Shown one piece after another: positions 1-64,000 of a stretch of 64,000 bases of DNA. The position numbers and the translations under genes were made by a program. The DNA is taken from positions 1,177,033-1,241,032 of the forward strand of contig LLKB01000005.1 of the NCBI GenBank assembly GCA_001414325.1, given 5' to 3'. How positions within the stretch are numbered: position 1 is the stretch's first letter; each line of letters begins with the position of its first letter. Source of the DNA: Butyribacter intestini (lineage in GTDB: Bacteria > Bacillota > Clostridia > Lachnospirales > Lachnospiraceae). The notes below the pieces were generated by a model. That model saw nothing but the letters and a program-made list of their open reading frames with translations, was not told where the DNA came from and did not search any database.

Positions 1-106
1 AGTTGTTGCAATTATTGCTATTTTATTGTAATTTACCACATACATTGTGTTTTTCCGTTTTTAATTGCGGTAACTTGAGATACTCTTCTCCGTTTTTTCG
101 CATATT

Positions 107-1267
107 TTATATGCAGTTACGCAAAAAATCTAATCCACCATCTATATATCCTAAATATCCGTATTCATACCTTACTTTCGGAATCTCTGATATTTCTCTG
201 TTTGCAACAAATCTTACGCTCGTTTCTACATCCGCAGAATATACATCTATATCAAACTCTGATATTTCCTTATCTGTTTTGTTTCCTAGTGATATTGTCA
301 CACTTTGAGGATTGCATCCTATAATCCCTATTTTCTGAATATTGGTACAATTACTTAAATCCAATTCATTTATTCTTGACCAATTCATATAAAATTCTTT
401 TAAACAATATGTTTTAGGCATTTTCAATTCGTCAAGTGGTGTATGAGAAATATTAACTGTCTTAATTTTTCTGTTATTTGATAAATCTATCTGCTTTATA
501 TTAAAGACCGAATTTATATACACTCCTTCTAAATTTTGACATCCTGAAAAATCTATTCTGTTTAAATATGGATAATTTCCTTCTTCTGCAGACTCTCCAT
601 ATCCAACATCTAAAAAGAAATATTTCAATGTCGGATTATTTCCTAAGTCAATGCTTTTCAAATTATTTCCGGTAACTGAACCAAAATACTGTATTTTTTT
701 AAACCGTGGTAAATTAATTTCTGTAAGTATTTCTTTAGCCTCAAGTGACATTCCTCTGATATATCCATAATCATCCCATTCTATCCATTTGTCATGCAGA
801 AAATCATCTCCTTCTGCATACCAATCATTTCCCATCTCCTTTGAACTCTTTATAAAACACTCCTTATAAAATTTCGTGAGCTGTTTTATTTCTGATTTTT
901 TAGGTGCCTGTTTCTTTACTGTTATATTATAAATAGTTTTTTTCTTCCCCTGTTTTGCCTGTAGCTTTACACTTCCAGATTTTTGTGCTTTTATTTTTAT
1001 TTCTCCATTGTCTTTTTTTATTACTGATATGTTCTGCTGTCCACTTACAATACTCCATACTACCTTTTTCTCACTTTTTGGTGCTTTTATCGTCTTTTTC
1101 TGTGCAACCGTTACTTTTACTTTTTTTACATTCTTCTTGTCCTTAGCCTGTTTTGTTTTTGATGCTACTGCAGTCACACTTCTCATTCCAACATCAACGA
1201 AAATACCTGTTGAAACTAAAGAAACACTCAATGATAGTGCAAGTAATTTTTTTAATCTCATGCTCAT
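107..1267 (-). CDS. Secreted leucine-rich-repeat surface protein
   Basis: A 386-residue secreted protein. It has an N-terminal signal peptide (basic MRLKKLL followed by a hydrophobic stretch). Next comes a Lys-rich segment of about 80 residues that resembles a bacterial Ig-like/BIG2 stalk (short beta-strand pattern ending in NITVKK). From about residue 190 there are irregular leucine-rich repeats with the pattern LxxIDLxNNxxLK, as in the secreted LRR proteins of gut Clostridia. I chose the ATG at 1267 because GGAGG lies 7 bases before it; the ATG at 1273 touches the Shine-Dalgarno. It lies downstream of the subtilase on the same strand, separated by a terminator-like hairpin. No anchor motif (LPxTG) is visible. 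The function is unknown; adhesion or glycan binding is only a guess from fold type. Confidence 0.75.
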   Translation of the reverse strand: MSMRLKKLLALSLSVSLVSTGIFVDVGMRSVTAVASKTKQAKDKKNVKKVKVTVAQKKTIKAPKSEKKVVWSIVSGQQNISVIKKDNGEIKIKAQKSGSVKLQAKQGKKKTIYNITVKKQAPKKSEIKQLTKFYKECFIKSSKEMGNDWYAEGDDFLHDKWIEWDDYGYIRGMSLEAKEILTEINLPRFKKIQYFGSVTGNNLKSIDLGNNPTLKYFFLDVGYGESAEEGNYPYLNRIDFSGCQNLEGVYINSVFNIKQIDLSNNRKIKTVNISHTPLDELKMPKTYCLKEFYMNWSRINELDLSNCTNIQKIGIIGCNPQSVTISLGNKTDKEISEFDIDVYSADVETSVRFVANREISEIPKVRYEYGYLGYIDGGLDFLRNCI

Positions 1268-1294
1268 AATCATTCCTCCCTCCCATGTAAAAAC

Positions 1295-1339
1295 ATCTGC
1301 CTTATATTTTTATAATTATTCTTATAATATAAGACAGAT
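1295..1339 (-). terminator. Terminator-like hairpin after the subtilase gene
   Basis: On the minus strand ATCTGTCTTATATT pairs imperfectly with AATATAAGGCAGAT and is followed by GTTTTT. It sits between the subtilase stop codon and the start of the LRR protein gene, so it probably ends the peptide-protease transcript. Confidence 0.5.
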
Positions 1340-1382
1340 ATTTTTGGATTTTGTTGCAGTTTTTTATTCAATAACTATTATA

Positions 1383-3587
1383 TTATTCTTTTATTCCTGT
1401 TGATAATTGATCTATACTTGCCATATTGGATTTAAAATAACTTGGACTAACTCTGTTCATATATTCAGCATATCCAATTAATGTAAATGCTCCTTGATAT
1501 GGCTTATACACAGAACTGAAATTAAAATCAGAAGCCGACAACTCTCTTTCATTTTGATATTTTTTCAATATACTTTTTGCAACCTTTACAGCTCCGTCTA
1601 CTCTATTAGGATAATACGAAGCATCATCCGCAAGTTTCTTTCCTGTTGAAGTATTTTTATCATGTTTAATTAATGCTCCATCACTGCTACATGATGAATG
1701 AGAAAATGTATCCATCGCATTATGCAATGCCAGTCCTAAAATTACTATTGAGCGATTTTTATTATTATTAGATACTGTCGTATTTGTATTGCTCTGCTTT
1801 ACACAAAAATTAAATATTTTATCCCAGCTAACTGTTTTTTTGTTTATTAAAACACCTGTTTCTTCTTTTTCTTTCTCGCCATTTTCTTTTACATTTATTT
1901 TTACAGGTCCTCCGCTCGGACGCATTGTTTTTACAATTCCATTTTTTGAATCTGCATTTAATCTATCCATAATTACTTCATAATCAGAATCGTAAATTCC
2001 TGCAACTTTATCTGGTCTGGTATATATTCCATTTTTATAATTCATAGCCAATTTATATATCTGCATAGTATTAGCAATATAATTTGACCTAATCTTTGTG
2101 CTATGTTTATGTAAAAGTTTTCTACTCGAATCAAATGTATGATGCTGTCCATATCCATAACCATGAAAAGTCCAATTATATGTCATTCTAGAAATTCCGG
2201 CATCATCTCCTAATGTATCTGTAGTATTTGATTTATCCTCATCATGGTCTGAATATATCAATGCTCCATACAACAATTTTAATTCTACTCCTGTCAATCC
2301 ACTCGAAGATGAAACACTTGTATGTACAGCATCTCCCCATAATGCTTCAGCATTATCAGTTTCGCTAAAATTTTCTACTTTCTCAGGATTTTTCTCTATA
2401 ATATCACTATTATCAATCCCTTCCTGATAATTTTTTGAAAACTCATCATACTTATTTTGGGCATATTGTAAGTCTATTAATCCACTTCCATCCTCTAGTT
2501 TTTTTGATGTTTCTTTTAATAAATCTCTTATAAATTCCTTTGATTTACTTTTATCTTTTGCCCATAATACTGCCGCTACTCCCGTAACATGAGGAGCCGC
2601 TACACTTGTTCCGCTCACCTGCAGCGTACCATCTAAAAAACAGGCCGATTTAACAGCTTCACCCGGTGCAGCCAATTCTACTCTCTCGTCATCGGCACTA
2701 TTCTTTGATATATTTCCATCCTTTGATACCGAACCAACTGCTATCACTTCATCATAAGCTGCCGGATATTGAATTTGTTTATCATTTCCTGCTGCCGCTA
2801 TTATTAACACACCTTTTGAGTCTGCATATTTTATTGCCTGTTCAAGTATATCTGCATTGGTTTTTGTTCCTAAACTTAAATTGATTATATTAACACCCTT
2901 ATCAACTGCCCAATAAATTCCATCAACTATTCTGCTTAAAGGTGCTTTATTCTCGCAGTCTAAGGCTTTAACTGAATATAATTCAACATTATCAGGTGCT
3001 ATTCCTGAAATTCCATCTTTATCTTTTGAATTTGCTGCAATAATCGCCGCCACTGCGGTTCCATGCCCGGTTCTGTCCTCATATATAATATTTATATCTT
3101 CTTCACCCGGTACAAGATTATATCTCTCTGCAACCTTTATACCATTAGTATAATCTACACCTGAATCAATTATTGCTACTTTAATCTTATCTTTGCTTTT
3201 TTCAGAATTTTCATCTGCATTTATCATCTGCATATTCCACTCTGATACATCCGTAATATTATCTTCTGTTTCTCCTAATCCCTCCATTTCACAATCAGGT
3301 TCTATCGTTATCCCCTGCTTTTTTTCCAATTGTTGAGCTTCCTTTTCAGACAGTTCTAAAACAGTTGTATTATGTTCTTCTAAGCTCTCTGCTTTTTCAG
3401 CTTCGTCCGATATACAGTCACCATATTTAGTCTGTATATCCTTAAACAATTCACCATTTTTTGTAGAAACAATATATTGTTCACTAGCTTCTGTCTCATC
3501 AGCATCCACATTTTCAAAATTCATATTAAATGATGTTATAACCATAGAAAAAATAATTCCTATTGTTAAAAGTGCTTTCTTTTTCAT
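1383..3587 (-). CDS. Secreted subtilisin-like serine protease (S8) with long C-terminal extension
   Basis: A 734-residue pre-pro-protease. Signal peptide residues 1-28; propeptide-like region (I9 style) about 30-125; S8 catalytic domain about 130-385. Catalytic residues are Asp141 (DSGVD), His175 (GHGTAVA) and Ser328 (GTSVAAPH), with the oxyanion Asn268 in AAGND, so it looks active. The remaining ~350 residues are not a known protease accessory domain to me. They are rich in His/Tyr and contain ALHNAMDTFSHSS, an HxxxDxxxH pattern recalling zinc phospholipase C-like folds (weak). Start: the ATG at 3587 has AGGAG upstream; longer in-frame readings run into the peptide gene. It lies 22 bp downstream of the AgrD-like gene, so the two are probably one transcript. 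It could be a quorum-controlled exoprotease or the peptide's processing enzyme; the sequence does not decide. Confidence 0.85.
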   Translation of the reverse strand: MKKKALLTIGIIFSMVITSFNMNFENVDADETEASEQYIVSTKNGELFKDIQTKYGDCISDEAEKAESLEEHNTTVLELSEKEAQQLEKKQGITIEPDCEMEGLGETEDNITDVSEWNMQMINADENSEKSKDKIKVAIIDSGVDYTNGIKVAERYNLVPGEEDINIIYEDRTGHGTAVAAIIAANSKDKDGISGIAPDNVELYSVKALDCENKAPLSRIVDGIYWAVDKGVNIINLSLGTKTNADILEQAIKYADSKGVLIIAAAGNDKQIQYPAAYDEVIAVGSVSKDGNISKNSADDERVELAAPGEAVKSACFLDGTLQVSGTSVAAPHVTGVAAVLWAKDKSKSKEFIRDLLKETSKKLEDGSGLIDLQYAQNKYDEFSKNYQEGIDNSDIIEKNPEKVENFSETDNAEALWGDAVHTSVSSSSGLTGVELKLLYGALIYSDHDEDKSNTTDTLGDDAGISRMTYNWTFHGYGYGQHHTFDSSRKLLHKHSTKIRSNYIANTMQIYKLAMNYKNGIYTRPDKVAGIYDSDYEVIMDRLNADSKNGIVKTMRPSGGPVKINVKENGEKEKEETGVLINKKTVSWDKIFNFCVKQSNTNTTVSNNNKNRSIVILGLALHNAMDTFSHSSCSSDGALIKHDKNTSTGKKLADDASYYPNRVDGAVKVAKSILKKYQNERELSASDFNFSSVYKPYQGAFTLIGYAEYMNRVSPSYFKSNMASIDQLSTGIKE

Positions 3588-3609
3588 ACGCACTTTCTCC
3601 TTTTTTCTT

Positions 3610-3762
3610 TTACAATCCCTTATGCTTACTAATGAAATCATCAAGTCCCTCAGGTTTCTCCGGCTCATAAAAAAGTATTCTGCAAGCCCTGCCTGCAATC
3701 GGTGCAATAAGCACTGCAAATGCACATAAAACATTTGCTGCCTTATAAGTAAATTTCTTCAC
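3610..3762 (-). CDS. AgrD-like cyclic lactone autoinducer peptide precursor
   Basis: A 50-residue peptide with a GTG start preceded by GGGAGG (spacing about 8). The N-terminal 26 residues are a basic, then hydrophobic amphipathic leader (MKKFTYKAANVLCAFAVLIA). Cys27 begins CRILF, the size of a five-residue thiolactone ring. The tail YEPEKPEGLDDF matches the acidic, Pro-containing C-terminal recognition region of AgrD-type precursors (compare the S. aureus tail with EVxVPKEL). Such peptides are cut by AgrB, cyclised, and sensed by AgrC. Here the sensor kinase and regulator genes are divergent, 350 bp away, but no AgrB is in the window. The gene is too short for standard ORF calling. The identification rests on composition, layout and neighbours; I am fairly sure, though the exact ring is inferred. 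Confidence 0.8.
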   Translation of the reverse strand: MKKFTYKAANVLCAFAVLIAPIAGRACRILFYEPEKPEGLDDFISKHKGL

Positions 3763-3835
3763 ATTCTTCACCTCCCATTTTACTATAGTCCAAAAAAAAT
3801 ATTAACTCCCACATTGTCCTATTTATATTTCATAT

Positions 3836-3903
3836 ATCATACCACACTTTCATCTAATATCTGTTTTTTTCAGACGAATGGTCAAATTTTATCGACTTTC
3901 GGT
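3836..3903 (-). promoter_or_regulatory. LytTR operator and promoter of the AgrD-like/protease operon
   Basis: Minus-strand repeats ACCGAAAGT (3895-3903) and ACCATTCGT (3874-3882) are separated by exactly 12 bp, the layout bound by LytTR-family regulators. A -10 box TATGAT lies at 3836-3841, 32 bp past the second repeat. There is no good -35, as expected of an activator-dependent promoter. The likely regulator is the divergent AgrA-like protein. Confidence 0.65.
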
Positions 3904-3926
3904 TATAGTTTTCTTTTCATAATAAC

Positions 3927-3994
3927 ACCACTTATCCACTATTTTTAACCATTCGTCAAAATTTGTAGCTTATAGGTATATTATCTGATATAAT
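3927..3994 (+). promoter_or_regulatory. LytTR operator and promoter of the AgrA/AgrC-like operon
   Basis: Repeats ACCACTTAT (3927-3935) and ACCATTCGT (3948-3956) have a 12-bp spacer. TATAAT lies at 3989-3994, 32 bp past the second repeat, the same distance as on the opposite strand. A poor -35 (TTGTAG, 3963-3968) sits at a long 20-bp spacing, which resembles agr-type promoters. This suggests autoactivation of the regulator-kinase operon. Confidence 0.65.
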
Positions 3995-4112
3995 AACTCC
4001 AAAATCCTATATCATAAATTTGTGCATTTATTTTGCATACAATAGAATTTTGCATAAACTCTTTATATTACTGCTTATGCGTTCATTATTTTATCCACTT
4101 GGAGGATTTCAC

Positions 4113-4847
4113 ATGATACTTAATGTTGCTATTTGCGATGATGAAGAAAACGATATTGACATAATATCAGATTACCTTTTTAAATATCAAATGATACATG
4201 ATGTTGATTTTAATATCAGCCGCTTTCAATCCGGTCAAAACCTTTTAAATACATACTCAAAGCATGGCGTGTTTCAGCTTTTATTTATTGATGTAGAAAT
4301 GCCTGAATTGTCCGGTCTTGATGTTGCTAAACGAATAAGAAAACTTCCTGACCGTGATGTAAAGATTGTTTTTGTGAGCAATTATCCGGAATATATGCAA
4401 AACAGTTTTGATGTTCAGGCTTTTCAATACCTGTCAAAACCATTATCATATGAAAAATTCAACATGGTTATGAACAATATAATTGAAGATTTTAATTTGA
4501 CACATACAGTTCAATTTATTATAAAAACTGATTTATCAGAAGAAGTCATATATTCGCACAAAATAATTTACATACATACGATTGATGCACATTTAAAAAG
4601 ACTCGAAATAGTGTTAGAGGATCATTCTATAGAAACTATAGGCACTTTATCTGAGTGGGAAATATCTTTAAAAGATTATAATTTTATATTGTCCCACAGG
4701 GGGTACCTTGTCAACACTTCACAGATACATTATTTTGAAGATAAAAAACTTATTATGAATAATGGTGATGCAATTCCCGTAAGCAGGCGAAAAGAAAAAG
4801 AAATCCGAACTCTTTTTGCCCATATATGTATAAGCGGAGGTTTATAA
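4113..4847 (+). CDS. AgrA-like LytTR response regulator
   Basis: A 244-residue response regulator. The receiver domain (1-125) has the acidic pocket CDDEE near the N-terminus, the phospho-acceptor Asp60 (LFIDVEMPE) and a conserved Lys in LSKPL. A LytTR DNA-binding domain (about 140-240) follows, with the typical LSHRGYLVN segment. I chose the ATG at 4113, which follows GGAGGATTTCAC; the upstream in-frame start has no ribosome site. It is translationally coupled to the kinase gene (TAATG overlap). Two LytTR-type repeat pairs lie in the promoter region it shares with the peptide gene, so it probably activates both directions after phosphorylation by the kinase. Confidence 0.9.
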   Translation: MILNVAICDDEENDIDIISDYLFKYQMIHDVDFNISRFQSGQNLLNTYSKHGVFQLLFIDVEMPELSGLDVAKRIRKLPDRDVKIVFVSNYPEYMQNSFDVQAFQYLSKPLSYEKFNMVMNNIIEDFNLTHTVQFIIKTDLSEEVIYSHKIIYIHTIDAHLKRLEIVLEDHSIETIGTLSEWEISLKDYNFILSHRGYLVNTSQIHYFEDKKLIMNNGDAIPVSRRKEKEIRTLFAHICISGGL

Positions 4848-6148
4848 TGATTTACACTTTAACATCTGATATTTTTGATATTTTTACTATGAACATATTT
4901 TTTAATACTATTTTTCAAAAGCGTAATAAAAATATTCCTTATCCTATATTTATATCATTCTTTGTACTATATGAATTTATAGGATTTATCACCAACAGTT
5001 ATTTTAATCTGTCAGGCAGTAAACATTTGTATATTGTCTCTTTAGTAAGTATATTAACAATATTTTTACTGACATTTTTATATAATGCAAACCTTAAACT
5101 GCGTTTACTTAGTGCCATATCTTATCATGTTCTGGGCGGCTTATCAGAAGTTGTGATATATATTATTATATCCTACTTTCCAAAGGAAGACAGGGCTAAA
5201 ATACTCTCCCAAAACGGTATCTGCCTTGCTATATCACAAATTTTATTTTTTGTGTTTATAATGTTTGCCGTTCTTTTTGTAAAAAGAAAAAAGAGTGAAT
5301 TACTTACATTACAATACTCAATACTTATTTTGTTTACACCGGTTTTAACTAATATACTTATTTTAAGTATCTCTAATGCACCAAAAAATAATATTTTTCA
5401 TAAAACAATGAATACACTTGCAATAATAGGACTTCTTGCTGCAAATATAGTCAACTACTTTTTACTTGACAGCCTTTTAAAAGTAAAAGAATTGGAAATC
5501 ACCAAAAAACAGTTAAATGATAAACTTGAATATCAGACAAAGAAATATCTTCTTTTATCAACAACTTATAAAAATTCACGCAAGATTATCCACGATGTTA
5601 AAAAGCATTATTTTTTCATCAGGGAATGTCTGCACAAACAACACTACAGTGAAATTGATGATTATATTAATACATCTATCGGAGATATGGAGCAGACTTT
5701 CAACCGCATCAATACCGGAAATCTTGTTATTGACTCTTTTGTAAGTAACTATATGATGCTTGCGGAACATAATAATATCGTATTTAAAACAAATATTAAA
5801 GTTGACCTTGACAATATACAGATATCCGATTATGATTTCAGCATTATTCTCGGAAATCTTTTGGATAATTGCTATAATGCGTGTGAAAAAATAATGCCAC
5901 CAAGAAAAAGAGAGATTGATGTTGATATTTTCACAACAGAGCGTGAACTTGTAATTCATTTATACAATACATTTCTCCCTGACACGATAAAATACGATGA
6001 TGATGAACTTGTTCACGGTTATGGTACTGCTAATGTTTTTAATATCACACACACTAACCGTGGTAATTATAATAATTTTATCAAAGAAAATTTTTATCAT
6101 GCCGTTGTTACTATTCCATGTAATATTGATAAATATAAGAAAATATAA
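4847..6148 (+). CDS. AgrC-like sensor histidine kinase
   Basis: A 433-residue membrane kinase. The first ~205 residues form about six transmembrane helices, the peptide-sensing part in AgrC-type receptors. The phospho-acceptor is His249 in KIIHDVKKH. The GHKL ATPase domain follows, with the N box NLLDNCYNAC and a short G box YGTANV. The ATP lid is short, as in the HPK10 group of kinases. The start at 4847 overlaps the regulator stop codon by one base, and GGAGG lies upstream. It very likely senses a cyclic peptide; the adjacent AgrD-like product is the natural candidate. No AgrB gene follows it, unlike a standard agr locus. Confidence 0.9.
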   Translation: MIYTLTSDIFDIFTMNIFFNTIFQKRNKNIPYPIFISFFVLYEFIGFITNSYFNLSGSKHLYIVSLVSILTIFLLTFLYNANLKLRLLSAISYHVLGGLSEVVIYIIISYFPKEDRAKILSQNGICLAISQILFFVFIMFAVLFVKRKKSELLTLQYSILILFTPVLTNILILSISNAPKNNIFHKTMNTLAIIGLLAANIVNYFLLDSLLKVKELEITKKQLNDKLEYQTKKYLLLSTTYKNSRKIIHDVKKHYFFIRECLHKQHYSEIDDYINTSIGDMEQTFNRINTGNLVIDSFVSNYMMLAEHNNIVFKTNIKVDLDNIQISDYDFSIILGNLLDNCYNACEKIMPPRKREIDVDIFTTERELVIHLYNTFLPDTIKYDDDELVHGYGTANVFNITHTNRGNYNNFIKENFYHAVVTIPCNIDKYKKI

Positions 6149-6179
6149 TTTGATACTATTCAAGGATTGGTACAAAATA

Positions 6180-6275
6180 GTAACAGTTCAGCCATAAAAA
6201 GATAATTGGCAATACAATGAGCTTGTTCATTGTATTGTTAAGTAGCTTTTTATGGTAGAATAGCCTTTCATTTCT
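6180..6275 (+). mobile_element. Truncated copy of the 182-bp MITE
   Basis: The sequence begins with the terminal repeat GTAACAGTTCAGCC and matches the first ~96 bp of the two full copies at 12913 and 17459, with some substitutions in the middle. The match stops after TTTCATTTCT and the right terminal repeat is absent, so this is an older, 3'-truncated insertion. Confidence 0.75.
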
Positions 6276-6297
6276 TACATCTGATATTACCGATAAT

Positions 6298-6339
6298 AAT
6301 TTCAGCCATATACATATTCAATATATATGGCTGAAATCA
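6298..6339. terminator. Bidirectional terminator between the kinase and ecfT
   Basis: ATTTCAGCCATATA pairs with TATATGGCTGAAAT around a short loop. T/A-rich sequence lies on both sides. The plus-strand kinase gene and the minus-strand ecfT gene converge here. Confidence 0.6.
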
Positions 6340-6363
6340 TATAAATTTTATTAAGTTATTTCC

Positions 6364-7173
6364 TCAAAATACTGAAAACTTTACCACTACTCCGAGCACT
6401 ACCGCATAGGCTGCTACCGTCAGGTAAGCTATCACATCCTGTTTTTTATATTTTAAAGGCTTCATCTTTGTTCTGCCCTCTCCGCCGTGATAACATCTCG
6501 CATCCATCGCAAGTGCAAGGTCATTCGCTCTCCTTGCCGCTGATATGAAAAGCGGTATGAGTATAGGAAGCATTGCTTTTATCCTCTGAATGACATTGCC
6601 CGACTCAAAGTCTGCTCCTCTCGCCATCTGTGCTTTCATTATCTTGTCCGTCTCATCGACAAGTATCGGTATAAATCTGAGTGCTATCGACATCATCATT
6701 GCAATCTCATGTACCGGTACTTTTATCTTATTCAACGGTTTTAAAAGTTTTTCAAGTGCATCCGTGAGCTGATTTGGTGTTGTTGTGAGTGTCATAAGTG
6801 ATGAACCTATGATAAGAAATGTAAGTCTGAGTGCCATAAACACTGATCGTTTAACACCTTCAAGCGTAATAGTAAATACCCACGCTTTTACAAGCACTAC
6901 CTCTCCGGGTGTCCAGAACAGGTTTAACGCCGCCGTAAATATAAGCATGAACATTATAGGCTTAAGACCTTTTACCATGAACTTAAATGGCACATGGGAT
7001 ATTTTTACAAGTATTGCAAAAAATAATGCTGCGATTATATATCCGCTAAATTTATTAAAGCAGAATAATGATATTAGATATGCTAATGTTCCAACCACCT
7101 TTACTCTTGGGTCAAGCCTGTGTATTACTGAATCTGTCGCATAATATTGTCCAATGGTAATATCTCTAATCAT
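6364..7173 (-). CDS. ecfT: Energy-coupling factor transporter transmembrane protein EcfT
   Basis: A 269-residue integral membrane T component of an ECF-type vitamin/micronutrient importer. It has about five to six hydrophobic helices and the two Ala-Arg-Gly-type coupling helices seen here as AQMARGADFESG and DARCYHGG, which contact the ATPases. It starts inside the end of ecfA2 (4-bp ATGA overlap), so it is translationally coupled. No substrate-binding S component lies nearby, so the module is probably shared by S components encoded elsewhere (group II ECF). Confidence 0.93.
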   Translation of the reverse strand: MIRDITIGQYYATDSVIHRLDPRVKVVGTLAYLISLFCFNKFSGYIIAALFFAILVKISHVPFKFMVKGLKPIMFMLIFTAALNLFWTPGEVVLVKAWVFTITLEGVKRSVFMALRLTFLIIGSSLMTLTTTPNQLTDALEKLLKPLNKIKVPVHEIAMMMSIALRFIPILVDETDKIMKAQMARGADFESGNVIQRIKAMLPILIPLFISAARRANDLALAMDARCYHGGEGRTKMKPLKYKKQDVIAYLTVAAYAVVLGVVVKFSVF

Positions 7174-8027
7174 TTGTTCCCTTTCATATATTTATTAAAA
7201 ATAGCATCTGCCGCTTCTTTCGGTGTTATACATTCCTGTTCTATCCCTGCTCCAAGTACATTGAGTTTGTGTATGACATTTGTTGCCTGCGGCACGCCCA
7301 ATCCGATTTCTTCAAGTTCCCTCTGATATTTAAACACTTTTCTGGGTTCGCCGTCAAGAACTATCTTTCCGTCATTCATTACAATCATTCTGTCAACATA
7401 TTTTGCCACATCATCCATGCTGTGGGACACAAGTAGTATCGTCATATCGTTTTCACGGTGAAGTTTTGCGAGAAGTTCAAGTATCTCGTCCCTGCCTGCC
7501 GGGTCAAGACCTGCCATCGGTTCATCGAGTATGAGTATCTTTGGTTTCATCGCCAGCACACCCGCTATCGCAACACGCCTTTTTTGTCCTCCCGACAGTG
7601 CAAACGGCGACGCATCAAGAAGGTCATCACCTATGCCGACCATTTTAAGAGCCTCGAAAGACCTCATCTCAACTTCAAGATTATCAAGACCTAAGTTTTT
7701 CGGTCCAAACTTCACATCCTCTATAACAGATACCTCAAACAACTGGTGCTCCGGATACTGAAACACAAGACCGACATTTCCTCTAAGCTCTTTCATCGAA
7801 AAGCCTTTATCATAAATATTCTTCTCTTCATAATAAATATTTCCCGATGTTGCCTTTTCAAGACCATTTAAAAGCTGTGTCAAAGTCGATTTGCCCGAAC
7901 CCGTATGACCGACAAGCCCTATAAACTCACCATCATTTATTTTTAAATTTATATCATCCAGAGCTTTCTTCTCCTCAGCAGTCCCTGCGGCATATACATA
8001 ATCAACATTTTCAAGTCTAATTCCCAT
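7170..8027 (-). CDS. ecfA2: Energy-coupling factor transporter ATPase EcfA2
   Basis: A 285-residue ABC ATPase. Walker A is GHTGSGKST, the signature LSGGQKRRVAIAG, Walker B ILILDEP, and the switch His is in LLVSHSMDD. It pairs with EcfA1 to drive uptake through EcfT. The ATG at 8027 follows GGAGG with a 5-base gap; an upstream in-frame TTG lies inside that ribosome site and was rejected. It overlaps ecfT by 4 bp. A ~320-bp gap holding a long palindromic element separates it from ecfA1. Confidence 0.95.
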   Translation of the reverse strand: MGIRLENVDYVYAAGTAEEKKALDDINLKINDGEFIGLVGHTGSGKSTLTQLLNGLEKATSGNIYYEEKNIYDKGFSMKELRGNVGLVFQYPEHQLFEVSVIEDVKFGPKNLGLDNLEVEMRSFEALKMVGIGDDLLDASPFALSGGQKRRVAIAGVLAMKPKILILDEPMAGLDPAGRDEILELLAKLHRENDMTILLVSHSMDDVAKYVDRMIVMNDGKIVLDGEPRKVFKYQRELEEIGLGVPQATNVIHKLNVLGAGIEQECITPKEAADAIFNKYMKGNK

Positions 8028-8205
8028 ATGAGCCTCCAAACCAACATATGATACACATTTACAATATTAATATATAAAAAATTATATACTATTTCACATA
8101 CAATAAATATATCATACAATATACTTATTAAAAATAAAATATATTTCCATTTCATACGCTATAATACAAATATCTTAATCAATCTTTTTTTCAATACCGT
8201 TAATG

Positions 8206-8348
8206 GATTTTGCAATGACAGCAAATAATATTAACAGGTATTCTGTATCCGTCAGTACTTAATGGTGGTCTTTTCACCATTTATGTACTGCTACGGAGAC
8301 AGCATAGCGGGAGCGTACCTGTGTTATTATTGCTGTCATTGCAAAATC
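8206..8348. repeat. Long imperfect palindromic intergenic element
   Basis: GATTTTGCAATGACAGC (8206-8222) is repeated inverted as GCTGTCATTGCAAAATC (8332-8348). The next ~15 bases continue to pair imperfectly. An inner stem pairs CAGTACTTAATGGTG with CACCATTTATGTACTG. The whole 143 bp folds into one long hairpin between ecfA2 and ecfA1, ending next to the ecfA1 stop codon. It could be a mobile palindromic element or an RNA-processing site; no T-run typical of a terminator follows. Confidence 0.6.
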
Positions 8349-8349
8349 A

Positions 8350-9201
8350 TCAAAGACCCATTAAATAATCCACAAGCTCCTCCGCACTCAAAATATCCTT
8401 TGGTATATTCATACCCTTTTTATTTAATTCAAGTGCTATCTTTGTTATCTCTGGTATCGTAAGCCTGTACTGCTCAAGTTCCTCCGCATTTGCAAATATC
8501 TGTCTCGGTTTTCCCTGCATCTGAACTTTTCCGTCTGACATTACATACACATAATCTGCTCCGACTACTTCCTCCATGTAATGCGTTATGAGTATGACCG
8601 TTATCCCCTCTTTTTTGTTAAGTTCGGTTATTGTATCTATTACCATCTTACGGCCTACCGGGTCAAGCATTGCCGTTGGCTCATCAAGTATAATGCACTT
8701 TGGTTTCATTGCCATTATACCTGCTATTGCAATCCTTTGTTTCTGACCGCCTGACAAATGATTTGGTGAAGATTTTCTATATGAATACATCCCTACTGTC
8801 TTTAGGCTTTTTTCTACTCTCTGCCATATTTCTTCTGTTGGCACTCCGACATTTTCAGGACCAAATCCCACATCTTCCTCAACCACATTTGATATTATCT
8901 GATTATCGGGATTTTGAAAGACCATTCCTGCAGTCTGTCTTATCTTTAGGTCATTGTTATAATCAGAGGTGTCCATTCCATTTACAAACAATGTTCCCTC
9001 TGTTGGAATAAGAAGTGCATTGAGATGTTTCGCAAAAGTGGATTTTCCTGAGCCGTTTGCTCCAAGCACTGCGATAAAATCTCCTGCTTTCACTTGGATG
9101 TCAACACCGTCAAGTGCCCTTTTTATCTCGGTTATTTCTCCATTTTCATCACGCCTTGAATACTCGTGCACAAGACCTTTTGCTTCTATCATATTTTCCA
9201 T
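8350..9201 (-). CDS. ecfA1: Energy-coupling factor transporter ATPase EcfA1
   Basis: A 283-residue ABC ATPase. Walker A is GANGSGKST, the signature LSGGQKQRIAIAG, Walker B CIILDEPTAMLDP, and the switch His is in LITHYMEE. It is the partner of EcfA2 and EcfT. I prefer the ATG at 9201 (MENMIEAK) because GGTGA precedes it; an in-frame ATG at 9234 would add 11 residues without a clear ribosome site. It follows rplQ after a terminator-like hairpin, the usual location of ecfA1 at the end of the ribosomal cluster in Firmicutes. Confidence 0.94.
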   Translation of the reverse strand: MENMIEAKGLVHEYSRRDENGEITEIKRALDGVDIQVKAGDFIAVLGANGSGKSTFAKHLNALLIPTEGTLFVNGMDTSDYNNDLKIRQTAGMVFQNPDNQIISNVVEEDVGFGPENVGVPTEEIWQRVEKSLKTVGMYSYRKSSPNHLSGGQKQRIAIAGIMAMKPKCIILDEPTAMLDPVGRKMVIDTITELNKKEGITVILITHYMEEVVGADYVYVMSDGKVQMQGKPRQIFANAEELEQYRLTIPEITKIALELNKKGMNIPKDILSAEELVDYLMGL

Positions 9202-9240
9202 GCTGTCACCAACTTTCGATTTGCCAATTTTCATATATCA

Positions 9241-9268
9241 AAACAGGCTACCACATATGTGATAGCCC
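9241..9268 (-). terminator. Terminator-like hairpin after rplQ
   Basis: GGCTATCACATATGTGGTAGCC forms a near-perfect stem on the minus strand, followed by TGTTTTG. It may partly end the ribosomal transcript before the ecf genes. Confidence 0.5.
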
Positions 9269-9291
9269 TATTTTATATTTTCTTATTTGAA

Positions 9292-9828
9292 TTATACTAA
9301 CTCAATAAGTACTTCCATAGCTGCGTCACCTTTACGCTGACCAATCTTTACGATACGTGTATAACCACCGTTGCGGTCTGTGTACTTTGGTGCGATATCA
9401 TCAAGAACCTTAGATACAACATCAACTTTCTTTGTATCTTTTCTGCGGCTCTGCTTGTCAGCAGGAACTTCTGTAACTGTGAAAAGAGTTTTCTGCATCT
9501 GTCTTCTTGCATGAAGTCTTGAAGGCTGATCTTTCTTAATCTCCCTCTCTACTTCGTCATAAACTGTAACTTTCTTACCGTCTACAACTTCTTTAACTCT
9601 CTTTCCATCTTTATCTTTACGAGCTACCTTAGCAGTAACTTTCACTGTATCAAAATTATTGCACTCTTTTACGCCTAAAGCAATGATACCTTCTGCAATC
9701 TTACGGATTTCTTTTGCCTTAGCTTCCGTCGTAACAATCTTGCCATAGTATAACAAATCTGTTACCTGATTACGAAGCAATGCTTTTCTCTGACTGGAAG
9801 TTCTTCCAAGTTTTCTATAGCCTGCCAT
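9292..9828 (-). CDS. rplQ: 50S ribosomal protein L17
   Basis: A 178-residue L17. The N-terminus MAGYRKLGRTSSQRKALLRN and the C-terminus GDAAMEVLIELV are characteristic. It is longer than the usual 115-130 residues because of a charged insertion between about residues 65 and 125 (KVARKDKDGKRVKEVVDGKK...). It sits 17 bp after rpoA as the last gene of the alpha operon. Confidence 0.97.
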   Translation of the reverse strand: MAGYRKLGRTSSQRKALLRNQVTDLLYYGKIVTTEAKAKEIRKIAEGIIALGVKECNNFDTVKVTAKVARKDKDGKRVKEVVDGKKVTVYDEVEREIKKDQPSRLHARRQMQKTLFTVTEVPADKQSRRKDTKKVDVVSKVLDDIAPKYTDRNGGYTRIVKIGQRKGDAAMEVLIELV

Positions 9829-9845
9829 GTGTGCTTACCTCCTAA

Positions 9846-10805
9846 TTAATCTTCGCTTAAGTTAAATGAAAGGTTTAACTCTTTCAATTTAGCTATAACT
9901 TCTTCTAATGACTTACGTCCAAGGTTTCTAACTTTCATCATGTCCTCAGATGTGCGGTTGCAAAGTTCACCGACAGTATTGATACCGGCTCTCTTTAAAC
10001 AGTTGTATGAACGAACTGAAAGTTCAAGTTCATCAATGTTCATTTCCTTCACCTTATCTTCAGTATTGTCCGGTTTCTCGGCAATAACCTGAATATTAGA
10101 TGTCTTATCTGAAAGGTTGATGAATGATTTTAAATGATCGCTCTGAACCTTTGCTGCAAGACTTACAGCGTCTGTAGGCTCAATAGTACCATTTGTATAT
10201 ACTTCTATTGTTAACTTATCGTAATCAGTTATCTGACCAACACGAGTATTCTCAATCTTGATGTTTACTCTCTCTACCGGTGTAAAGATAGAATCAATTG
10301 CAATTACATTGATAGGTAAATCTTCTCTTTTATTTTTATCAGAGCTGATGTAACCACGACCATTTACAATTGTCATCTCGATATATAATTTGCAATCAGG
10401 TCCGCCACTAAGTGTAGCTATAACCTGATCCGGATTCATAATCTCGATATCCTGATCTACCCGAATATCTGCCGCTGTTACCACGCACTCACCTGACGCT
10501 TCGATATAAGCTGTCTTTGTCTCATTTGTCTCGCTGTTATTTTTGATAGCAAGACTCTTGATGTTCATAATGATCTCAGTAACATCTTCCTTTACTCCCG
10601 GAATTGCAGCGAATTCATGAACCACGCCGTCAATTTTAATATGACTAACGGCTGTACCCGGCAATGATGAAAGCATAATTCTTCTAAGAGAATTACCCAA
10701 AGTTGTACCATATCCTCTTTCCAGAGGTTCAACTACAAACCGTCCATATCTTTTATCTTCTGAAATCTCAGCTATCTCAATATTTGGTTCTTTAAAATCA
10801 AGCAC
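9846..10805 (-). CDS. rpoA: DNA-directed RNA polymerase subunit alpha
   Basis: A 319-residue polymerase alpha subunit, the assembly platform for beta and beta-prime. The N-terminal domain (1-230) has [17 protein letters not shown]. The C-terminal domain (about 250-319), which contacts UP elements and activators, has [12 protein letters not shown]. The start is GTG, with GGAGG 8 bases upstream. It lies between rpsD and rplQ as usual. Confidence 0.98.
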
Positions 10806-10850
10806 TCTAAGTACCTCCTTTTGGGTGTTATGCTTTGCTGCCAGTTAATA

Positions 10851-11444
10851 TTACTTAGAATATAACTCGACGATAAGCACTTCATTTACAGGAACATCAA
10901 TCTGCTCTCTTGTAGGAATTTCCTTAACAACTCCTGAAAGTTTTTCATGGTCTGCTTCAAGCCACTCCGGAACGATTCTTCCGTCTGTTACTTCAAGGAT
11001 ATCCTTATATCTCTGAGCACCTTTGTGCTTCTCTTTGATTTCGATAACATCACCCGGTTTTACTTCATATGAAGGGATGTTTACGCACTTGCCGTTTACA
11101 AGTACATGCTTGTGATCGATAATCTGTCTTGACTCTTTTCTTGTACGACCATAACCCATTCTGAAGAGTACATTGTCGAGACGAAGCTCAAGAATAATCA
11201 TAAGGTTTTCACCAGTTGTACCGTATTTTAATTTCTGAGCTCTTGCAAAGTTGTTTCTGAAAGGCTTCTCTAAAACACCATAAATGAACTTTGCTTTCTG
11301 CTTCTCTTTGAGCTGAAGACCATACTCGCTCTGCTTTCTACCAGCTCTAGCATTTCTATTAGACTTCTTATCAAGACCAAGGAATGTAGGGTCAATTCCA
11401 AGACTTCTACATCTCTTGAGTACTGGAGTCATATCTCTTGCCAT
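10851..11444 (-). CDS. rpsD: 30S ribosomal protein S4
   Basis: A 197-residue primary 16S-binding protein with an S4 RNA-binding domain (LDNVLFRMGYGRTRKESRQ). The N-terminus lacks the four-Cys zinc cluster of some S4 types. In many bacteria S4 represses its own operon through the leader RNA; here the candidate leader lies upstream of rpsM. Confidence 0.97.
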   Translation of the reverse strand: MARDMTPVLKRCRSLGIDPTFLGLDKKSNRNARAGRKQSEYGLQLKEKQKAKFIYGVLEKPFRNNFARAQKLKYGTTGENLMIILELRLDNVLFRMGYGRTRKESRQIIDHKHVLVNGKCVNIPSYEVKPGDVIEIKEKHKGAQRYKDILEVTDGRIVPEWLEADHEKLSGVVKEIPTREQIDVPVNEVLIVELYSK

Positions 11445-11546
11445 GTTTATTTCCTCCTATATAATAATACACAAATAATTATTCATCTTTATATCTGCCA
11501 CTGTAGGCAGACCGTTCTTAAAATCCTGTGGTATATTCCACAAAAA

Positions 11547-11942
11547 TCATACACGACGACGCTTTGGTGGGCGGCATCCGTTATGTGGTACAGGTGTTAC
11601 ATCTCTGATGCTTGTTACATCGATTCCACAAGCCTGTAATGCACGAATTGCTGCTTCACGACCAGAACCTGGTCCTTTTACCATAACATCTACAGAAGTT
11701 AAACCATGAGGTACTGCTGCCTTTGCTGCAGTCTCAGCAGCCATCTGTGCTGCATAAGGTGTAGACTTCTTTGAACCTCTGAATCCTAATCCGCCTGCAC
11801 TTGCCCAAGAAATTGCATTTCCTTCAGCGTCTGTGAGCGTAACGATTGTATTATTAAAGGAAGACTGAATGTGTGCCTGTCCATGTCCGACATTCTTCTT
11901 GACACGCTTCTTACTTGCCTTTTTTGCTACCTGTTTAGCCAT
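11547..11942 (-). CDS. rpsK: 30S ribosomal protein S11
   Basis: A 131-residue protein of the 30S platform, with the C-terminal signature [13 protein letters not shown]. The ATG at 11942 follows GGAGGG by 8 bases; the in-frame TTG two codons upstream is less likely. It lies in the alpha operon order rpsM-rpsK-rpsD. Confidence 0.97.
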
Positions 11943-11982
11943 TGTCAAACCCTCCTACTAGAATTTGTACATATTATCTATA

Positions 11983-12351
11983 TTATTTCTTCTTATTTGC
12001 GACAGTACGCTTTGGACCTTTACGAGTTCTAGCGTTTGTCTTTGTCTTCTGTCCACGAACCGGAAGACCTTTTCTGTGACGAATGCCTCTATAGCATCCA
12101 ATTTCCTGAAGTCTCTTGATGTTCATAGCGATTTCTCTACGAAGATCACCTTCAACTGTCTGTGACTCATCGATCACACTGCTAATGCGCTTTACTTCGT
12201 CATCAGTAAGATCCTTAACACGTGTGTCAGGATTGACATTAGCTTCTGCTAAAATACGATTTGAGCTTACTCTACCAATACCATAAATATAGGTAAGTCC
12301 GATCTCAACACGTTTCTCTCTTGGTAAATCTACACCACTAATACGAGCCAT
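11983..12351 (-). CDS. rpsM: 30S ribosomal protein S13
   Basis: A 122-residue 30S head protein beginning [20 protein letters not shown] and ending in a Lys/Arg-rich tail that contacts tRNA. It is the first gene after a 350-bp non-coding gap and a terminator-like hairpin following rpmJ, so the alpha operon may have its own promoter here. Confidence 0.97.
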
Positions 12352-12668
12352 GTGTACTTTACACCTCCGTTAATTTTCTAGATTGTTAGTTAAAATTGAT
12401 TACAGTGCATTTGCACTGTCAGCCGCTTTAAATTGTAATCCTATTGCATAGACGATTCCTTTTCGGACACCACTATGGTGAACAAATGTCGAGCTGCCTG
12501 CGAAATGGCAGCCGGTACTACGCCGCAGTCATCAATCTGCCGTTGATAAGACCAGCTCCAATTGAAATGACACAACCTTCCGCTGAAACAGGTAATCAGC
12601 CTGTCTACAATATCATGATACATATAGTATCATAACGAACAGAAAGCAAGTTCTATATTATAACAACA
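12352..12668 (-). promoter_or_regulatory. Structured leader region upstream of rpsM
   Basis: No gene fits this ~320-bp stretch. It is richer in G/C than its surroundings and holds several short stems, for example CTGCCTGCGAAATGGCAG and GATTACAGTGCATTTGCACTGT...TGTAATC. TATAAT-like boxes lie near its upstream end (minus strand, about 12650). A regulated alpha-operon leader, possibly bound by S4, is my inference. Confidence 0.35.
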
Positions 12669-12696
12669 GAAAAGCCAAAGTAATACTGCTTTGGTT
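12668..12696 (-). terminator. Terminator-like hairpin after rpmJ
   Basis: On the minus strand ACCAAAG and CTTTGG(T) form a stem around CAGTATTA, followed by CTTTTCTG. It stands 15 bp after the rpmJ stop and would separate rpmJ from rpsM. Confidence 0.45.
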
Positions 12697-12708
12697 TCCG
12701 TCAACTAA

Positions 12709-12822
12709 TTAGCCCTGTCTCTGTTTGTGTCTAGGGTTTTCGCAGATAATTCTGACTTTACCCTTTCTTTTGATGACCTTACATTTTTCGCAAATTGGTT
12801 TTACTGAAGATCTAACTTTCAC
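12709..12822 (-). CDS. rpmJ: 50S ribosomal protein L36
   Basis: A 37-residue protein starting at GTG with AAAGGAGG 8 bases upstream ([20 protein letters not shown]...). Zinc ligands Cys11, Cys14, Cys27 and His32 are all present, so it is the zinc-binding (C+) form. It is too short for default ORF finders. Normally it lies directly after infA; here an M14 carboxypeptidase gene and a MITE intervene. Confidence 0.95.
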
Positions 12823-12912
12823 AGCAATAACCTCCTTTCATAAAGTCCATTTGCTATTTTACCATATATTTTTATTGGATGCAAGCACTTTTTTTGATTT
12901 TTCATTTATTAT

Positions 12913-13094
12913 GTAACAGTTCAGCCATAAAAAATAATTGACAATACTTGAGCTTGCTCATTGTATTGTTGATTATCTTTTTATGGTAGAATAGCCTTTC
13001 ATTTCTGAAATGAAATAAACCAAAGCTGCGAAGCAGCGACTGACAGCTTGCTGGCAGGTTTATGAATTGAGGAAATAAAAGGCTGAACTGTTAC
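12913..13094. mobile_element. 182-bp MITE, complete copy A
   Basis: Terminal inverted repeats GTAACAGTTCAGCC / GGCTGAACTGTTAC bound a 182-bp non-coding element with internal stems (for example CTTTCATTTCTGAAATGAAA and AAGCTGCGAAGCAGC). It is flanked by a perfect 8-bp target duplication TTTATTAT (12905-12912 and 13095-13102). It is nearly identical, in opposite orientation, to the copy at 17459. It carries no ORF for a transposase, so it must be mobilised in trans. Confidence 0.88.
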
Positions 13095-13132
13095 TTTATT
13101 ATCGTCGCCACTTAACATAATAAACTCTATCC

Positions 13133-14914
13133 TTACCCCAGCAGTCTCGCTTCTCTTATCACAAGACTGTAATTTCTTCTCCACACTGAACCAAACTGTG
13201 AACTTGGGAGAGGACAGCCACCGACACCTATCTCAAGGGTGATACTCGGCACTTTCTTGTTATACATTGTGTACTCTCTCAGTGCACCAACGCTTTTTCC
13301 ACCCTTTTCATAGCTGGCACTGCTCGCATACCCCGTAATTCTTCTGGCAAGGTTATACATTTTTATTGTAGTCTTTTTTGTAGTTTTTTTAATTCCTCTC
13401 CGGACACTTCCAAATGCTATAGAACCCATTGCGTGATAATTTACCGTGCCTTTTAATTTTGTATTATTCTTTAATGTATTTATCAGTTTTACAACTGCTT
13501 TTGTCTCAGGCTCACTCTCCGCATATGGTCCTGAATATCCTGAACCGCCACGCCTGCCGCCGTATTTTGCATGATAGTTGTATTTATAATTTCTGTTAAG
13601 GTCTACACCTCTTGCATTTGCTTTCCATGAAGATGTACTTTTTGCACCCGGCATCCTGTAAAGTGCCTTACGGAGTTTGCTGTCTCTTATTTTTGATATA
13701 CCAAACTGTGATATTGTCACACCGTCAGGATTTGTCATCGGTATATAGTGTATCGCAATCTTGTTTAATGTGCTCTTTAATCTGACACCTTTCACACGAC
13801 CGTTATAATTTTTGAGATAATGTTCTATCTGAGCCATGCAAAGCTGTGCCGTCATATACTCCCTTGCGTGTATCGAACTTACGACAAGCATTGTTTTCTT
13901 TGCCTTTGGATTGCCTACCACAACATCATAGATATTTCTCTTGTCATTTGATTTTCCGATTACATTTACTTTTACATAGTCAGAATATGTATTTGCAAGC
14001 TGTTTAAGATCACCGCTCATCTCATGATAACTGTATTTCTGGTGACCCGTGCTTACAAAATTTGCAATTACAAAACTTTTTGCATTAGACTCTGTCTTGA
14101 ATATTTCATTATTATAAATGCCTACGGCAGCTATATAATATTTATACCTTTTACCTGCCCTGACTTTTCCATCGTTATATCTTAACTTTTTTGTCTCAGC
14201 AAGTTTTCTGTATTTATTATTGTTTACCTTCTTATATATAATGTATTTTTCTGCACCTTTTGATTTATTCCAGCTTAACTTTACTCTTCTTGAACTAAGC
14301 CTTGTAAATCTGACACTGTTCTTTTTAGGAATACAGCTTGTAAGTCTGTCTGTCCTTGCAAGAGCAACATCCGCACCCGAATATGCAACAACGCAGAATG
14401 AATAATTCTCACCTCTGCTGACATTAAGTGTAAACTCTGTTTCATTGTATAAAGTTTTCTGTGAAAGATTTTCTGTTTTTCCATCATTTGTGCTTTCGGA
14501 TGTATTACCCGAATTATCAGGAGTCTGATGAAAACTTCCTTTTACATAAAATACGGTATAATACGCTGCACCCTCATATGAATTCCATTTTAATTTTATC
14601 TGTTTTGAGCCACCCTGCTTTATGGAAACATCCATTGTCGGCAATGTATCATCATAAATAGCTGAGCCGGTTGTAACATCTGCCGGTTCTGAAATGCTGT
14701 CACCTTTTAATTTGGCTTTAGCTTTGTTGCTTTTTTTAACTGTATTTTTGCCATCTGCAGTCTGTGTCCTAACGGTTACTTTATTATTCACCGCCGTCTG
14801 TGTCTTAACTGATGCCTGTGCCTTCACCCCCGACACGGCAGTCTGCTGTAAACCACCTAGCAAAACCGCAAGAACCAGAAACATCGCTATCAGTTTTCTT
14901 TTTCTTTTTAACAT
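13133..14914 (-). CDS. Secreted M14-family zinc carboxypeptidase with Fn3-like domains
   Basis: A 593-residue secreted protein. Signal peptide 1-33; Lys/Thr-rich linker to ~90; two fibronectin type III-like domains (about 92-190 and 197-283, ending in FVIANF). The M14 carboxypeptidase domain (about 290-593) has zinc ligands His349 and Glu352 (IHAREY), NPDGV, RGVDLNRNY, a third His in VNYHAMGS and the catalytic Glu561 (TLEIGVG). It is probably a peptidoglycan stem-peptide or protein carboxypeptidase; the substrate is not known. AGGAG precedes the ATG. It lies, unusually, between infA and rpmJ, splitting a block that is contiguous in most Firmicutes, next to a MITE. Confidence 0.9.
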   Translation of the reverse strand: MLKRKRKLIAMFLVLAVLLGGLQQTAVSGVKAQASVKTQTAVNNKVTVRTQTADGKNTVKKSNKAKAKLKGDSISEPADVTTGSAIYDDTLPTMDVSIKQGGSKQIKLKWNSYEGAAYYTVFYVKGSFHQTPDNSGNTSESTNDGKTENLSQKTLYNETEFTLNVSRGENYSFCVVAYSGADVALARTDRLTSCIPKKNSVRFTRLSSRRVKLSWNKSKGAEKYIIYKKVNNNKYRKLAETKKLRYNDGKVRAGKRYKYYIAAVGIYNNEIFKTESNAKSFVIANFVSTGHQKYSYHEMSGDLKQLANTYSDYVKVNVIGKSNDKRNIYDVVVGNPKAKKTMLVVSSIHAREYMTAQLCMAQIEHYLKNYNGRVKGVRLKSTLNKIAIHYIPMTNPDGVTISQFGISKIRDSKLRKALYRMPGAKSTSSWKANARGVDLNRNYKYNYHAKYGGRRGGSGYSGPYAESEPETKAVVKLINTLKNNTKLKGTVNYHAMGSIAFGSVRRGIKKTTKKTTIKMYNLARRITGYASSASYEKGGKSVGALREYTMYNKKVPSITLEIGVGGCPLPSSQFGSVWRRNYSLVIREARLLG

Positions 14915-15106
14915 TTGTGTTCTCCTATTATAATGTATTTTTATGCTTATACATAACCAATTATATTCTGTTCTAATTGTACTTCCTTATATTTTTATAC
15001 TTAGATGTTTGCAAAACTATCATATATATATGGAATTAAATTGTGCAAATATCTAATTAAAATAAACAAAAAGACAAACCACCATGATTTGTCTTTAACC
15101 CTAATC

Positions 15107-15325
15107 TTATTTATCTCTCCATGTGATGCGTCCCTTTGTAAGGTCATATGGTGACATTTCCATTGTAACCTTATCTCCCGGCAATATACGGATAAAGTTC
15201 TTTCTGAGCTTTCCGCTGATATGTGCAAGCACCTGATGACCATTTTCAAGTTCTACCTTAAACATGGCATTTGGAAGCTTCTCAACTACAATTCCTTCAA
15301 TTTCAATAACATCTTCTTTAGACAT
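15107..15325 (-). CDS. infA: Translation initiation factor IF-1
   Basis: A 72-residue S1-like OB fold, [20 protein letters not shown]..., ending GRITWRDK; full length. IF-1 binds the A site of the 30S subunit during initiation. GGAGG lies upstream. It keeps the usual position after map but is separated from rpmJ by the M14 carboxypeptidase. Confidence 0.97.
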
Positions 15326-15576
15326 AAATAACCTCCGTCTTGATAAATCATTTATTGTTACTGTTTATGGCAAATATTAAATCCATCATCAAACAGTAAA
15401 CATTTTCTATAACCTGCCTATAAAATAATCGGCAATTTTTTTACTTATTTTAAGTCAGACAATGATACGAACCTTAACATATGCTGTATCGGTTACCTGC
15501 CGCTGTTTTATTATATTCTAAACAGTGACATGATATTTTCTGCATCGCTGCCTGACCCTATTTATAACTTCAAATC

Positions 15577-16341
15577 TTATACCAGATCCTTATTGTATGA
15601 TAAAAGTTCCGGCTCTCCTTCTGTTATAAGAAGTGTATTTTCATAATGTGCTGAATTCATACCGTCTCTTGTGACACAAGTCCAACCATCGTCAAGTATC
15701 CAGATTTCTTTCTTTCCTCTGTTTATCATAGGCTCAACTGCAAATGTCATGCCGGCACGAAGCTTCATTCCTCTGCCGATTGGTTTAAAGTTTGGTATCT
15801 GTGGTTCTTCGTGCATCTCTTTTCCTATGCCGTGACCTACCATCTCTCTTACAACTGAGAAACCGTTTGACTCAGCATAATCCTGAATTGCCTTTGAAAT
15901 ATCATAGAGATGATTTCCGGCTTTCGCCATCTTCATTCCCTCAAAGAAACTCTGCTTTGTAACATCAATCAGTTTCTGATCCTCAGGTGAAATCTCACCT
16001 ACTGCATGAGTACGCGCCGCATCAGACTGATAACCTTTATAAATAACACCCGTATCAAGACTGATGATGTCTCCGTCTTTAAGAATGTTTTTCTTATCCG
16101 GAATTCCATGTACTACCTGCTCATTTATTGATGTACACACAGATGCCGGAAATCCCTGATAATTAAGGAATGATGGGATACAGTCATAACTTCTTATGAT
16201 TTCTTCACATTTTCTGTTAATCTCAAATGTACTTACACCTGGACGGATAATCTTTGCAAGTTCGTCATGAACTATCGCAAGAATCCTTCCTGCCTCACGC
16301 ATCAATTCAATTTCATGTTCTGATTTAATTGTTACTGCCAT
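15577..16341 (-). CDS. map: Type I methionine aminopeptidase
   Basis: A 254-residue metalloenzyme removing N-terminal Met from nascent proteins. Metal ligands are visible in the usual order: Asp in LDTGVIYKG, Asp in SDAART, His in MVGHGIG, Glu in MTFAVEPM and Glu in HYENTLLI. I chose the ATG at 16341 (MAVTIKSEHEIELMREAG) by family length; AGAAGG lies rather far upstream. It stands ~220 bp from adk, with a long hairpin between them. Confidence 0.95.
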   Translation of the reverse strand: MAVTIKSEHEIELMREAGRILAIVHDELAKIIRPGVSTFEINRKCEEIIRSYDCIPSFLNYQGFPASVCTSINEQVVHGIPDKKNILKDGDIISLDTGVIYKGYQSDAARTHAVGEISPEDQKLIDVTKQSFFEGMKMAKAGNHLYDISKAIQDYAESNGFSVVREMVGHGIGKEMHEEPQIPNFKPIGRGMKLRAGMTFAVEPMINRGKKEIWILDDGWTCVTRDGMNSAHYENTLLITEGEPELLSYNKDLV

Positions 16342-16446
16342 AATGTTAATGTGCCTTCTTTCTTTATTTTTTTGATATTGAGACAATTTATATCATGCAC
16401 ATATAGTGTCCGTTATGCTATAAATACTACAATTCTTTATTTTATA

Positions 16447-16530
16447 TGATGCAAGGTTCAAAATCGGATAAAAATAAATCAATCCGTGGTATAAACTCAT
16501 GGCAAAATACCTTTTGAACCCCATGCATCA
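16447..16530. repeat. Inverted repeat between adk and map
   Basis: GATGCAAGGTTCAAAA and TTTTGAACCCCATGCATC pair across ~50 bp, with inner AT-rich sequence. No T-run follows on the minus strand. It could be an RNA stability or processing element in the adk-map transcript; the role is unknown. Confidence 0.4.
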
Positions 16531-16558
16531 TTTTATGGGGATTTCAATTTTTCTAAAA

Positions 16559-17203
16559 TCATCCCTCAAGAATTCCGCAAATCTCCTCAAAACAGGTATC
16601 AAGTCCCTTTGAACCATCAATAACTTTTAAGATTCCCTGTTTCTTATAGTAATCAATAAGTGGAGCTGTCTGCTCATGATATACATCAAGTCTCTTTTTA
16701 ACAGTCTCCGGAGCGTCATCATCTCTTACAATAAGCTCGCCATCGCATTCATCACATACTCCCTCTGTTTTTGGAGGAATATTTACTACATGATATGTTG
16801 CTCCACAAGACTTACAGACTCTTCTTCCGCTCATTCTGTCTATAATAGCCTGATCCTCGAGGAAAATCTCAAGTGCATAATCGATGGCATCGTCATCCTT
16901 TGCAAGTGCCGCTGTAAGTGCTTCTGCCTGAGGAATTGTTCTTGGAAATCCGTCAAGAATATATCCATTTTTGCAATCATCCTGTTTGAGGCGGTCTACA
17001 ACAAGGTCACATACAAGTTCATCCGGTACAAGATTTCCTGCATCCATATACTCTTTAGCCTTCTTTCCAAGCTCCGTACCGTTTTTGATATTTTCTCTAA
17101 AAATATCTCCTGTAGAAATAGCCGGAATACCAAATTTTTCAGTAATCTTCTTTGCGTGTGTTCCTTTACCTGCTCCAGGTGCACCTAACATAATAATCTT
17201 CAT
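16559..17203 (-). CDS. adk: Adenylate kinase
   Basis: A 214-residue kinase interconverting ATP+AMP and 2 ADP. P-loop [14 protein letters not shown]-binding [12 protein letters not shown], and a LID with four Cys (CKSC...CDEC), the zinc-binding type common in Gram-positives. The ATG at 17203 follows GGAG by 8 bases. It normally follows secY; here it is ~5 kb away, beyond a methyltransferase, a metallopeptidase and a MITE. Confidence 0.97.
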
Positions 17204-17458
17204 ATTTTGTTCTCCTCTCAAAAAATCAGTTTTTTACATTCATGTGTTTTATACTGCATGAATGATATTAAATTTGCCATACTATACACATATCGTGTAT
17301 TTCACATCGTAACAGTTATGTTACTTTGCATCAATTTTATTGCTATCAACTGTTATCATCTCTGAACATAAAATTTTTATTCAAAGAACGCTCAATATAT
17401 ATTCTATCCTAAATTGTCAGTTATTTCAATACAAATTTTTTGACTCTGCTCTTACCAT

Positions 17459-17640
17459 GTAAAAGTTCAGCCTTTTATTTCTTCAATTCATAAACCTGCC
17501 AGCAAGCTGTCAGTCGCTGCTTCGCAGCTTTGGTTTATTTCATTTCAGAAATGAAAGGCTATTCTACCATAAAAAGATAATCAACAATACAATGAGCAAG
17601 CTCAAGTATTGTCAATTATTTTTTATGGCTGAACTGTTAC
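17459..17640. mobile_element. 182-bp MITE, complete copy B (inverted)
   Basis: The reverse complement of copy A at 12913, differing at only about two positions (one in the outer inverted repeat, GTAAAAGTTCAGCC). It is flanked by TTACCAT on both sides (17452-17458 and 17642-17648), a 7-8 bp target duplication. It lies between adk and the methyltransferase gene. The near identity of the two copies indicates recent movement or gene conversion. Confidence 0.88.
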
Positions 17641-17784
17641 ATTACCATGTCAATTATTTAATTATTTTCAACAAATAAACTTTAGTCTGCCAAATACCAT
17701 CTGACCGTTTGGTATAAACTCATTTATAGCTGCACATCAGTGCAGCATAATCTTTTGTTTGCAAAGCACCGCCTGACAGCTATG

Positions 17785-18753
17785 TTAAACTTGTGAATGG
17801 GCAACAGCCCAAAATACTACTGCACTTGCCGCCGCAACATTTAGCGAATCGACTCCATGTGACATTGGTATCCTGACAGTATAATCACTCTCAGATATTG
17901 TACTCTGTAAAAGTCCGTCACCCTCCGTTCCGAGAATTATCGCAAGTTTTTCTTCTGATACTACATCTTTATCATCTATGCTTACAGAATTATCATCAAG
18001 TGCCATTGCCGCTGTTTTAAATCCGAGGCTGTGAAGTCTTTTTATATAACTCTCTCCATTGTCATCATCTGATATATTTACAAATGTCCACGGTATCTGA
18101 AAGACTGTTCCCATGCTCACTCTTGCAGCTCTGCGATACAAAGGATTACTGCTGCCGTTTGTCAGTATTACCGCATCTATATTGAGTGCCGCCGCTGAGC
18201 GGAATATAGCCCCCACATTTGTCGGATTCATTACATTTTCAAGAACAGCTATCCGCCTTGCATCCTTGCAGATTTCTTCAAGTGCCGGAAGTTGTCTGCG
18301 GTGCATCGCACACAACATTCCTCTCGTTAGTTTAAATCCCGTGAGTTTTGTGAGAATCCCAAATTCTGCCGTATATACTGGAAATCCATATATATCTTTT
18401 TCTTTGTATCCGGTACTTTTTAAGGCATATTTTTCTTCTGATACCGTATTTTCTCTGTTGTTTTTCAAAACAAGATTTTCCTGTTTTTCTGCATCTGAAT
18501 ATATTTTTCTGTTTTGATATATCCTGTCGCACTTTTCCAATACAACTTTCCCCTCGCCCTCAATATGTTTTTTCTCAATAAGACATGAAATCGGCTCATA
18601 TCCTGCATCAAGCGCCCTCTCTATTACTTTCGGACTTTCCGCTATAAATATTCCCTTATCAGGCTTTGCTCTGTTTAAAAGCTGTCCCTCAGACAATCTT
18701 GCATATATATCAAGTTCTTTTGCTTCAAAATCTTTTATCTCTATTATGTTCAT
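17785..18753 (-). CDS. TrmH/SpoU-family RNA 2'-O-methyltransferase
   Basis: A 322-residue SPOUT methyltransferase. The C-terminal catalytic domain (about 165-322) has motif 1 NPTNVGAIFRSAAAL, motif 2 LGTEGDGL and motif 3 IPMSHGVDSLNVAAASAV, which form the AdoMet knot. The N-terminal ~110 residues carry an L30e-like substrate-binding region with an extra charged insertion (about 70-120). The target could be 23S rRNA or tRNA; it cannot be assigned. It is not a usual spc-operon gene, so it was probably inserted with its neighbour the metallopeptidase. Confidence 0.88.
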   Translation of the reverse strand: MNIIEIKDFEAKELDIYARLSEGQLLNRAKPDKGIFIAESPKVIERALDAGYEPISCLIEKKHIEGEGKVVLEKCDRIYQNRKIYSDAEKQENLVLKNNRENTVSEEKYALKSTGYKEKDIYGFPVYTAEFGILTKLTGFKLTRGMLCAMHRRQLPALEEICKDARRIAVLENVMNPTNVGAIFRSAAALNIDAVILTNGSSNPLYRRAARVSMGTVFQIPWTFVNISDDDNGESYIKRLHSLGFKTAAMALDDNSVSIDDKDVVSEEKLAIILGTEGDGLLQSTISESDYTVRIPMSHGVDSLNVAAASAVVFWAVAHSQV

Positions 18754-18869
18754 TTTGTTTCCTCATTTCCGTACAACCTGTTAAAAGCAATGCCCAAAAG
18801 TTTATCTGTCTTGTCTGCCAAAAATAATTGATATTTATGTGATTTTTTCCACATTTTTATACATTTCAC

Positions 18870-21800
18870 TTATCCTTTATGCTTTTTTCGTTTTACTGAC
18901 AATACGGTTATCCTGCATTTTTTCTTTATTCCGTTAGCTGTAACAGTTATCTTTGCCTTTCCCTTTCTTACTGCGGTCACTTTTCCTTTACCGTTCACTT
19001 TTACGATATTTTTATTACTGCTTTTATACCGGACTTTCCTGTACGGACCTGTTACTATCGTTTTTAAACGAATACTCTTATTGCCTTTCAGATAAAGCGT
19101 TCTCTTAACCGGTTTTATCTTAAGTGATATTTTTTTCACCGTGACCTTACATATAAATTTCTTTCCATTAACCGTAACTTTAACTACTGCTTTTCCGGAC
19201 TTTACCGCCGTAAGTTTCCCTGCTGCATTAACTTTTACTATTTTCGGATTACTGCTTTTGAAATTCGCTTTAACCGCTTTCCCGTCTACCTTAGCTATCA
19301 AAGTAAATGTTTTATATTTCGGCAGATACAGTACAACTGAAGTTTTGTTCACTTTAACCATACTGTTCGGCGACACCGTTGGAGTTGTGGTTTCATTCGG
19401 CTCTGATGTTTCTGTTGGTTCTGCCGTCTGACCTGGCTTTGCACTCGCTGTTTCCGCTGGTTTCTCTGTCTGACTTGGCTTTGCACTTGCTGTTTCCGTT
19501 GGTTTCTCTGTCTGACCCGGCTTTGCACTTGCTGTTTCCGTTGGTTTCTCTGTCTGACTTGGCTTTGCACTCACTGTTTCCGTTGGTTTCTCTGTCTGAC
19601 CTGGTTTTGCACTCGCTGTTTCCGCTGGTTTCTCTGTCTGACCCGGCTTTGCACTCGCTATTTCTGTTGGTTTCTCTGTCTGACTTGGCTTTGCACTCGC
19701 CGTTTCCGTTGGTTTCTCTGTCTGACCTGGTTTCGCACTCGCCGTTTCCGTTGGTTTCTCTGTCTGACCTGGTTTTGCACTCGCTGTTTCCGTTGGTTTC
19801 TCTGTCTGACCTGGCTTTGCACTCGCTGTTTCTGTTGGTTTCTCTGTCTGACTTGGTTTTGCACTCGCTGTTTCCGTTGGTTTCTCTGTCTGACCTGGCT
19901 TTGCACTCGCCGTTTCCGTTGGTTTCTCTGTCTGACTTGGTTTTGCACTCGCCGTTTCCGTTGGTTTCTCTGATTTTGACCAATACGGATATAATTTAAT
20001 AGCTTCGTTTTCTTTATATTCACCATTTAAATCATATGTCTTTTCGCCACCCTCACTGCGCGACCAGCCTGTCTGAGTATATCCTGTTTTTGTATATAAT
20101 GCAGCTTTTAAGTTCAGTGATGTATCTTGCAATTTGCTTATTGACTCGACACTTCCAACCACATCATTTCCTGGAAGATATGTTACTGAATATGTCTTTG
20201 TTCCAAGTTTTACATTTACATTTATCGTTATCGTTTTTTCATCATTTTTTTCAGACTTCCCAACTACTTTCAACACACTTGTCGGTGATTCAAATGCCCC
20301 TATTTTAAGCAGTCCTGTCTCATAGTCAATTTCTGTGTCCGCTGCTGTTTCTCCACTTACATTCCACCTTATGTCTCCATCTGATATTTTCTTTCCGTTT
20401 ATCTGTGCAAGGAACTGAATCTGACTTCCTCGTACGGCAGTCATCTGAAGATTTCCACCAACTTCTGACGGTGCTAATAATGTAATACCGTTTGCTGTCG
20501 GTTTCCCAGTATTTTCAGGCTGCTCTGTCGGTTGCTCGCCATCTATTTCCTTTCCACTTACATTAAATGTTATTTTTTCTTTTGTAAGCTCTGTTACGGA
20601 TATTGTGTATCCACCGTATGTTATGTCTTCTCCAACTGACATTGGTGCATCAATTCTTGTGTTATATTGTCCGCCTATTGCAGATAATTGTGTCACACCA
20701 CTTAAATTTTTAGGAAATCTAACACTCATATCAGAATCACAAACAAGAAGCCCGGATTTGTTTAGTCCATTTGCAGACACATAATTTCCAAGTAAATTAT
20801 ATATTTTACGATTTTGGGCATTTAAATCAAATCTGTTTATTTCTCTATCATCCACATAGCGATACTCCAGATATAGTTTATGATTATTAGGAAGTTCCAA
20901 TGTATATGCCACCGTCCCATCCTGTCTTTTATCCTTTGTCGGCGGAAGTGTATATTCACCTGCCTTTGTAATAGGTGTAATATTATCTGCATCGAGCCAT
21001 CCCACCGCCTCTCTTTCACGGGATGTCATAAACTGCACGACCGGAGACAATGCTTTCGCCATAGCCGACATAAAACACACCGGTTCACTTTTTCCCGAAG
21101 CTGTATAAAGATCTAATAAACCAAATATATGTCCCATCTCATGAATAAGCGTTTTATTATTTACAAAATATATATCGCTTCCGGCTTCTTTATAAATACT
21201 CACCGGGTCATTCTGAATTGGAGCCTGATTATATCTGTTGCTTGTCAATGTCCCTTTAGCTGTTTTAATAGTGATACGATTATTTATCGTATGATAAGCC
21301 CATAGAGGTATAGTCCCTCCATCCCAGGAACTTGCATACTTTGCATCAGTCGGTGTAAACAAAACGGTAATGGCATCAATATAACCGTCGTTGTCTGAGT
21401 CAAGCTTATCAAAGCCAATTTCCTCACCAGCCATATTTTTTAATTTTGCACCGTTATCTACTGCCTCCTGTACTTTATTACTCCAATCCCTTAAAAGCTC
21501 TAATCTTCTATACTCTTTGTCTGTAGTATAACCCTCTGGATTCTCATCTGTCTTTGGTGAATAATATCCTCTGGTGTGAGCAAGCTTTATAGATGTAAAT
21601 TTGTTATCATTTTCTGAAAGGTAAACCGTTCTTAAATTTAATGTCTGATTAGATACTGCTCTATAATATTCACGCACAGAATATTCAGACTTATTATATG
21701 TATTATCAATGAGTTCTATGTTTGTAATATCATTTGTTTCTGTTACTTTCTCATTTAAATACTCATCCTCACCATCAAACCTGATAGGTATTGCCATATT

Positions 21801-21956
21801 ATACATATCCCTTACCTTATAGGCAGTGTGCACCTGTGTTTCTTGAGATTCATTTGCATTTGTATATTTTATGCCTGTCTGAAATGTCAAGGCAAATACA
21901 AGAATAAGTGCAATATATCGTTTTAAATTTGTTTTTTTAAAGCAATTTCTTTTCAT
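18870..21956 (-). CDS. Secreted M6-like metallopeptidase with 14-residue repeat stalk
   Basis: A 1028-residue secreted protein. Signal peptide 1-35; metallopeptidase domain about 45-460 with the zinc motif HEMGH (272-276) followed by GLLDLY, as in M6/immune-inhibitor-A-like enzymes, and a DSDNDGYID calcium-loop-like segment near 187. An Ig-like region (~490-600) and an InlB-type repeat with GYTQTGWSR (~610-660) follow. Then come 13 tandem copies of a 14-residue unit (ETASAKPGQTEKPT; Gly/Ser variable) as a stalk, and two BIG2-like domains to the end. No sorting motif is seen; the very basic tail may bind the wall. It lies between secY and adk, an unusual site. Substrates are unknown. Confidence 0.88.
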   Translation of the reverse strand: MKRNCFKKTNLKRYIALILVFALTFQTGIKYTNANESQETQVHTAYKVRDMYNMAIPIRFDGEDEYLNEKVTETNDITNIELIDNTYNKSEYSVREYYRAVSNQTLNLRTVYLSENDNKFTSIKLAHTRGYYSPKTDENPEGYTTDKEYRRLELLRDWSNKVQEAVDNGAKLKNMAGEEIGFDKLDSDNDGYIDAITVLFTPTDAKYASSWDGGTIPLWAYHTINNRITIKTAKGTLTSNRYNQAPIQNDPVSIYKEAGSDIYFVNNKTLIHEMGHIFGLLDLYTASGKSEPVCFMSAMAKALSPVVQFMTSREREAVGWLDADNITPITKAGEYTLPPTKDKRQDGTVAYTLELPNNHKLYLEYRYVDDREINRFDLNAQNRKIYNLLGNYVSANGLNKSGLLVCDSDMSVRFPKNLSGVTQLSAIGGQYNTRIDAPMSVGEDITYGGYTISVTELTKEKITFNVSGKEIDGEQPTEQPENTGKPTANGITLLAPSEVGGNLQMTAVRGSQIQFLAQINGKKISDGDIRWNVSGETAADTEIDYETGLLKIGAFESPTSVLKVVGKSEKNDEKTITINVNVKLGTKTYSVTYLPGNDVVGSVESISKLQDTSLNLKAALYTKTGYTQTGWSRSEGGEKTYDLNGEYKENEAIKLYPYWSKSEKPTETASAKPSQTEKPTETASAKPGQTEKPTETASAKPSQTEKPTETASAKPGQTEKPTETASAKPGQTEKPTETASAKPGQTEKPTETASAKPSQTEKPTEIASAKPGQTEKPAETASAKPGQTEKPTETVSAKPSQTEKPTETASAKPGQTEKPTETASAKPSQTEKPAETASAKPGQTAEPTETSEPNETTTPTVSPNSMVKVNKTSVVLYLPKYKTFTLIAKVDGKAVKANFKSSNPKIVKVNAAGKLTAVKSGKAVVKVTVNGKKFICKVTVKKISLKIKPVKRTLYLKGNKSIRLKTIVTGPYRKVRYKSSNKNIVKVNGKGKVTAVRKGKAKITVTANGIKKKCRITVLSVKRKKHKG
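19418..19975 (-). repeat. 42-bp in-frame tandem repeat (13 copies)
   Basis: Thirteen 42-bp units encode the 14-residue Pro/Thr/Glu-rich stalk of the metallopeptidase. Units differ at a few positions, mainly a Gly/Ser switch and Thr/Ala or Thr/Ile changes. High identity between units suggests copy-number variation between strains. Confidence 0.9.
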
Positions 21957-22040
21957 TTTTGTATTCCCTTTCTTTTTAGGTTGTTATTAGTAATAAATAT
22001 TCTAACACCCTAATAGCAAAATATCCACTACTTTTTCACT

Positions 22041-22096
22041 TAAAAAAGAGCAAAACCAGCGTTTTGCTCCTGCAAGAATTGCTTTGCAATTCTTGT
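22041..22096 (-). terminator. Terminator after secY
   Basis: On the minus strand GAGCAAAACGCTGGTTTTGCTC is a perfect stem followed by TTTTTT, a strong intrinsic terminator. It is preceded by a second palindrome CAAGAATTGCAAAGCAATTCTTG. It ends the spc-type transcript after secY, so the genes beyond need their own promoters. The rest of the 22.0-22.27 kb gap holds nothing recognisable. Confidence 0.8.
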
Positions 22097-22268
22097 TGGT
22101 GCCACACTACATTACGAGCATTTTCCTATACAATAAAAAAGAAAAAGCCACACATACGGTAACATCCCTCTGTATAACAGACGGTATATCACCTGAATGT
22201 ATGACTTTATATTTATAAGTACGATGTCTTTGCATCAGTAACAACTCTGTTACTTTACAGACCTAACA

Positions 22269-23609
22269 TTACTCACTGATGAATCCTCTATAATGACGAA
22301 CTAACATCTGCGATTCTACCTGCTTCAATGTCTCAAGTACAACACCTACAATAATGATAAGTGATGTTCCACCGAATGATACATTTGCACCAAACGCACC
22401 TGAGAAGAAAATAGGTACTACTGCTACGAATGATAATCCAATTGCACCGAGCAAAATGATGCTGTTAAGAATCTTTGTAAGATAATCAGTCGTTGGCTTT
22501 CCAGGTCTGATTCCAGGAATGAAACCACCCTGTTTCTTCATGTTCATCGCAATCTCCTGTGGATTGAATGTTATTGAAGTATAGAAGTATGCAAAGAATA
22601 TAAGCAATACTATATAAACAACAAGACCAATTGTGTATTTGAACTCGCCTAAGCTGTCAAAGTTGCACCATGAGTTCTGGTTTAATACCTTCAATATCTT
22701 CTGTCCAAATGAAGCACCTGCACCTGATGCCGGCTGAATACCTGCAAATCCTGCAATAACAATAGGCATTGAAAAAAGTGAACCTGCAAAGATTACCGGG
22801 ATAACACCTGCTGTGTTTACTTTAAGCGGAATATGTGAAGATTGTCCACCTACAAGTTTTCTTCCCTGTGTCTTCTTTGAATACTGTACGCTGATTCTTC
22901 TCTCACCATCTGAAAGAATAATGATAAATACAACCATTCCAAGTAAGACAGCTAAGATTATAACAGCTCCCAATAAACCATTTGTTACTGTAGTCGCACC
23001 CTTTATAAACTTCTCGTAGAGATTCGCCATATCGTTTGGCAGTCTTGATACGATGTTGTATAAAAGGATAATAGATATACCGTTTCCTACACCCTTTTCA
23101 GTAATCTGCTCACCTAACCACATTAAGAAAGCAGAACCTGCTGTCAATGATACAATGATGACTGAAACTGATGTGAATGTAATCTTATCGTCAGTAAGAT
23201 ATCCGCTGTTACCAAATCCGATAGCCATAGCAGCACTTTCTAATACTGAAAGTCCTATTGTCACATATCTCGTGTACTCTGTGAGTTTCTTTCTTCCTTC
23301 TTCACCATCTTTGTGTAATTCCTCTAAGCGTGGAATTGCAATCGTAAGAAGCTGAATAATAATGGAAGCTGTAATGTATGGTGTAATGTTCAACGCAAAT
23401 ATTGACATCTGCTCAAATGAACCACCTGTCAACTGGTTAAAGAAATCAAGTGATTTCTGTGAATTGAACATCTCCCTGATTGCCTCATACTTAACTCCCG
23501 GAACTGGAAGCTGTGAACCAATACGGACAACTATCAAAGCAAAGAAAGTATAAAAAAGTTTCTTTCTTAAATCTTTGATCTTAAATGCATTACGGACTGT
23601 TTCAAACAT
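22269..23609 (-). CDS. secY: Preprotein translocase subunit SecY
   Basis: A 446-residue integral membrane protein with ten predicted helices, the channel of the Sec translocon. The N-terminus FKIKDLRKKLFYTFFALIVV and PGIRPGKPT, GGTSLIIIVGV are typical. It begins 2 bp after rplO, so it is translationally coupled. A strong terminator follows. Confidence 0.98.
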   Translation of the reverse strand: MFETVRNAFKIKDLRKKLFYTFFALIVVRIGSQLPVPGVKYEAIREMFNSQKSLDFFNQLTGGSFEQMSIFALNITPYITASIIIQLLTIAIPRLEELHKDGEEGRKKLTEYTRYVTIGLSVLESAAMAIGFGNSGYLTDDKITFTSVSVIIVSLTAGSAFLMWLGEQITEKGVGNGISIILLYNIVSRLPNDMANLYEKFIKGATTVTNGLLGAVIILAVLLGMVVFIIILSDGERRISVQYSKKTQGRKLVGGQSSHIPLKVNTAGVIPVIFAGSLFSMPIVIAGFAGIQPASGAGASFGQKILKVLNQNSWCNFDSLGEFKYTIGLVVYIVLLIFFAYFYTSITFNPQEIAMNMKKQGGFIPGIRPGKPTTDYLTKILNSIILLGAIGLSFVAVVPIFFSGAFGANVSFGGTSLIIIVGVVLETLKQVESQMLVRHYRGFISE

Positions 23610-23611
23610 CC

Positions 23612-24052
23612 TTAGATCACCTCAGCTTTTCCACCAAGAGCCTCAATCTTTTCAACAGCACTCTTGCTGAATGCGTTTACCTGTACTGTAAGCTTCTTAG
23701 TTAATTCTCCATTTCCAAGTATCTTAACGCCATCCTTAGGATTGCTGATAATACCAGTTTCAAGTAATGCTTCAACTGTAACTACATCACCATCTGCAAA
23801 TTTCTCTAATTTGTCAACATTAATAGCAACGATTTCCTTAGAGTTGATGTTTGTGAAACCTCTCTTTGGAATACGTCTGTAAAGTGGCATCTGTCCACCT
23901 TCAAAACCAGGACGTGGAGCACCAGAACGAGCCTTCTGACCTTTATGACCCTTACCTGCTGTCTTTCCGTTTCCTGAACCATGACCACGACCACGTCTAA
24001 AGTTGTCGCTCTGTTTTGAACCTGCTGCTGGACTTAATTCTGATAAATTCAT
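23612..24052 (-). CDS. rplO: 50S ribosomal protein L15
   Basis: A 146-residue protein beginning [14 protein letters not shown], with the Gly/Arg/Lys-rich segment [20 protein letters not shown]. It precedes secY as usual. The gap to rpmD, normally a few bases, is filled by tandem repeats and a small hypothetical gene, so this pair may use a separate promoter. Confidence 0.97.
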
Positions 24053-24131
24053 TATTTAACCTCCTAAAACTACGGGCTGTACCCTACAGCCACACAAATC
24101 ACTAACGGGCAAATGTAAAACGCTCACTGTT

Positions 24132-24320
24132 AAAAAAGCTGTTCTTGCTTTTTCTAACGGCAAACTTCACAACTTCGGAAAAAAGCTGTTCTTGCCTTTT
24201 TCTAACGGCAAACCTCACAACTTCGGAAAAAAGCTGTTCTTGCTTTTTTCTAACGGCAAGCTTCACAACTTCGGAAAAAAGCTGTTCTTGCTTTTTTCTA
24301 ACGGCAAGCTCCGCTTGCCA
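24132..24320. repeat. 48-bp tandem repeat upstream of rplO
   Basis: About four copies of a 47-48 bp unit (AAAAAGCTGTTCTTGC / TTTTTCTAACGGCAA / CTTCACAACTTCGG) begin near 24138, 24185, 24233 and 24281. The first and third parts are highly conserved. Each unit contains an A-run and a T-run that could base-pair or act as terminator-like modules. It lies in the 375-bp non-coding gap between the hypothetical gene and rplO; no CRISPR-like spacers. Confidence 0.8.
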
Positions 24321-24427
24321 TTGCCCTCGCTACAGTTCAATATTTTACCACAAACACCACCCGTTTGTACAGTAAAATTTTTATTAAATCTATATTTTAG
24401 AATAAAGGATTTTTCTCTGTTACTATT

Positions 24428-24769
24428 TTAGCTATTTAGCAAACCATATACAATCATAATCATGTGGCAATACAAATTTTGCTTAATTTCTTTGACTGTA
24501 TACTTATCTTCCATACATCTGACACCAATTTTTATGAAATAACTCTTCATGTTTAATAATTGCTTTTTTCTTTCTTCTTCATTTTCCATTTCAAGTTTTT
24601 CTATCTTATTTATAAAAGCCTTTTCTTCCTCTTCCGACAAACTCTTAATAAAATGAACTAAAGATGAAAAAACCTTTGGATACTCAAAGTCTGTTTCCCC
24701 CATCATTTGTTCCCATTCTATATCAGATATTGAAGCATCATTCCATTTATAATAATTTTCTTTTTTCAT
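24428..24769 (-). CDS. Hypothetical protein inserted in the spc operon
   Basis: A 113-residue soluble, charged protein (MKKENYYKWNDASISDIEWE...), mostly helical by composition (EEEEKAFINKIEKLEMENEEERKKQ), with no signal peptide or known motif that I recognise. An ATG at 24769 is assumed; no clear ribosome site precedes it, and the longer reading runs through a terminator hairpin. It lies between rpmD and rplO, where no gene is expected. It may be a lineage-specific acquisition; function unknown. Confidence 0.5.
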   Translation of the reverse strand: MKKENYYKWNDASISDIEWEQMMGETDFEYPKVFSSLVHFIKSLSEEEEKAFINKIEKLEMENEEERKKQLLNMKSYFIKIGVRCMEDKYTVKEIKQNLYCHMIMIVYGLLNS

Positions 24770-24786
24770 TATAAAAATATTTGTAA

Positions 24787-24855
24787 TAAAAAGAACGCCG
24801 CAGGGGACTAGTGAGTTATTTAAAATAACTCTCCCCTTACCGCGTTCTTTATTCA
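24787..24855 (-). terminator. Hairpin terminator/attenuator after rpmD
   Basis: On the minus strand AAAGAACGCGGTAAGGGG...GAGTTATTT pairs with AAATAACTC...CCCCTGCGGCGTTCTTT, a long stem with mismatches followed by TTTATTACAAATATTTTT. It starts 10 bp after the rpmD stop. It would reduce transcription into the hypothetical gene and rplO-secY. Confidence 0.65.
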
Positions 24856-24865
24856 CGAATCTATA

Positions 24866-25048
24866 TTAGATTTCTTCGACCTTAACAAGGTGTCTTACGT
24901 GCCAGATCATTCCTCTTACTGCTTCGTTGTCAGGCAACTCAACTGTCTTGTTTACTTTCTTTAAGCCTAATGCTTCAACAGTTGCACGCTGTTTTGGAAT
25001 GGCACCGATTGTAGATTTTACTAATGTAACCTTTAACTTATCTGCCAT
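24866..25048 (-). CDS. rpmD: 50S ribosomal protein L30
   Basis: A 60-residue L30 (MADKLKVTLVKSTIGAIPKQ...). The ATG at 25048 follows GGAGG by 4 bases; the in-frame ATG four codons upstream contains the ribosome site itself. Order rpsE-rpmD is canonical. Confidence 0.96.
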   Translation of the reverse strand: MADKLKVTLVKSTIGAIPKQRATVEALGLKKVNKTVELPDNEAVRGMIWHVRHLVKVEEI

Positions 25049-25073
25049 AATAGCCTCCATTCAGTTTAAACAA

Positions 25074-25583
25074 TTAGCCTAAAAGTTCCTCCAATGAGAT
25101 ACCACGAGCCTTTGCTACATCTTCAGGTCTCTTGAGGTTGCTGAGACCGTTTACTGCTGCAAGTACTACGTTCTGCTTGTTGTTAGAACCAAGAGACTTT
25201 GTACGGATGTTTTTGTAACCTGCAAGCTCAAGTACGGCACGGGCTGGACCACCTGCGATGATACCAGTACCTTCCGGAGCTCTCTTAATAAGTACGGATG
25301 CACTACCAAACTTACCTGTTAAGTCATGTGGTACACTGCCGTTCTCGTCGATAGGAACTTCAACAAGTTTCTTGATGGCGTCTTCTTTTCCTTTACGGAT
25401 AGCTTCAGGAATTTCTGTTGCTTTTCCAAGACCAACACCAACATGTCCGTTCTTATCGCCAACTACTACTAATGCAGTAAATTTCATGTTGCGTCCACCT
25501 TTAACTACTTTGGTAACACGCTTGATTGTTACTACATTATCTTCCAGCTCTAACTGGCTGGCATCAATAATTGTACGTTTCAT
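25074..25583 (-). CDS. rpsE: 30S ribosomal protein S5
   Basis: A 169-residue protein with an N-terminal double-stranded RNA-binding domain ([19 protein letters not shown]) and the S5 C-terminal fold ending in [11 protein letters not shown]. It contributes to decoding accuracy. TAGGAGG lies upstream; spc order rplR-rpsE-rpmD. Confidence 0.98.
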
Positions 25584-25623
25584 GAGTTTTCCTCCTAAAT
25601 CAATTCACGAATCCCAACCAATA

Positions 25624-25992
25624 TTAGAATTCTAATCCTGCTTCTCTTGCTGCTTCAGCTAAAGCTTTAACCTTACCCTGATATATGAAACCGCCTCTAT
25701 CAAAGACAACAGTTGTAATACCTTTATCTAATGCTTTCTTTGCGATTACTTCGCCAAGTTTAGCAGCTGCTTCAACATTGTTAGTTTTCTCTAAACCTTC
25801 TTTAACATCTTTCTGTAAAGTTGAAGCTGATACCAAAGTATTACCAACAGTATCATCGATAACCTGAGCGTACATATGATTGTTGCTTCTAAATACAGCT
25901 AAACGAGGTCTCTCGGCTGTGCCTGAGAAACGATTACGAACCTTCATGTGTTTCTTCACACGAACTTCACTTCTTGACTGCTTTTTAATCAT
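25624..25992 (-). CDS. rplR: 50S ribosomal protein L18
   Basis: A 122-residue 5S rRNA-binding protein with [19 protein letters not shown] near residue 20 and ending [15 protein letters not shown] chose the ATG at 25992 (AAGGAG upstream), which gives the family length; an ATG-like reading 15 codons upstream is unnecessary. Confidence 0.97.
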
Positions 25993-26084
25993 CGTATATT
26001 CACTCCTTATACTTTTTTTGTTTGCCTGTTCAGACAAAAGCTCGAAAATACTTCGTATTTCCTCGCTCGCGGGCGCGTTCGTAT

Positions 26085-26140
26085 GCTCTCCACAGCAATA
26101 TTGTCATGTAAACATGACATTTGCTGTCAAGACCATCCTC
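26085..26140. repeat. Hairpin between rplF and rplR
   Basis: CAGCAATATTGTCATGT pairs with ACATGACATTTGCTG in the ~165-bp gap between rplF and rplR. It has no T-run. The gap is unusually long for this operon; a processing or stability element is possible. Confidence 0.4.
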
Positions 26141-26159
26141 ACTTTTGCCTTCACGAAAT

Positions 26160-26702
26160 TTATTTTTTACCTGTCTTACCAACTTTACGTCTGATAACCT
26201 CATCAGAGTATTTGATTCCTTTACCCTTATAAGGTTCCGGAGCTCTCTTTTCTCTGATTTCAGCTGCGTACTGGCCGACTTTTTCCTTATCGATACCTTT
26301 AACGATAATTTTGTTCTGTCCTTCAACGATTACTTCAAGACCTTCTGGATCTTCCATCTCAACAGGATGAGAATATCCAAGAGAAAGTGTAAGTTTCTTT
26401 CCCTGTTTCTGAGCTCTGTAACCAACACCGTTTACTTCGAGCTCTTTCTGATAGCCCTCTGTAACACCTACAACCATGTTGTAGATAAGAGTTCTAGTAA
26501 GACCATGTAAAGATTTCATTTTCTTAAGATCGTTTGGACGGTTTACGATAACTTCCTCGCCCTCTTTCTTAATTTCCATCTCTGCAGGTAAAACTCTCTC
26601 AAGAGTTCCCTTTGGTCCTTTTACAGTCACTTTATTATTTTCTGCAATATCAACAGTTACACCTGATGGTATCGCGATAGGCATTCTTCCGATACGTGAC
26701 AT
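26160..26702 (-). CDS. rplF: 50S ribosomal protein L6
   Basis: A 180-residue protein beginning [15 protein letters not shown], with the C-terminal signature [19 protein letters not shown]. The ATG at 26702 follows GGAGG by 8 bases. It binds 23S rRNA near the factor-binding site. Confidence 0.98.
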
Positions 26703-26761
26703 ATGCCGCACCTCCATATTTTCTTTCGGTTTATATTAAGCTTAGGGTTGCATCGTCCGGA

Positions 26762-27163
26762 TTACCAAACAAATGCAAGAACCTCGCCGCCAACATTTTC
26801 TTTTCTAGCTTCCTTGTCTGTCATAACACCCTTGTTTGTAGAAATGATTGCAATACCAAGTCCACCAAGTACCTTAGGAAGTTCATCTTTTCCGGCATAA
26901 ACACGAAGACCAGGTTTAGAAATTCTCTTGATTCCTGTAATAATCTTCTCGTTCTTGTTTGCGCCGTATTTTAATGTGATGTGGATCATCTTGATTCCAT
27001 CAACATCTATCATTTCAAAATCCTTAATGTAACCTTCTTTTTTGAGGATTTCAGCGATAGAAACCTTCATTTTTGAGCCAGGTACATCTACTGTATCATG
27101 CTTTGCAGTGTTTGCATTACGGATTCTTGTAAGCATATCTGCAATAGGATCGCTCGTCATCAT
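26762..27163 (-). CDS. rpsH: 30S ribosomal protein S8
   Basis: A 133-residue central-domain 16S-binding protein ([15 protein letters not shown]-terminal [13 protein letters not shown]...GGEVLAFVW). AAGGAGG precedes the double ATG. In E. coli S8 is the repressor of the spc operon; no matching mRNA site was examined here. Confidence 0.98.
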
Positions 27164-27177
27164 CTTAGTTTACCTCC

Positions 27178-27363
27178 TTACCAGCTTGCTTTCTTCACGC
27201 CTGGAATCTGTCCTTTATAAGCTAACTCACGGAAGCAGATTCTGCAAATTCCGTATTTTCTTAAATAAGCATGTGGACGACCACAAATTCTACAACGGCT
27301 ATACTCTCTTGTAGAGAATTTAGCTTTGCGCTGCTGCTTAACTTTCATAGAAGTCTTAGCCAT
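27178..27363 (-). CDS. rpsN: 30S ribosomal protein S14 (zinc type)
   Basis: A 61-residue short S14 with zinc ligands Cys24, Cys27, Cys40 and Cys43 (CRICGRPH...CRICF) and the C-terminus [11 protein letters not shown]. This is the zinc-binding, 'type Z' form, usual in Firmicutes spc operons. Confidence 0.98.
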
Positions 27364-27375
27364 GAAATTACCTCC

Positions 27376-27915
27376 TTATTTCTTGAAAGGCATACCGAAC
27401 TGTGTTAATAATTCACGAGCCTCTTCATCAGTTTCAGCGGTAGTAACAAATATAATGTCCATACCTCTTACTTTGTCTACTTTGTCATATTCGATTTCAG
27501 GGAAGATTAACTGTTCCTTGATTCCAAGTGCATAGTTACCTCTACCATCAAATGCATTAGGGTTTACACCTCTAAAGTCACGTACACGAGGTAATGCTAA
27601 ATTTACAAGACGATCTAAGAACTCATACATCTTGTCGCCACGGAGTGTAACTTTACATCCGATAGGCATGCCTTCTCTGATTTTGAAGTTAGCAACAGAG
27701 TTTTTAGCCTTTGTTGTAACAACTTTCTGTCCGGCGATGATTTCAAGTTCAGCTACTGCTGCATCTAAAACTTTTGAATTTTCTTTTGCTTCACCAATAC
27801 CCATGTTGATAACGATCTTTGCGAGCTTTGGTACCTGCATAACATTTTTATAACCGAATTTGTCGGTCATTCCTTTAACGATCTCATTCTGATAAGTCTC
27901 TTTTAAACGAGTCAA
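27376..27915 (-). CDS. rplE: 50S ribosomal protein L5
   Basis: A 179-residue 5S rRNA-binding protein ([20 protein letters not shown]...; [16 protein letters not shown]). The length is normal. It lies between rplX and rpsN as expected. Confidence 0.98.
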
Positions 27916-27938
27916 AGCTAACTGCCTCCTTTCTGAAA

Positions 27939-28244
27939 TTAGTCGATTACTTCACCAGTTGCTTTTGCATAACGAACCTTCTTGCCATCTTCAATCTTGA
28001 ATCCGACACGTGAAGCTTTTCCATTGCTAACATACATAACATTTGATACATCAATTGCTGCATCCTGCTGTACGATACCACCCTGTGGATTTGCCTGGCT
28101 TGGCTTAGCATGTTTTGTAACCTGGTTGATGCCCTCAACAACGACTTTACCATTCTTTACAGAACTTACTTTGCCTTCTCTGCCTTTATCTTTACCAGCG
28201 ATCACTCTTACTGTATCGCCCTTTTTAATCTTGCTAGTTGCCAT
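27939..28244 (-). CDS. rplX: 50S ribosomal protein L24
   Basis: A 101-residue KOW-domain protein ([20 protein letters not shown]) that initiates 50S assembly. The ATG at 28244 is preferred; an upstream in-frame GTG is part of the ribosome site GGAGGTG. Confidence 0.97.
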
Positions 28245-28260
28245 TTTGTGTGACACCTCC

Positions 28261-28629
28261 TTATAACACTTCTGGTGCTAATGAAACGATTTTCATGAAC
28301 TGTTTGTCTCTTAATTCTCTAGCGACTGGTCCAAAGATACGAGTTCCTCTTGGTGTCTTGTCATCTTTGATGATTACTGCTGCATTCTCATCAAATCTGA
28401 TGTAAGAACCATCAGGACGGCGTGTACTATTTACTGTACGAACTACAACGGCTTTAACAACATCACCTTTTTTTACAACTCCGCCTGGTGTTGCATCTTT
28501 GACAGAAGCAACGATGACATCACCGATGTTGGCATATCTTCTGGTTGAACCACCCATAACTCTGATACAAAGAAGTTCTTTAGCACCTGTATTATCAGCT
28601 ACTTTAAGTCTTGATTCCTGCTGTACCAT
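28261..28629 (-). CDS. rplN: 50S ribosomal protein L14
   Basis: A 122-residue protein starting [20 protein letters not shown], ending [15 protein letters not shown] is 5 bases upstream of the ATG at 28629, and this gives the standard family length. Confidence 0.98.
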
Positions 28630-28722
28630 GTTTACCTCCATTTTCTGCCGCATAATAATGCGGTTATCAATCACGAATATATATTAACTTGTCTTACATA
28701 CGCTCTATATAATATTGATGAA

Positions 28723-28977
28723 TTATTTAGCTCTCTCGATAACTTCAACAAGTCTCCATCTCTTATCCTTTGATAAAGGTCTTGTCTCCATTACTCTGAC
28801 TCTATCACCAATCTTGCATGTATTTTCTTCATCATGAGCCTTTAACTTGTAAGTTCTCTTGACGATCTTGTTGTAAAGTGGATGCTTTACGTTATCTACG
28901 ATTGCAACAACGATTGTCTTATCCATCTTATCGCTTACTACTTTACCTACACGAGTCTTTCTAAGATTTCTCTCCAC
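28723..28977 (-). CDS. rpsQ: 30S ribosomal protein S17
   Basis: An 84-residue OB-fold 16S-binding protein ([21 protein letters not shown]). The start is GTG, with AAAGGAGG upstream. Order rpmC-rpsQ-rplN is canonical. Confidence 0.97.
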
Positions 28978-29033
28978 GATCGTGTCCTCCTTTCAAAGTT
29001 GATTGCGTTCAACATGTTAATGAGTTATGCAAA

Positions 29034-29231
29034 TTAATTCTGTGCTGCGAGCACTGTCTTAATTCTGGCAATATTTCTCTTAACCTCTTTGATTCTACTT
29101 GTATTGTCTAACTGATTTGTTGCATTCTGGAATCTTAAATTGAAAAGTTCCTTCTTTGCAGCATCTAAATCAGCGTTTAATTCTTCAACAGATTTATTTC
29201 TTAATTCCTCTAAAAACTGCTTACTCTTCAC
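29034..29231 (-). CDS. rpmC: 50S ribosomal protein L29
   Basis: A 65-residue helical hairpin protein at the exit tunnel ([22 protein letters not shown]). The GTG at 29231 sits 8 bases after GGAGG; an earlier in-frame GTG is inside that site. It overlaps the rplP end by 11 bp. Confidence 0.95.
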
Positions 29232-29658
29232 TGCCCGCACCTCCTTCTAAGTCTGCACGAGATACGATCTTACACTTAACAGGTAATTTGTGTGTTGCAA
29301 GACGTAAAGCTTCTCTGGCTACTTCTTCAGATACACCTGAAATTTCAAACATTACACGACCAGGTTTAACTACTGCTACCCAATATTCAAGAGCACCTTT
29401 ACCTTTACCCATTCGAGTTTCGGCTGGAGTCTTTGTTACCGGCTTATCTGGGAAAATCTTAATCCAAACTTTACCACCACGCTTGATGTAACGTGTCATA
29501 GCAATACGGGCTGCTTCAATCTGGTTTGACTTAATCCAAGCCGGCTCCATTGCCACAATACCGAAATCACCATTTGTGATCTTATTTCCTCTGAGCGCTT
29601 TTCCTGTCATTCTACCGCGGAACTGCTTACGATGTTTAACTCTCTTAGGCATTAACAT
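29221..29658 (-). CDS. rplP: 50S ribosomal protein L16
   Basis: A 145-residue protein ([15 protein letters not shown]...; [15 protein letters not shown]), located at the A-site tRNA elbow. It overlaps the rpsC stop codon by one base (TAATG), so it is translationally coupled. Confidence 0.98.
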
Positions 29659-30326
29659 TATTTATCGCTCCCTTCCTTTTTGGCATTGTTCTTTGTTGGA
29701 AGTACTTCACCATTGTAGATCCATACCTTAACACCAACTTTACCATAAGTTGTGTCAGCCTCTGCGAAACCATAATCAATATCTGCACGCAAAGTCTGAA
29801 GTGGAATAGTACCTTCGCTGTAGAACTCTGTACGAGCCATATCAGCTCCACCAAGACGACCTGAAACAGATGCCTTGATACCCTTTGCACCAGTCTTTAA
29901 TGTTCTACCCATTGCAGACTTCATTGCACGACGGAAAGAAACACGGTTCTCTAACTGTGCAGCAATGTTCTCAGCTACTAACTGAGCGTGTTTGTCAGGG
30001 TTCTTAACATCCATGATCTTGATGTCAAGTGCTGTCTTTCTAGCAATAACTTTTGCAAGCTCTTTCTTTAATTTCTCTATTTCCTCGCCGCCCTTACCGA
30101 TTACGAAACCAGGCTTAGCTGTATGAATAATAACTCTAACTTTGTCAGTAGGTCTTTCAATCTCAATTTTTGAAATTCCGGCGCTGTATAACTTCTTCTT
30201 TACGAACTCTCTAATCTTGTAATCTTCTACAAGGTAATCTGCAAATTTCTCCTCTGCAAACCAATTAGAATCCCAGTCACTGATAACGCCGACTCTTAAA
30301 CCATGAGGATTAACTTTCTGTCCCAT
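29658..30326 (-). CDS. rpsC: 30S ribosomal protein S3
   Basis: A 222-residue protein with an N-terminal KH domain ([22 protein letters not shown]) and the C-terminal fold ([21 protein letters not shown]). It is part of the mRNA entry helicase. Normal length. Confidence 0.98.
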
Positions 30327-30358
30327 TATATTCTCCTTTCATAGACCAGATGCAATTA

Positions 30359-30748
30359 TTAACGCTCGTTAAGAATAATTGTAATATGGCTCATTCTCTT
30401 TTCGATGCGGTAAGCTCTACCCTGAGCTCTTGGTCTGATTCTCTTCATTGTCGGTCCTTTATTTGCGAAACACTCTTCAATGTATAAATCAGCAGGATTC
30501 ATTCCATTGTTGTTTTCAGCATTTGCAACTGCAGACTGTAATAATTTTAAAATGATGCTTGAAGCATATCTTGGGTTGTATGTTAAAATACCGATTGCTG
30601 TCTCTACATCTTTGCCTCTGATGGCATCTAACACATAACAAGCCTTCTGTACCGATACTCTAGCGTATGATAATTTTGCTGAAGGTCTAGTGTCTTTCTG
30701 GTTCTCATTTCTCTCTCTCTTTATTTGAGATCTATGTCCCTTTGCCAT
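30359..30748 (-). CDS. rplV: 50S ribosomal protein L22
   Basis: A 129-residue protein with the exit-tunnel hairpin segment ending KRIRPRAQGRAYRI. The ATG at 30748 follows AAAGGAGG; it lengthens the core by a basic N-terminal tail (MAKGHRSQIKRERNENQ) relative to ~110-residue homologues. Mutations in the loop confer macrolide resistance in other species; the loop here looks ordinary. Confidence 0.96.
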   Translation of the reverse strand: MAKGHRSQIKRERNENQKDTRPSAKLSYARVSVQKACYVLDAIRGKDVETAIGILTYNPRYASSIILKLLQSAVANAENNNGMNPADLYIEECFANKGPTMKRIRPRAQGRAYRIEKRMSHITIILNER

Positions 30749-30824
30749 TTGATGAAGCCTCCTTTCAAGTTCTGTGAAATTGCTACGGTGGCTTGTGCCA
30801 CACATAGCATCATCAATTTATATA

Positions 30825-31097
30825 TTATCTCTTCTTTTCGTCTTTACCATGACCTCTGTAAGTTCTTGTAGAAACGAACTCGCCGAGTTTGTGTCCAACC
30901 ATATCCTCTGTAACATAAACAGGTACATGCTTTCTTCCATCATGTACTGCGAATGTCAAACCTACGAATGATGGGTAAATAGTGGAACGACGAGACCATG
31001 TCTTAATAACCTGCTTGTCACCTGATGCTACCTGAGCATCTACCTTCTTAAGAAGGCTGGCATCAGCAAAAGGTCCTTTTTTTAATGAACGTGCCAT
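30825..31097 (-). CDS. rpsS: 30S ribosomal protein S19
   Basis: A 90-residue 30S head protein ([19 protein letters not shown]...; [16 protein letters not shown]). The ATG at 31097 follows GGAGG; the in-frame ATG four codons upstream overlaps the ribosome site. Confidence 0.97.
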
Positions 31098-31218
31098 TGT
31101 ATCCTCCATTCTGCCGGTATAATGATCACCGGCTAATCCAATTCAACTCATGTGGCTGCCTGTTAAATAAATTATTTAGCTAAGGCTGAAGCCTTACTTC
31201 AACATTTCTCAGCATATA

Positions 31219-32064
31219 TTATTTAGTTAAGGCTTTACCATCTCTTCTTCTAACAATCATCTTATTTGACTTGTTGTTCTTCTTACGTGTCTTAAGACCA
31301 AGAGCAGGTTTACCCCAAGGAGTACATGGACCCGGACGTCCGACACTGGTCTTACCTTCACCACCACCGTGTGGATGATCGTTAGGGTTCATAACAGAAC
31401 CACGAACTGTAGGTCTGATACCCATGTTACGTTTACGTCCTGCTTTACCGATGTTTACAAGTGCATGCTCACCGTTTCCGATAACACCGATTGTTGCACG
31501 GGCACCGATAGGTACCATTCTCATTTCGCCTGAAGGAAGTCTGAGCGTTGCATACTTTCCTTCTTTAGCCATAAGCTGTGCACTGTTTCCTGCTGCACGT
31601 ACAAGCTGTCCACCCTTACCAGGCATAAGCTCGATGTTGTGAATCTGTGTACCAACTGGAATATTCTCAAGTGGGAGACAGTTTCCAACTGCGATCTCAG
31701 CATCAGCACCGTTCATAACTTTCTGTCCAACCTTAAGTCCTTCTGGAGCAAGGATGTAAGCTTTCTGTCCATCAGCATATGCGATAAGTGCAATGTTTGC
31801 TGTTCTGTTTGGATCATACTCAATACTCTTTACTGTTGCTGGAACACCATCTTTATTTCTCTTAAAATCAATGATTCTGTATTTTCTCTTTGAACCGCCA
31901 CCGCGATGTCTTACAGTAATCTTACCCTGAGCATTACGACCAGCGTTCTTCTTCAATGACACTGTGAGCGACTTCTCAGGTGCAGCCGTTGAAAGCTCTG
32001 TTCTGTCAACAACTGTCATGTGTCTTCTAGAAGGTGTATATGGGTTAAATGATTTAATTCCCAT
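31219..32064 (-). CDS. rplB: 50S ribosomal protein L2
   Basis: A 281-residue protein of the peptidyl-transferase region ([19 protein letters not shown]-terminal [19 protein letters not shown] with the conserved His). The ATG at 32064 has AAAGGAG upstream. Confidence 0.98.
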
Positions 32065-32169
32065 GACATTTTCTCCTTTCAATACTCATTATAAAATGAT
32101 TCGCGCGATAGGTTTTCCACGCGATATTTCCGACCTCTGGATGCTTTATCTCATCTTTAGGGCTGTATC

Positions 32170-32469
32170 TTACAGACCTTCAAAGATTTCGATGTCCTTG
32201 CTATCCTCTGTCAACTTAACAATAGCTTTCTTAGACTTAGCTGTCTTTCCAACTGTTCTACCACGGCGACGTGTCTTTCCGTCTAAGTTCATTGTGTTGA
32301 CTTTAGCAACCTTTGTTCCCTCAAAAAGCTTCTCAACAGCTTCTTTAATCTGAGCCTTAGTTGCTTCTGTGTGTACAGCGAAAGTGTACTTCTTTTCTTC
32401 CATAGCTGTCATAGATTTCTCTGTGATAATAGGCTTCTGGATGATGTCATAATACTTTAAATCTGCCAT
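32170..32469 (-). CDS. rplW: 50S ribosomal protein L23
   Basis: A 99-residue exit-site protein, docking point for trigger factor and SRP ([14 protein letters not shown]...; [20 protein letters not shown]). It overlaps the rplD stop codon by one base. Confidence 0.97.
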
Positions 32470-33092
32470 TATGCGTACACCTCCTCGATTTTAGCTACAG
32501 CACTCTTTGTAAGAATAACTGTCTCATATTTCATAATGTCATATACATTGATTGCATTTACAGGAACAGTTCTTACTCCTTCAATGTTTCTTGCTGAAAC
32601 TGCAACATTTGCATTGTCCTCACCATCAAGGATTACAAGTGCTTTGTTTACTTTTAATGCATCAAGTACAGCAACCATTTTCTTTGTCTTAATCTCATCA
32701 AATTTAAGAGAATCTAATACGAAGAATTTTTCTTCATTTACTCTTGTTGTCAAAGCAGACTTAATTGCTCCTGCTTTCTCTTTCTTGTTCATCTTGAAAG
32801 AGTAATCTCTAGGAGTTGGAGCGAAAACGATTCCGCCGCCTGTCCACTGTGGAGCTCTTGTAGAACCCTGTCTTGCATGACCTGTTCCCTTCTGTCTCCA
32901 AGGCTTTCTTCCACCGCCTCTGACCTCTGAACGAGTCTTAGCTTTCTGTGTGCCCTGACGTTTATTTGCAAGCTGTAAAACAACAGCCATATGCATTAAA
33001 TGTTCATTTACTTTTGCAGCGAATACATTGTCATTTAAGTCCATCTTGCCAACTTCGCTACCTTCCATATTATAAACAGATACGTTAGCCAT
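32469..33092 (-). CDS. rplD: 50S ribosomal protein L4
   Basis: A 207-residue protein with the tunnel loop [20 protein letters not shown] and [15 protein letters not shown]. In E. coli L4 represses the S10 operon; a long leader before rpsJ here is a candidate site, but that is not established for this lineage. Confidence 0.97.
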
Positions 33093-33118
33093 CTGTGTTT
33101 TCCTCCTTTCTAAAAGAA

Positions 33119-33802
33119 TTATTTAGAAGCCTTAACGCTTTCCTTTAATACTACACAAGCTTTCTTAGGTCCCGGAACAGCTCCCTTAACTAAGATTAAG
33201 TTCTGCTCTGCATCTACCTTTACGATTTCAAGGTTCTGGATAGTAACTTTTACTGAACCCATCTGACCAGGCATCTTCTTACCCTTGAATACACGGCTCG
33301 GATCTGAACAAGCTCCATTTGAACCTGCGTGTCTGTGGAACTTAGAACCATGTCCCATAGGTCCTCTGTGAAGACCATGTCTCTTGATTGCACCCTGGAA
33401 TCCTTTACCTTTTGAAGTTCCTGTTGCATCGATCTTGTCGCCTGCTTCAAAGATATCAGCTTTGATTTCCTGACCGAGTGTGTACTCTTCAGCGTTTTCA
33501 AACTTGAATTCTTTCAGATATCTCTTTCCAGAAACACCAGCCTTTGCAAAATGTCCCTGTAATGGCTTATTAACACCATGACTTCTCTTGATTTCTTTTT
33601 TACCTGAGGCATCTTTTGTGATAACTTTATCTTTCTTATCAACAAAACCTACCTGAACTGCACTGTATCCATCATTGTCAACTGTCTTTACCTGTGTTAC
33701 ATAGCAAGGACCAGCCTGAAGTACAGTGACTGGAGTTAAAACTCCGTTTTCATTAAAGATCTGTGTCATACCGACCTTTGTAGCTAAAATAGCTTTATTC
33801 AT
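33119..33802 (-). CDS. rplC: 50S ribosomal protein L3
   Basis: A 227-residue protein ([20 protein letters not shown]) with the tip loop [20 protein letters not shown] near the peptidyl-transferase centre. GGAGG lies upstream. A 209-bp gap to rpsJ carries a hairpin instead of the usual short spacer. Confidence 0.97.
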
Positions 33803-34011
33803 TGTTTTGCACCTCCTGTTAATCTACAGCGGATTTCAAATTCTAAAAAATTTGAAATCATCCTAGACGGTCTATAATGTGCAAGTTCGTAAACCAAAAA
33901 CTCGAACCGCATATTACGCGATTTATATATAAACCCTAAGGACTTACTCATTTCAAATAGGAATTCTTTCTTATAATATAAGAAACATTCCAAACTGAGA
34001 TATTCTCAGAA
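33803..34011 (-). other. rplC-rpsJ spacer with hairpin
   Basis: GATTTCAAATT and AAATTTGAAATC pair around CTAAA near 33832-33860. No ribosomal gene is missing here; an in-frame reading of 64 codons lacks a credible start. It may modulate expression within the S10 operon. Confidence 0.35.
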
Positions 34012-34329
34012 TTATTTTTCTTTCATTTTAAGATTGACTGCTACGCCAGAAGGAATATCCATCTTAGTAAGAGCTTCGATAGTCTTCTGTGTAGGAGCGA
34101 TAACATCAATCAGTCTCTTGTGAGTTCTCTGCTCGAACTGCTCTCTGGAATCCTTGTACTTATGAACGGCACGAAGAATTGTTACAACTTCCTTCTTTGT
34201 TGGAAGAGGTACAGGACCGCTAACCTTTGCCCCGTTTTTCTTCAATGTCTCAATAATCTTTCCAGCAGCATGATCGATCTGATTGTGGTCATACGCTTTA
34301 AGTGTAATTCTCATTACATTTGTTGCCAT
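34012..34329 (-). CDS. rpsJ: 30S ribosomal protein S10
   Basis: A 105-residue S10/NusE ([22 protein letters not shown]-terminal [15 protein letters not shown]), also part of antitermination complexes. AAAGGAGG precedes the ATG. It is the first gene of the S10-spc-alpha cluster; tuf, fus and rpsG are not upstream here. Confidence 0.98.
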
Positions 34330-34627
34330 AAAAAAAGCCGCCTCCTTTTCGCACTTTTTGCAGACATACTGATCTGGCTTTTTGCCAAGTCTGCTAATTT
34401 CAGCGGAACAAGTGGTGACTGTACACTTATCCGGGTGTTTCCTGCTATGGTTTACAATTAAGCCGCAGAAAATCCCGCCTTATCTAAATATGTTTCCTAA
34501 TGTTACATATAAGATATCAAATTGTTGTACAGTGACTTGTCGCCAGTTTCCTAACTTGACATTCGCTCCACGGAAAACCTGCCATCAGGGCAGCAACCTC
34601 ACGCTTCACAGCTATCAATGTCACAGC
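34330..34627 (-). promoter_or_regulatory. ~300-nt 5' leader of the S10 operon
   Basis: Transcription from the promoter at 34635-34663 would give a leader of about 300 nt before rpsJ. It holds stems such as CTGCCCTGATGGCAG and paired G/C-rich stretches in an otherwise AT-rich spacer. A ribosomal-protein-binding autoregulatory leader is an inference. Confidence 0.4.
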
Positions 34628-34634
34628 AGTTGCT

Positions 34635-34663
34635 ATTATACACCGACTCAAAAGGTTTTGCAA
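34635..34663 (-). promoter_or_regulatory. Sigma-A promoter of the S10 operon
   Basis: On the minus strand TTGCAA (34658-34663), a 17-bp spacer, then TATAAT (34635-34640). This is a near-consensus housekeeping promoter about 300 bp before rpsJ. Confidence 0.75.
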
Positions 34664-34711
34664 GCCTTTTTTCAGTTTTTCACAACTTTTTTCATTTTTC
34701 TACAAAATGCA

Positions 34712-34742
34712 CAAAAAGCATCGTTTTTATACGATGCTTTTA
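34712..34742 (-). terminator. Terminator after spoVG
   Basis: AAAAGCATCGT and ACGATGCTTTT form a perfect 11-bp stem. On the minus strand TTTTTG follows. It isolates spoVG from the ribosomal promoter. Confidence 0.7.
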
Positions 34743-34812
34743 GCAATTTTTACCTTATACCATTTTTGTATTTTCTGATTTTACAGTATCACATACTAAC
34801 TGCTGCCGCATA

Positions 34813-35100
34813 TTATTCCTCTGCAGTTTCATTTTCCCTGATTTCTTTAACAGCTTCTTCATACTTTGCAAGTATCTCACTCTGAAGCCTGTCACGCATA
34901 TCTGAATTTATAGGATGTGCTATATCACGATATTCACCGTCTCCCGCACGTCTGCTTGGCATTGCAATAAACAGTCCTTTGTCGCCATCTATGACTTTTA
35001 TGTCATGAACAACAAATACATCATCAAACGTAACCGATACAACAGCTTTCATCTTTCCTTCTTTTGTAAGCTTTCGTACTCTTATATCTGTTATCTGCAC
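34813..35100 (-). CDS. spoVG: Septation/regulatory protein SpoVG
   Basis: A 95-residue nucleic-acid-binding regulator ([43 protein letters not shown] is the conserved core). The start is GTG with GGGGG upstream. In Bacillus it affects asymmetric septation, and in staphylococci capsule and virulence genes. Presence does not prove sporulation. Confidence 0.96.
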
Positions 35101-35201
35101 AGCTTAACCCCCTTTTTTCCTTTATCACCACAACACATCATGACAAACTGCCATGATGTGCTAATGCTTTATATATTCTTTTTTAAATGTATTTCTTCCT
35201 A

Positions 35202-36323
35202 TTATAGTGCATATCTTTCATTCTTTTCGATAACAATCTTTATCTGACCATTTTCTCCTACATAACTTGTATTTGCCCTGATAGTATCACGGCTCTCAAC
35301 TATGCAGTTTTCAATGTGAGTATTATCTCCTATATATACATCATTTAAAATGATGGAATTTTTGATAGTACAGTTATTTCCAACATACACCTTTTTAAAC
35401 AGAATAGAATTTTCTACCGAACCGTTTATTATACAACCGCTCGAAACAAGACTGTTCTTCACATTTGAACCGAGATTATATTTAACCGGTGGAAGATCTT
35501 CAACCTTTGAATATATATCAGGATACTGTCTAAAGAAGTAATCTCTCACATCTTTCTTAAGAAAATCCATATTTGTATTGTAATAAGAATCAACTGATGC
35601 GATATTGCTCCAATATGTATCCATCTTATAAGCATATATCTTCTTGACATTTTTATATCTTATAAGAATATCTGTTACAAAGTCATGTCTTTCTTCCTCA
35701 GCAGCTTTTTCTATAAGTTCTATAAGCTGGCGTCTTCTTATTATATATATACCCGTTGAAACCTGACGACCGTCTGTCGTGATAGGCTTCTCCTCGAAGT
35801 CAGTAACTCTGCCGTCAGCATCGGTATTTATAACACCAAATCTACTTGGATCATCTCTCTCATCAACCGTCGATGTAACTATAGTAATGTCTGCTTTTTT
35901 TGCAATATGGTATTCGAGCACTTTTGCGTAGTCCATTTTATAAACGCCATCACCTGAAGCGATTACAACATATGGTTCATGGCTTGATTTGAGAAAATCA
36001 AGGTTCTGTGCTATGGCATCGGCAGTTCCTCTGTACCAATAACTGTTTTCCGGTGTAGTCGTAGGTGTAAACACATACAGACCTCCCTGCTTTCTTCCAA
36101 AATCCCACCACTTTGATGAATTGAGATGTTCATTAAGTGATTTTGCATTGTACTGTGTAAATACAGCTACTTTCTGGATATGCGAATTGCTCATATTGCT
36201 AAGAACAAAGTCAATACTCCTGTATCCGCCGGCGATAGGCATAGCTGCCACTGCCCTTTTGTTTGATAACTCTTTCATTCTGCTGCTGTTTCCTCCAGCA
36301 AGCACGATTCCTATTGCTCTCAT
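35202..36323 (-). CDS. glgD: GlgD, ADP-glucose pyrophosphorylase regulatory subunit
   Basis: A 373-residue paralogue of GlgC with a nucleotidyltransferase N-terminal domain ([19 protein letters not shown]) and a left-handed beta-helix C-terminal domain. Several catalytic-site residues differ from GlgC, consistent with a non-catalytic partner as in other Firmicutes. It overlaps glgC by 4 bp (ATGA), so both subunits are coupled. It acts in glycogen synthesis. Confidence 0.93.
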
Positions 36324-37594
36324 ACCTTATCACCTGCCTTAATCAAACTTTCACCACTGTCGAGCAATCCGTTTGGATAATCGCTAAGTTCCGTCACTCC
36401 TGATATAGCCGTATTCTTTCCTACACTTACTCCATCCGGGATAACACTATCCTCACCTATAGTCGCAAGTCCGAAAGCATATATATCAGGCTTAAACTTG
36501 TTTGGTTTTTCTTCACCGACACCAATCTTGCAATTTTTTCCTATCTTTACACTTTCTGCAATTATAGCCTTGTCTATAACAGTGCCCTCATCAATATATG
36601 ATGAACTCATAATGATGGAGTCTCTTACTACAGCTCCGGGTGCAATATATACACCGGTACCTATAACAGAATTACTTACATTGCCATATATCTCTGAAGC
36701 TTCACCTATAATCGATCTGTCAATAGACGCTTCATCTGATACAAACTGCGGTGGAATCTTATCACTCTTTGTATAAATCTTCCAATACTCCTCATAAAGA
36801 TTAAATACAGGTATAAGGTCTGTAAGTTCCATGTTTGCTTCCCAGTATGCTCCGAGTGTTCCTACATCTTTCCAGTATCCGTTGTACTCATATGCAAAGA
36901 TGCGTTTTCCCTGCTCATGGCAATAAGGAATAATATGTTTTCCAAAATCACACGCCGGCTGGTCTTTAAGCTTTATGAGTGCCTCTCTTAAAACAGGCCA
37001 CGAGAATATGTAAATACCCATTGAAGCAAGATTGCTTCTCGGATGCTCAGGTTTTTCCTCAAACTCCTGAATCTTTCCGCTATCATCAGTTATCACTACA
37101 CCAAATCTGCTTGCTTCCTCAATAGGAACCGGAATCGTTGCAAGTGTAACATCAGCCTTATTTGCCTTGTGAAAATCAAGCATGACCTCATAATCCATCT
37201 TATAAATATGATCTCCGCCAAGTATAAGCACATAGTCAGGATTAAAATATTCCATGTATTTTAAATTCTGATAGATTGCATTTGCCGTTCCCGTGTACCA
37301 TTCACTGCTTGCACTCTTTTCATATGGTGGCAGTATAGACACACCACCTACATTTCTATCCAAATCCCACGGAATACCTATTCCAATATGTGTATTCAGC
37401 CTAAGTGGCTGGTACTGTGTAAGAACACCTACCGTGTCTACTCCTGAATTAATGCAGTTGCTAAGCGGAAAATCAATAATCCTGTACTTTCCTCCGAATG
37501 ACACTGCCGGTTTTGCAACATCAGCAGTGAGAACTCCAAGTCTTGAGCCCTGTCCGCCTGCCAAAAGCATCGCTATCATTTCTTTTTTAATCAC
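36320..37594 (-). CDS. glgC: Glucose-1-phosphate adenylyltransferase GlgC
   Basis: A 424-residue enzyme making ADP-glucose from glucose-1-phosphate and ATP, the first step of glycogen synthesis. It has [45 protein letters not shown] and EFEEKP. I take a GTG start with GGGG upstream. The other glg genes (synthase, branching enzyme) are not in the window. Confidence 0.96.
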
Positions 37595-37774
37595 ACTATC
37601 ACCCCTTTTATGTTTTTTCGTTTGAAATTCATATATATACAGTCACCCATTACTTGTCCACCTATAAGTTCAAGGCAATGGAATAAACCATTTATGACCT
37701 TTTACGAAATTTCATATTTCACAATTACGGATTTTTTTTGTGACAATATAGTATATTCATTCCCCGTGCAATTT

Positions 37775-37803
37775 ATTATAACACATCATGAACAAAATGT
37801 GAA
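37775..37803 (-). promoter_or_regulatory. Probable glgCD promoter
   Basis: On the minus strand TTCACA (37798-37803), a 17-bp spacer, TATAAT (37775-37780). The rest of the 500-bp divergent gap between glgC and murC (37595-38095) is very AT-rich and shows nothing else I can name. Confidence 0.55.
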
Positions 37804-38095
37804 CAAATTCGTCATTTTTTTTAAACTATTTTTTGTAATATTTAACAAATTTTTTCATAATTTACCTATTATGTATAAATATTTAGCAAAAATTTCTTTG
37901 TTGTTCCTTTAGTTCATCAGCTTTTTCTCTTTAATTCCAATTTTTAATTCGTGCATCCATAATAAGTTTTTTAATCCCTTTTAATTACAAATAATTTATA
38001 TTTTTATTACATTTTTATTTTGTAATTGTTTTTTTCCATTCATTGTTTTAATATAAGAAGAGATAACTTATAAAAACAGATAGGACGGTGGAATT

Positions 38096-39478
38096 ATGTA
38101 TCAAATAAATCTTAATAATCCATGCAAAGTATTTTTTATCGGAATCGGGGGTATAAGCATGAGCGGTTTCGCCCAGCTTCTTCATGAAAACGGCTTCAAT
38201 GTCTGTGGCTCAGATATGAAAGAAAGCAAGATAACAGATCATCTTGAGAGCTTAGGCATAAATATCATATATGGACAGAAAACCGAAAATATTACAGCAG
38301 ATATTGACTTTGTGGTTTACACTGCTGCAATTCATCCTGATAATCCTGAATTTGTCAGGGCAAAAGAGCTTGGTATTCCTATGATGGAAAGAGCTGAAAT
38401 GGTAGGTCAGGTCATGAAAAATTATCCAAATGCCATCGGCATTTCCGGTACTCACGGCAAAACTACTACCACTTCAATGCTGTCACAGATTTTTCTTGCG
38501 GCAAAAAAAGACCCTACTATATCAGTAGGCGGTATTCTTGATGCAATAGGCGGAAATATCCGCATCGGCCATTCAGAGAATTTCATCACTGAAGCCTGCG
38601 AGTACACAAACAGCTTTTTAAAATTCCATCCTACAGCAGGAATCATCTTAAATGTCGATGCAGACCATCTTGATTTCTTCAAAGACATTGACGACATAAG
38701 ACATTCATTCCGCAAATACGCAGAACTTATACCAGAAAACGGTGTCCTTGTTATAAATAAGGATATTGACAAATTAAACGAGATAACAGACGGACTCAAA
38801 TGCAAGGTCATCACTTTCGGTCTTGATGATGGTGCCGATTACTCTGCAGCAGACATCAGCTTTGATGAAAAAGGTCATGGCTGTTACACACTCATAAGAA
38901 ACGGTCAGAAAACAGATATGCAGATTAAGCTTAATGTAGTTGGCAGGCACAATATATCAAATTCACTTTCGGCAATAGCTTTATCAGAATATTATGGAAT
39001 AGACGAAGCTTCTATATTAAATGGTCTTTCTGATTTTGTCGGAACTGAACGCCGTTTTGAACTTAAAGGTACATTTAACGGTGTTACTGTCATTGATGAT
39101 TATGCACACCATCCGACAGAAATCGCAGCTACACTTGCTGCAGCACAGAAATATCCACACAAACACCTCTGGTGCGTTTTCCAGCCGCACACTTACAGCA
39201 GAACAAGAGCTCTTTTAAAAGAATTTGCACAGGCTCTTTCACTTGCAGAAAATATTGTTCTTGCTGATATTTATGCTGCCAGAGAACAGGATCCGGGCGA
39301 TATTTCATCAAAAACACTCCAGGCGGAGCTTGAAAAACTTGGCAAAAAAGCATACTATTTTCCAAGTTTTGATGAAATTGAAAAATTTTTACTTGAAAAT
39401 TGTATCAACGGTGATTTGTTGATAACTATGGGTGCCGGAAATGTAGTATCCATAGGCGAAGCACTCGTCAACAAATAA
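38096..39478 (+). CDS. murC: UDP-N-acetylmuramate--L-alanine ligase
   Basis: A 460-residue Mur ligase adding L-Ala to UDP-MurNAc in peptidoglycan synthesis. The N-terminal Rossmann domain has GIGGISMSGFAQLL; the ATP loop is GISGTHGKTTTTSM; the central domain has TEACEYTNSFL; the C-terminal domain has DDYAHHPTE and FQPHTYSR. A terminator follows. It heads a plus-strand run with primosome genes. Confidence 0.97.
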   Translation: MYQINLNNPCKVFFIGIGGISMSGFAQLLHENGFNVCGSDMKESKITDHLESLGINIIYGQKTENITADIDFVVYTAAIHPDNPEFVRAKELGIPMMERAEMVGQVMKNYPNAIGISGTHGKTTTTSMLSQIFLAAKKDPTISVGGILDAIGGNIRIGHSENFITEACEYTNSFLKFHPTAGIILNVDADHLDFFKDIDDIRHSFRKYAELIPENGVLVINKDIDKLNEITDGLKCKVITFGLDDGADYSAADISFDEKGHGCYTLIRNGQKTDMQIKLNVVGRHNISNSLSAIALSEYYGIDEASILNGLSDFVGTERRFELKGTFNGVTVIDDYAHHPTEIAATLAAAQKYPHKHLWCVFQPHTYSRTRALLKEFAQALSLAENIVLADIYAAREQDPGDISSKTLQAELEKLGKKAYYFPSFDEIEKFLLENCINGDLLITMGAGNVVSIGEALVNK

Positions 39479-39490
39479 GTTATCCACATT

Positions 39491-39540
39491 ATCCACAATA
39501 GATTGTTAATAATTCTTCACAATCCATTGTGGATATTTTT
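39491..39540 (+). terminator. Terminator after murC
   Basis: ATCCACAATAGATTG pairs with CAATCCATTGTGGAT (one mismatch), followed by ATTTTTATT. The loop is about 14 nt. Confidence 0.7.
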
Positions 39541-39727
39541 ATTCCCGGTATAATAGGTATTTCAGGCATTTTGTCCTATTATTAACATTTTCCACATTAT
39601 CCACATTTTATCAATCCACATAGCTGTTTTACATCAATGACTTGAAACATTTTTAAAACATGATAAAATACAATTCGGTGGACTATGTATATCATAAATT
39701 TTATACTACAAAGAAACGAGGTTTATC

Positions 39728-40873
39728 ATGGAAAATGTTTTCTCCTGTACGGGATATATAAAACCGAATACAGTGATAAGCAATGCTTTTATCGAGCATT
39801 TTATGCTTGATGCAAACGGCAGTTATGTAAAAGTTTATCTTTACCTGTCAAAATATATCCAGGCTGGAAAAACGGACATATCGGTTTCCGAGCTTGCTGA
39901 TAAAATGGACAGCACCGAAAGAGATATTATTCGTGCTTTACAGCATTGGGAAAAAAAAGGGCTTATCTGCATCACTGTTGATAATGAAGATAACTTAATT
40001 TCCATAGATATGTATAACCCTGATGATGTATATGAATCCATAAAGAAGGATACACAGACTGACGAAGTAATTGATGATATAGCAAGTACTGAACAGATGC
40101 CTTTTTCCGGCACTAAAGAAACAGAAAACAGATTTTTAAACAGCAAACCTGTTACTGTCTCTCCTAAACAATTAAAAGAACTTGCCTCAAATCAGGATTT
40201 TAAATGGGCATGTCAGGTTATCGAATCGTTTCTTGAAAGACCGTTCAAGCCAAATGAGATAGAACTTATATCATATCTTTATGGTACATTGCACTTTTCT
40301 TCCGACTTACTTCTTCATCTTTATGAATATTGTATCTCACTCGGAAAGAGTAATTCAAGCTACATACAGGCTGTTGCATTAGCCTGGCATGAGCGCGGTG
40401 TAAAAACACCTGAAGATGCAAAAAAAGAATCTACTGATTACAATACGGCACATACCGCCATATCAAAAGCGTTTGGACTTGGAAGACCTCTCGCAATGAT
40501 TGAAAAACAGTTTGTTGAAAAGTGGCAGAAAGACTGGAGCATTGACTTAAGCGTAATTCTTGAAGCGTGCAACCGCACAATGTTAAAAATCCAGAAAGCA
40601 GACTTCAAATATACAGATGGCATACTCGACAACTGGCATAAATCAGGTATAAAAACATTACTCGATGTTGAAAAAGCTGACGAAATATATGCCAAGAACA
40701 AAGCTGATAAAAAATCACAAAAGGATAACTCAAATTCAGGCAGCTACAGATATAACACAACAGGCAGCTCCGTTAATGGTTATGTAAAGAAAAACCAATT
40801 TAACACTTTCAGACAGAGAGATACATCTCACGCTGAGATAAGTGAACTCGAAAAAAAACTTTTAAACAGATAA
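39728..40873 (+). CDS. DnaD-family primosome/replication initiation protein
   Basis: A 381-residue DnaD-like protein. The N-terminal winged-helix part (about 20-100) has YLSKYIQAGKTDISVSELADKM; two DnaB_2/DnaD C-terminal repeats follow (about 155-235 and 245-325), each with a YxxxI/W-type helix. The tail is low complexity (Ser/Asn). In Bacillus DnaD and DnaB help load the replicative helicase. The next gene is a DnaC-like loader, which supports the same role. Confidence 0.85.
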   Translation: MENVFSCTGYIKPNTVISNAFIEHFMLDANGSYVKVYLYLSKYIQAGKTDISVSELADKMDSTERDIIRALQHWEKKGLICITVDNEDNLISIDMYNPDDVYESIKKDTQTDEVIDDIASTEQMPFSGTKETENRFLNSKPVTVSPKQLKELASNQDFKWACQVIESFLERPFKPNEIELISYLYGTLHFSSDLLLHLYEYCISLGKSNSSYIQAVALAWHERGVKTPEDAKKESTDYNTAHTAISKAFGLGRPLAMIEKQFVEKWQKDWSIDLSVILEACNRTMLKIQKADFKYTDGILDNWHKSGIKTLLDVEKADEIYAKNKADKKSQKDNSNSGSYRYNTTGSSVNGYVKKNQFNTFRQRDTSHAEISELEKKLLNR

Positions 40874-41094
40874 TAAAGATTTGCACGCTGAACCAGCAAC
40901 AGCAAAACTTTCCATCTATGTGCTCCCGGAATTTTCTGAACGAAGAATTTCGAGATGGATTTTTGATACACAATGACATTTTCACAATGCGTACACAGTG
41001 TACGAAAAATGAAAACAGTATATCGTAAATCCAGCCAAAACAACTCGTTTTAAGAAGATACCTAGAGTACATATCTTTATAATGGAGGAAATTT

Positions 41095-42087
41095 ATGGGA
41101 TTATCAAACACTCAATATCGTGATATCATGTATAAGTATGACCAGTTGAGATTAAAAAACAAACGCATTGTTGCAGCAAGATATGAAAAGCTTTTTAACA
41201 AAATTCCAAAACTTAAGGAAATTCAAAATGAAATCATCAATCTTTCCACAAATCAGGCACGCATGGAACTTCTTAGTCCCGATGAAAAACTTGATGAACA
41301 GACATACCGTGAAAAAAAATCACAGCTTGTCAGCAAAAAGATTGAACTTCTTACAAAAAACGGTTATCCGGCTGATTATCTTTCGCCTATCTATTCATGT
41401 AAAGACTGTATGGACACAGGATACATTGATAATAAACCATGCCACTGTCTTAAACAATATGAGATAAATTCTTTATATGCCAATTCAAATTTATCTGATA
41501 TACTTGAAAAAGAGAATTTTAATACTTTTAACCCGGATTTTTATGATAATAGTCATATTATAGAAAATTTATCATTAACAGCGCGTGAAAATATTCTCAG
41601 AGTCAGAGATGTTTGTCTTGACTTTGTTAAACATTTTGACACGGCATATGATAACCTCATCTTTTATGGTGAAACCGGTGTTGGAAAAACTTTTCTTACA
41701 CACTGCATAGCAAAAGAGCTTTTAGACACTTCGCATACCGTTGTGTACTTGACTTCTTTGCAGCTTTTTGATATTTTAGAAAAAAATAAGTTCTATAAGA
41801 CTGATGAGTATATTAACAACGAACAAGTCTCATACATTCTAAACTGTGAACTGCTTATCATTGATGATCTGGGCACAGAACTGGCAAACAGTTTTACAAC
41901 TTCCCAGTTGTATTATTTTATAGAAGAAAGACACATGAAACAAAAATCAACAATTATATCAACAAATCTCTCATTTCAGGAATTGAGAGAACGATACAGT
42001 GAGCGTATTTTTTCAAGATTTACCGGATATTATAATTTTTATATGATAGCCGGTGACGATATACGCATTAAGATTGCTATCTCTTAA
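41095..42087 (+). CDS. DnaC/DnaI-like helicase loader ATPase
   Basis: A 330-residue AAA+ loader. The N-terminal helicase-binding region (1-110) ends in a zinc-like Cys cluster, CKDCMDTGYIDNKPCHC. The AAA+ domain has Walker A GETGVGKTF, Walker B LLIIDDLGTE and sensor ISTNLS, with an Arg finger region SERIFSRFTG. It likely loads DnaB/DnaC helicase at forks together with the DnaD-like neighbour. GGAGG precedes the ATG. The 220-bp gap upstream holds only a short GTACACAGTGTAC palindrome. Confidence 0.9.
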   Translation: MGLSNTQYRDIMYKYDQLRLKNKRIVAARYEKLFNKIPKLKEIQNEIINLSTNQARMELLSPDEKLDEQTYREKKSQLVSKKIELLTKNGYPADYLSPIYSCKDCMDTGYIDNKPCHCLKQYEINSLYANSNLSDILEKENFNTFNPDFYDNSHIIENLSLTARENILRVRDVCLDFVKHFDTAYDNLIFYGETGVGKTFLTHCIAKELLDTSHTVVYLTSLQLFDILEKNKFYKTDEYINNEQVSYILNCELLIIDDLGTELANSFTTSQLYYFIEERHMKQKSTIISTNLSFQELRERYSERIFSRFTGYYNFYMIAGDDIRIKIAIS

Positions 42088-42143
42088 CCTGGGAAAATTA
42101 TTTATTTTCCTTTATCCAAATACATTATGGAGGACAAACTATT

Positions 42144-43316
42144 ATGAAACGACATGACAAATTAGCTGAAACAATCCCTTATGGTACTCTCGGTATTCTT
42201 GCACTTGAGAGCAGCAGGGACATGGGAAAAAGAGTCAATGACTATATTGTTGACTGGAGAAATGACAGAGCACAAAATCATGCTACTGCGGCTTCTTTTG
42301 CAGGCTACAACAGAGACTCATTCATCATTGATTCAGCGTGCCCAAGATTTGGTTCCGGCGAAGCAAAAGGTATTATCAGAGAATCAGTCAGAGGTCAGGA
42401 TCTTTATATCTTAGTAGATGTATGTAACTACAATCTGACTTATACTGTATGTGGTCAGACAAATCATATGTCTCCTGATGACCATTATCAGGATCTTAAG
42501 CGTATTATTGCCGCTGTCGGTGGCAAAGCAAGACGAATCACTGTTATTATGCCTTTCTTATATGAGAGCCGCCAGCACAGAAGAAGTGCACGCGAATCAC
42601 TCGATTGTGCCCTTGCACTTCAGGAACTTACACAGATGGGTGTTGAGAGTATTATCACTTTTGATGCACATGACCCTCGTGTTCAGAATGCCATTCCTTT
42701 AAAGAGTTTTGAAACGGTTCAGCCGACATACCAGTTTATAAAAGCTCTCCTTAAAAATGTCGATGACCTCAAGATTGATACTGACCACCTTATGGTTATC
42801 AGTCCTGACGAAGGTGCTATGGGACGCGCCGTTTATTATGCAAATGTCCTCGGTATTGATGTAGGAATGTTCTATAAACGCCGTGATTACAGTAAAATTG
42901 TCGATGGAAGAAATCCTATCATAGCACATGAATTTTTAGGTTCAGACCTCAAAGGAAAAGATGTTATTATTATTGATGATATGATTTCTTCAGGCGAAAG
43001 TATGATAGATGTTGCCACAGAGTTAAAGAGAAGAAAAGCTAACCGTATATTTGTAGCTGCTACATTTGGTCTTTTCACAAACGGAATGGAAAAATTTGAT
43101 GAAGCTCACGAAAAAGGACTTATCGACAAAGTTCTTACTACAAATCTTGTATATCAGCCTGAAGAAGTTCTAAAAAGAGATTACTATATCAATGTTGATA
43201 TGAGCAAATATGTTGCTCTTCTTATTGACACACTCAATCATGACCAGTCAATAAGTGATCTGTTAAACCCTACTGAAAGAATACAGGCTGTTCTTAAGAA
43301 ATACGGACAGATTTAA
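42144..43316 (+). CDS. prs: Ribose-phosphate pyrophosphokinase
   Basis: A 390-residue PRPP synthase, longer than the ~315-residue classic form; this long type is common in Clostridia. It contains the tandem phosphoribosyltransferase folds, SRQHRRSARESLDCALALQ, a metal-binding FDAHDPRVQNA and the PRPP loop VIIIDDMISSGESM. It makes PRPP for nucleotide, His and Trp synthesis. GGAGG lies upstream and a terminator follows. Confidence 0.93.
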   Translation: MKRHDKLAETIPYGTLGILALESSRDMGKRVNDYIVDWRNDRAQNHATAASFAGYNRDSFIIDSACPRFGSGEAKGIIRESVRGQDLYILVDVCNYNLTYTVCGQTNHMSPDDHYQDLKRIIAAVGGKARRITVIMPFLYESRQHRRSARESLDCALALQELTQMGVESIITFDAHDPRVQNAIPLKSFETVQPTYQFIKALLKNVDDLKIDTDHLMVISPDEGAMGRAVYYANVLGIDVGMFYKRRDYSKIVDGRNPIIAHEFLGSDLKGKDVIIIDDMISSGESMIDVATELKRRKANRIFVAATFGLFTNGMEKFDEAHEKGLIDKVLTTNLVYQPEEVLKRDYYINVDMSKYVALLIDTLNHDQSISDLLNPTERIQAVLKKYGQI

Positions 43317-43407
43317 TCATATTTATATATTTTAAATTTTTAATATACAATACTTATACAAGTACAAATAAATTATTTTATTACTTTAAAATAATACTTT
43401 TTAAAAG

Positions 43408-43446
43408 CACCGACAAAAAACATACCTTCTGTCGGTGTTTTTTTAG
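43408..43446 (+). terminator. Terminator after prs
   Basis: CACCGACA (43408-43415) and TGTCGGTG (43430-43437) form the stem, followed by TTTTTTTT. Typical intrinsic terminator. Confidence 0.85.
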
Positions 43447-43539
43447 ATTTTGTTTAGATTTAAGGGCTTATTTTCACAATCACTTCATAAATGAAACACA
43501 AAACAAACACAATTAACATATATAATGTACTTATAAACA

Positions 43540-43800
43540 TAAATGAAGCGGGTGAGTAAAACAAAAGTAGGAATTTAAACATACAGTGATTCTTATTTTT
43601 GTCACCTGTTTCGACAACAACTAAATTAGCTTATTGACTTATGTTTGAGATAGATTCTTTTTCATTTTTTTCATTTGGGTCTGTGATAGCTCCCTCTATC
43701 GCAGACCAACTCCTTTTTGTACCGTACTTAATCAACAATTAAGTACACATTTTTTACATTATTTTTTGAACTATCAGCAAAGACTGATAGTTCAATCCTC
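43540..43800 (+). ncRNA. Candidate structured RNA region with several hairpins
   Basis: Between the prs terminator and the chemoreceptor terminator no protein gene fits. Stems visible on the plus strand are GGGTGA...TCACC (43552-43607), GGTCTGTGATAG/CTATCGCAGACC (43678-43706, followed by CTCCTTTTT), GTACTTAAT/ATTAAGTAC (43724-43745, followed by T-rich sequence) and GAACTATCAG/CTGATAGTTC (43768-43795). An AT-rich promoter-like TATAAT lies near 43522. This could be a small RNA; no known family recognised. Confidence 0.3.
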
Positions 43801-43813
43801 TTTTTTCTTTAAA

Positions 43814-43855
43814 GATAGTAAAAGCCTTATCACTAATGATAAGGCTTTTACTATC
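43814..43855 (-). terminator. Terminator-like hairpin after the chemoreceptor gene
   Basis: GATAGTAAAAGCCTTATCA and its perfect 19-bp inverse lie directly after the chemoreceptor stop codon. The T-run after the stem is short. Confidence 0.65.
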
Positions 43856-45580
43856 TTATATTTGCTTTTTTCTGAATTTTTCAACCGACTGCATCATTTC
43901 ATTAGCGGCTGTATTGACATTCACGGACATACTACTGACATTCTTCACAACTTTAAGGACTTCCTCACCGGCTTCCATTGTCTCTTTTACATTTTCCATA
44001 TTCTTGTTTGCTGCCGCATTAAGTCCGTTAATATCCTCAGCTATATATGTAGTCTCGCCTTCCAGTCTCTCCGTGGCTTCCCTAATATTTGCAACACCTT
44101 TTGCTACAAGGTTTATGCGGTCTTTTACCTTTTCAAATATCTTTCTGGTATTGTTCATATCATCCGACTGTCTGTTTATCGCATCCTGAACCATTTCCAT
44201 AGTCTCTACTGTTCTCTCAGAATTTTTTCCGAGATCCATTATCATTTTTTCTATGTCGGCTGATGCCGCATTACTCTGTTCCGCAAGTTTACTTATCTCA
44301 ACAGCTACAACAGCAAAACCTTTTCCACTCTCCCCGGCTCTCGCCGCTTCTATGGACGCATTTAAACTCAAAAGATTTGTCTCCTCTGCAATGGACGCTA
44401 TAAGATTTACCGCTTCTTTTATCTTATCAACAGAAATATCCGTCTCGCTCGTCTGCTTTCTTATCCTCTCTATCGCATCAAGAACTTCTTCGTTTGAATT
44501 GTAAAGATTTTTAAGACTGTTATCGACCTCTCTGCCCGTTCCAAGCATATCATCCGCTGCATCTGAAAGTCCGTCTGCCTCGTCCCCGGTCTGTTTGAGC
44601 ATCATGTTGATATTATTGACATTGTCATCAACACTTGCAGTCACTTCTGCCTGATTTTTGGCACTTTCAAGCACACTCTTAAGATTTTCACTTATCGAAT
44701 CCATAGCGTCACTTGCCTGCCCTGCGATATTACTCATATCCTGAGATGCAACATCAAGACTAAGTGTATTATCCGATATTGCACCTATCATATTGCCAAG
44801 ACTTTCACGAAGGCTTTTCGTACCGGCTGAAAGTTTACCTACTTCATCTTTTCTGCCGAGATTTTTCCGGTTTATACTTACATTTAAATTTCCCGATGCC
44901 ATATTTTGTACGACAAGTACACTATCCTCTATCGCCGATGCAATTTCCTTTGATGCAAGTACGCTGACAAGTATCGTTAAAATAAGCACGATACCTAATA
45001 TCAAAAACAACAGTCCGCTAACGAGATTTATCGTCTTATCAACTTCCCTTACCGGCATACCGGCAAATATCATTCCGATTATGTCGTCACTGTTATTTTG
45101 CTTTACTGGGATGTAATAGCCATAATACATAGTCCCCTCTACGCTGACACGACTTGTAAATACATCCTTTCCTCCCTCAAGAACATTTTTCTTTAGATAA
45201 TCTCCTGCCTTAGAACCAAGAATGTAATCACCCTTTTTATCTTTTAGGGAAGTTACAAGCCTTTTATCCCCATAAAAAAATGTGAGACTGCTTCCAGTTT
45301 TCTCGCTCATTTCCGTAACCAGCTTTTGGGAAAGTGATACATTGTATGTACCTTTCCATATCTCACCGTCATCATTTTTGAAATACTCACCTGAATTTTG
45401 ATTATAAGCGGCACTCAAAGCCTCCGCCGTCGCCTTAAGTTCATTTTTTGTCTTGTCAAGTAAAGTATTTTTTATAACCGTATTATTAATCACCATCACG
45501 GCTATACATACTACAAGAATTGGCAAAAGTGCCACAAATAAAATCTTATATTTTAATTTCCAGTTTTCAAATCTCCTCAT
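43856..45580 (-). CDS. Methyl-accepting chemotaxis protein
   Basis: A 574-residue chemoreceptor. TM1 about 12-34; a periplasm-equivalent Cache-type sensor domain about 38-185 ([28 protein letters not shown]); TM2 about 190-212; HAMP about 213-265; cytoplasmic coiled-coil signalling domain to the end, with the conserved tip [19 protein letters not shown]. It sends a ligand signal to CheA/CheW (not in the window). It lies 17 bp after the BMP-family lipoprotein gene on the same strand, so the two are probably co-transcribed, with the lipoprotein a possible ligand carrier. Confidence 0.93.
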
Positions 45581-45597
45581 AACGGCATACCCCCTGT

Positions 45598-46815
45598 CTA
45601 TTTCCAGTTTATCAGCGATACATTGTGATAATACCAGTTTATCTTTCCTGTTATAGTGGCATCATCAAGTGTCTTTCCCTCTTTTCCTACAGTCTTTCCC
45701 GTGTTTGTCTTTAACACTCCGTCAAACACTCCAAACTTTCCTGAAATGATATTTTCCTTTGCTTCTTTTATCTTATCCGCTGTGTCGCTTTCACAAAGCG
45801 ATGACAATTCTGTAAGACTTACAAGGTTCTCTTTCATTCCACCATAATAATTTTTGCCATCATATGAAGCATTGATGATACTGCTTATATATGATGTGTA
45901 ATAAGCACTCCAGTTCCAGATAACAGATGTGAGCGTTGCTTTTGGTGTCTCCTTACTCATATCTGAATTGTAACCTATCGACCATGTACCATTGTCCTGT
46001 GAAGCTTCCTGTGGTGCTGTCGTATCACAATGCTGTGCCAGCACATCACACCCCGCTGCTATAAGTGCATCTGATGCTTTTTTTTCATCATCCGGTGCGT
46101 ACCATGAATTTGTCACGGCAACTTTTACCTTTGCAGCCTTGTTTACCGACTCAACACCTATCGCAAATGCGTCAACACCTCCGGTACACTCACTGTTATC
46201 CGTACCCATAGCAGAAACATAACCTATCTTATTTGTCTTTGTCTTAAGCCCTGCAACTATACCTGATAAATATCTCGTCTGATAAATTCTGCCGAAATAG
46301 TTCGTAAAGTTTTTGCCATTGCTCAGATACCCAGTTGCATTTGCAAAATATATGTCAGGATATTTCTCCGCAAATTCTTCAGTCTGGTTCATATATCCCC
46401 AGCTTGTCGTAAAGATTACATTACATTTCTTATCAACACAATCCTGCAAGGCTGCTTTTATAGCTTTCTCATCACTATCACTTACACTTTCTTTTCTTAC
46501 TATCTGATTATCCGACAGACCGATATTGTTCGCCATACCCTGAATACCTATCTCATGTGCATATGTATAACCTGAAGTCTCCGATGCACTTCCTATATAA
46601 AGAACACCTATCTTCAGCTCATCTTTAGAAATAGTCTTCATTCCGGCTTTGTTCGTATCGGCAGCTTTTTTCGCCGTATCTGAGTTCTGTGATACCTCCG
46701 TCTTTTCGCCGGTATCATTAGTGACCATGTCGACGACTTTCCCTCCTCTTCCACAGGATGTCAAAGAAAACACCATACAGAATGTCATTAAAAGTGATAA
46801 TATTTTTCTTTTCAT
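45598..46815 (-). CDS. BMP-family substrate-binding lipoprotein
   Basis: A 405-residue lipoprotein. The signal peptide ends in a lipobox LTSC (Cys22). After a Thr/Ser/Lys-rich linker (~30-65) comes a BMP/Med-type periplasmic-binding fold with [41 protein letters not shown] and [17 protein letters not shown]. Family members bind nucleosides or similar purines for ABC importers; no permease or ATPase is adjacent here. Its partner is instead a chemoreceptor gene, suggesting a sensing role. Confidence 0.88.
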
Positions 46816-47287
46816 ACATACTCCTCATTTCTGCACACATTTTTAGTGATTCTGCCCGCACATAAAGTATGAACACCAATAAATAAAATTTGTGCCAGGT
46901 GTGCTCAGACACAAAACTATTCATCATTTTTATTATTCTATGATGTTGTGGTCAAAAGGTATTTTGAACACAACATTATAATCACGGCATATAACCGCTT
47001 ATTTTTATACATAAACAAGTATTTTTTGTACATATTTTATCATAATACGACATAAAAACAAATAAAATAATCAAATTTTTTTTAATTTTTCTTTTAGTTG
47101 TCGAAAAACGACGATAATTTCGCGAGTAATCAGACTCTTTCAATTTCCTTTGCGGTATATTAGGACATTATCATAAATGAATCATAAGCCAATAAATTTT
47201 ACAAAAATATATTTGCCCTATTGATATCAATGTGCTATTCTTATAAGTAATTTATGAGCAGCTTTTTAAAAAGGAGGTGGAGCAGAT
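46816..47287. other. 472-bp divergent intergenic region
   Basis: AT-rich, divergent between the BMP lipoprotein gene and the small secreted protein gene. Promoter-like boxes (TATAAG near 47240) are plausible. A short palindrome GTCGAAAAACGAC lies near 47100. No gene or clear RNA structure seen. Confidence 0.4.
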
Positions 47288-47704
47288 ATGCGTTTCAATA
47301 AAAAACAATGCAGATATACAAGTTTACTTGTTACATTGTGTATAATTCTTTCCTGCCTTGTTTCTTACACATCAACCATATCCACACCTTTTATTGATCA
47401 GGCTGCATCTGTTCATTCTGAAGAGGCAATATATAATTTATCCATAACATCTTCCGGCGAAGATATATGTACTCCAGAGATGCTTGGCAGACAGGAGCTT
47501 ATATCCCGTCCTGAGATTTCTCATAAAATACGAACTTTTTCAAACACCTACAAGTCGCTGCTGTATTTGGCAAACATATCTGATACGATACATATCCCTC
47601 TGTATCAAGGTCTTTCTGAATATATTTCAGTCGCTTGTGAGCCGAGGTCAACAGCCTTTATCATCGATTATATACATATGAAGGATGGAAAAAAGAAAAT
47701 TTAA
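47288..47704 (+). CDS. Small secreted or membrane-anchored hypothetical protein
   Basis: A 138-residue protein with an N-terminal signal peptide or anchor (residues 10-33, LLVTLCIILSCLVSY) and a hydrophilic domain with no motif I recognise. AAAGGAGG precedes the ATG. It is followed by another very small membrane protein and pyk, all on the plus strand. Function unknown. Confidence 0.6.
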   Translation: MRFNKKQCRYTSLLVTLCIILSCLVSYTSTISTPFIDQAASVHSEEAIYNLSITSSGEDICTPEMLGRQELISRPEISHKIRTFSNTYKSLLYLANISDTIHIPLYQGLSEYISVACEPRSTAFIIDYIHMKDGKKKI

Positions 47705-47771
47705 CATAGCTTTTTATCATATGTACGGTTAAAAAAATCACTGTACCAACATATATCAGGAGGGAAAAGTT

Positions 47772-47912
47772 ATGTTACGAATCATTTTGATTATTATCGG
47801 TATATTATTCATTGTTGGTCTTACCGCATTTGGATTGTGGTTTTCGGGCAGCGATGTTGATGCTACCGGCGAACATGGCGATGATATGATAAATAAAAGC
47901 ACTGAAAAGTAA
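47772..47912 (+). CDS. 46-residue single-pass membrane peptide
   Basis: MLRIILIIIGILFIVGLTAF forms one transmembrane helix, followed by a hydrophilic acidic tail (SGSDVDATGEHGDDMINKSTEK). AGGAGGG lies 8 bases upstream, so translation looks real even though the gene is too short for ordinary ORF tables. It sits 28 bp before pyk. Function unknown. Confidence 0.65.
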   Translation: MLRIILIIIGILFIVGLTAFGLWFSGSDVDATGEHGDDMINKSTEK

Positions 47913-47940
47913 ATCGTCTAATCGAAAGGAGCTACTCATC

Positions 47941-49359
47941 ATGAGAAAAACTAAAATTATTTGTACCATTGGTCCGGCAAGTGAAAGCGAAGAGACATTA
48001 AAACAAATGTGCTTAGCAGGCATGAATGTTGCGAGACTTAATTTCTCTCACGGAACTCATCCAGAACATCAGCAGAAGATAGACAGAATCAAAAAAGTAA
48101 GAGAAGAACTTGGTCTTCCAATAGCGATAATGCTCGACACAAAAGGTCCTGAATACAGGATACGCACATTTGAAAATCATAAAATTACTTTGAAAGATGG
48201 TGACACCTTTATATTTACTACTGACGAGGTTGAGGGAAACAATAAGCGTGTATCAGTCAGTTACAAAAATCTTATAAATGAGCTGAAAATAGGTGACACC
48301 ATCCTTGTAAACAATGGCTTACTTATTTTTGAGGTTGCTAAACTCAAGGGAAATGATGCAATATGTAAAGTAATTGTCGGCGGAGAAATGTCCGACCGAA
48401 AGAGCATGAATTTCCCTAATCATGTGATGACTGGTCCTTATCTGAGCGAACAGGATAAAAAAGACTTGCTTTTTGGTATCAAAAATGAGGTCGATTTTGT
48501 TGCAGCATCTTTTGTTTCAACAAAGCAGGATTTACTCGACCTTAGAAACTTCTTAAATGAAAACGGCGGTTCAGATATTGATATTATCGCTAAGATTGAA
48601 AACCGCTCAGGTGTCGAAAACATTGAAGAACTTTGCGAGATTGCTGACGGAATCATGGTTGCAAGAGGTGACTTAGGTGTGGAAATTCCATTTGTAGAAG
48701 TTCCCGCCATCCAGAAATATCTTATCAAAAAATGCAGACTTCTCGGAAAAAGAGTCATAACTGCTACGGAAATGCTTGAATCAATGATACAGAATCCACG
48801 CCCTACGAGAGCAGAAATCTCTGATGTTGCAAACGCAGTCTATGATGGTTCATCGGCAATAATGCTTTCGGGTGAGTCAGCTTCAGGAAAATACCCTGTC
48901 GCTGCCGTTAAAAACATGGCAGAAATCGCATTATATACGGAAAAGAATATTGACTATGCGAAACGCTTCAGAACCACTGAATACAGAATAAAAGATAATA
49001 CTGATGCCATATCGCACGCTACCTGTGCAATGGCTATTGATACAAACGCAAAGGGTATTGTCATAAGTTCACTTTCAGGAAATACAGTTCGTATGGTAAG
49101 CCGTTTCCGCTGCCCTGTTGACATAATCGGCATGACAACATCCATAAAAGCATGGAGAAAATTAAATTTGAGTTGGGGGGTAACTCCTGTTCTCAGCGAG
49201 GAATTTAACTCTGTTGATGTCATGTTCTATCACGCAATGAATCATGCAAAGAAAATATTTAACTTAAACAAAGGCGACAATGTTGTCCTCACCGGCGGTC
49301 AGGTGAGCGGTGTATCAGGAAAAACAAACACTATTCGCGTAGAAGCCGTTTCAAAATAA
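47941..49359 (+). CDS. pyk: Pyruvate kinase
   Basis: A 472-residue glycolytic enzyme converting PEP and ADP to pyruvate and ATP. It has RKTKIICTIGPASES, LNFSHGTH, the catalytic KIENRSGVENIEE with the essential Lys, VARGDLGVEIP, and TATEMLESM. It lacks the extra C-terminal PEP-utiliser-like domain present in Bacillus pyruvate kinases. Shared terminator downstream with the convergent gene. Confidence 0.97.
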   Translation: MRKTKIICTIGPASESEETLKQMCLAGMNVARLNFSHGTHPEHQQKIDRIKKVREELGLPIAIMLDTKGPEYRIRTFENHKITLKDGDTFIFTTDEVEGNNKRVSVSYKNLINELKIGDTILVNNGLLIFEVAKLKGNDAICKVIVGGEMSDRKSMNFPNHVMTGPYLSEQDKKDLLFGIKNEVDFVAASFVSTKQDLLDLRNFLNENGGSDIDIIAKIENRSGVENIEELCEIADGIMVARGDLGVEIPFVEVPAIQKYLIKKCRLLGKRVITATEMLESMIQNPRPTRAEISDVANAVYDGSSAIMLSGESASGKYPVAAVKNMAEIALYTEKNIDYAKRFRTTEYRIKDNTDAISHATCAMAIDTNAKGIVISSLSGNTVRMVSRFRCPVDIIGMTTSIKAWRKLNLSWGVTPVLSEEFNSVDVMFYHAMNHAKKIFNLNKGDNVVLTGGQVSGVSGKTNTIRVEAVSK

Positions 49360-49515
49360 ACCGATGGATAGTATTCATGATGAATAACATTCATCATATG
49401 AATATTTATTCATCATGTAAATTATGCTTATATTTTTATATCAAAACCAGTAAAACTTTATCATGTATGGATATTTTGCCTATTGTTCCATGCATGATAC
49501 AGAACAAAAACATAG

Positions 49516-49550
49516 AACAGCCGGATTCGATTTTATCGAACCCGGCTGTT
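49516..49550. terminator. Bidirectional terminator between pyk and the secreted protein gene
   Basis: AACAGCCGG...CCGGCTGTT with an inner CGAT/ATCG stem and T-rich flank. It serves convergent genes. Confidence 0.8.
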
Positions 49551-49573
49551 TTTATTGCACTTACACATTTATT

Positions 49574-51418
49574 TTACTTAGCAAGCGTTTTAATCTTTAA
49601 TGACTTAGACCACGGTGCAATAAGATACTTTGTTCCGGCATCTGTCTTGACCGCTGCCTTGTATCTCTGTCTAAAATAATATGTCGTGTTAGGTTTAAGT
49701 CCCTTAATAACAATAGATTTTCCTGTATATTTTTTTACATTTCCACCTGACTTAGTGATAGTTTTAGCATCTTTAAAATTCTTATTTGAAGAATACTGAA
49801 GTTCATACTTTGCATAATCTGTATAAAAATTCACTATCTTTACTGTATTTTTCGTAATATTCTTTTTCGTAACATACTTCTTCTTTTTCTTGTTATAAGA
49901 TAATTTCGTTTCTGCCATCGGTTTTACATCTCTCTCAGGCGGTGCAGAAAGCGTCATATGTGCTGTATCACTTACTTTGCTTGACGGTCCGTAAACAAAA
50001 ATATCTATCGTTTTTCTCTTATTAAAGCAGGACTTTTTTACCTTATAATAATTTGTTTCAACATCAGCATCTTCTATAAGTTCATAATTTCTGCTGCCCG
50101 GTATCTGTTTACTCGCTGCAAGAAGAAATTTATCCCATGAAGTAATAACTCCCACTTTATATCCCGTGCTGTTGTAAAGGTCATCCCAGCCAACGACATA
50201 TTGATTATTAACAATATCTTTTATGTGCAGATTAGTAACCTTACTTCCACCGCTTACGGCTGTAGACTTTGAAAAGTATGCACTCTTTACATATGCTTTT
50301 TTACTGTTAAACCATATAGTTGTCCATGTATCATCTGTCTCATCAGTGAAATATTCGACTGTGACATCGTTTTCCATTGCACCCAGAACCGTACTTGTCG
50401 TACTCTTTTCCTCATATACATTAAGTTCTTTACCTGCAGCAAGTTTATAAACCTTGCCTTCCTTAGTTTCCTTTGGAACTTTTGTATCTTTATTATATAG
50501 ATTCACATACTTCGCATTCACATAATAATATCCGGAACTTTTATATTTCATATAATCTACGGAATTTTTACCGTTGAAATATATCTTATAGTATTTTGAC
50601 TTGTCACCTTTTGTCTTAGATTCTATCGGCTCTGTAGATACAACCTGAAGCTTTGTGTTAATCGGTACACGGTACGAATCCCCCCATGACGGTATTCCGT
50701 TAAAAAGTTTTATACCGACAAATGCCTTCGTTGTCTTGCCCTCTGCCTTAATAGTAACTTTCTCCCCATCCTTAGGGGTGGTGCTTTCATAACGACCCAT
50801 ATCAAGCCATACCTGTTCTCTCTTTACACGGTAAAATCCCGGACGGTGTGCCGTCTGTACAAGATAAGTTTTGCACGACTGAAATTCCGTAAGGTTTTTA
50901 TATGGTGTATATCCTTCACTCCACACGATAACCCACTGGTCATCATAGGCAAGTACCTTGAATTTTGTGGTTTCATACTCTAAGAAAGCTGCACTGGAGT
51001 TATGATCACTTATCCAGTCTATTCCTCCACCGACTACATTTCCACTGCCGTTCCAGATATATTTGACAGTCTGGTTATTATCCTGTGGCAGATATTTGGA
51101 TTTTATCGTTTTTCCCTGAATCTTCGTACCCTCCGGCACCGAATAAACAGTCTGCGTACTTCCTATCTTTGCAACATTGTCAGTGCCAACAAGATAAGCC
51201 TCACCCTTTACCGTAAAAGTGTTTGTATCGAGATACTGTTTGTTAAACTGAGACATTGATGTGTCATAAGCCTTAGCTTCAACCCTCTGTGATGATACAT
51301 ATCCTGCACCAAGTGATACTGCCATGCTGAATATAAGTACCATACTGCACAGCTTTCTCCATCCGTTGATAAATACAACTTTTTTCTTTTTTTCATTCTT
51401 TTTTAAATTGTGTTTCAT
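49574..51418 (-). CDS. Secreted protein with SH3-like and Fn3-like domains
   Basis: A 614-residue secreted protein. Basic N-terminus, then a signal peptide (about 17-42, MVLIFSMAVSLGAGYVSSQ). Middle part with beta-rich modules, including an SH3-type segment (about 320-395, GKELNVYEEKSTTSTVLG...WFNSKKAYVKSAYF). A C-terminal fibronectin type III-like domain (about 510-614, YELQYSSNKNFKDAKTI...GLKPNTTYYFRQRY) follows. I chose the ATG at 51418, 9 bases after GGAGG; the ATG at 51424 is closer to the ribosome site. No enzymatic motif; cell-wall binding is plausible. Confidence 0.75.
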   Translation of the reverse strand: MKHNLKKNEKKKKVVFINGWRKLCSMVLIFSMAVSLGAGYVSSQRVEAKAYDTSMSQFNKQYLDTNTFTVKGEAYLVGTDNVAKIGSTQTVYSVPEGTKIQGKTIKSKYLPQDNNQTVKYIWNGSGNVVGGGIDWISDHNSSAAFLEYETTKFKVLAYDDQWVIVWSEGYTPYKNLTEFQSCKTYLVQTAHRPGFYRVKREQVWLDMGRYESTTPKDGEKVTIKAEGKTTKAFVGIKLFNGIPSWGDSYRVPINTKLQVVSTEPIESKTKGDKSKYYKIYFNGKNSVDYMKYKSSGYYYVNAKYVNLYNKDTKVPKETKEGKVYKLAAGKELNVYEEKSTTSTVLGAMENDVTVEYFTDETDDTWTTIWFNSKKAYVKSAYFSKSTAVSGGSKVTNLHIKDIVNNQYVVGWDDLYNSTGYKVGVITSWDKFLLAASKQIPGSRNYELIEDADVETNYYKVKKSCFNKRKTIDIFVYGPSSKVSDTAHMTLSAPPERDVKPMAETKLSYNKKKKKYVTKKNITKNTVKIVNFYTDYAKYELQYSSNKNFKDAKTITKSGGNVKKYTGKSIVIKGLKPNTTYYFRQRYKAAVKTDAGTKYLIAPWSKSLKIKTLAK

Positions 51419-51507
51419 AAGCATTTTCCTCCCTCTTTCAAACAAATATTTGCAATCCGCTGTGATTTTGCTGTAAACATACCAGAACCCTTCTGATACA
51501 AGCAAGC

Positions 51508-51555
51508 CCTCACCAATCATTTATGGCTATGCACAATAAAAGTTGGTGATTTCCT
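51508..51555. repeat. Small inverted repeat in divergent gap
   Basis: CTCACCAATCATTTATGGC ... AAAAGTTGGTGA has a 7-bp terminal stem (TCACCAA/TTGGTGA). It lies between the secreted protein gene and the LytTR regulator gene; role unknown. Confidence 0.3.
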
Positions 51556-51619
51556 TGATAGTATTTTAAATTATATCAATTTTCATATGCCCATACAAGC
51601 AGGTAATCTATCATTTTTC

Positions 51620-51688
51620 ACCTCTTACCATCAAAAATCTACCTCTTGCCAAAATCCTATTTACATAAAATCTCTCATATGTTTTAAT
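51620..51688 (+). promoter_or_regulatory. LytTR-type direct repeat upstream of the LytTR regulator
   Basis: ACCTCTTAC (51620-51628) and ACCTCTTGC (51641-51649) are a 9-N12-9 direct repeat with 21-bp period, the LytTR binding layout. A -10-like TTTAAT lies at 51683-51688, 33 bp after it, as at the 3.9-kb promoters. This suggests autoregulation of the downstream LytTR gene. Confidence 0.6.
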
Positions 51689-51820
51689 CTTATCATGTAA
51701 GGGACATCAATATAGGCATTTGCTAAACTATCATATCTATGACTAAAATAAATTCAATTTTATATTGAAAAATGATATTTTGCAATTACCTGAAATACTA
51801 TAAAAGGGAGAATGAAAAAA

Positions 51821-52291
51821 TTGAAAATACTATTAGAAATGACAGATGAAGGCGAACCTGAAATCATCATCAAATGCCACAAACTTACACCGGATATTAT
51901 CAAACTACAACAAATGCTTGCCAGCTATGATGCCGGAAACGGCAGTTTAAACCAGATAATTTTTTACAAGGGCGATACCGAATATTATATGAACCTAAAT
52001 GATATATTATTTTTTCAAACAGAAAGTTCTGTTATATATGCTCATACTGCAACAGATGCGTATGAAACCAAATATAAACTTTATGAACTTGAAGAAATTC
52101 TCCCGGCAGCCTTTATCAGGATATCAAAATCAGCCATAGTAAACAGCAGTCTTATCTACTCAATACAGAGAAACCTTGCTGCATCAAGTGTTATATCATT
52201 TAATAACACGCACAAAGAAGTTTATGTTTCAAGAGCATATTATAAAATGCTGAAAAATAAAATGGAGGAGAGGCGATTTCACAAATTGTAA
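51821..52291 (+). CDS. LytTR-domain transcriptional regulator without receiver
   Basis: A ~156-residue regulator with a short N-terminal alpha/beta part (LKILLEMTDEGEPEIIIKC) and a LytTR DNA-binding domain (about 55-150; YYMNLNDILFFQTES, FIRISKSAIVNSSLI). No phospho-acceptor receiver is present. It resembles the regulators of LytTR regulatory systems (HdrR/BrsR type), which pair with a membrane inhibitor. Start: TTG at 51821 has GGGAG at normal spacing; the ATG at 51812 lies almost on top of that site, so the start is uncertain by three codons. The next gene encodes a membrane protein. Confidence 0.8.
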   Translation: MKILLEMTDEGEPEIIIKCHKLTPDIIKLQQMLASYDAGNGSLNQIIFYKGDTEYYMNLNDILFFQTESSVIYAHTATDAYETKYKLYELEEILPAAFIRISKSAIVNSSLIYSIQRNLAASSVISFNNTHKEVYVSRAYYKMLKNKMEERRFHKL

Positions 52292-52448
52292 AATCATCAT
52301 ACACTAAATTATCATAAATAATAGCATTACATATTACACAGCATTTTAAATCATTTGACATAAACCTGTCATATTACGGTACCGGCAAAATTTCAACAAT
52401 AACTTTACACATTTTAGTGCCATATCAGGCACGGAAAAGAGGTTAAAC

Positions 52449-53195
52449 ATGAACAGAAACAGAAATTCAATTTTTTGGGGGCTTATGCTCATCGCAGTAG
52501 CCTGCTATCTTATCTTATGCCAGCTTCACATTGTAACACTTGCGGTAAGCATAACTAAACTTATATTAGGTGTTATCTTTGTCGGAACAGCGATAAATTC
52601 AATTATAGAAAGAAGTTTCGCAGGTTTCTTCTTCTCACTTGCCTTTTTATGGATAATATTTGACAACATTTTAGGACTTCCGCATATATCAACAAAAATT
52701 GTTATTATTGTTGCTTTACTGCTGACAATAGGTTTTTCAATGTTGTTTCCAAAAAAGAATTTTAACTATAAATATTCAAACCAAAACAAGCACGCAGAAT
52801 GGGACGATTATGATGACCCTGACAAAGTTGGCAGACATCAGACTGTATTTAATGAAGATACAAACGATACTTTCTATGGAAGTAACCGCTTTGGAGCATC
52901 AGCTAAATATATAAACACGGGTGATTTTAAAAAAGCAGACCTCGACTGCTCATTCGGAGAACTCAAAGTTTACTTTGACAGTGCAAAGATAATATCTGAG
53001 TCTGCTGAGATCCATGTCAGACAGAGTTTTGGTTCTACACAGCTTTTCATTCCAAAAGAATGGCAGATTATACCGAAAGCTTCAGTTTTTGCAGGTGCTA
53101 TAGAAGAACGAAATCGCAATAAAAGTACCGGTTCACCTGTTGTTTATCTGACGGGAGAAGTTAAATTCGGAAGTGTGATAATTACTTATGTATAA
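52449..53195 (+). CDS. LiaF-like membrane protein, likely partner of the LytTR regulator
   Basis: A 248-residue protein. Four hydrophobic helices in the first ~100 residues (FWGLMLIAVACYLIL..., LFPKKNF), then a soluble domain (about 130-248) with KADLDCSFGELKVYFDSAKI and GSTQLFIPKEW, resembling the LiaF/cell-wall-active-antibiotic-response C-terminal fold. LytTR/membrane pairs of this kind are common in Firmicutes; the membrane part usually inhibits the regulator. AGAGG lies upstream. Terminator follows. Confidence 0.78.
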   Translation: MNRNRNSIFWGLMLIAVACYLILCQLHIVTLAVSITKLILGVIFVGTAINSIIERSFAGFFFSLAFLWIIFDNILGLPHISTKIVIIVALLLTIGFSMLFPKKNFNYKYSNQNKHAEWDDYDDPDKVGRHQTVFNEDTNDTFYGSNRFGASAKYINTGDFKKADLDCSFGELKVYFDSAKIISESAEIHVRQSFGSTQLFIPKEWQIIPKASVFAGAIEERNRNKSTGSPVVYLTGEVKFGSVIITYV

Positions 53196-53203
53196 AGTGT
53201 ATA

Positions 53204-53231
53204 AAAGAGCAAGCCTTTCGGCTTGCTCTTT
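53204..53231 (+). terminator. Terminator after the LiaF-like gene
   Basis: AAAGAGCAAGCC TTTC GGCTTGCTCTTT: a perfect 12-bp stem with a 4-nt loop. T-rich sequence follows on the plus strand. Confidence 0.85.
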
Positions 53232-53291
53232 GTATAAATTTCATTGGAAAATCATAATGCTCTCTCTGAAAAATGCCGTTGGTATAATTTA

Positions 53292-54305
53292 TTAATCTAT
53301 AATAGTCACCACCCTGAGTTTTATAATACTCTCACTGTAATTTGTCAGTCCATAATAATCTGTACCATAATCTTTAAGATAAAACTTATATGAATTTCCA
53401 CATTCTATCTTTGTCATATTTTCCACAAGACTTATTAAGGTATCTTTTCTTCCACCAAGTGTTTTTATATAAATAATCTCTGACTTTTCTTTTCCTTTTT
53501 CAACTCTGTCAGCTTTTACTTTCCATATAGTATATAAATTATCCTCAATAACTTCATATGAGTAATCTATAACCTCACCTATTACCACAACATCGGATGC
53601 TTTTTTTAATTCTTTCTCCGTTCCATATATTTTTTCATCCGCAGCCATACGCCGGACAGATGCCGTATCTGCTAAAGCAAGCACATCCTTTCTGTTGATG
53701 CCGCCATATTCATATATAGAAGATTTTTTTAGTGCCATTGCAGACTGTGTTGTATTTACAAAACCATAATCACCATTTCCATAATCTTTCAATGCAAATA
53801 CATATGACTCTCCTACATTTATGTCAGCCGCACCCGATAATATATTATCTCTGCCATCTATTTTTCCACCAAGTCTTTTTGCATATATCGTACTGCTGCA
53901 ATCACCCTTATATTTATCCTTAACTTCAATCTTATATATCGTATATGGCATTTTCTCTTTATCTGTACCTGTTTCAAGCATTTTTGTTTCCTGTGCAGCA
54001 ACAGTTCCCGAAACAAGTATATCCGCCGCCTTTACAAATTTTGAAGCCTTATTGTACTCAGGTTCATCTACACTTATATAATTTACGGTATCGTCAGTCA
54101 TACTATCTGATATATCATAAGCAGCTTTACTGCTGTATTTTCTTTTTACATTTGAAACATCGAAAACCTGTGGCTCATATATTTTATTTCTGTTTCGTCC
54201 GTGATTCATAAGAGACACATCATATCCCGCCGGTGACTCAACCGGATTGTCCGCAAGCCAATATAAATGCCCTATTTCATGAAAATCATGTCTAAATGGT
54301 CGATT
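53292..54305 (-). pseudogene. 5'-truncated secreted metallopeptidase
   Basis: The open frame of 337 residues begins right after an in-frame TAA (54306-54308) with no start codon before DFHEIGHLYWLADNP, an HExxH zinc motif with the downstream GYDVSLMNHG segment. About 300 residues follow, built from two copies of a ~110-residue domain with YTIYKIEVKDKYKG / YTIWKVKADRVEKG and LGGK/LGGR. The N-terminal part, including the signal peptide, is missing. A GTG at 54218 could start a shorter protein that lacks the zinc motif. The break coincides with a perfect LytTR repeat. Confidence 0.7.
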
Positions 54306-54321
54306 TTAACGCCTAAATGGT
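54292..54321 (-). promoter_or_regulatory. Perfect LytTR-type repeat ACCATTTAG-N12-ACCATTTAG
   Basis: On the minus strand ACCATTTAG occurs at 54313-54321 and again at 54292-54300 with a 12-bp spacer. It differs by one base per half from the ACCGTTTAG repeats I recall for HdrR/BrsR-type LytTR systems. A TATATT lies 26 bp downstream (54260-54265), less well placed than at the other sites. Confidence 0.55.
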
Positions 54322-54380
54322 TATTTCCATCTTCTAACATCCATCTGTCATAACTTATTACAGTTGAAGAAATATTCCAA

Positions 54381-55208
54381 CTAATTTTTTGTTCTCAAAA
54401 AATCGTCCATATCTCTGTTAAGTAACTCAAACTGTTTTACCGTTTCTTTATTAGCAGATTTAAAAGAAAGCATCTTTTTAAGATAACCCTGCTCTTTCAC
54501 TATCTTAAAACTCTCATTGTAAACAAGTTCAAACACAAGTGCCGCATGACCGACAAGATTGTCTATAGGTGTCTTTTTAAGACTTCTAAGTACGGCATGA
54601 TGCTCCATAAATGCCGTCATAACCTCCTCAGTCACTTTAGAATTTTTAAGAGCTTCCGTTGTTACATCATAAATAACCTCAAGTGTTACATCATAATTCA
54701 CTTTTAATATATCTATCTTATCAGCATCCCTTATAATATTGCAAAACATCTGTACTTTTTCAGGAAGTCCTTCTTCAATGCGATATGCACTGTGATTAAA
54801 AATCGCAGTTTTTAATATATCAAGCTCCGAAAATTCCTTTTTTAACTTATCTTCTAATTTATCATCTTCAATATCTGCCTTTGGTTTAGTTTTATCAACA
54901 AATTTCCATATAAGCCCCTCATCAAACAAAAGTTCAACTCCATAGTGTGCATGGTCTATGGAATCGGCATCCGAAAAAGTCCCATAATTTTTTAACTGTT
55001 CAAATCTGCCTATATCATGCAGCATACCGATAAGCCACGCAAGGTCTGTATCAGCTTTATCAAGTCCAAGTGATATTGCTATCCTCTCACTAAGAGCCGC
55101 TACCCTGTAAGTGTGGTCTACCTTAAGTTTAATCTTCTCATCACTTGTATCATAATTATCAGTATATTTTTTAAAAGTGTCTTCAACATTTTTTCTGTCA
55201 ATGATCAT
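54381..55208 (-). CDS. HD-domain phosphohydrolase
   Basis: A 275-residue metal-dependent phosphohydrolase. The HD motif is MLHDIGRFEQ (His-Asp), with an earlier His in KVDHTYRV, a later His-Ala-His (DHAHYG) and a final Asp in IRDADKID. Substrate unknown; family members act on (d)NTPs, cyclic nucleotides or phosphate esters. AAGGAG precedes the ATG. It follows the membrane-anchored protein gene by 30 bp, probably co-transcribed. Confidence 0.85.
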   Translation of the reverse strand: MIIDRKNVEDTFKKYTDNYDTSDEKIKLKVDHTYRVAALSERIAISLGLDKADTDLAWLIGMLHDIGRFEQLKNYGTFSDADSIDHAHYGVELLFDEGLIWKFVDKTKPKADIEDDKLEDKLKKEFSELDILKTAIFNHSAYRIEEGLPEKVQMFCNIIRDADKIDILKVNYDVTLEVIYDVTTEALKNSKVTEEVMTAFMEHHAVLRSLKKTPIDNLVGHAALVFELVYNESFKIVKEQGYLKKMLSFKSANKETVKQFELLNRDMDDFLRTKN

Positions 55209-55237
55209 TAGAAATCTCCTTATTTTACATCGTATTG

Positions 55238-56062
55238 TTACTTAACTTCTTCCAATTTATTTTCGTTGATATAAATATTATTTATCTTCTTAATATCTAA
55301 CAATTCATCAAATTCTGCTGCATACTGAACTTTAGTTATATCCTTGTACCTTTTACCGGATTCACTGAGCATATTATCACTATTGCTAAAACTATTAATT
55401 GTTTTGTCATTTTCATCTTTTATTGCGATTACAAGCTCATCCATAGTAGTATCTGTCAAAAATCTCAGACCTAATGGTGACAGATATAATACACCATCTT
55501 TTGACTTGAATTTTTTACAATTTTCAGCAAATTTTAAATCAAAATTATACTGCTTATATTTCTTATTGATTCTCTTTGCTGTATCTGTAATCTTTATGCA
55601 TTTGTTTAAGTCTGTATCCTGCCAAATTTCATTATTTATCTCAAAAGAAACATAAATATATAATTTATTCCCTTTATATTCTGCATATTTAGTAAATGTA
55701 CCTGTTGCTTCATACTCAAATGTAAAACGATTATCTTCTCCAAATGATTTTATTGTATTATTTTTTTTGTCGATATCTGCATCCACTTTATTACCATTTT
55801 TATCGGAAACTGAAATCACCAGATATCCAAGCTGTGTTTTCTTTTCACACAGGCTTTCTTTCAGATTAATAATATAATTGTCAATTTCAATTTTTTGATT
55901 TTCTCTTGTTAAAAGATTATTTGTTATTTTCTTCTGTACAGCGTTGTTATCAGCAAAGAAAAATTCAAATAAATTTTCATTTGAATATGCGTATGTAACA
56001 ATATTTGCCACTAAAAATACAATTACGATAATACTTAATGGTATAATTATTTTCTTTTTCAT
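55238..56062 (-). CDS. Membrane-anchored hypothetical protein
   Basis: A 274-residue protein with one N-terminal transmembrane helix (MKKKIIIPLSIIVIVFLVAN) and an extracellular beta-rich domain (about 60-274). It has no lipobox. Its pattern recalls the extracellular domains of DUF4179-like proteins, but this is not certain. The ATG at 56062 follows GGAGG by 9 bases. Function unknown. Confidence 0.65.
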   Translation of the reverse strand: MKKKIIIPLSIIVIVFLVANIVTYAYSNENLFEFFFADNNAVQKKITNNLLTRENQKIEIDNYIINLKESLCEKKTQLGYLVISVSDKNGNKVDADIDKKNNTIKSFGEDNRFTFEYEATGTFTKYAEYKGNKLYIYVSFEINNEIWQDTDLNKCIKITDTAKRINKKYKQYNFDLKFAENCKKFKSKDGVLYLSPLGLRFLTDTTMDELVIAIKDENDKTINSFSNSDNMLSESGKRYKDITKVQYAAEFDELLDIKKINNIYINENKLEEVK

Positions 56063-56525
56063 ATCTATGTTCCTCCTCATCCTTATATCCTGTAACATAA
56101 ATGTAGCTTATTTTATTAAACAATTTGTTCAATGATATTATACTTTATTTATTTATCAATTCCATGCAAAGACTTTTAAACTATTATTTAGTATTATTTA
56201 TAAATGTATTACTCTCAGACACCAGCCTGTCAAATAATCACAAGAAATGGATACTGAAGTAGCAGCTAAAGTGCGAAATCATGGCAAGTATATAGCACTC
56301 TACGCTAGACACTGAACTAGAAAATATTCGTACAAATTTGCCGAAAATACGATATAAGTTTTGTTAAAATTTCTATTTTACTTTTAATGAGTATTATATA
56401 TAATATAAGCAGATGCAATAGCAAACTTACTGCCCACTTGCAAACATGAACATGACATTAGCCATTATCTGTCAGACCATGCATCAATGAGTAAATCTTG
56501 TAGGATGTGAACAGATAAAGTCATT
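56063..56525. other. 462-bp region without gene
   Basis: AT-rich intergenic stretch. I see no ORF, stable hairpin or repeat worth naming in it. Confidence 0.4.
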
Positions 56526-56849
56526 TTATAATGCCTGCCACAATTCTTTCCATTCACTGCCACTGCATGAAACAAAATATTTCATCCAGTGACTTGTATT
56601 TTTGTTGTAATTTTCACCGATATTAACATCGCGACTCATTTCATCTTTTAATATAATAAGATTTTTATATGATATTTCATCACTTGAAAACCTCTTAACA
56701 TAATACCTGTATATCATTTGAAGCTGTTCTTTTCCCTGCTCAAAATCTATATTTTCAATGCAAAATTCATTCATGTTTGCTATATGTTTTTTTATGATTT
56801 CATCATTAGATTTGTTTATATATGTTTTCATTTTTCCATTTCCTGTCAT
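56526..56849 (-). CDS. Small hypothetical protein
   Basis: A 107-residue charged protein (KTYINKSNDEIIKKHIANM...; C-terminal SGSEWKELWQAL). No domain recognised. An alternative ATG at 56831 (101 residues) has AGGA at better spacing. The region before the gene holds repeated TTATCTCCTA motifs, and one inverse copy contains the first ribosome site. Confidence 0.5.
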   Translation of the reverse strand: MTGNGKMKTYINKSNDEIIKKHIANMNEFCIENIDFEQGKEQLQMIYRYYVKRFSSDEISYKNLIILKDEMSRDVNIGENYNKNTSHWMKYFVSCSGSEWKELWQAL

Positions 56850-56852
56850 TTA

Positions 56853-56904
56853 TCTCCTACATCATATCTCATTTTAGGAGATAATTCAATTTTTAGGAGA
56901 TAAA
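56853..56904 (-). promoter_or_regulatory. Repeated TTATCTCCTA operator or hairpin over the ribosome site
   Basis: On the minus strand TTATCTCCTAAAA occurs twice with an 18-bp period. The inverse TAGGAGATAA overlaps the ribosome binding site of the next gene. TTATCTCCTA...TAGGAGATAA can form a 10-bp stem that hides the AGGAG. Confidence 0.55.
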
Positions 56905-56922
56905 GTTTACTATATTAAACTT

Positions 56923-57160
56923 TTAAAGCACATGATAATACGGACAAATATCTTCATAATGCCCATCTTTCATACGAAATCCACCCGGTATTGTTCCGAG
57001 CTGCTCAAATCCGAGTCTCTCATAAATATGTCTTGCATGAATATTTGACGCTACAACAGCATTGAACTGTAATACTCTAAAACCATGCTCTTTTCCCTGT
57101 GCAAGACAATCTTTAACCAGTTTTTCGTGTATTCTTTTATTTCTATGTTCATGATTTTGT
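56923..57160 (-). pseudogene. GNAT acetyltransferase C-terminal fragment
   Basis: The open frame reads NKRIHEKLVKDCLAQGKEHG, then SNIHARHIYERLGFEQLGTI and a natural end DICPYYHVL. This is the C-terminal acetyl-CoA half of a GNAT enzyme. No start codon and no N-terminal half are present upstream; it abuts an ATPase remnant. Confidence 0.75.
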
Positions 57161-57189
57161 CTCCTTATATTTTTCTCTAATGATTATTA

Positions 57190-57240
57190 TATCACAAATT
57201 CGCAATGCAGGAGAACCTGTTCTCCTGTACCGAATTTGTG
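57190..57240. repeat. Strong inverted repeat
   Basis: CACAAATTCG, TGCAGGAGAAC and their inverses GTTCTCCTGTA and CGAATTTGTG form a ~22-bp stem with small mismatches. It lies between two gene remnants and may be an old terminator or part of a small mobile repeat. Confidence 0.5.
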
Positions 57241-57306
57241 AACGACAAAATCATATAACACAAAGTGCTACAGATGCGAAACATCTGGATTTTGGAGTTG
57301 AGTATA

Positions 57307-57567
57307 TCATAAATTGCAAACCGCATATAATGGAATATTTTCCATCCAGCCCTGATCAATATACTTTTTTGATGAAAATCGTACTGCTTTTTCGGGATGA
57401 TATTTCTCAAAATATGCTTTCAAACTTTACGACTTTATCATAATATTTTTTCCAAATTCTTTCATTAACCATGTTTTTCCAACCTGTCTCGCACCCATTA
57501 AGAGCAAAGGTTTTCTGTTTTCTTTTTCTTTCCACTGCAAAAGACTTTCTATCGCAAATCTATACAT
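57307..57567 (-). pseudogene. Internally deleted AAA ATPase (DUF4143/AAA_14 type)
   Basis: The N-terminal piece (57427-57567) reads MYRFAIESLLQWKEKENRKP and the Walker A MGARQVGKTWLMKEFGK, then stops. In the same frame after the stop comes the family's C-terminal end, SLKAYFEKYHPEKAVRFSSK...WMENIPLYAVCNL. About 300 residues in between are absent, so this is a deletion derivative. Confidence 0.8.
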
Positions 57568-57627
57568 TCATCATCACCTCTTTAAAAGAGTATATCACAT
57601 TTTTTCCGTTCTATTCAACATACCGCT

Positions 57628-57759
57628 CTACATTTTTTCTGACCTAAATCATACTTTATTCTACACTTTTTCCGACCTAAATCACACCTTATTCTACACT
57701 TTTTCCAACCTAAATCACACTTTACTCTGCACTTTTTCTGACCCAAATCATACTTTACT
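57628..57759. repeat. 33-bp tandem repeat (four copies)
   Basis: Units of 33 bp (CTACACTTTTTCCGACCTAA / ATCACACTTTATT with small changes) start at 57628, 57661, 57694 and 57727. The last covers the end of the MATE remnant's reading frame. No spacer variation as in CRISPR. Confidence 0.85.
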
Positions 57760-58584
57760 TATACTTTCCACTTTATTTCTTCTTATTCTCTTTAAAAATA
57801 CATATCCAACTGCACAAGCTACTACTTCCGTTATCGGAAATGCCCACCATATCAATGAAATTCCCATCTGACCGTTTCTTACAAAAATTGAAAAAATACC
57901 CGCCAATGGTAAAATAATCACAAATTGTCTGAGAAGCGAAATAACCAGTGACTCGATGCCACCGTCCAACGCCTGATATATTCCCTGATATGCTACATTT
58001 ATTCCTGCAAAAATAAAACCTATGGAAATAATTCTCATTGCTCCAACAAAATATCCTCTTGATTGTCCTGCATTAAATAAAGTTGCAAAAGCCCCCGGAA
58101 AAATCTCCGTAATTGCCACACCTACAATCATAAGTACAATCGTATAAACAAGTCCGTATTTGATTCCGTCATTTATCCTCTTTTTACTCCTCATTCCATA
58201 CCCAAAAGCAATAATTGGTGTGATTGCATCTCTAAGTCCAAAGGCGAGGAACAGTACAAACTGCTGTACCTTATAGAACAATCCATATGCTGTCTGTGCT
58301 GACGAACTGAACTTCAAAATCAGATTCATCACATATACCATGATAGACATTAATGCCTGTGCAATAATTGCAGGGAGTCCAATCGCATAGATTTCCCTGA
58401 TAATTCTGCCATTCGGTTTCATGAATTTTACTCTATGCTCAAATTCATTATTTAATTTAATATGGAAAATAAACAACAATACAGTAGATACAACCTGTCC
58501 GATTACAGTAGCATATGCAGCACCCTCTACTCCCATCTCAGGAACCGGACCAATTCCATAAATCATGATTGGATCAAGAATAAT
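57748..58584 (-). pseudogene. 5'-truncated MATE-family efflux transporter
   Basis: The 278-codon open frame starts after an in-frame TAA (58585-58587) with [20 protein letters not shown], the middle of a MATE protein, and continues with about seven transmembrane helices to a basic end. Full MATE proteins have ~450 residues and 12 helices, so the first ~170 residues are lost. An ATG at 58566 exists but could only give a half transporter. Confidence 0.8.
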
Positions 58585-58609
58585 TTATCAATATGTGTGA
58601 TAAGACACA

Positions 58610-58660
58610 CATAAAAAACGAGTAACAAAACTGGATTTACGCTAGTCTGCTACTCGTTCG
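58610..58660. repeat. Hairpin ACGAGTA...TACTCGT next to the MATE break
   Basis: AACGAGTA and TACTCGTT pair around ~27 nt. A similar ACGAGTAACAA...GCTCGTAAC hairpin lies at 61255-61312 upstream of the MetE-like gene, so it may be a dispersed small repeat. Confidence 0.35.
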
Positions 58661-58704
58661 TTAATTATTATATTTGTGTTTTAAAAAAAAGTCAAACAAA
58701 AATC

Positions 58705-58851
58705 TTATTTTAACTTCGCTCCATCCCCACCTAATACGCTCTCATCAACACTTACATTTTTAATTCTGCCAAGATACTTATTGTCATCTATGACTTTGAT
58801 AAGTTCACATTCAAGAGCTACCGGAAGTTCCTTGATAACAGAACCCGACAT
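58705..58851 (-). pseudogene. Flavin reductase C-terminal fragment
   Basis: A 48-codon piece reading LPVALECELIKVIDDNKYLG and RIKNVSVDESVLGGDGAKLK, the end of a flavin reductase-like FMN-binding split-barrel protein (family ~180 residues). The N-terminal part is missing; the sequence upstream is unrelated. Confidence 0.65.
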
Positions 58852-58933
58852 TACATTTTTTCCCTAATAGCAGACTTTTATCTGCTGACAAACACGATGC
58901 TATAAAGCGTACGAACACTCCTATAAAATATTT

Positions 58934-59524
58934 TTAAATCGGCTTTATGTTCCCTTTAACAATGTTCTCCTTTATAATTCTGTCAATAACATCATACAGA
59001 CGCTCAGAGCCAAGTTTTGTTTTGCTCTGTCTGCCGTACACCTGCTCTGCCGTCACACCATGTTCTCTCCAGTCACCGCCACCATTACTGTTATTTAAGA
59101 TTAAAGGCTGGAGATTGTCCATCGCATGAGCAAATTTTGACTCCGCTGTCTTAAATTCCTCAAACTCATCAAACAGCTTTATAAGTTCGTCTTTCTGTTC
59201 CTCCGGGAGTATTGAAAATATCCTCTCTTTTGCCGCATCTTCTCTTGCTTTCTGCGTCTTAAGATTTTCAGCATCATACGCATATGTATCACCTGCATCT
59301 ATCTCCACTATATCATGTATCAGGCACATAAGCATAACTTTTCCAATATCCACCGGTTCATTTGAATACTCTTTTAACAGATATGCCATGATTGCCATAT
59401 GCCATGCGTGTTCCGCATCATTTTCATTTCTGCCGTGACCTGACAGATGTGTCTGTCTGAATATATTTTTTTCCTTATCTATCTCCAATGCAAAATCAAG
59501 CTGTTTTTTTAATCTTTCATCCAT
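58934..59524 (-). CDS. HD-domain nucleotidase (YfbR/HDDC2-like)
   Basis: A 196-residue HD phosphohydrolase with GHGRNENDAEHAWHMAIMAY, then LIHDIVEIDAGDTYAYD, the motifs of YfbR/HDDC2-type 5'-deoxynucleotidases that hydrolyse dNMPs. AGGAGG lies upstream. It looks intact, unlike the remnants next to it. The exact substrate is inferred from family. Confidence 0.87.
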   Translation of the reverse strand: MDERLKKQLDFALEIDKEKNIFRQTHLSGHGRNENDAEHAWHMAIMAYLLKEYSNEPVDIGKVMLMCLIHDIVEIDAGDTYAYDAENLKTQKAREDAAKERIFSILPEEQKDELIKLFDEFEEFKTAESKFAHAMDNLQPLILNNSNGGGDWREHGVTAEQVYGRQSKTKLGSERLYDVIDRIIKENIVKGNIKPI

Positions 59525-60077
59525 AAAACTCTGCCTCCTAAAAATAAATCAAAGTCTGATAACCCGTGTCATACTTGCAATTATAGTAAAATTAAAACTT
59601 TGCTTTTAACAACTCCGCAAATTATTCAATATAATACCCCAAAGTATTCTTATACCTCTAATTGTTACATTATTATTTGATTTAAACCTTTGCATTACAT
59701 TATAACATTGCTTATTTTTATTTTCTACCTTTGCAAAAAGCAAACACAAAATGGTGTCTTTTCTATTTATTTAGATAAAGCTTCACGCTAATAAAATCTA
59801 AATACAAAATAATTTCTTTTTTGTTTATCCAAATAAAATTTTACGCTGACAAAGAAAAAAAGACAGAGGTTTCTGCCTACTATTCACCTATATATCTCCA
59901 GACATTTGCAAAACTTTCATATATATATATATACATAAGTCAAGCGAATATTTTCAATCTGCTTTTATACTTGCTCATAACACAATATATAATTAGTTTC
60001 TTTATTGCCCGATATATAGTGTAAATAGTAACAGCTCTAAAACCCTCTGTCTGTTTTGTTTTAACGGTAGTCTTTCT
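59525..60077. other. 553-bp region without gene
   Basis: Very AT-rich. An imperfect direct repeat is visible (ATAAA...CACGCTAATAAA near 59775 and ATAAAATTTTACGCTGACAAA near 59832). Nothing else recognisable; no riboswitch motif seen. Confidence 0.35.
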
Positions 60078-61193
60078 TTATTTCCAGACTTCTTCTGCTA
60101 TCTCTTTCACAAGTGCAAGTTTTGCCCACTGCTGTTCTTCCGTAAGTTTATTTCCAATCTCACACGAAGCAAATCCGCACTGTGGACTTAAACATAAACG
60201 GTCAAGCGGAATGTATTTTGCAGCCTGTTCAATTCTTGCCTTTACGGTTTCCTTGTCCTCAAGTTCAGGTTTCTTAGTTGTTATAAGACCAAGAACAACT
60301 TTCTTATCAGGTGAAACTTTTGCAAGCGGTGCAAATCCACCGGATCTCTCATCATCATACTCTAATAAAAGTGCATCAACATTTTCCTGTGCAAATACAT
60401 AATCTGCAACTGAATCATAAGGTCCGCTTGTAAAGAATGTAGAATGATAATTACCTCTACAGATATGTGATGTTATAACCATATCTTCCGGTTTCTTTTC
60501 AAGTGCAAGATTATTTACTTTCAAAAGCTGTGCCTTTACATCTTCAATATCAAGTCCGAGTGATTTATATCTCTGTTTTGCGGCATCCCCTACAATCGCA
60601 CCCCATGTGCAATCATCAAACTGAAGATTACGGCATCCAGCCTCATAAAACTGTGCGATAACTTCCTGATATGCTGTTCCTATATCCTGTATAAGCTCAT
60701 CATCCGCCTCATAAAACTCTCTTGTCTTAGCAATATTCTGAGGAACTATCATCTGCTGGTACATCTGTGCAGGTGCAGGAATCGTGTATTTAGCCACTGT
60801 ATTCTCATCCTCAAACTGCTTAAGAAATTTAAAATATTCCACAAATGGATGTTCTTTTGCCTTAACCCTGCCAACAAGATAAGTGGCTTCAAGGTCTGCC
60901 ATCTCTCCATTAAACTGAACTCCGCCGCCCTTTTTCTCATGAGCAACACCCTCAAATCCCCACATAAAATCAAGATGCCAGAACTTTCTGCGAAATTCTC
61001 CATCTGTTATAGCATGAAAGCCTGCTGCTTTCTGCTTTACGACAATGTCACGGACGCAGTCATCTGTTATTTTTTCAAGCTCGTCCTGTGTAATCTTACC
61101 TGCCGCAAAATCAGCCTTAGCATCTTTTAATTTCTGTGGTCTTAAAAAGCTTCCTACAAAATCATATCTGAATGGTGTTTTTAATGTACTCAT
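60078..61193 (-). CDS. Cobalamin-independent methionine synthase-like protein (MetE C-terminal domain, YxjG/YxjH type)
   Basis: A 371-residue single-domain protein, half the length of full MetE. Zinc ligand region: His/Cys in TSHICRGN, Glu in LLEYDDERSG and Cys in LSPQCGFAS. N-terminal FRYDFVGSFLRPQKL and AITDGEFRRKFWHLDF are typical of the YxjG/YxjH subgroup. It probably transfers a methyl group to homocysteine, but the natural donor of this subgroup is not established. No SAM or T-box element was seen upstream. Confidence 0.9.
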   Translation of the reverse strand: MSTLKTPFRYDFVGSFLRPQKLKDAKADFAAGKITQDELEKITDDCVRDIVVKQKAAGFHAITDGEFRRKFWHLDFMWGFEGVAHEKKGGGVQFNGEMADLEATYLVGRVKAKEHPFVEYFKFLKQFEDENTVAKYTIPAPAQMYQQMIVPQNIAKTREFYEADDELIQDIGTAYQEVIAQFYEAGCRNLQFDDCTWGAIVGDAAKQRYKSLGLDIEDVKAQLLKVNNLALEKKPEDMVITSHICRGNYHSTFFTSGPYDSVADYVFAQENVDALLLEYDDERSGGFAPLAKVSPDKKVVLGLITTKKPELEDKETVKARIEQAAKYIPLDRLCLSPQCGFASCEIGNKLTEEQQWAKLALVKEIAEEVWK

Positions 61194-61413
61194 CTGTATA
61201 ACCTCCTGTTTGTTTCTTTGTTCATACTTATGTTAAAGTTTTAAATACTAATTTACGAGTAACAATATGTTAAGCGTATATTTGTAATTCGCTCTGCTAT
61301 TTGCTCGTAACAATGCTTTTGTTTTTCTGAGGTTATATTATCATTTCACCATTACATATGTATAATATCTTTATTTTGTAGTTTGTCATAGTTTAAAACT
61401 ATGGCATAAAGTT

Positions 61414-62595
61414 TCATCGCTTCACTTTCACAACTTTCAACATACATACCGATATCACCAGAACTATCGGAAATACACATCCTGCAAGCATTCCTGCTTT
61501 GAGATTATTACCGGCATTTTGTGTTACAAATCCAACTATTGCAGGTCCTATCGAACCTCCCATATCTCCTGCCATTGCCAGTAATGCAAAAAGAGCTGTT
61601 CCTCCTGCTTTTATCCTTACTGATGTTATGCTTATCGTACCAGGCCACATTATGCCGACTGAAAAACCACATATTATGCAGCCTGCAAGACCGGCAATGG
61701 GATTTCCGCCAAGTCCCGCCAGCAGATAGCATACAAGACACAACACGCCTGAACCTGTCATAAATTTTATAAGGTCAACTTTTTCTCCGTACTTTCCATA
61801 AAACAATCGGCTTATCCCCATTGCGACTGCAAACAGACACGGTCCCATAATATCTCCGACACTCTTAGGAAGTCCTAGTGCCGATTCTACATAGGCTGAT
61901 GCCCACTGTGCCATTGAGATTTCGCTTGCACCTGCACAGACCATAAGTATTATAGAAATCCAGAATATCGGAAGTTTGCACAAGTCTCTTATTGCAAGCC
62001 CCTCTCCTTCTTCTGTCAACCGTTCTATAGGACAACTAAGGAAATTAAATACATTATAAATAGGAACTAACGCCCATATGCAGGCGAGTGTCCGCCAGTT
62101 TTCTATTCCAAATACAGCAAAGAATGCTGTCGATAAAAGTATGACTCCTACCGACCCCCAGCAGTAAAATGAATGAAGCAGGCTCATTACACTGCTTTTA
62201 TTTTCAAACGGACAGGCTTCTACTATCGGACTTACAAGCACTTCTATAAGACCGCTTCCCATCGCATAAACAATAACGCTTATAATAATTCCTGCATACG
62301 CATTTGGCAAAATCTCCGGCAATATTGCAAGTCCTATAAGTCCTGCTGCCGAAAATATTTCAGATGCAACAACGCACTTTCTATAACCGATGCGGTCAAC
62401 AAATTTGGCACAGAACAAGTCTATTAAAAGCTGCGTGAAGAAAAATGTTGTTGATATAAATGCTATCTCGCTTATCGGTATTCCATATGTTCTTTTAAAA
62501 GTTAAAAACAACAATGGTGCAAAATTCGCCGCTATCGCCTGTGTAATAAAACCAAGATAACACGCAATAAGAGTTTTTCCGTATTTGTCTTTCAT
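61414..62595 (-). CDS. MFS transporter
   Basis: A 393-residue permease with 12 hydrophobic helices. The N-terminal half has FVDRIGYRKCVVASE between TM2 and TM3, the MFS loop motif. The C-terminal half repeats the pattern. The ATG at 62595 follows GGAGG by 8 bases; the upstream in-frame TTG is inside that site. The pattern suits a sugar or drug permease of the FucP/YfkF-like kind; substrate unknown. The MetE-like gene follows 220 bp away and may be separate. Confidence 0.87.
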   Translation of the reverse strand: MKDKYGKTLIACYLGFITQAIAANFAPLLFLTFKRTYGIPISEIAFISTTFFFTQLLIDLFCAKFVDRIGYRKCVVASEIFSAAGLIGLAILPEILPNAYAGIIISVIVYAMGSGLIEVLVSPIVEACPFENKSSVMSLLHSFYCWGSVGVILLSTAFFAVFGIENWRTLACIWALVPIYNVFNFLSCPIERLTEEGEGLAIRDLCKLPIFWISIILMVCAGASEISMAQWASAYVESALGLPKSVGDIMGPCLFAVAMGISRLFYGKYGEKVDLIKFMTGSGVLCLVCYLLAGLGGNPIAGLAGCIICGFSVGIMWPGTISITSVRIKAGGTALFALLAMAGDMGGSIGPAIVGFVTQNAGNNLKAGMLAGCVFPIVLVISVCMLKVVKVKR

Positions 62596-62850
62596 TTCTG
62601 TTTCCTCCAATTTTTCCTATGTTTTACCGCAAATGTAAATATCAGCAACTAATTATGTATTGTGCTGTTTGAATATTTATACTTTTGCAGTTTTACCATA
62701 ACCTGTTTATGTATTTATATTTTTTTGTATTATATTACATTTTTTTAGGAAATAATTGAAATATACAGTTAATTTCTAACATTATTTTATTATTTATATT
62801 TTAACATATGTTATCTGACACAAACAATATTTTACTAAGACTTCCCATAC

Positions 62851-63366
62851 CTAAAATGGGATTCGCACCTTATTGGTGTGGGAAGTTTGAGTTATTAATA
62901 TTTCCAGCTTCTCAAACACTTTTTCAGCATACAACAACTTAATCTCATGTCTGTCCATTCCCTTAACATCAGCATCAAACTCAAAAGAATTTACTTTTTC
63001 ACCTGCAATTATACAAAAATATACTTTTCCCTGAACACTGTCTGCATTATTGGGGTCAACATTTCCTGTCGTTCCCGTTATACCGATTGCTATATCCGTA
63101 TTCAATTTTTCCTTAACAGTCTGTGCCATTGCCTTAGCACACTCGTTTGAATACACACCGTATTTATTTATTATACCTTCATCCACACCGACAAAAATCT
63201 TAGTCTGATTAAGATAAGTCACATATCCGCCCGGAAAGATTGCTGATGCCCCCTCCGTGTCGGTTATCATGGATGCAATAAGACCTGATGTGCAGCTCTC
63301 CATCGTTGATATTGTAGTGCCGCTGCTTATCAGTTTTTTTATTAAATTGTCAATTTTATTTTTCAT
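62851..63366 (-). CDS. CinA C-terminal domain protein (nicotinamide-nucleotide amidase)
   Basis: A 171-residue stand-alone CinA C-terminal domain. It has TISTMESCTSGLIASMITD (catalytic Ser in the ES/T-x-G region), FPGGYVTYLNQTK, and GITGTTGNVDPN. Such enzymes deamidate nicotinamide mononucleotide in NAD salvage. Start is uncertain: the ATG at 63366 gives the family length but a weak ribosome site; an in-frame ATG at 63423 would add 19 residues. Confidence 0.85.
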   Translation of the reverse strand: MKNKIDNLIKKLISSGTTISTMESCTSGLIASMITDTEGASAIFPGGYVTYLNQTKIFVGVDEGIINKYGVYSNECAKAMAQTVKEKLNTDIAIGITGTTGNVDPNNADSVQGKVYFCIIAGEKVNSFEFDADVKGMDRHEIKLLYAEKVFEKLEILITQTSHTNKVRIPF

Positions 63367-63447
63367 GTTATTCTCACTCGCCCCCTGTAAATCAAACTTA
63401 AATACTTTCATGACTTTTTCCATATGGGAAAAATCAAAAACACCCTC

Positions 63448-63585
63448 CTACGGCTCACAAATGCTCCATGCAGCCTCGGCAATCCTCACAGTATTTATAC
63501 CTGCTTTTTTCATCATTTCAATATCTTCATCTAAATGCTCATATGGCATATATTCATCATAATATACCACTACAAAAAGAATTTC
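63448..63585 (-). pseudogene. GH42 beta-galactosidase N-terminal fragment
   Basis: The frame reads YYDEYMPYEHLDEDIEMMKK, then AGINTVRIAEAAWSICEP and stops. This matches the N-terminal strand-helix of GH42 beta-galactosidases (EDIxxMKxAGxNxVRIAExAWS). Only ~40 codons remain, with no start codon; the sequence after the stop belongs to the CinA gene. Confidence 0.6.
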
Positions 63586-63710
63586 TTAATTCAGAAATGA
63601 AGATTATTATGTTGAGTAAAATAAAATTAACAAGGCTGTCACATTAAGTATATTCTATAGTACTTCTTGCGACATCCCTGTTAATTTTTTGTGCAGATAA
63701 ATTATAAATT

Positions 63711-63920
63711 TTATCTTACATTATCATAATGAGTCCACATTCGGATAATTTTTATTGTTCCTTGATATTTTATATCATGTTCTGTAAACTCATCTTCATA
63801 TACCTGATAGACCAACCGATGTTGTATATTTATTCTCCTCGAAATAATCCCATCAAGATTTCCTACCAGTTTCTCATATCGTGGCGGAATCTGATAAGGG
63901 GCATTTTTAATAATAATATA
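63711..63920 (-). pseudogene. Txe/YoeB-family toxin, C-terminal part
   Basis: The frame reads NAPYQIPPRYEKLVGNLDGI, SRRINIQHRLVYQVYEDE and IRMWTHYDNVR, the C-terminal two thirds of a YoeB-type mRNA interferase, with the RLVY core and terminal HY. There is a stop in frame just before IIIKNAPYQ, and the sequence beyond does not continue the toxin clearly. No antitoxin is visible. It may be a decayed toxin or run past a frameshift. Confidence 0.6.
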
Positions 63921-64000
63921 TTATTCTCATCCGTAATTGTAAATCTATATATGTTTTGCTAATAAAACAAATATAGTTATCAATTTCATCAATAGTACAC

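Follow-up and report, generated by a model that had tools for sequence, protein, structure and literature searches.

The locus described here raises the question of how a cyclic signal peptide may be matured where the gene for its processing enzyme is absent. A stretch of 64,000 nucleotides from Butyribacter intestini (contig LLKB01000005.1, positions 1,177,033–1,241,032; hereafter, the window) carries agrD, agrA, and agrC, and no agrB. The locus is of a known kind; it is unusual in having no agrB in place. The reading that we favour, with a probability of roughly 0.6, is that this divergent agr locus lost agrB in place, that AgrD is matured in trans by a paralogous AgrB, and that the resulting CRILF thiolactone would activate both strands through AgrC and AgrA.

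The agrD gene and the locus layout

The agrD gene (3610–3762, minus strand) encodes a 50-aa precursor. Its GTG start is preceded at 8 nt by GGAGG, a good ribosome site; the orthologue in Eubacterium sp. MSJ-13, of the same genus, agrees in this spacing and in the codon at which it starts. The predicted thiolactone core, CRILF, is followed by an acidic, proline-containing tail, YEPEKPEGLDDF, with a PxxP pattern. The precursor scores 28 bits against NCBIfam TIGR04223 (curated cut-off 19), gives no match in a Pfam scan, and is 53% identical to the MSJ-13 orthologue over 49 codons, with 18, 10, and 25 nucleotide differences at codon positions 1, 2, and 3, respectively. The Cys-led core and the acidic tail (CRILF-YEPEKPEGL) align with 16 relatives, and a profile built from 17 AgrD-type peptides retrieves 26 genes at E<1e-8 from the loci searched, 15 of them among the 17. 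Given the same-genus orthologue and this profile result, agrD stands beyond chance, and, judged from its sequence, the 50-codon gene is a real AgrD gene. The sequence-only reading, which had called it AgrD-like and proposed a family search and a comparison with related genomes, is borne out by both: the family model is passed, and the small ORF is conserved.

The NCBIfam model is insensitive for AgrDs of this group. It is passed by four of ten further candidates scanned (L044, L043, L003, and L061), while the AgrDs of MSJ-13, of L072 and L121, and of two loci on contig C7 of the same B. intestini genome stay at 13.7–17.2 bits, and the AgrD on contig C1 of that genome gives no match.

The strand of agrD continues with a subtilase gene (1383–3587) and, as the third gene, a secreted LRR-like protein (107–1273, minus strand; LRR matches below the cut-off, paralogues in L007), which heads a tandem series continuing left of the window. 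A run of related secreted genes, several of them LRR-like and with two N runs within, spans L007:12586-18306 and reaches into the window from the left. Divergent from agrD and the subtilase are agrA (4113–4847, plus strand), a response regulator with a LytTR DNA-binding domain (Pfam Response_reg and LytTR), and agrC (4847–6148, plus strand), a membrane histidine kinase with a GHKL ATPase (Pfam); domains and strands thus agree with the AgrA-like and AgrC-like genes divergent from agrD that had been described from the sequence. AgrA and AgrC are, respectively, 65% and 57% identical to their MSJ-13 counterparts.

AgrB in the genome and at the locus

A whole-genome search yields six AgrB places, C7:7609, C7:45868, C6:200931, C1:806071, C5:1169976, and a shortened copy at C5:1393533, the only one without the GGxHx6C motif. 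All six lie outside the window, and neither this search nor comparison of the window finds AgrB within the window or between agrD and agrA. Hence both the absence of AgrB from the window and its suspected presence elsewhere, as the sequence-only reading had put it, are confirmed.

The probable fate of agrB is seen from comparison with MSJ-13, the closest relative found (the genomes compared are one per species). There, a 3.1-kb contig carries agrB ahead of agrA and agrC, between the operator and agrA. Window positions 3836–3890 (E 5e-5) and, weakly, 3927–3964 (E 0.026) match the operator side of the MSJ-13 agrB, and the window from 4101 onward, including agrA, matches the sequence on its agrA side; the interval between the flanking matches is 136 bp in the window (3965–4100) versus 646 bp in MSJ-13. 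Since MSJ-13 has agrB where the window has these 136 bp, agrB was probably lost from the window locus. A relic of agrB between the operator and agrA was considered and dropped: a tblastn search of the window with the MSJ-13 AgrB finds fragments no better than noise, the best of them (E 0.46) lying elsewhere. The divergent layout in MSJ-13 itself is only presumed, because its agrD sits at the start of another contig than agrB-agrA-agrC. In the more distant L044, agrD is divergent from agrB-agrA-agrC, and the AgrB groups with that of MSJ-13 (100/99).

Among the six AgrBs of the genome, those at C7:7609 and C7:45868 each stand beside an AgrD divergent from agrB-agrA-agrC, and both these AgrDs are of the window kind. 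Identity to the window AgrD is 46 and 40% for the two C7 AgrDs, versus 31 and 29% for those on C6 and C1. The tail of the window AgrD, EPEKPEGL, is letter-identical in the C7:45868 AgrD; that of the C6 AgrD differs in being basic. Judging AgrB–AgrD specificity by such similarity, the C7 AgrBs would be the best partners for the window AgrD.

A different solution would be an agrB in cis that was missed, either where the agrD operon ends, within the scaffold gap that adjoins the window on its left, or as the agrB at C5:1169976. A hidden gene is possible, because a 10-N gap (C5:1177023-1177032) directly adjoins the window on the left and because in the MAG RGIG6919 (L072) agrD, a subtilase, one more gene, and agrB follow each other on one strand, with agrA-agrC divergent. 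N runs are found at L007:16442-16538 and 17024-17033, and on contig C3 of genome G029 the pair of agrD and subtilase is followed by agrB about 4.8 kb on, on the same strand. In MSJ-13, the nearest relative, however, agrB is located between the operator and agrA instead. As for C5:1169976, it lies about 10 kb downstream of the window agrD on the same strand, and no agrD of its own was found near this agrB-agrA-agrC group (L007:7593-10522); however, it has its own agrA-agrC directly after it and groups with AgrBs of the C6/G15 type (98/82 and 94/83, a grouping in which the bootstrap is not settled), the type whose C6 AgrD has the basic tail. Judged by this grouping, it is less likely to be the cognate enzyme. 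Taken together, a missed agrB in cis is unlikely, and is the alternative that survives best.

Putative operators between agrD and agrA

Repeat and pattern searches reveal two tandem operator-like sites between the divergent genes: GACGAATGGT-N11-GACTTTCGGT (3873–3903, plus strand) facing agrA, and GACGAATGGT-N11-GATAAGTGGT (3927–3957, minus strand) facing agrD; the second halves match only partly. The agr control region of Staphylococcus aureus contains tandem LytTR sites, and from the spacing of LytTR sites we take the boxes at 3873–3903 and 3927–3957 to be AgrA sites. MSJ-13 has ACGAATGGT twice with 21-bp spacing, and in all three divergent loci of the B. intestini genome the repeat boxes form inverted pairs, each locus having its own word.

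In 29 intergenic regions, a few of them near-identical, lag 21 gives the top self-match of 24 lags (combined Z 11.1), lag 20 being next (4.4). In the window alone, lag 17 comes first (z 3.2) versus 2.3 for lag 21, and the best lag-21 stretch lies outside the named operators. The operator pattern occurs within the 64 kb only at the two named sites (50 single-base shuffles average 0.02), and a tighter version has two perfect matches genome-wide, both here, with three one-mismatch matches elsewhere and one match of the reversed control pattern; these counts speak for uniqueness only, because the patterns were composed after seeing both sites. With no other perfect match to the pattern in the genome, the two putative inverted tandem operators would tie AgrA to this locus.

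Related agr loci

A search of genome contigs with an AgrC alignment gave 128 relatives; 80 were retained, and 49 of these loci were classed, the other 31, from Paenibacillaceae, being set aside. In 31 of the 49, agrB is on the agrC strand at most 2.5 kb upstream of agrC. In 21 of these 31, agrD was found, always on the opposite strand (21/21); agrD divergent from agrB-agrA-agrC is thus common among the relatives. Four of the 49 loci have agrD without such an agrB, and 14 have neither agrB nor agrD found, some of them at contig ends; because contig ends truncate several loci, these absences are upper bounds. Three of the four belong to RGIG6919 and have no agrB between agrD and agrA, each with an AgrB-like frame at 2.8–6.9 kb from its agrC; L079, the fourth, has agrD and agrB together more than 4 kb upstream.

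The two C7 loci, L044, L047, L048, and others resemble the window locus in layout, AgrD type, and secreted cargo after agrD, and the 21-bp operator period is seen in many; the difference is that they have AgrB in cis and the window locus has none.

The 14 reduced loci bear on another reading, in which the signal is no longer made: AgrD would stay unmatured, AgrC and AgrA would respond to another AIP or be silent, and the locus would be heading towards the agrA-agrC-only state. Such receiver-type loci may be common; however, the AgrD, AgrA, and AgrC frames of the window are intact, with changes relative to MSJ-13 most frequent at third codon positions, and both putative operators are kept. We regard the loss of signalling as doubtful, and rank it next after a missed agrB in cis.

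Separately, agrA-agrC without agrB or agrD nearby is seen in L042, L046, L066, L068, L069, L071, L080, L082, L083, and L084, which are possible receiver-only loci; in L071 and L080 the upstream sequence is shorter than 4 kb, and some of the ten adjoin runs of secreted proteins. Upstream of agrA in L054 (389–616), a 75-aa frame looks, by eye, like AgrB without its middle, another possible AgrB loss.

The subtilase

The gene after agrD encodes a secreted S8 subtilase (PF00082, 7e-48) with a pro-domain and a C-terminal domain. It begins at 3587, 22 bp downstream of agrD, on the same strand; a scan of positions 1200–4200 gives no terminator-like site in this gap and three sites elsewhere, two inside agrD and one at 1729. 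The fold matches pro-subtilisin E, and the catalytic D141, H175, and S328 are invariant in all nine aligned proteins.

The C-terminal domain (window positions 1383–2354) has W417, H422, D447, and H622xxxD626xxxH630 invariant in nine of nine aligned proteins. A phospholipase-like C-terminus was considered here and amounts to a weak likeness: Zn_dep_PLPC (PF00882) matches at E<=1 in four of nine proteins (14.8 bits for the window protein, cut-off 26.8), the structure models are poor (pLDDT 63.7 for the whole subtilase, 60.5 for the C-terminal domain), Foldseek gives no fold match for the C-terminal domain model (best E 0.42), and a profile search of solved structures gives no relevant match. The invariant Trp-His-Asp and HxxxDxxxH suggest a metal-binding domain, which the subtilase may itself release by cutting ahead of the Trp; the invariant His and Asp residues may be zinc ligands.

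The neighbour following agrD was also scanned in 18 of the 25 other loci with agrD and in the two C7 loci, 20 proteins in all. Subtilases account for three of them (L043, cut by a contig end, L063, and L072); the rest are choline-binding, NlpC/P60, C92/CHAP, CBM2, or transglutaminase/HINT proteins, or have no match over the cut-off. At E<=1e-65, a family search with the window subtilase hits 11 of 397 genomes, B. intestini included, and agrD precedes the subtilase in one of the 13 other loci returned, L121 (G029:C3). The pairing of agrD with a subtilase is therefore seen in five loci from four genomes, window included, where G029 seems to be RGIG6919 again, its seven AgrB places being equal to those of the L072 genome. 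All four loci outside the window have AgrB in cis: it adjoins agrA in L043 and L063, and in L072 and G029:C3 it follows further downstream along the strand of agrD. No agrD is found beside any of eight same-genus relatives of the subtilase in the flanks seen (at most 1.5 kb; contig ends shorten some); the LRR neighbour, by eye, is kept in three of them (L017, L018, and L020).

In L063, the single frame directly after agrD (4303–6141, minus strand) starts as the C-terminal part of an AgrB, with GGYH...C, and runs on as a subtilase from its middle, with an end resembling Zn_dep_PLPC; either a deletion has fused the two genes, or the MAG is misassembled here.

The sequence-only reading had suggested that the subtilase may replace AgrB; peptide and exoprotease would then form a self-contained signalling module free of AgrB. 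We know of no secreted serine protease able to form a thiolactone with cleavage of the AgrD tail. The 22-bp spacing on one strand and the recurrence of a subtilase beside agrD in four other loci are in its favour, but AgrB in cis at all four, the absence of agrD from the flanks of the eight genus relatives, the varied cargo beside agrD, and the assignment of thiolactone formation with tail cleavage to AgrB in passages of an earlier report (PMC10885120) make this substitution very improbable, and we reject it. Because the other pairs of agrD and subtilase each carry AgrB in cis, the subtilase is best read as cargo, and looks like an induced one.

Probable maturation in trans and known systems

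Maturation of AgrD in trans by a paralogous AgrB is by analogy the most likely explanation, as proposed for System 2 of Clostridium autoethanogenum (PMC8748961). By the reasoning of that report, AgrD2 has to be processed by AgrB1, and the PxxP region is cited as a suggested AgrB recognition site. The two systems share an agrB-less locus with agrD and agrC (agrD2-agrC2 in System 2), AgrB elsewhere in the genome, and a PxxP tail. System 2, as described there, has no agrA and a single AgrB in the genome; at the window locus, by comparison, agrA is present, the layout is divergent with exoproteins as cargo, and several AgrBs are encoded elsewhere in the genome. C. difficile reportedly shows the reverse case, with agrBD but no agrCA (PMC10602386). 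The S. aureus agrBDCA system (P2/P3) likewise has AgrD, AgrC, and AgrA, and divergent promoters under AgrA (PMC8748961); there, however, AgrD is encoded with agrB and the divergent transcript is RNAIII, whereas in the window the divergent transcript carries agrD and exoproteins, and agrB is absent. Of the earlier suggestion that the arrangement is undescribed, one part may stand, as agrD adjoining a subtilase was not found in a search of open-licence literature; the other does not, an agrB-less agrD with proposed processing in trans being already in print (PMC8748961).

Under trans maturation, the ancestral locus would have had agrD and secreted cargo on one strand and agrB-agrA-agrC on the other, with agrB then lost in place. 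AgrD would be trimmed and cyclised by a paralogous AgrB to give a thiolactone with the predicted core CRILF; the best candidates are C7:7609 and C7:45868, where the AgrD beside each AgrB resembles that of the window in kind. Sensing of this thiolactone by AgrC would lead AgrA to occupy both inverted tandem operators in the agrD–agrA interval and to switch on the two strands, so that output of the signal, with its subtilase and LRR cargo, and of the receptor would rise.

If this reading is true, one bacterium would run several agr circuits with private receptors and operators and a common processing enzyme; with a shared AgrB, the loss of agrB at single loci therefore need not end signalling. 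More generally, the layout recurs in isolates and in MAGs whose record titles point to rumen and gut, with the signal gene at the head of an operon of secreted proteins; such operons are ready loci for testing the targets of peptide signalling in these bacteria.
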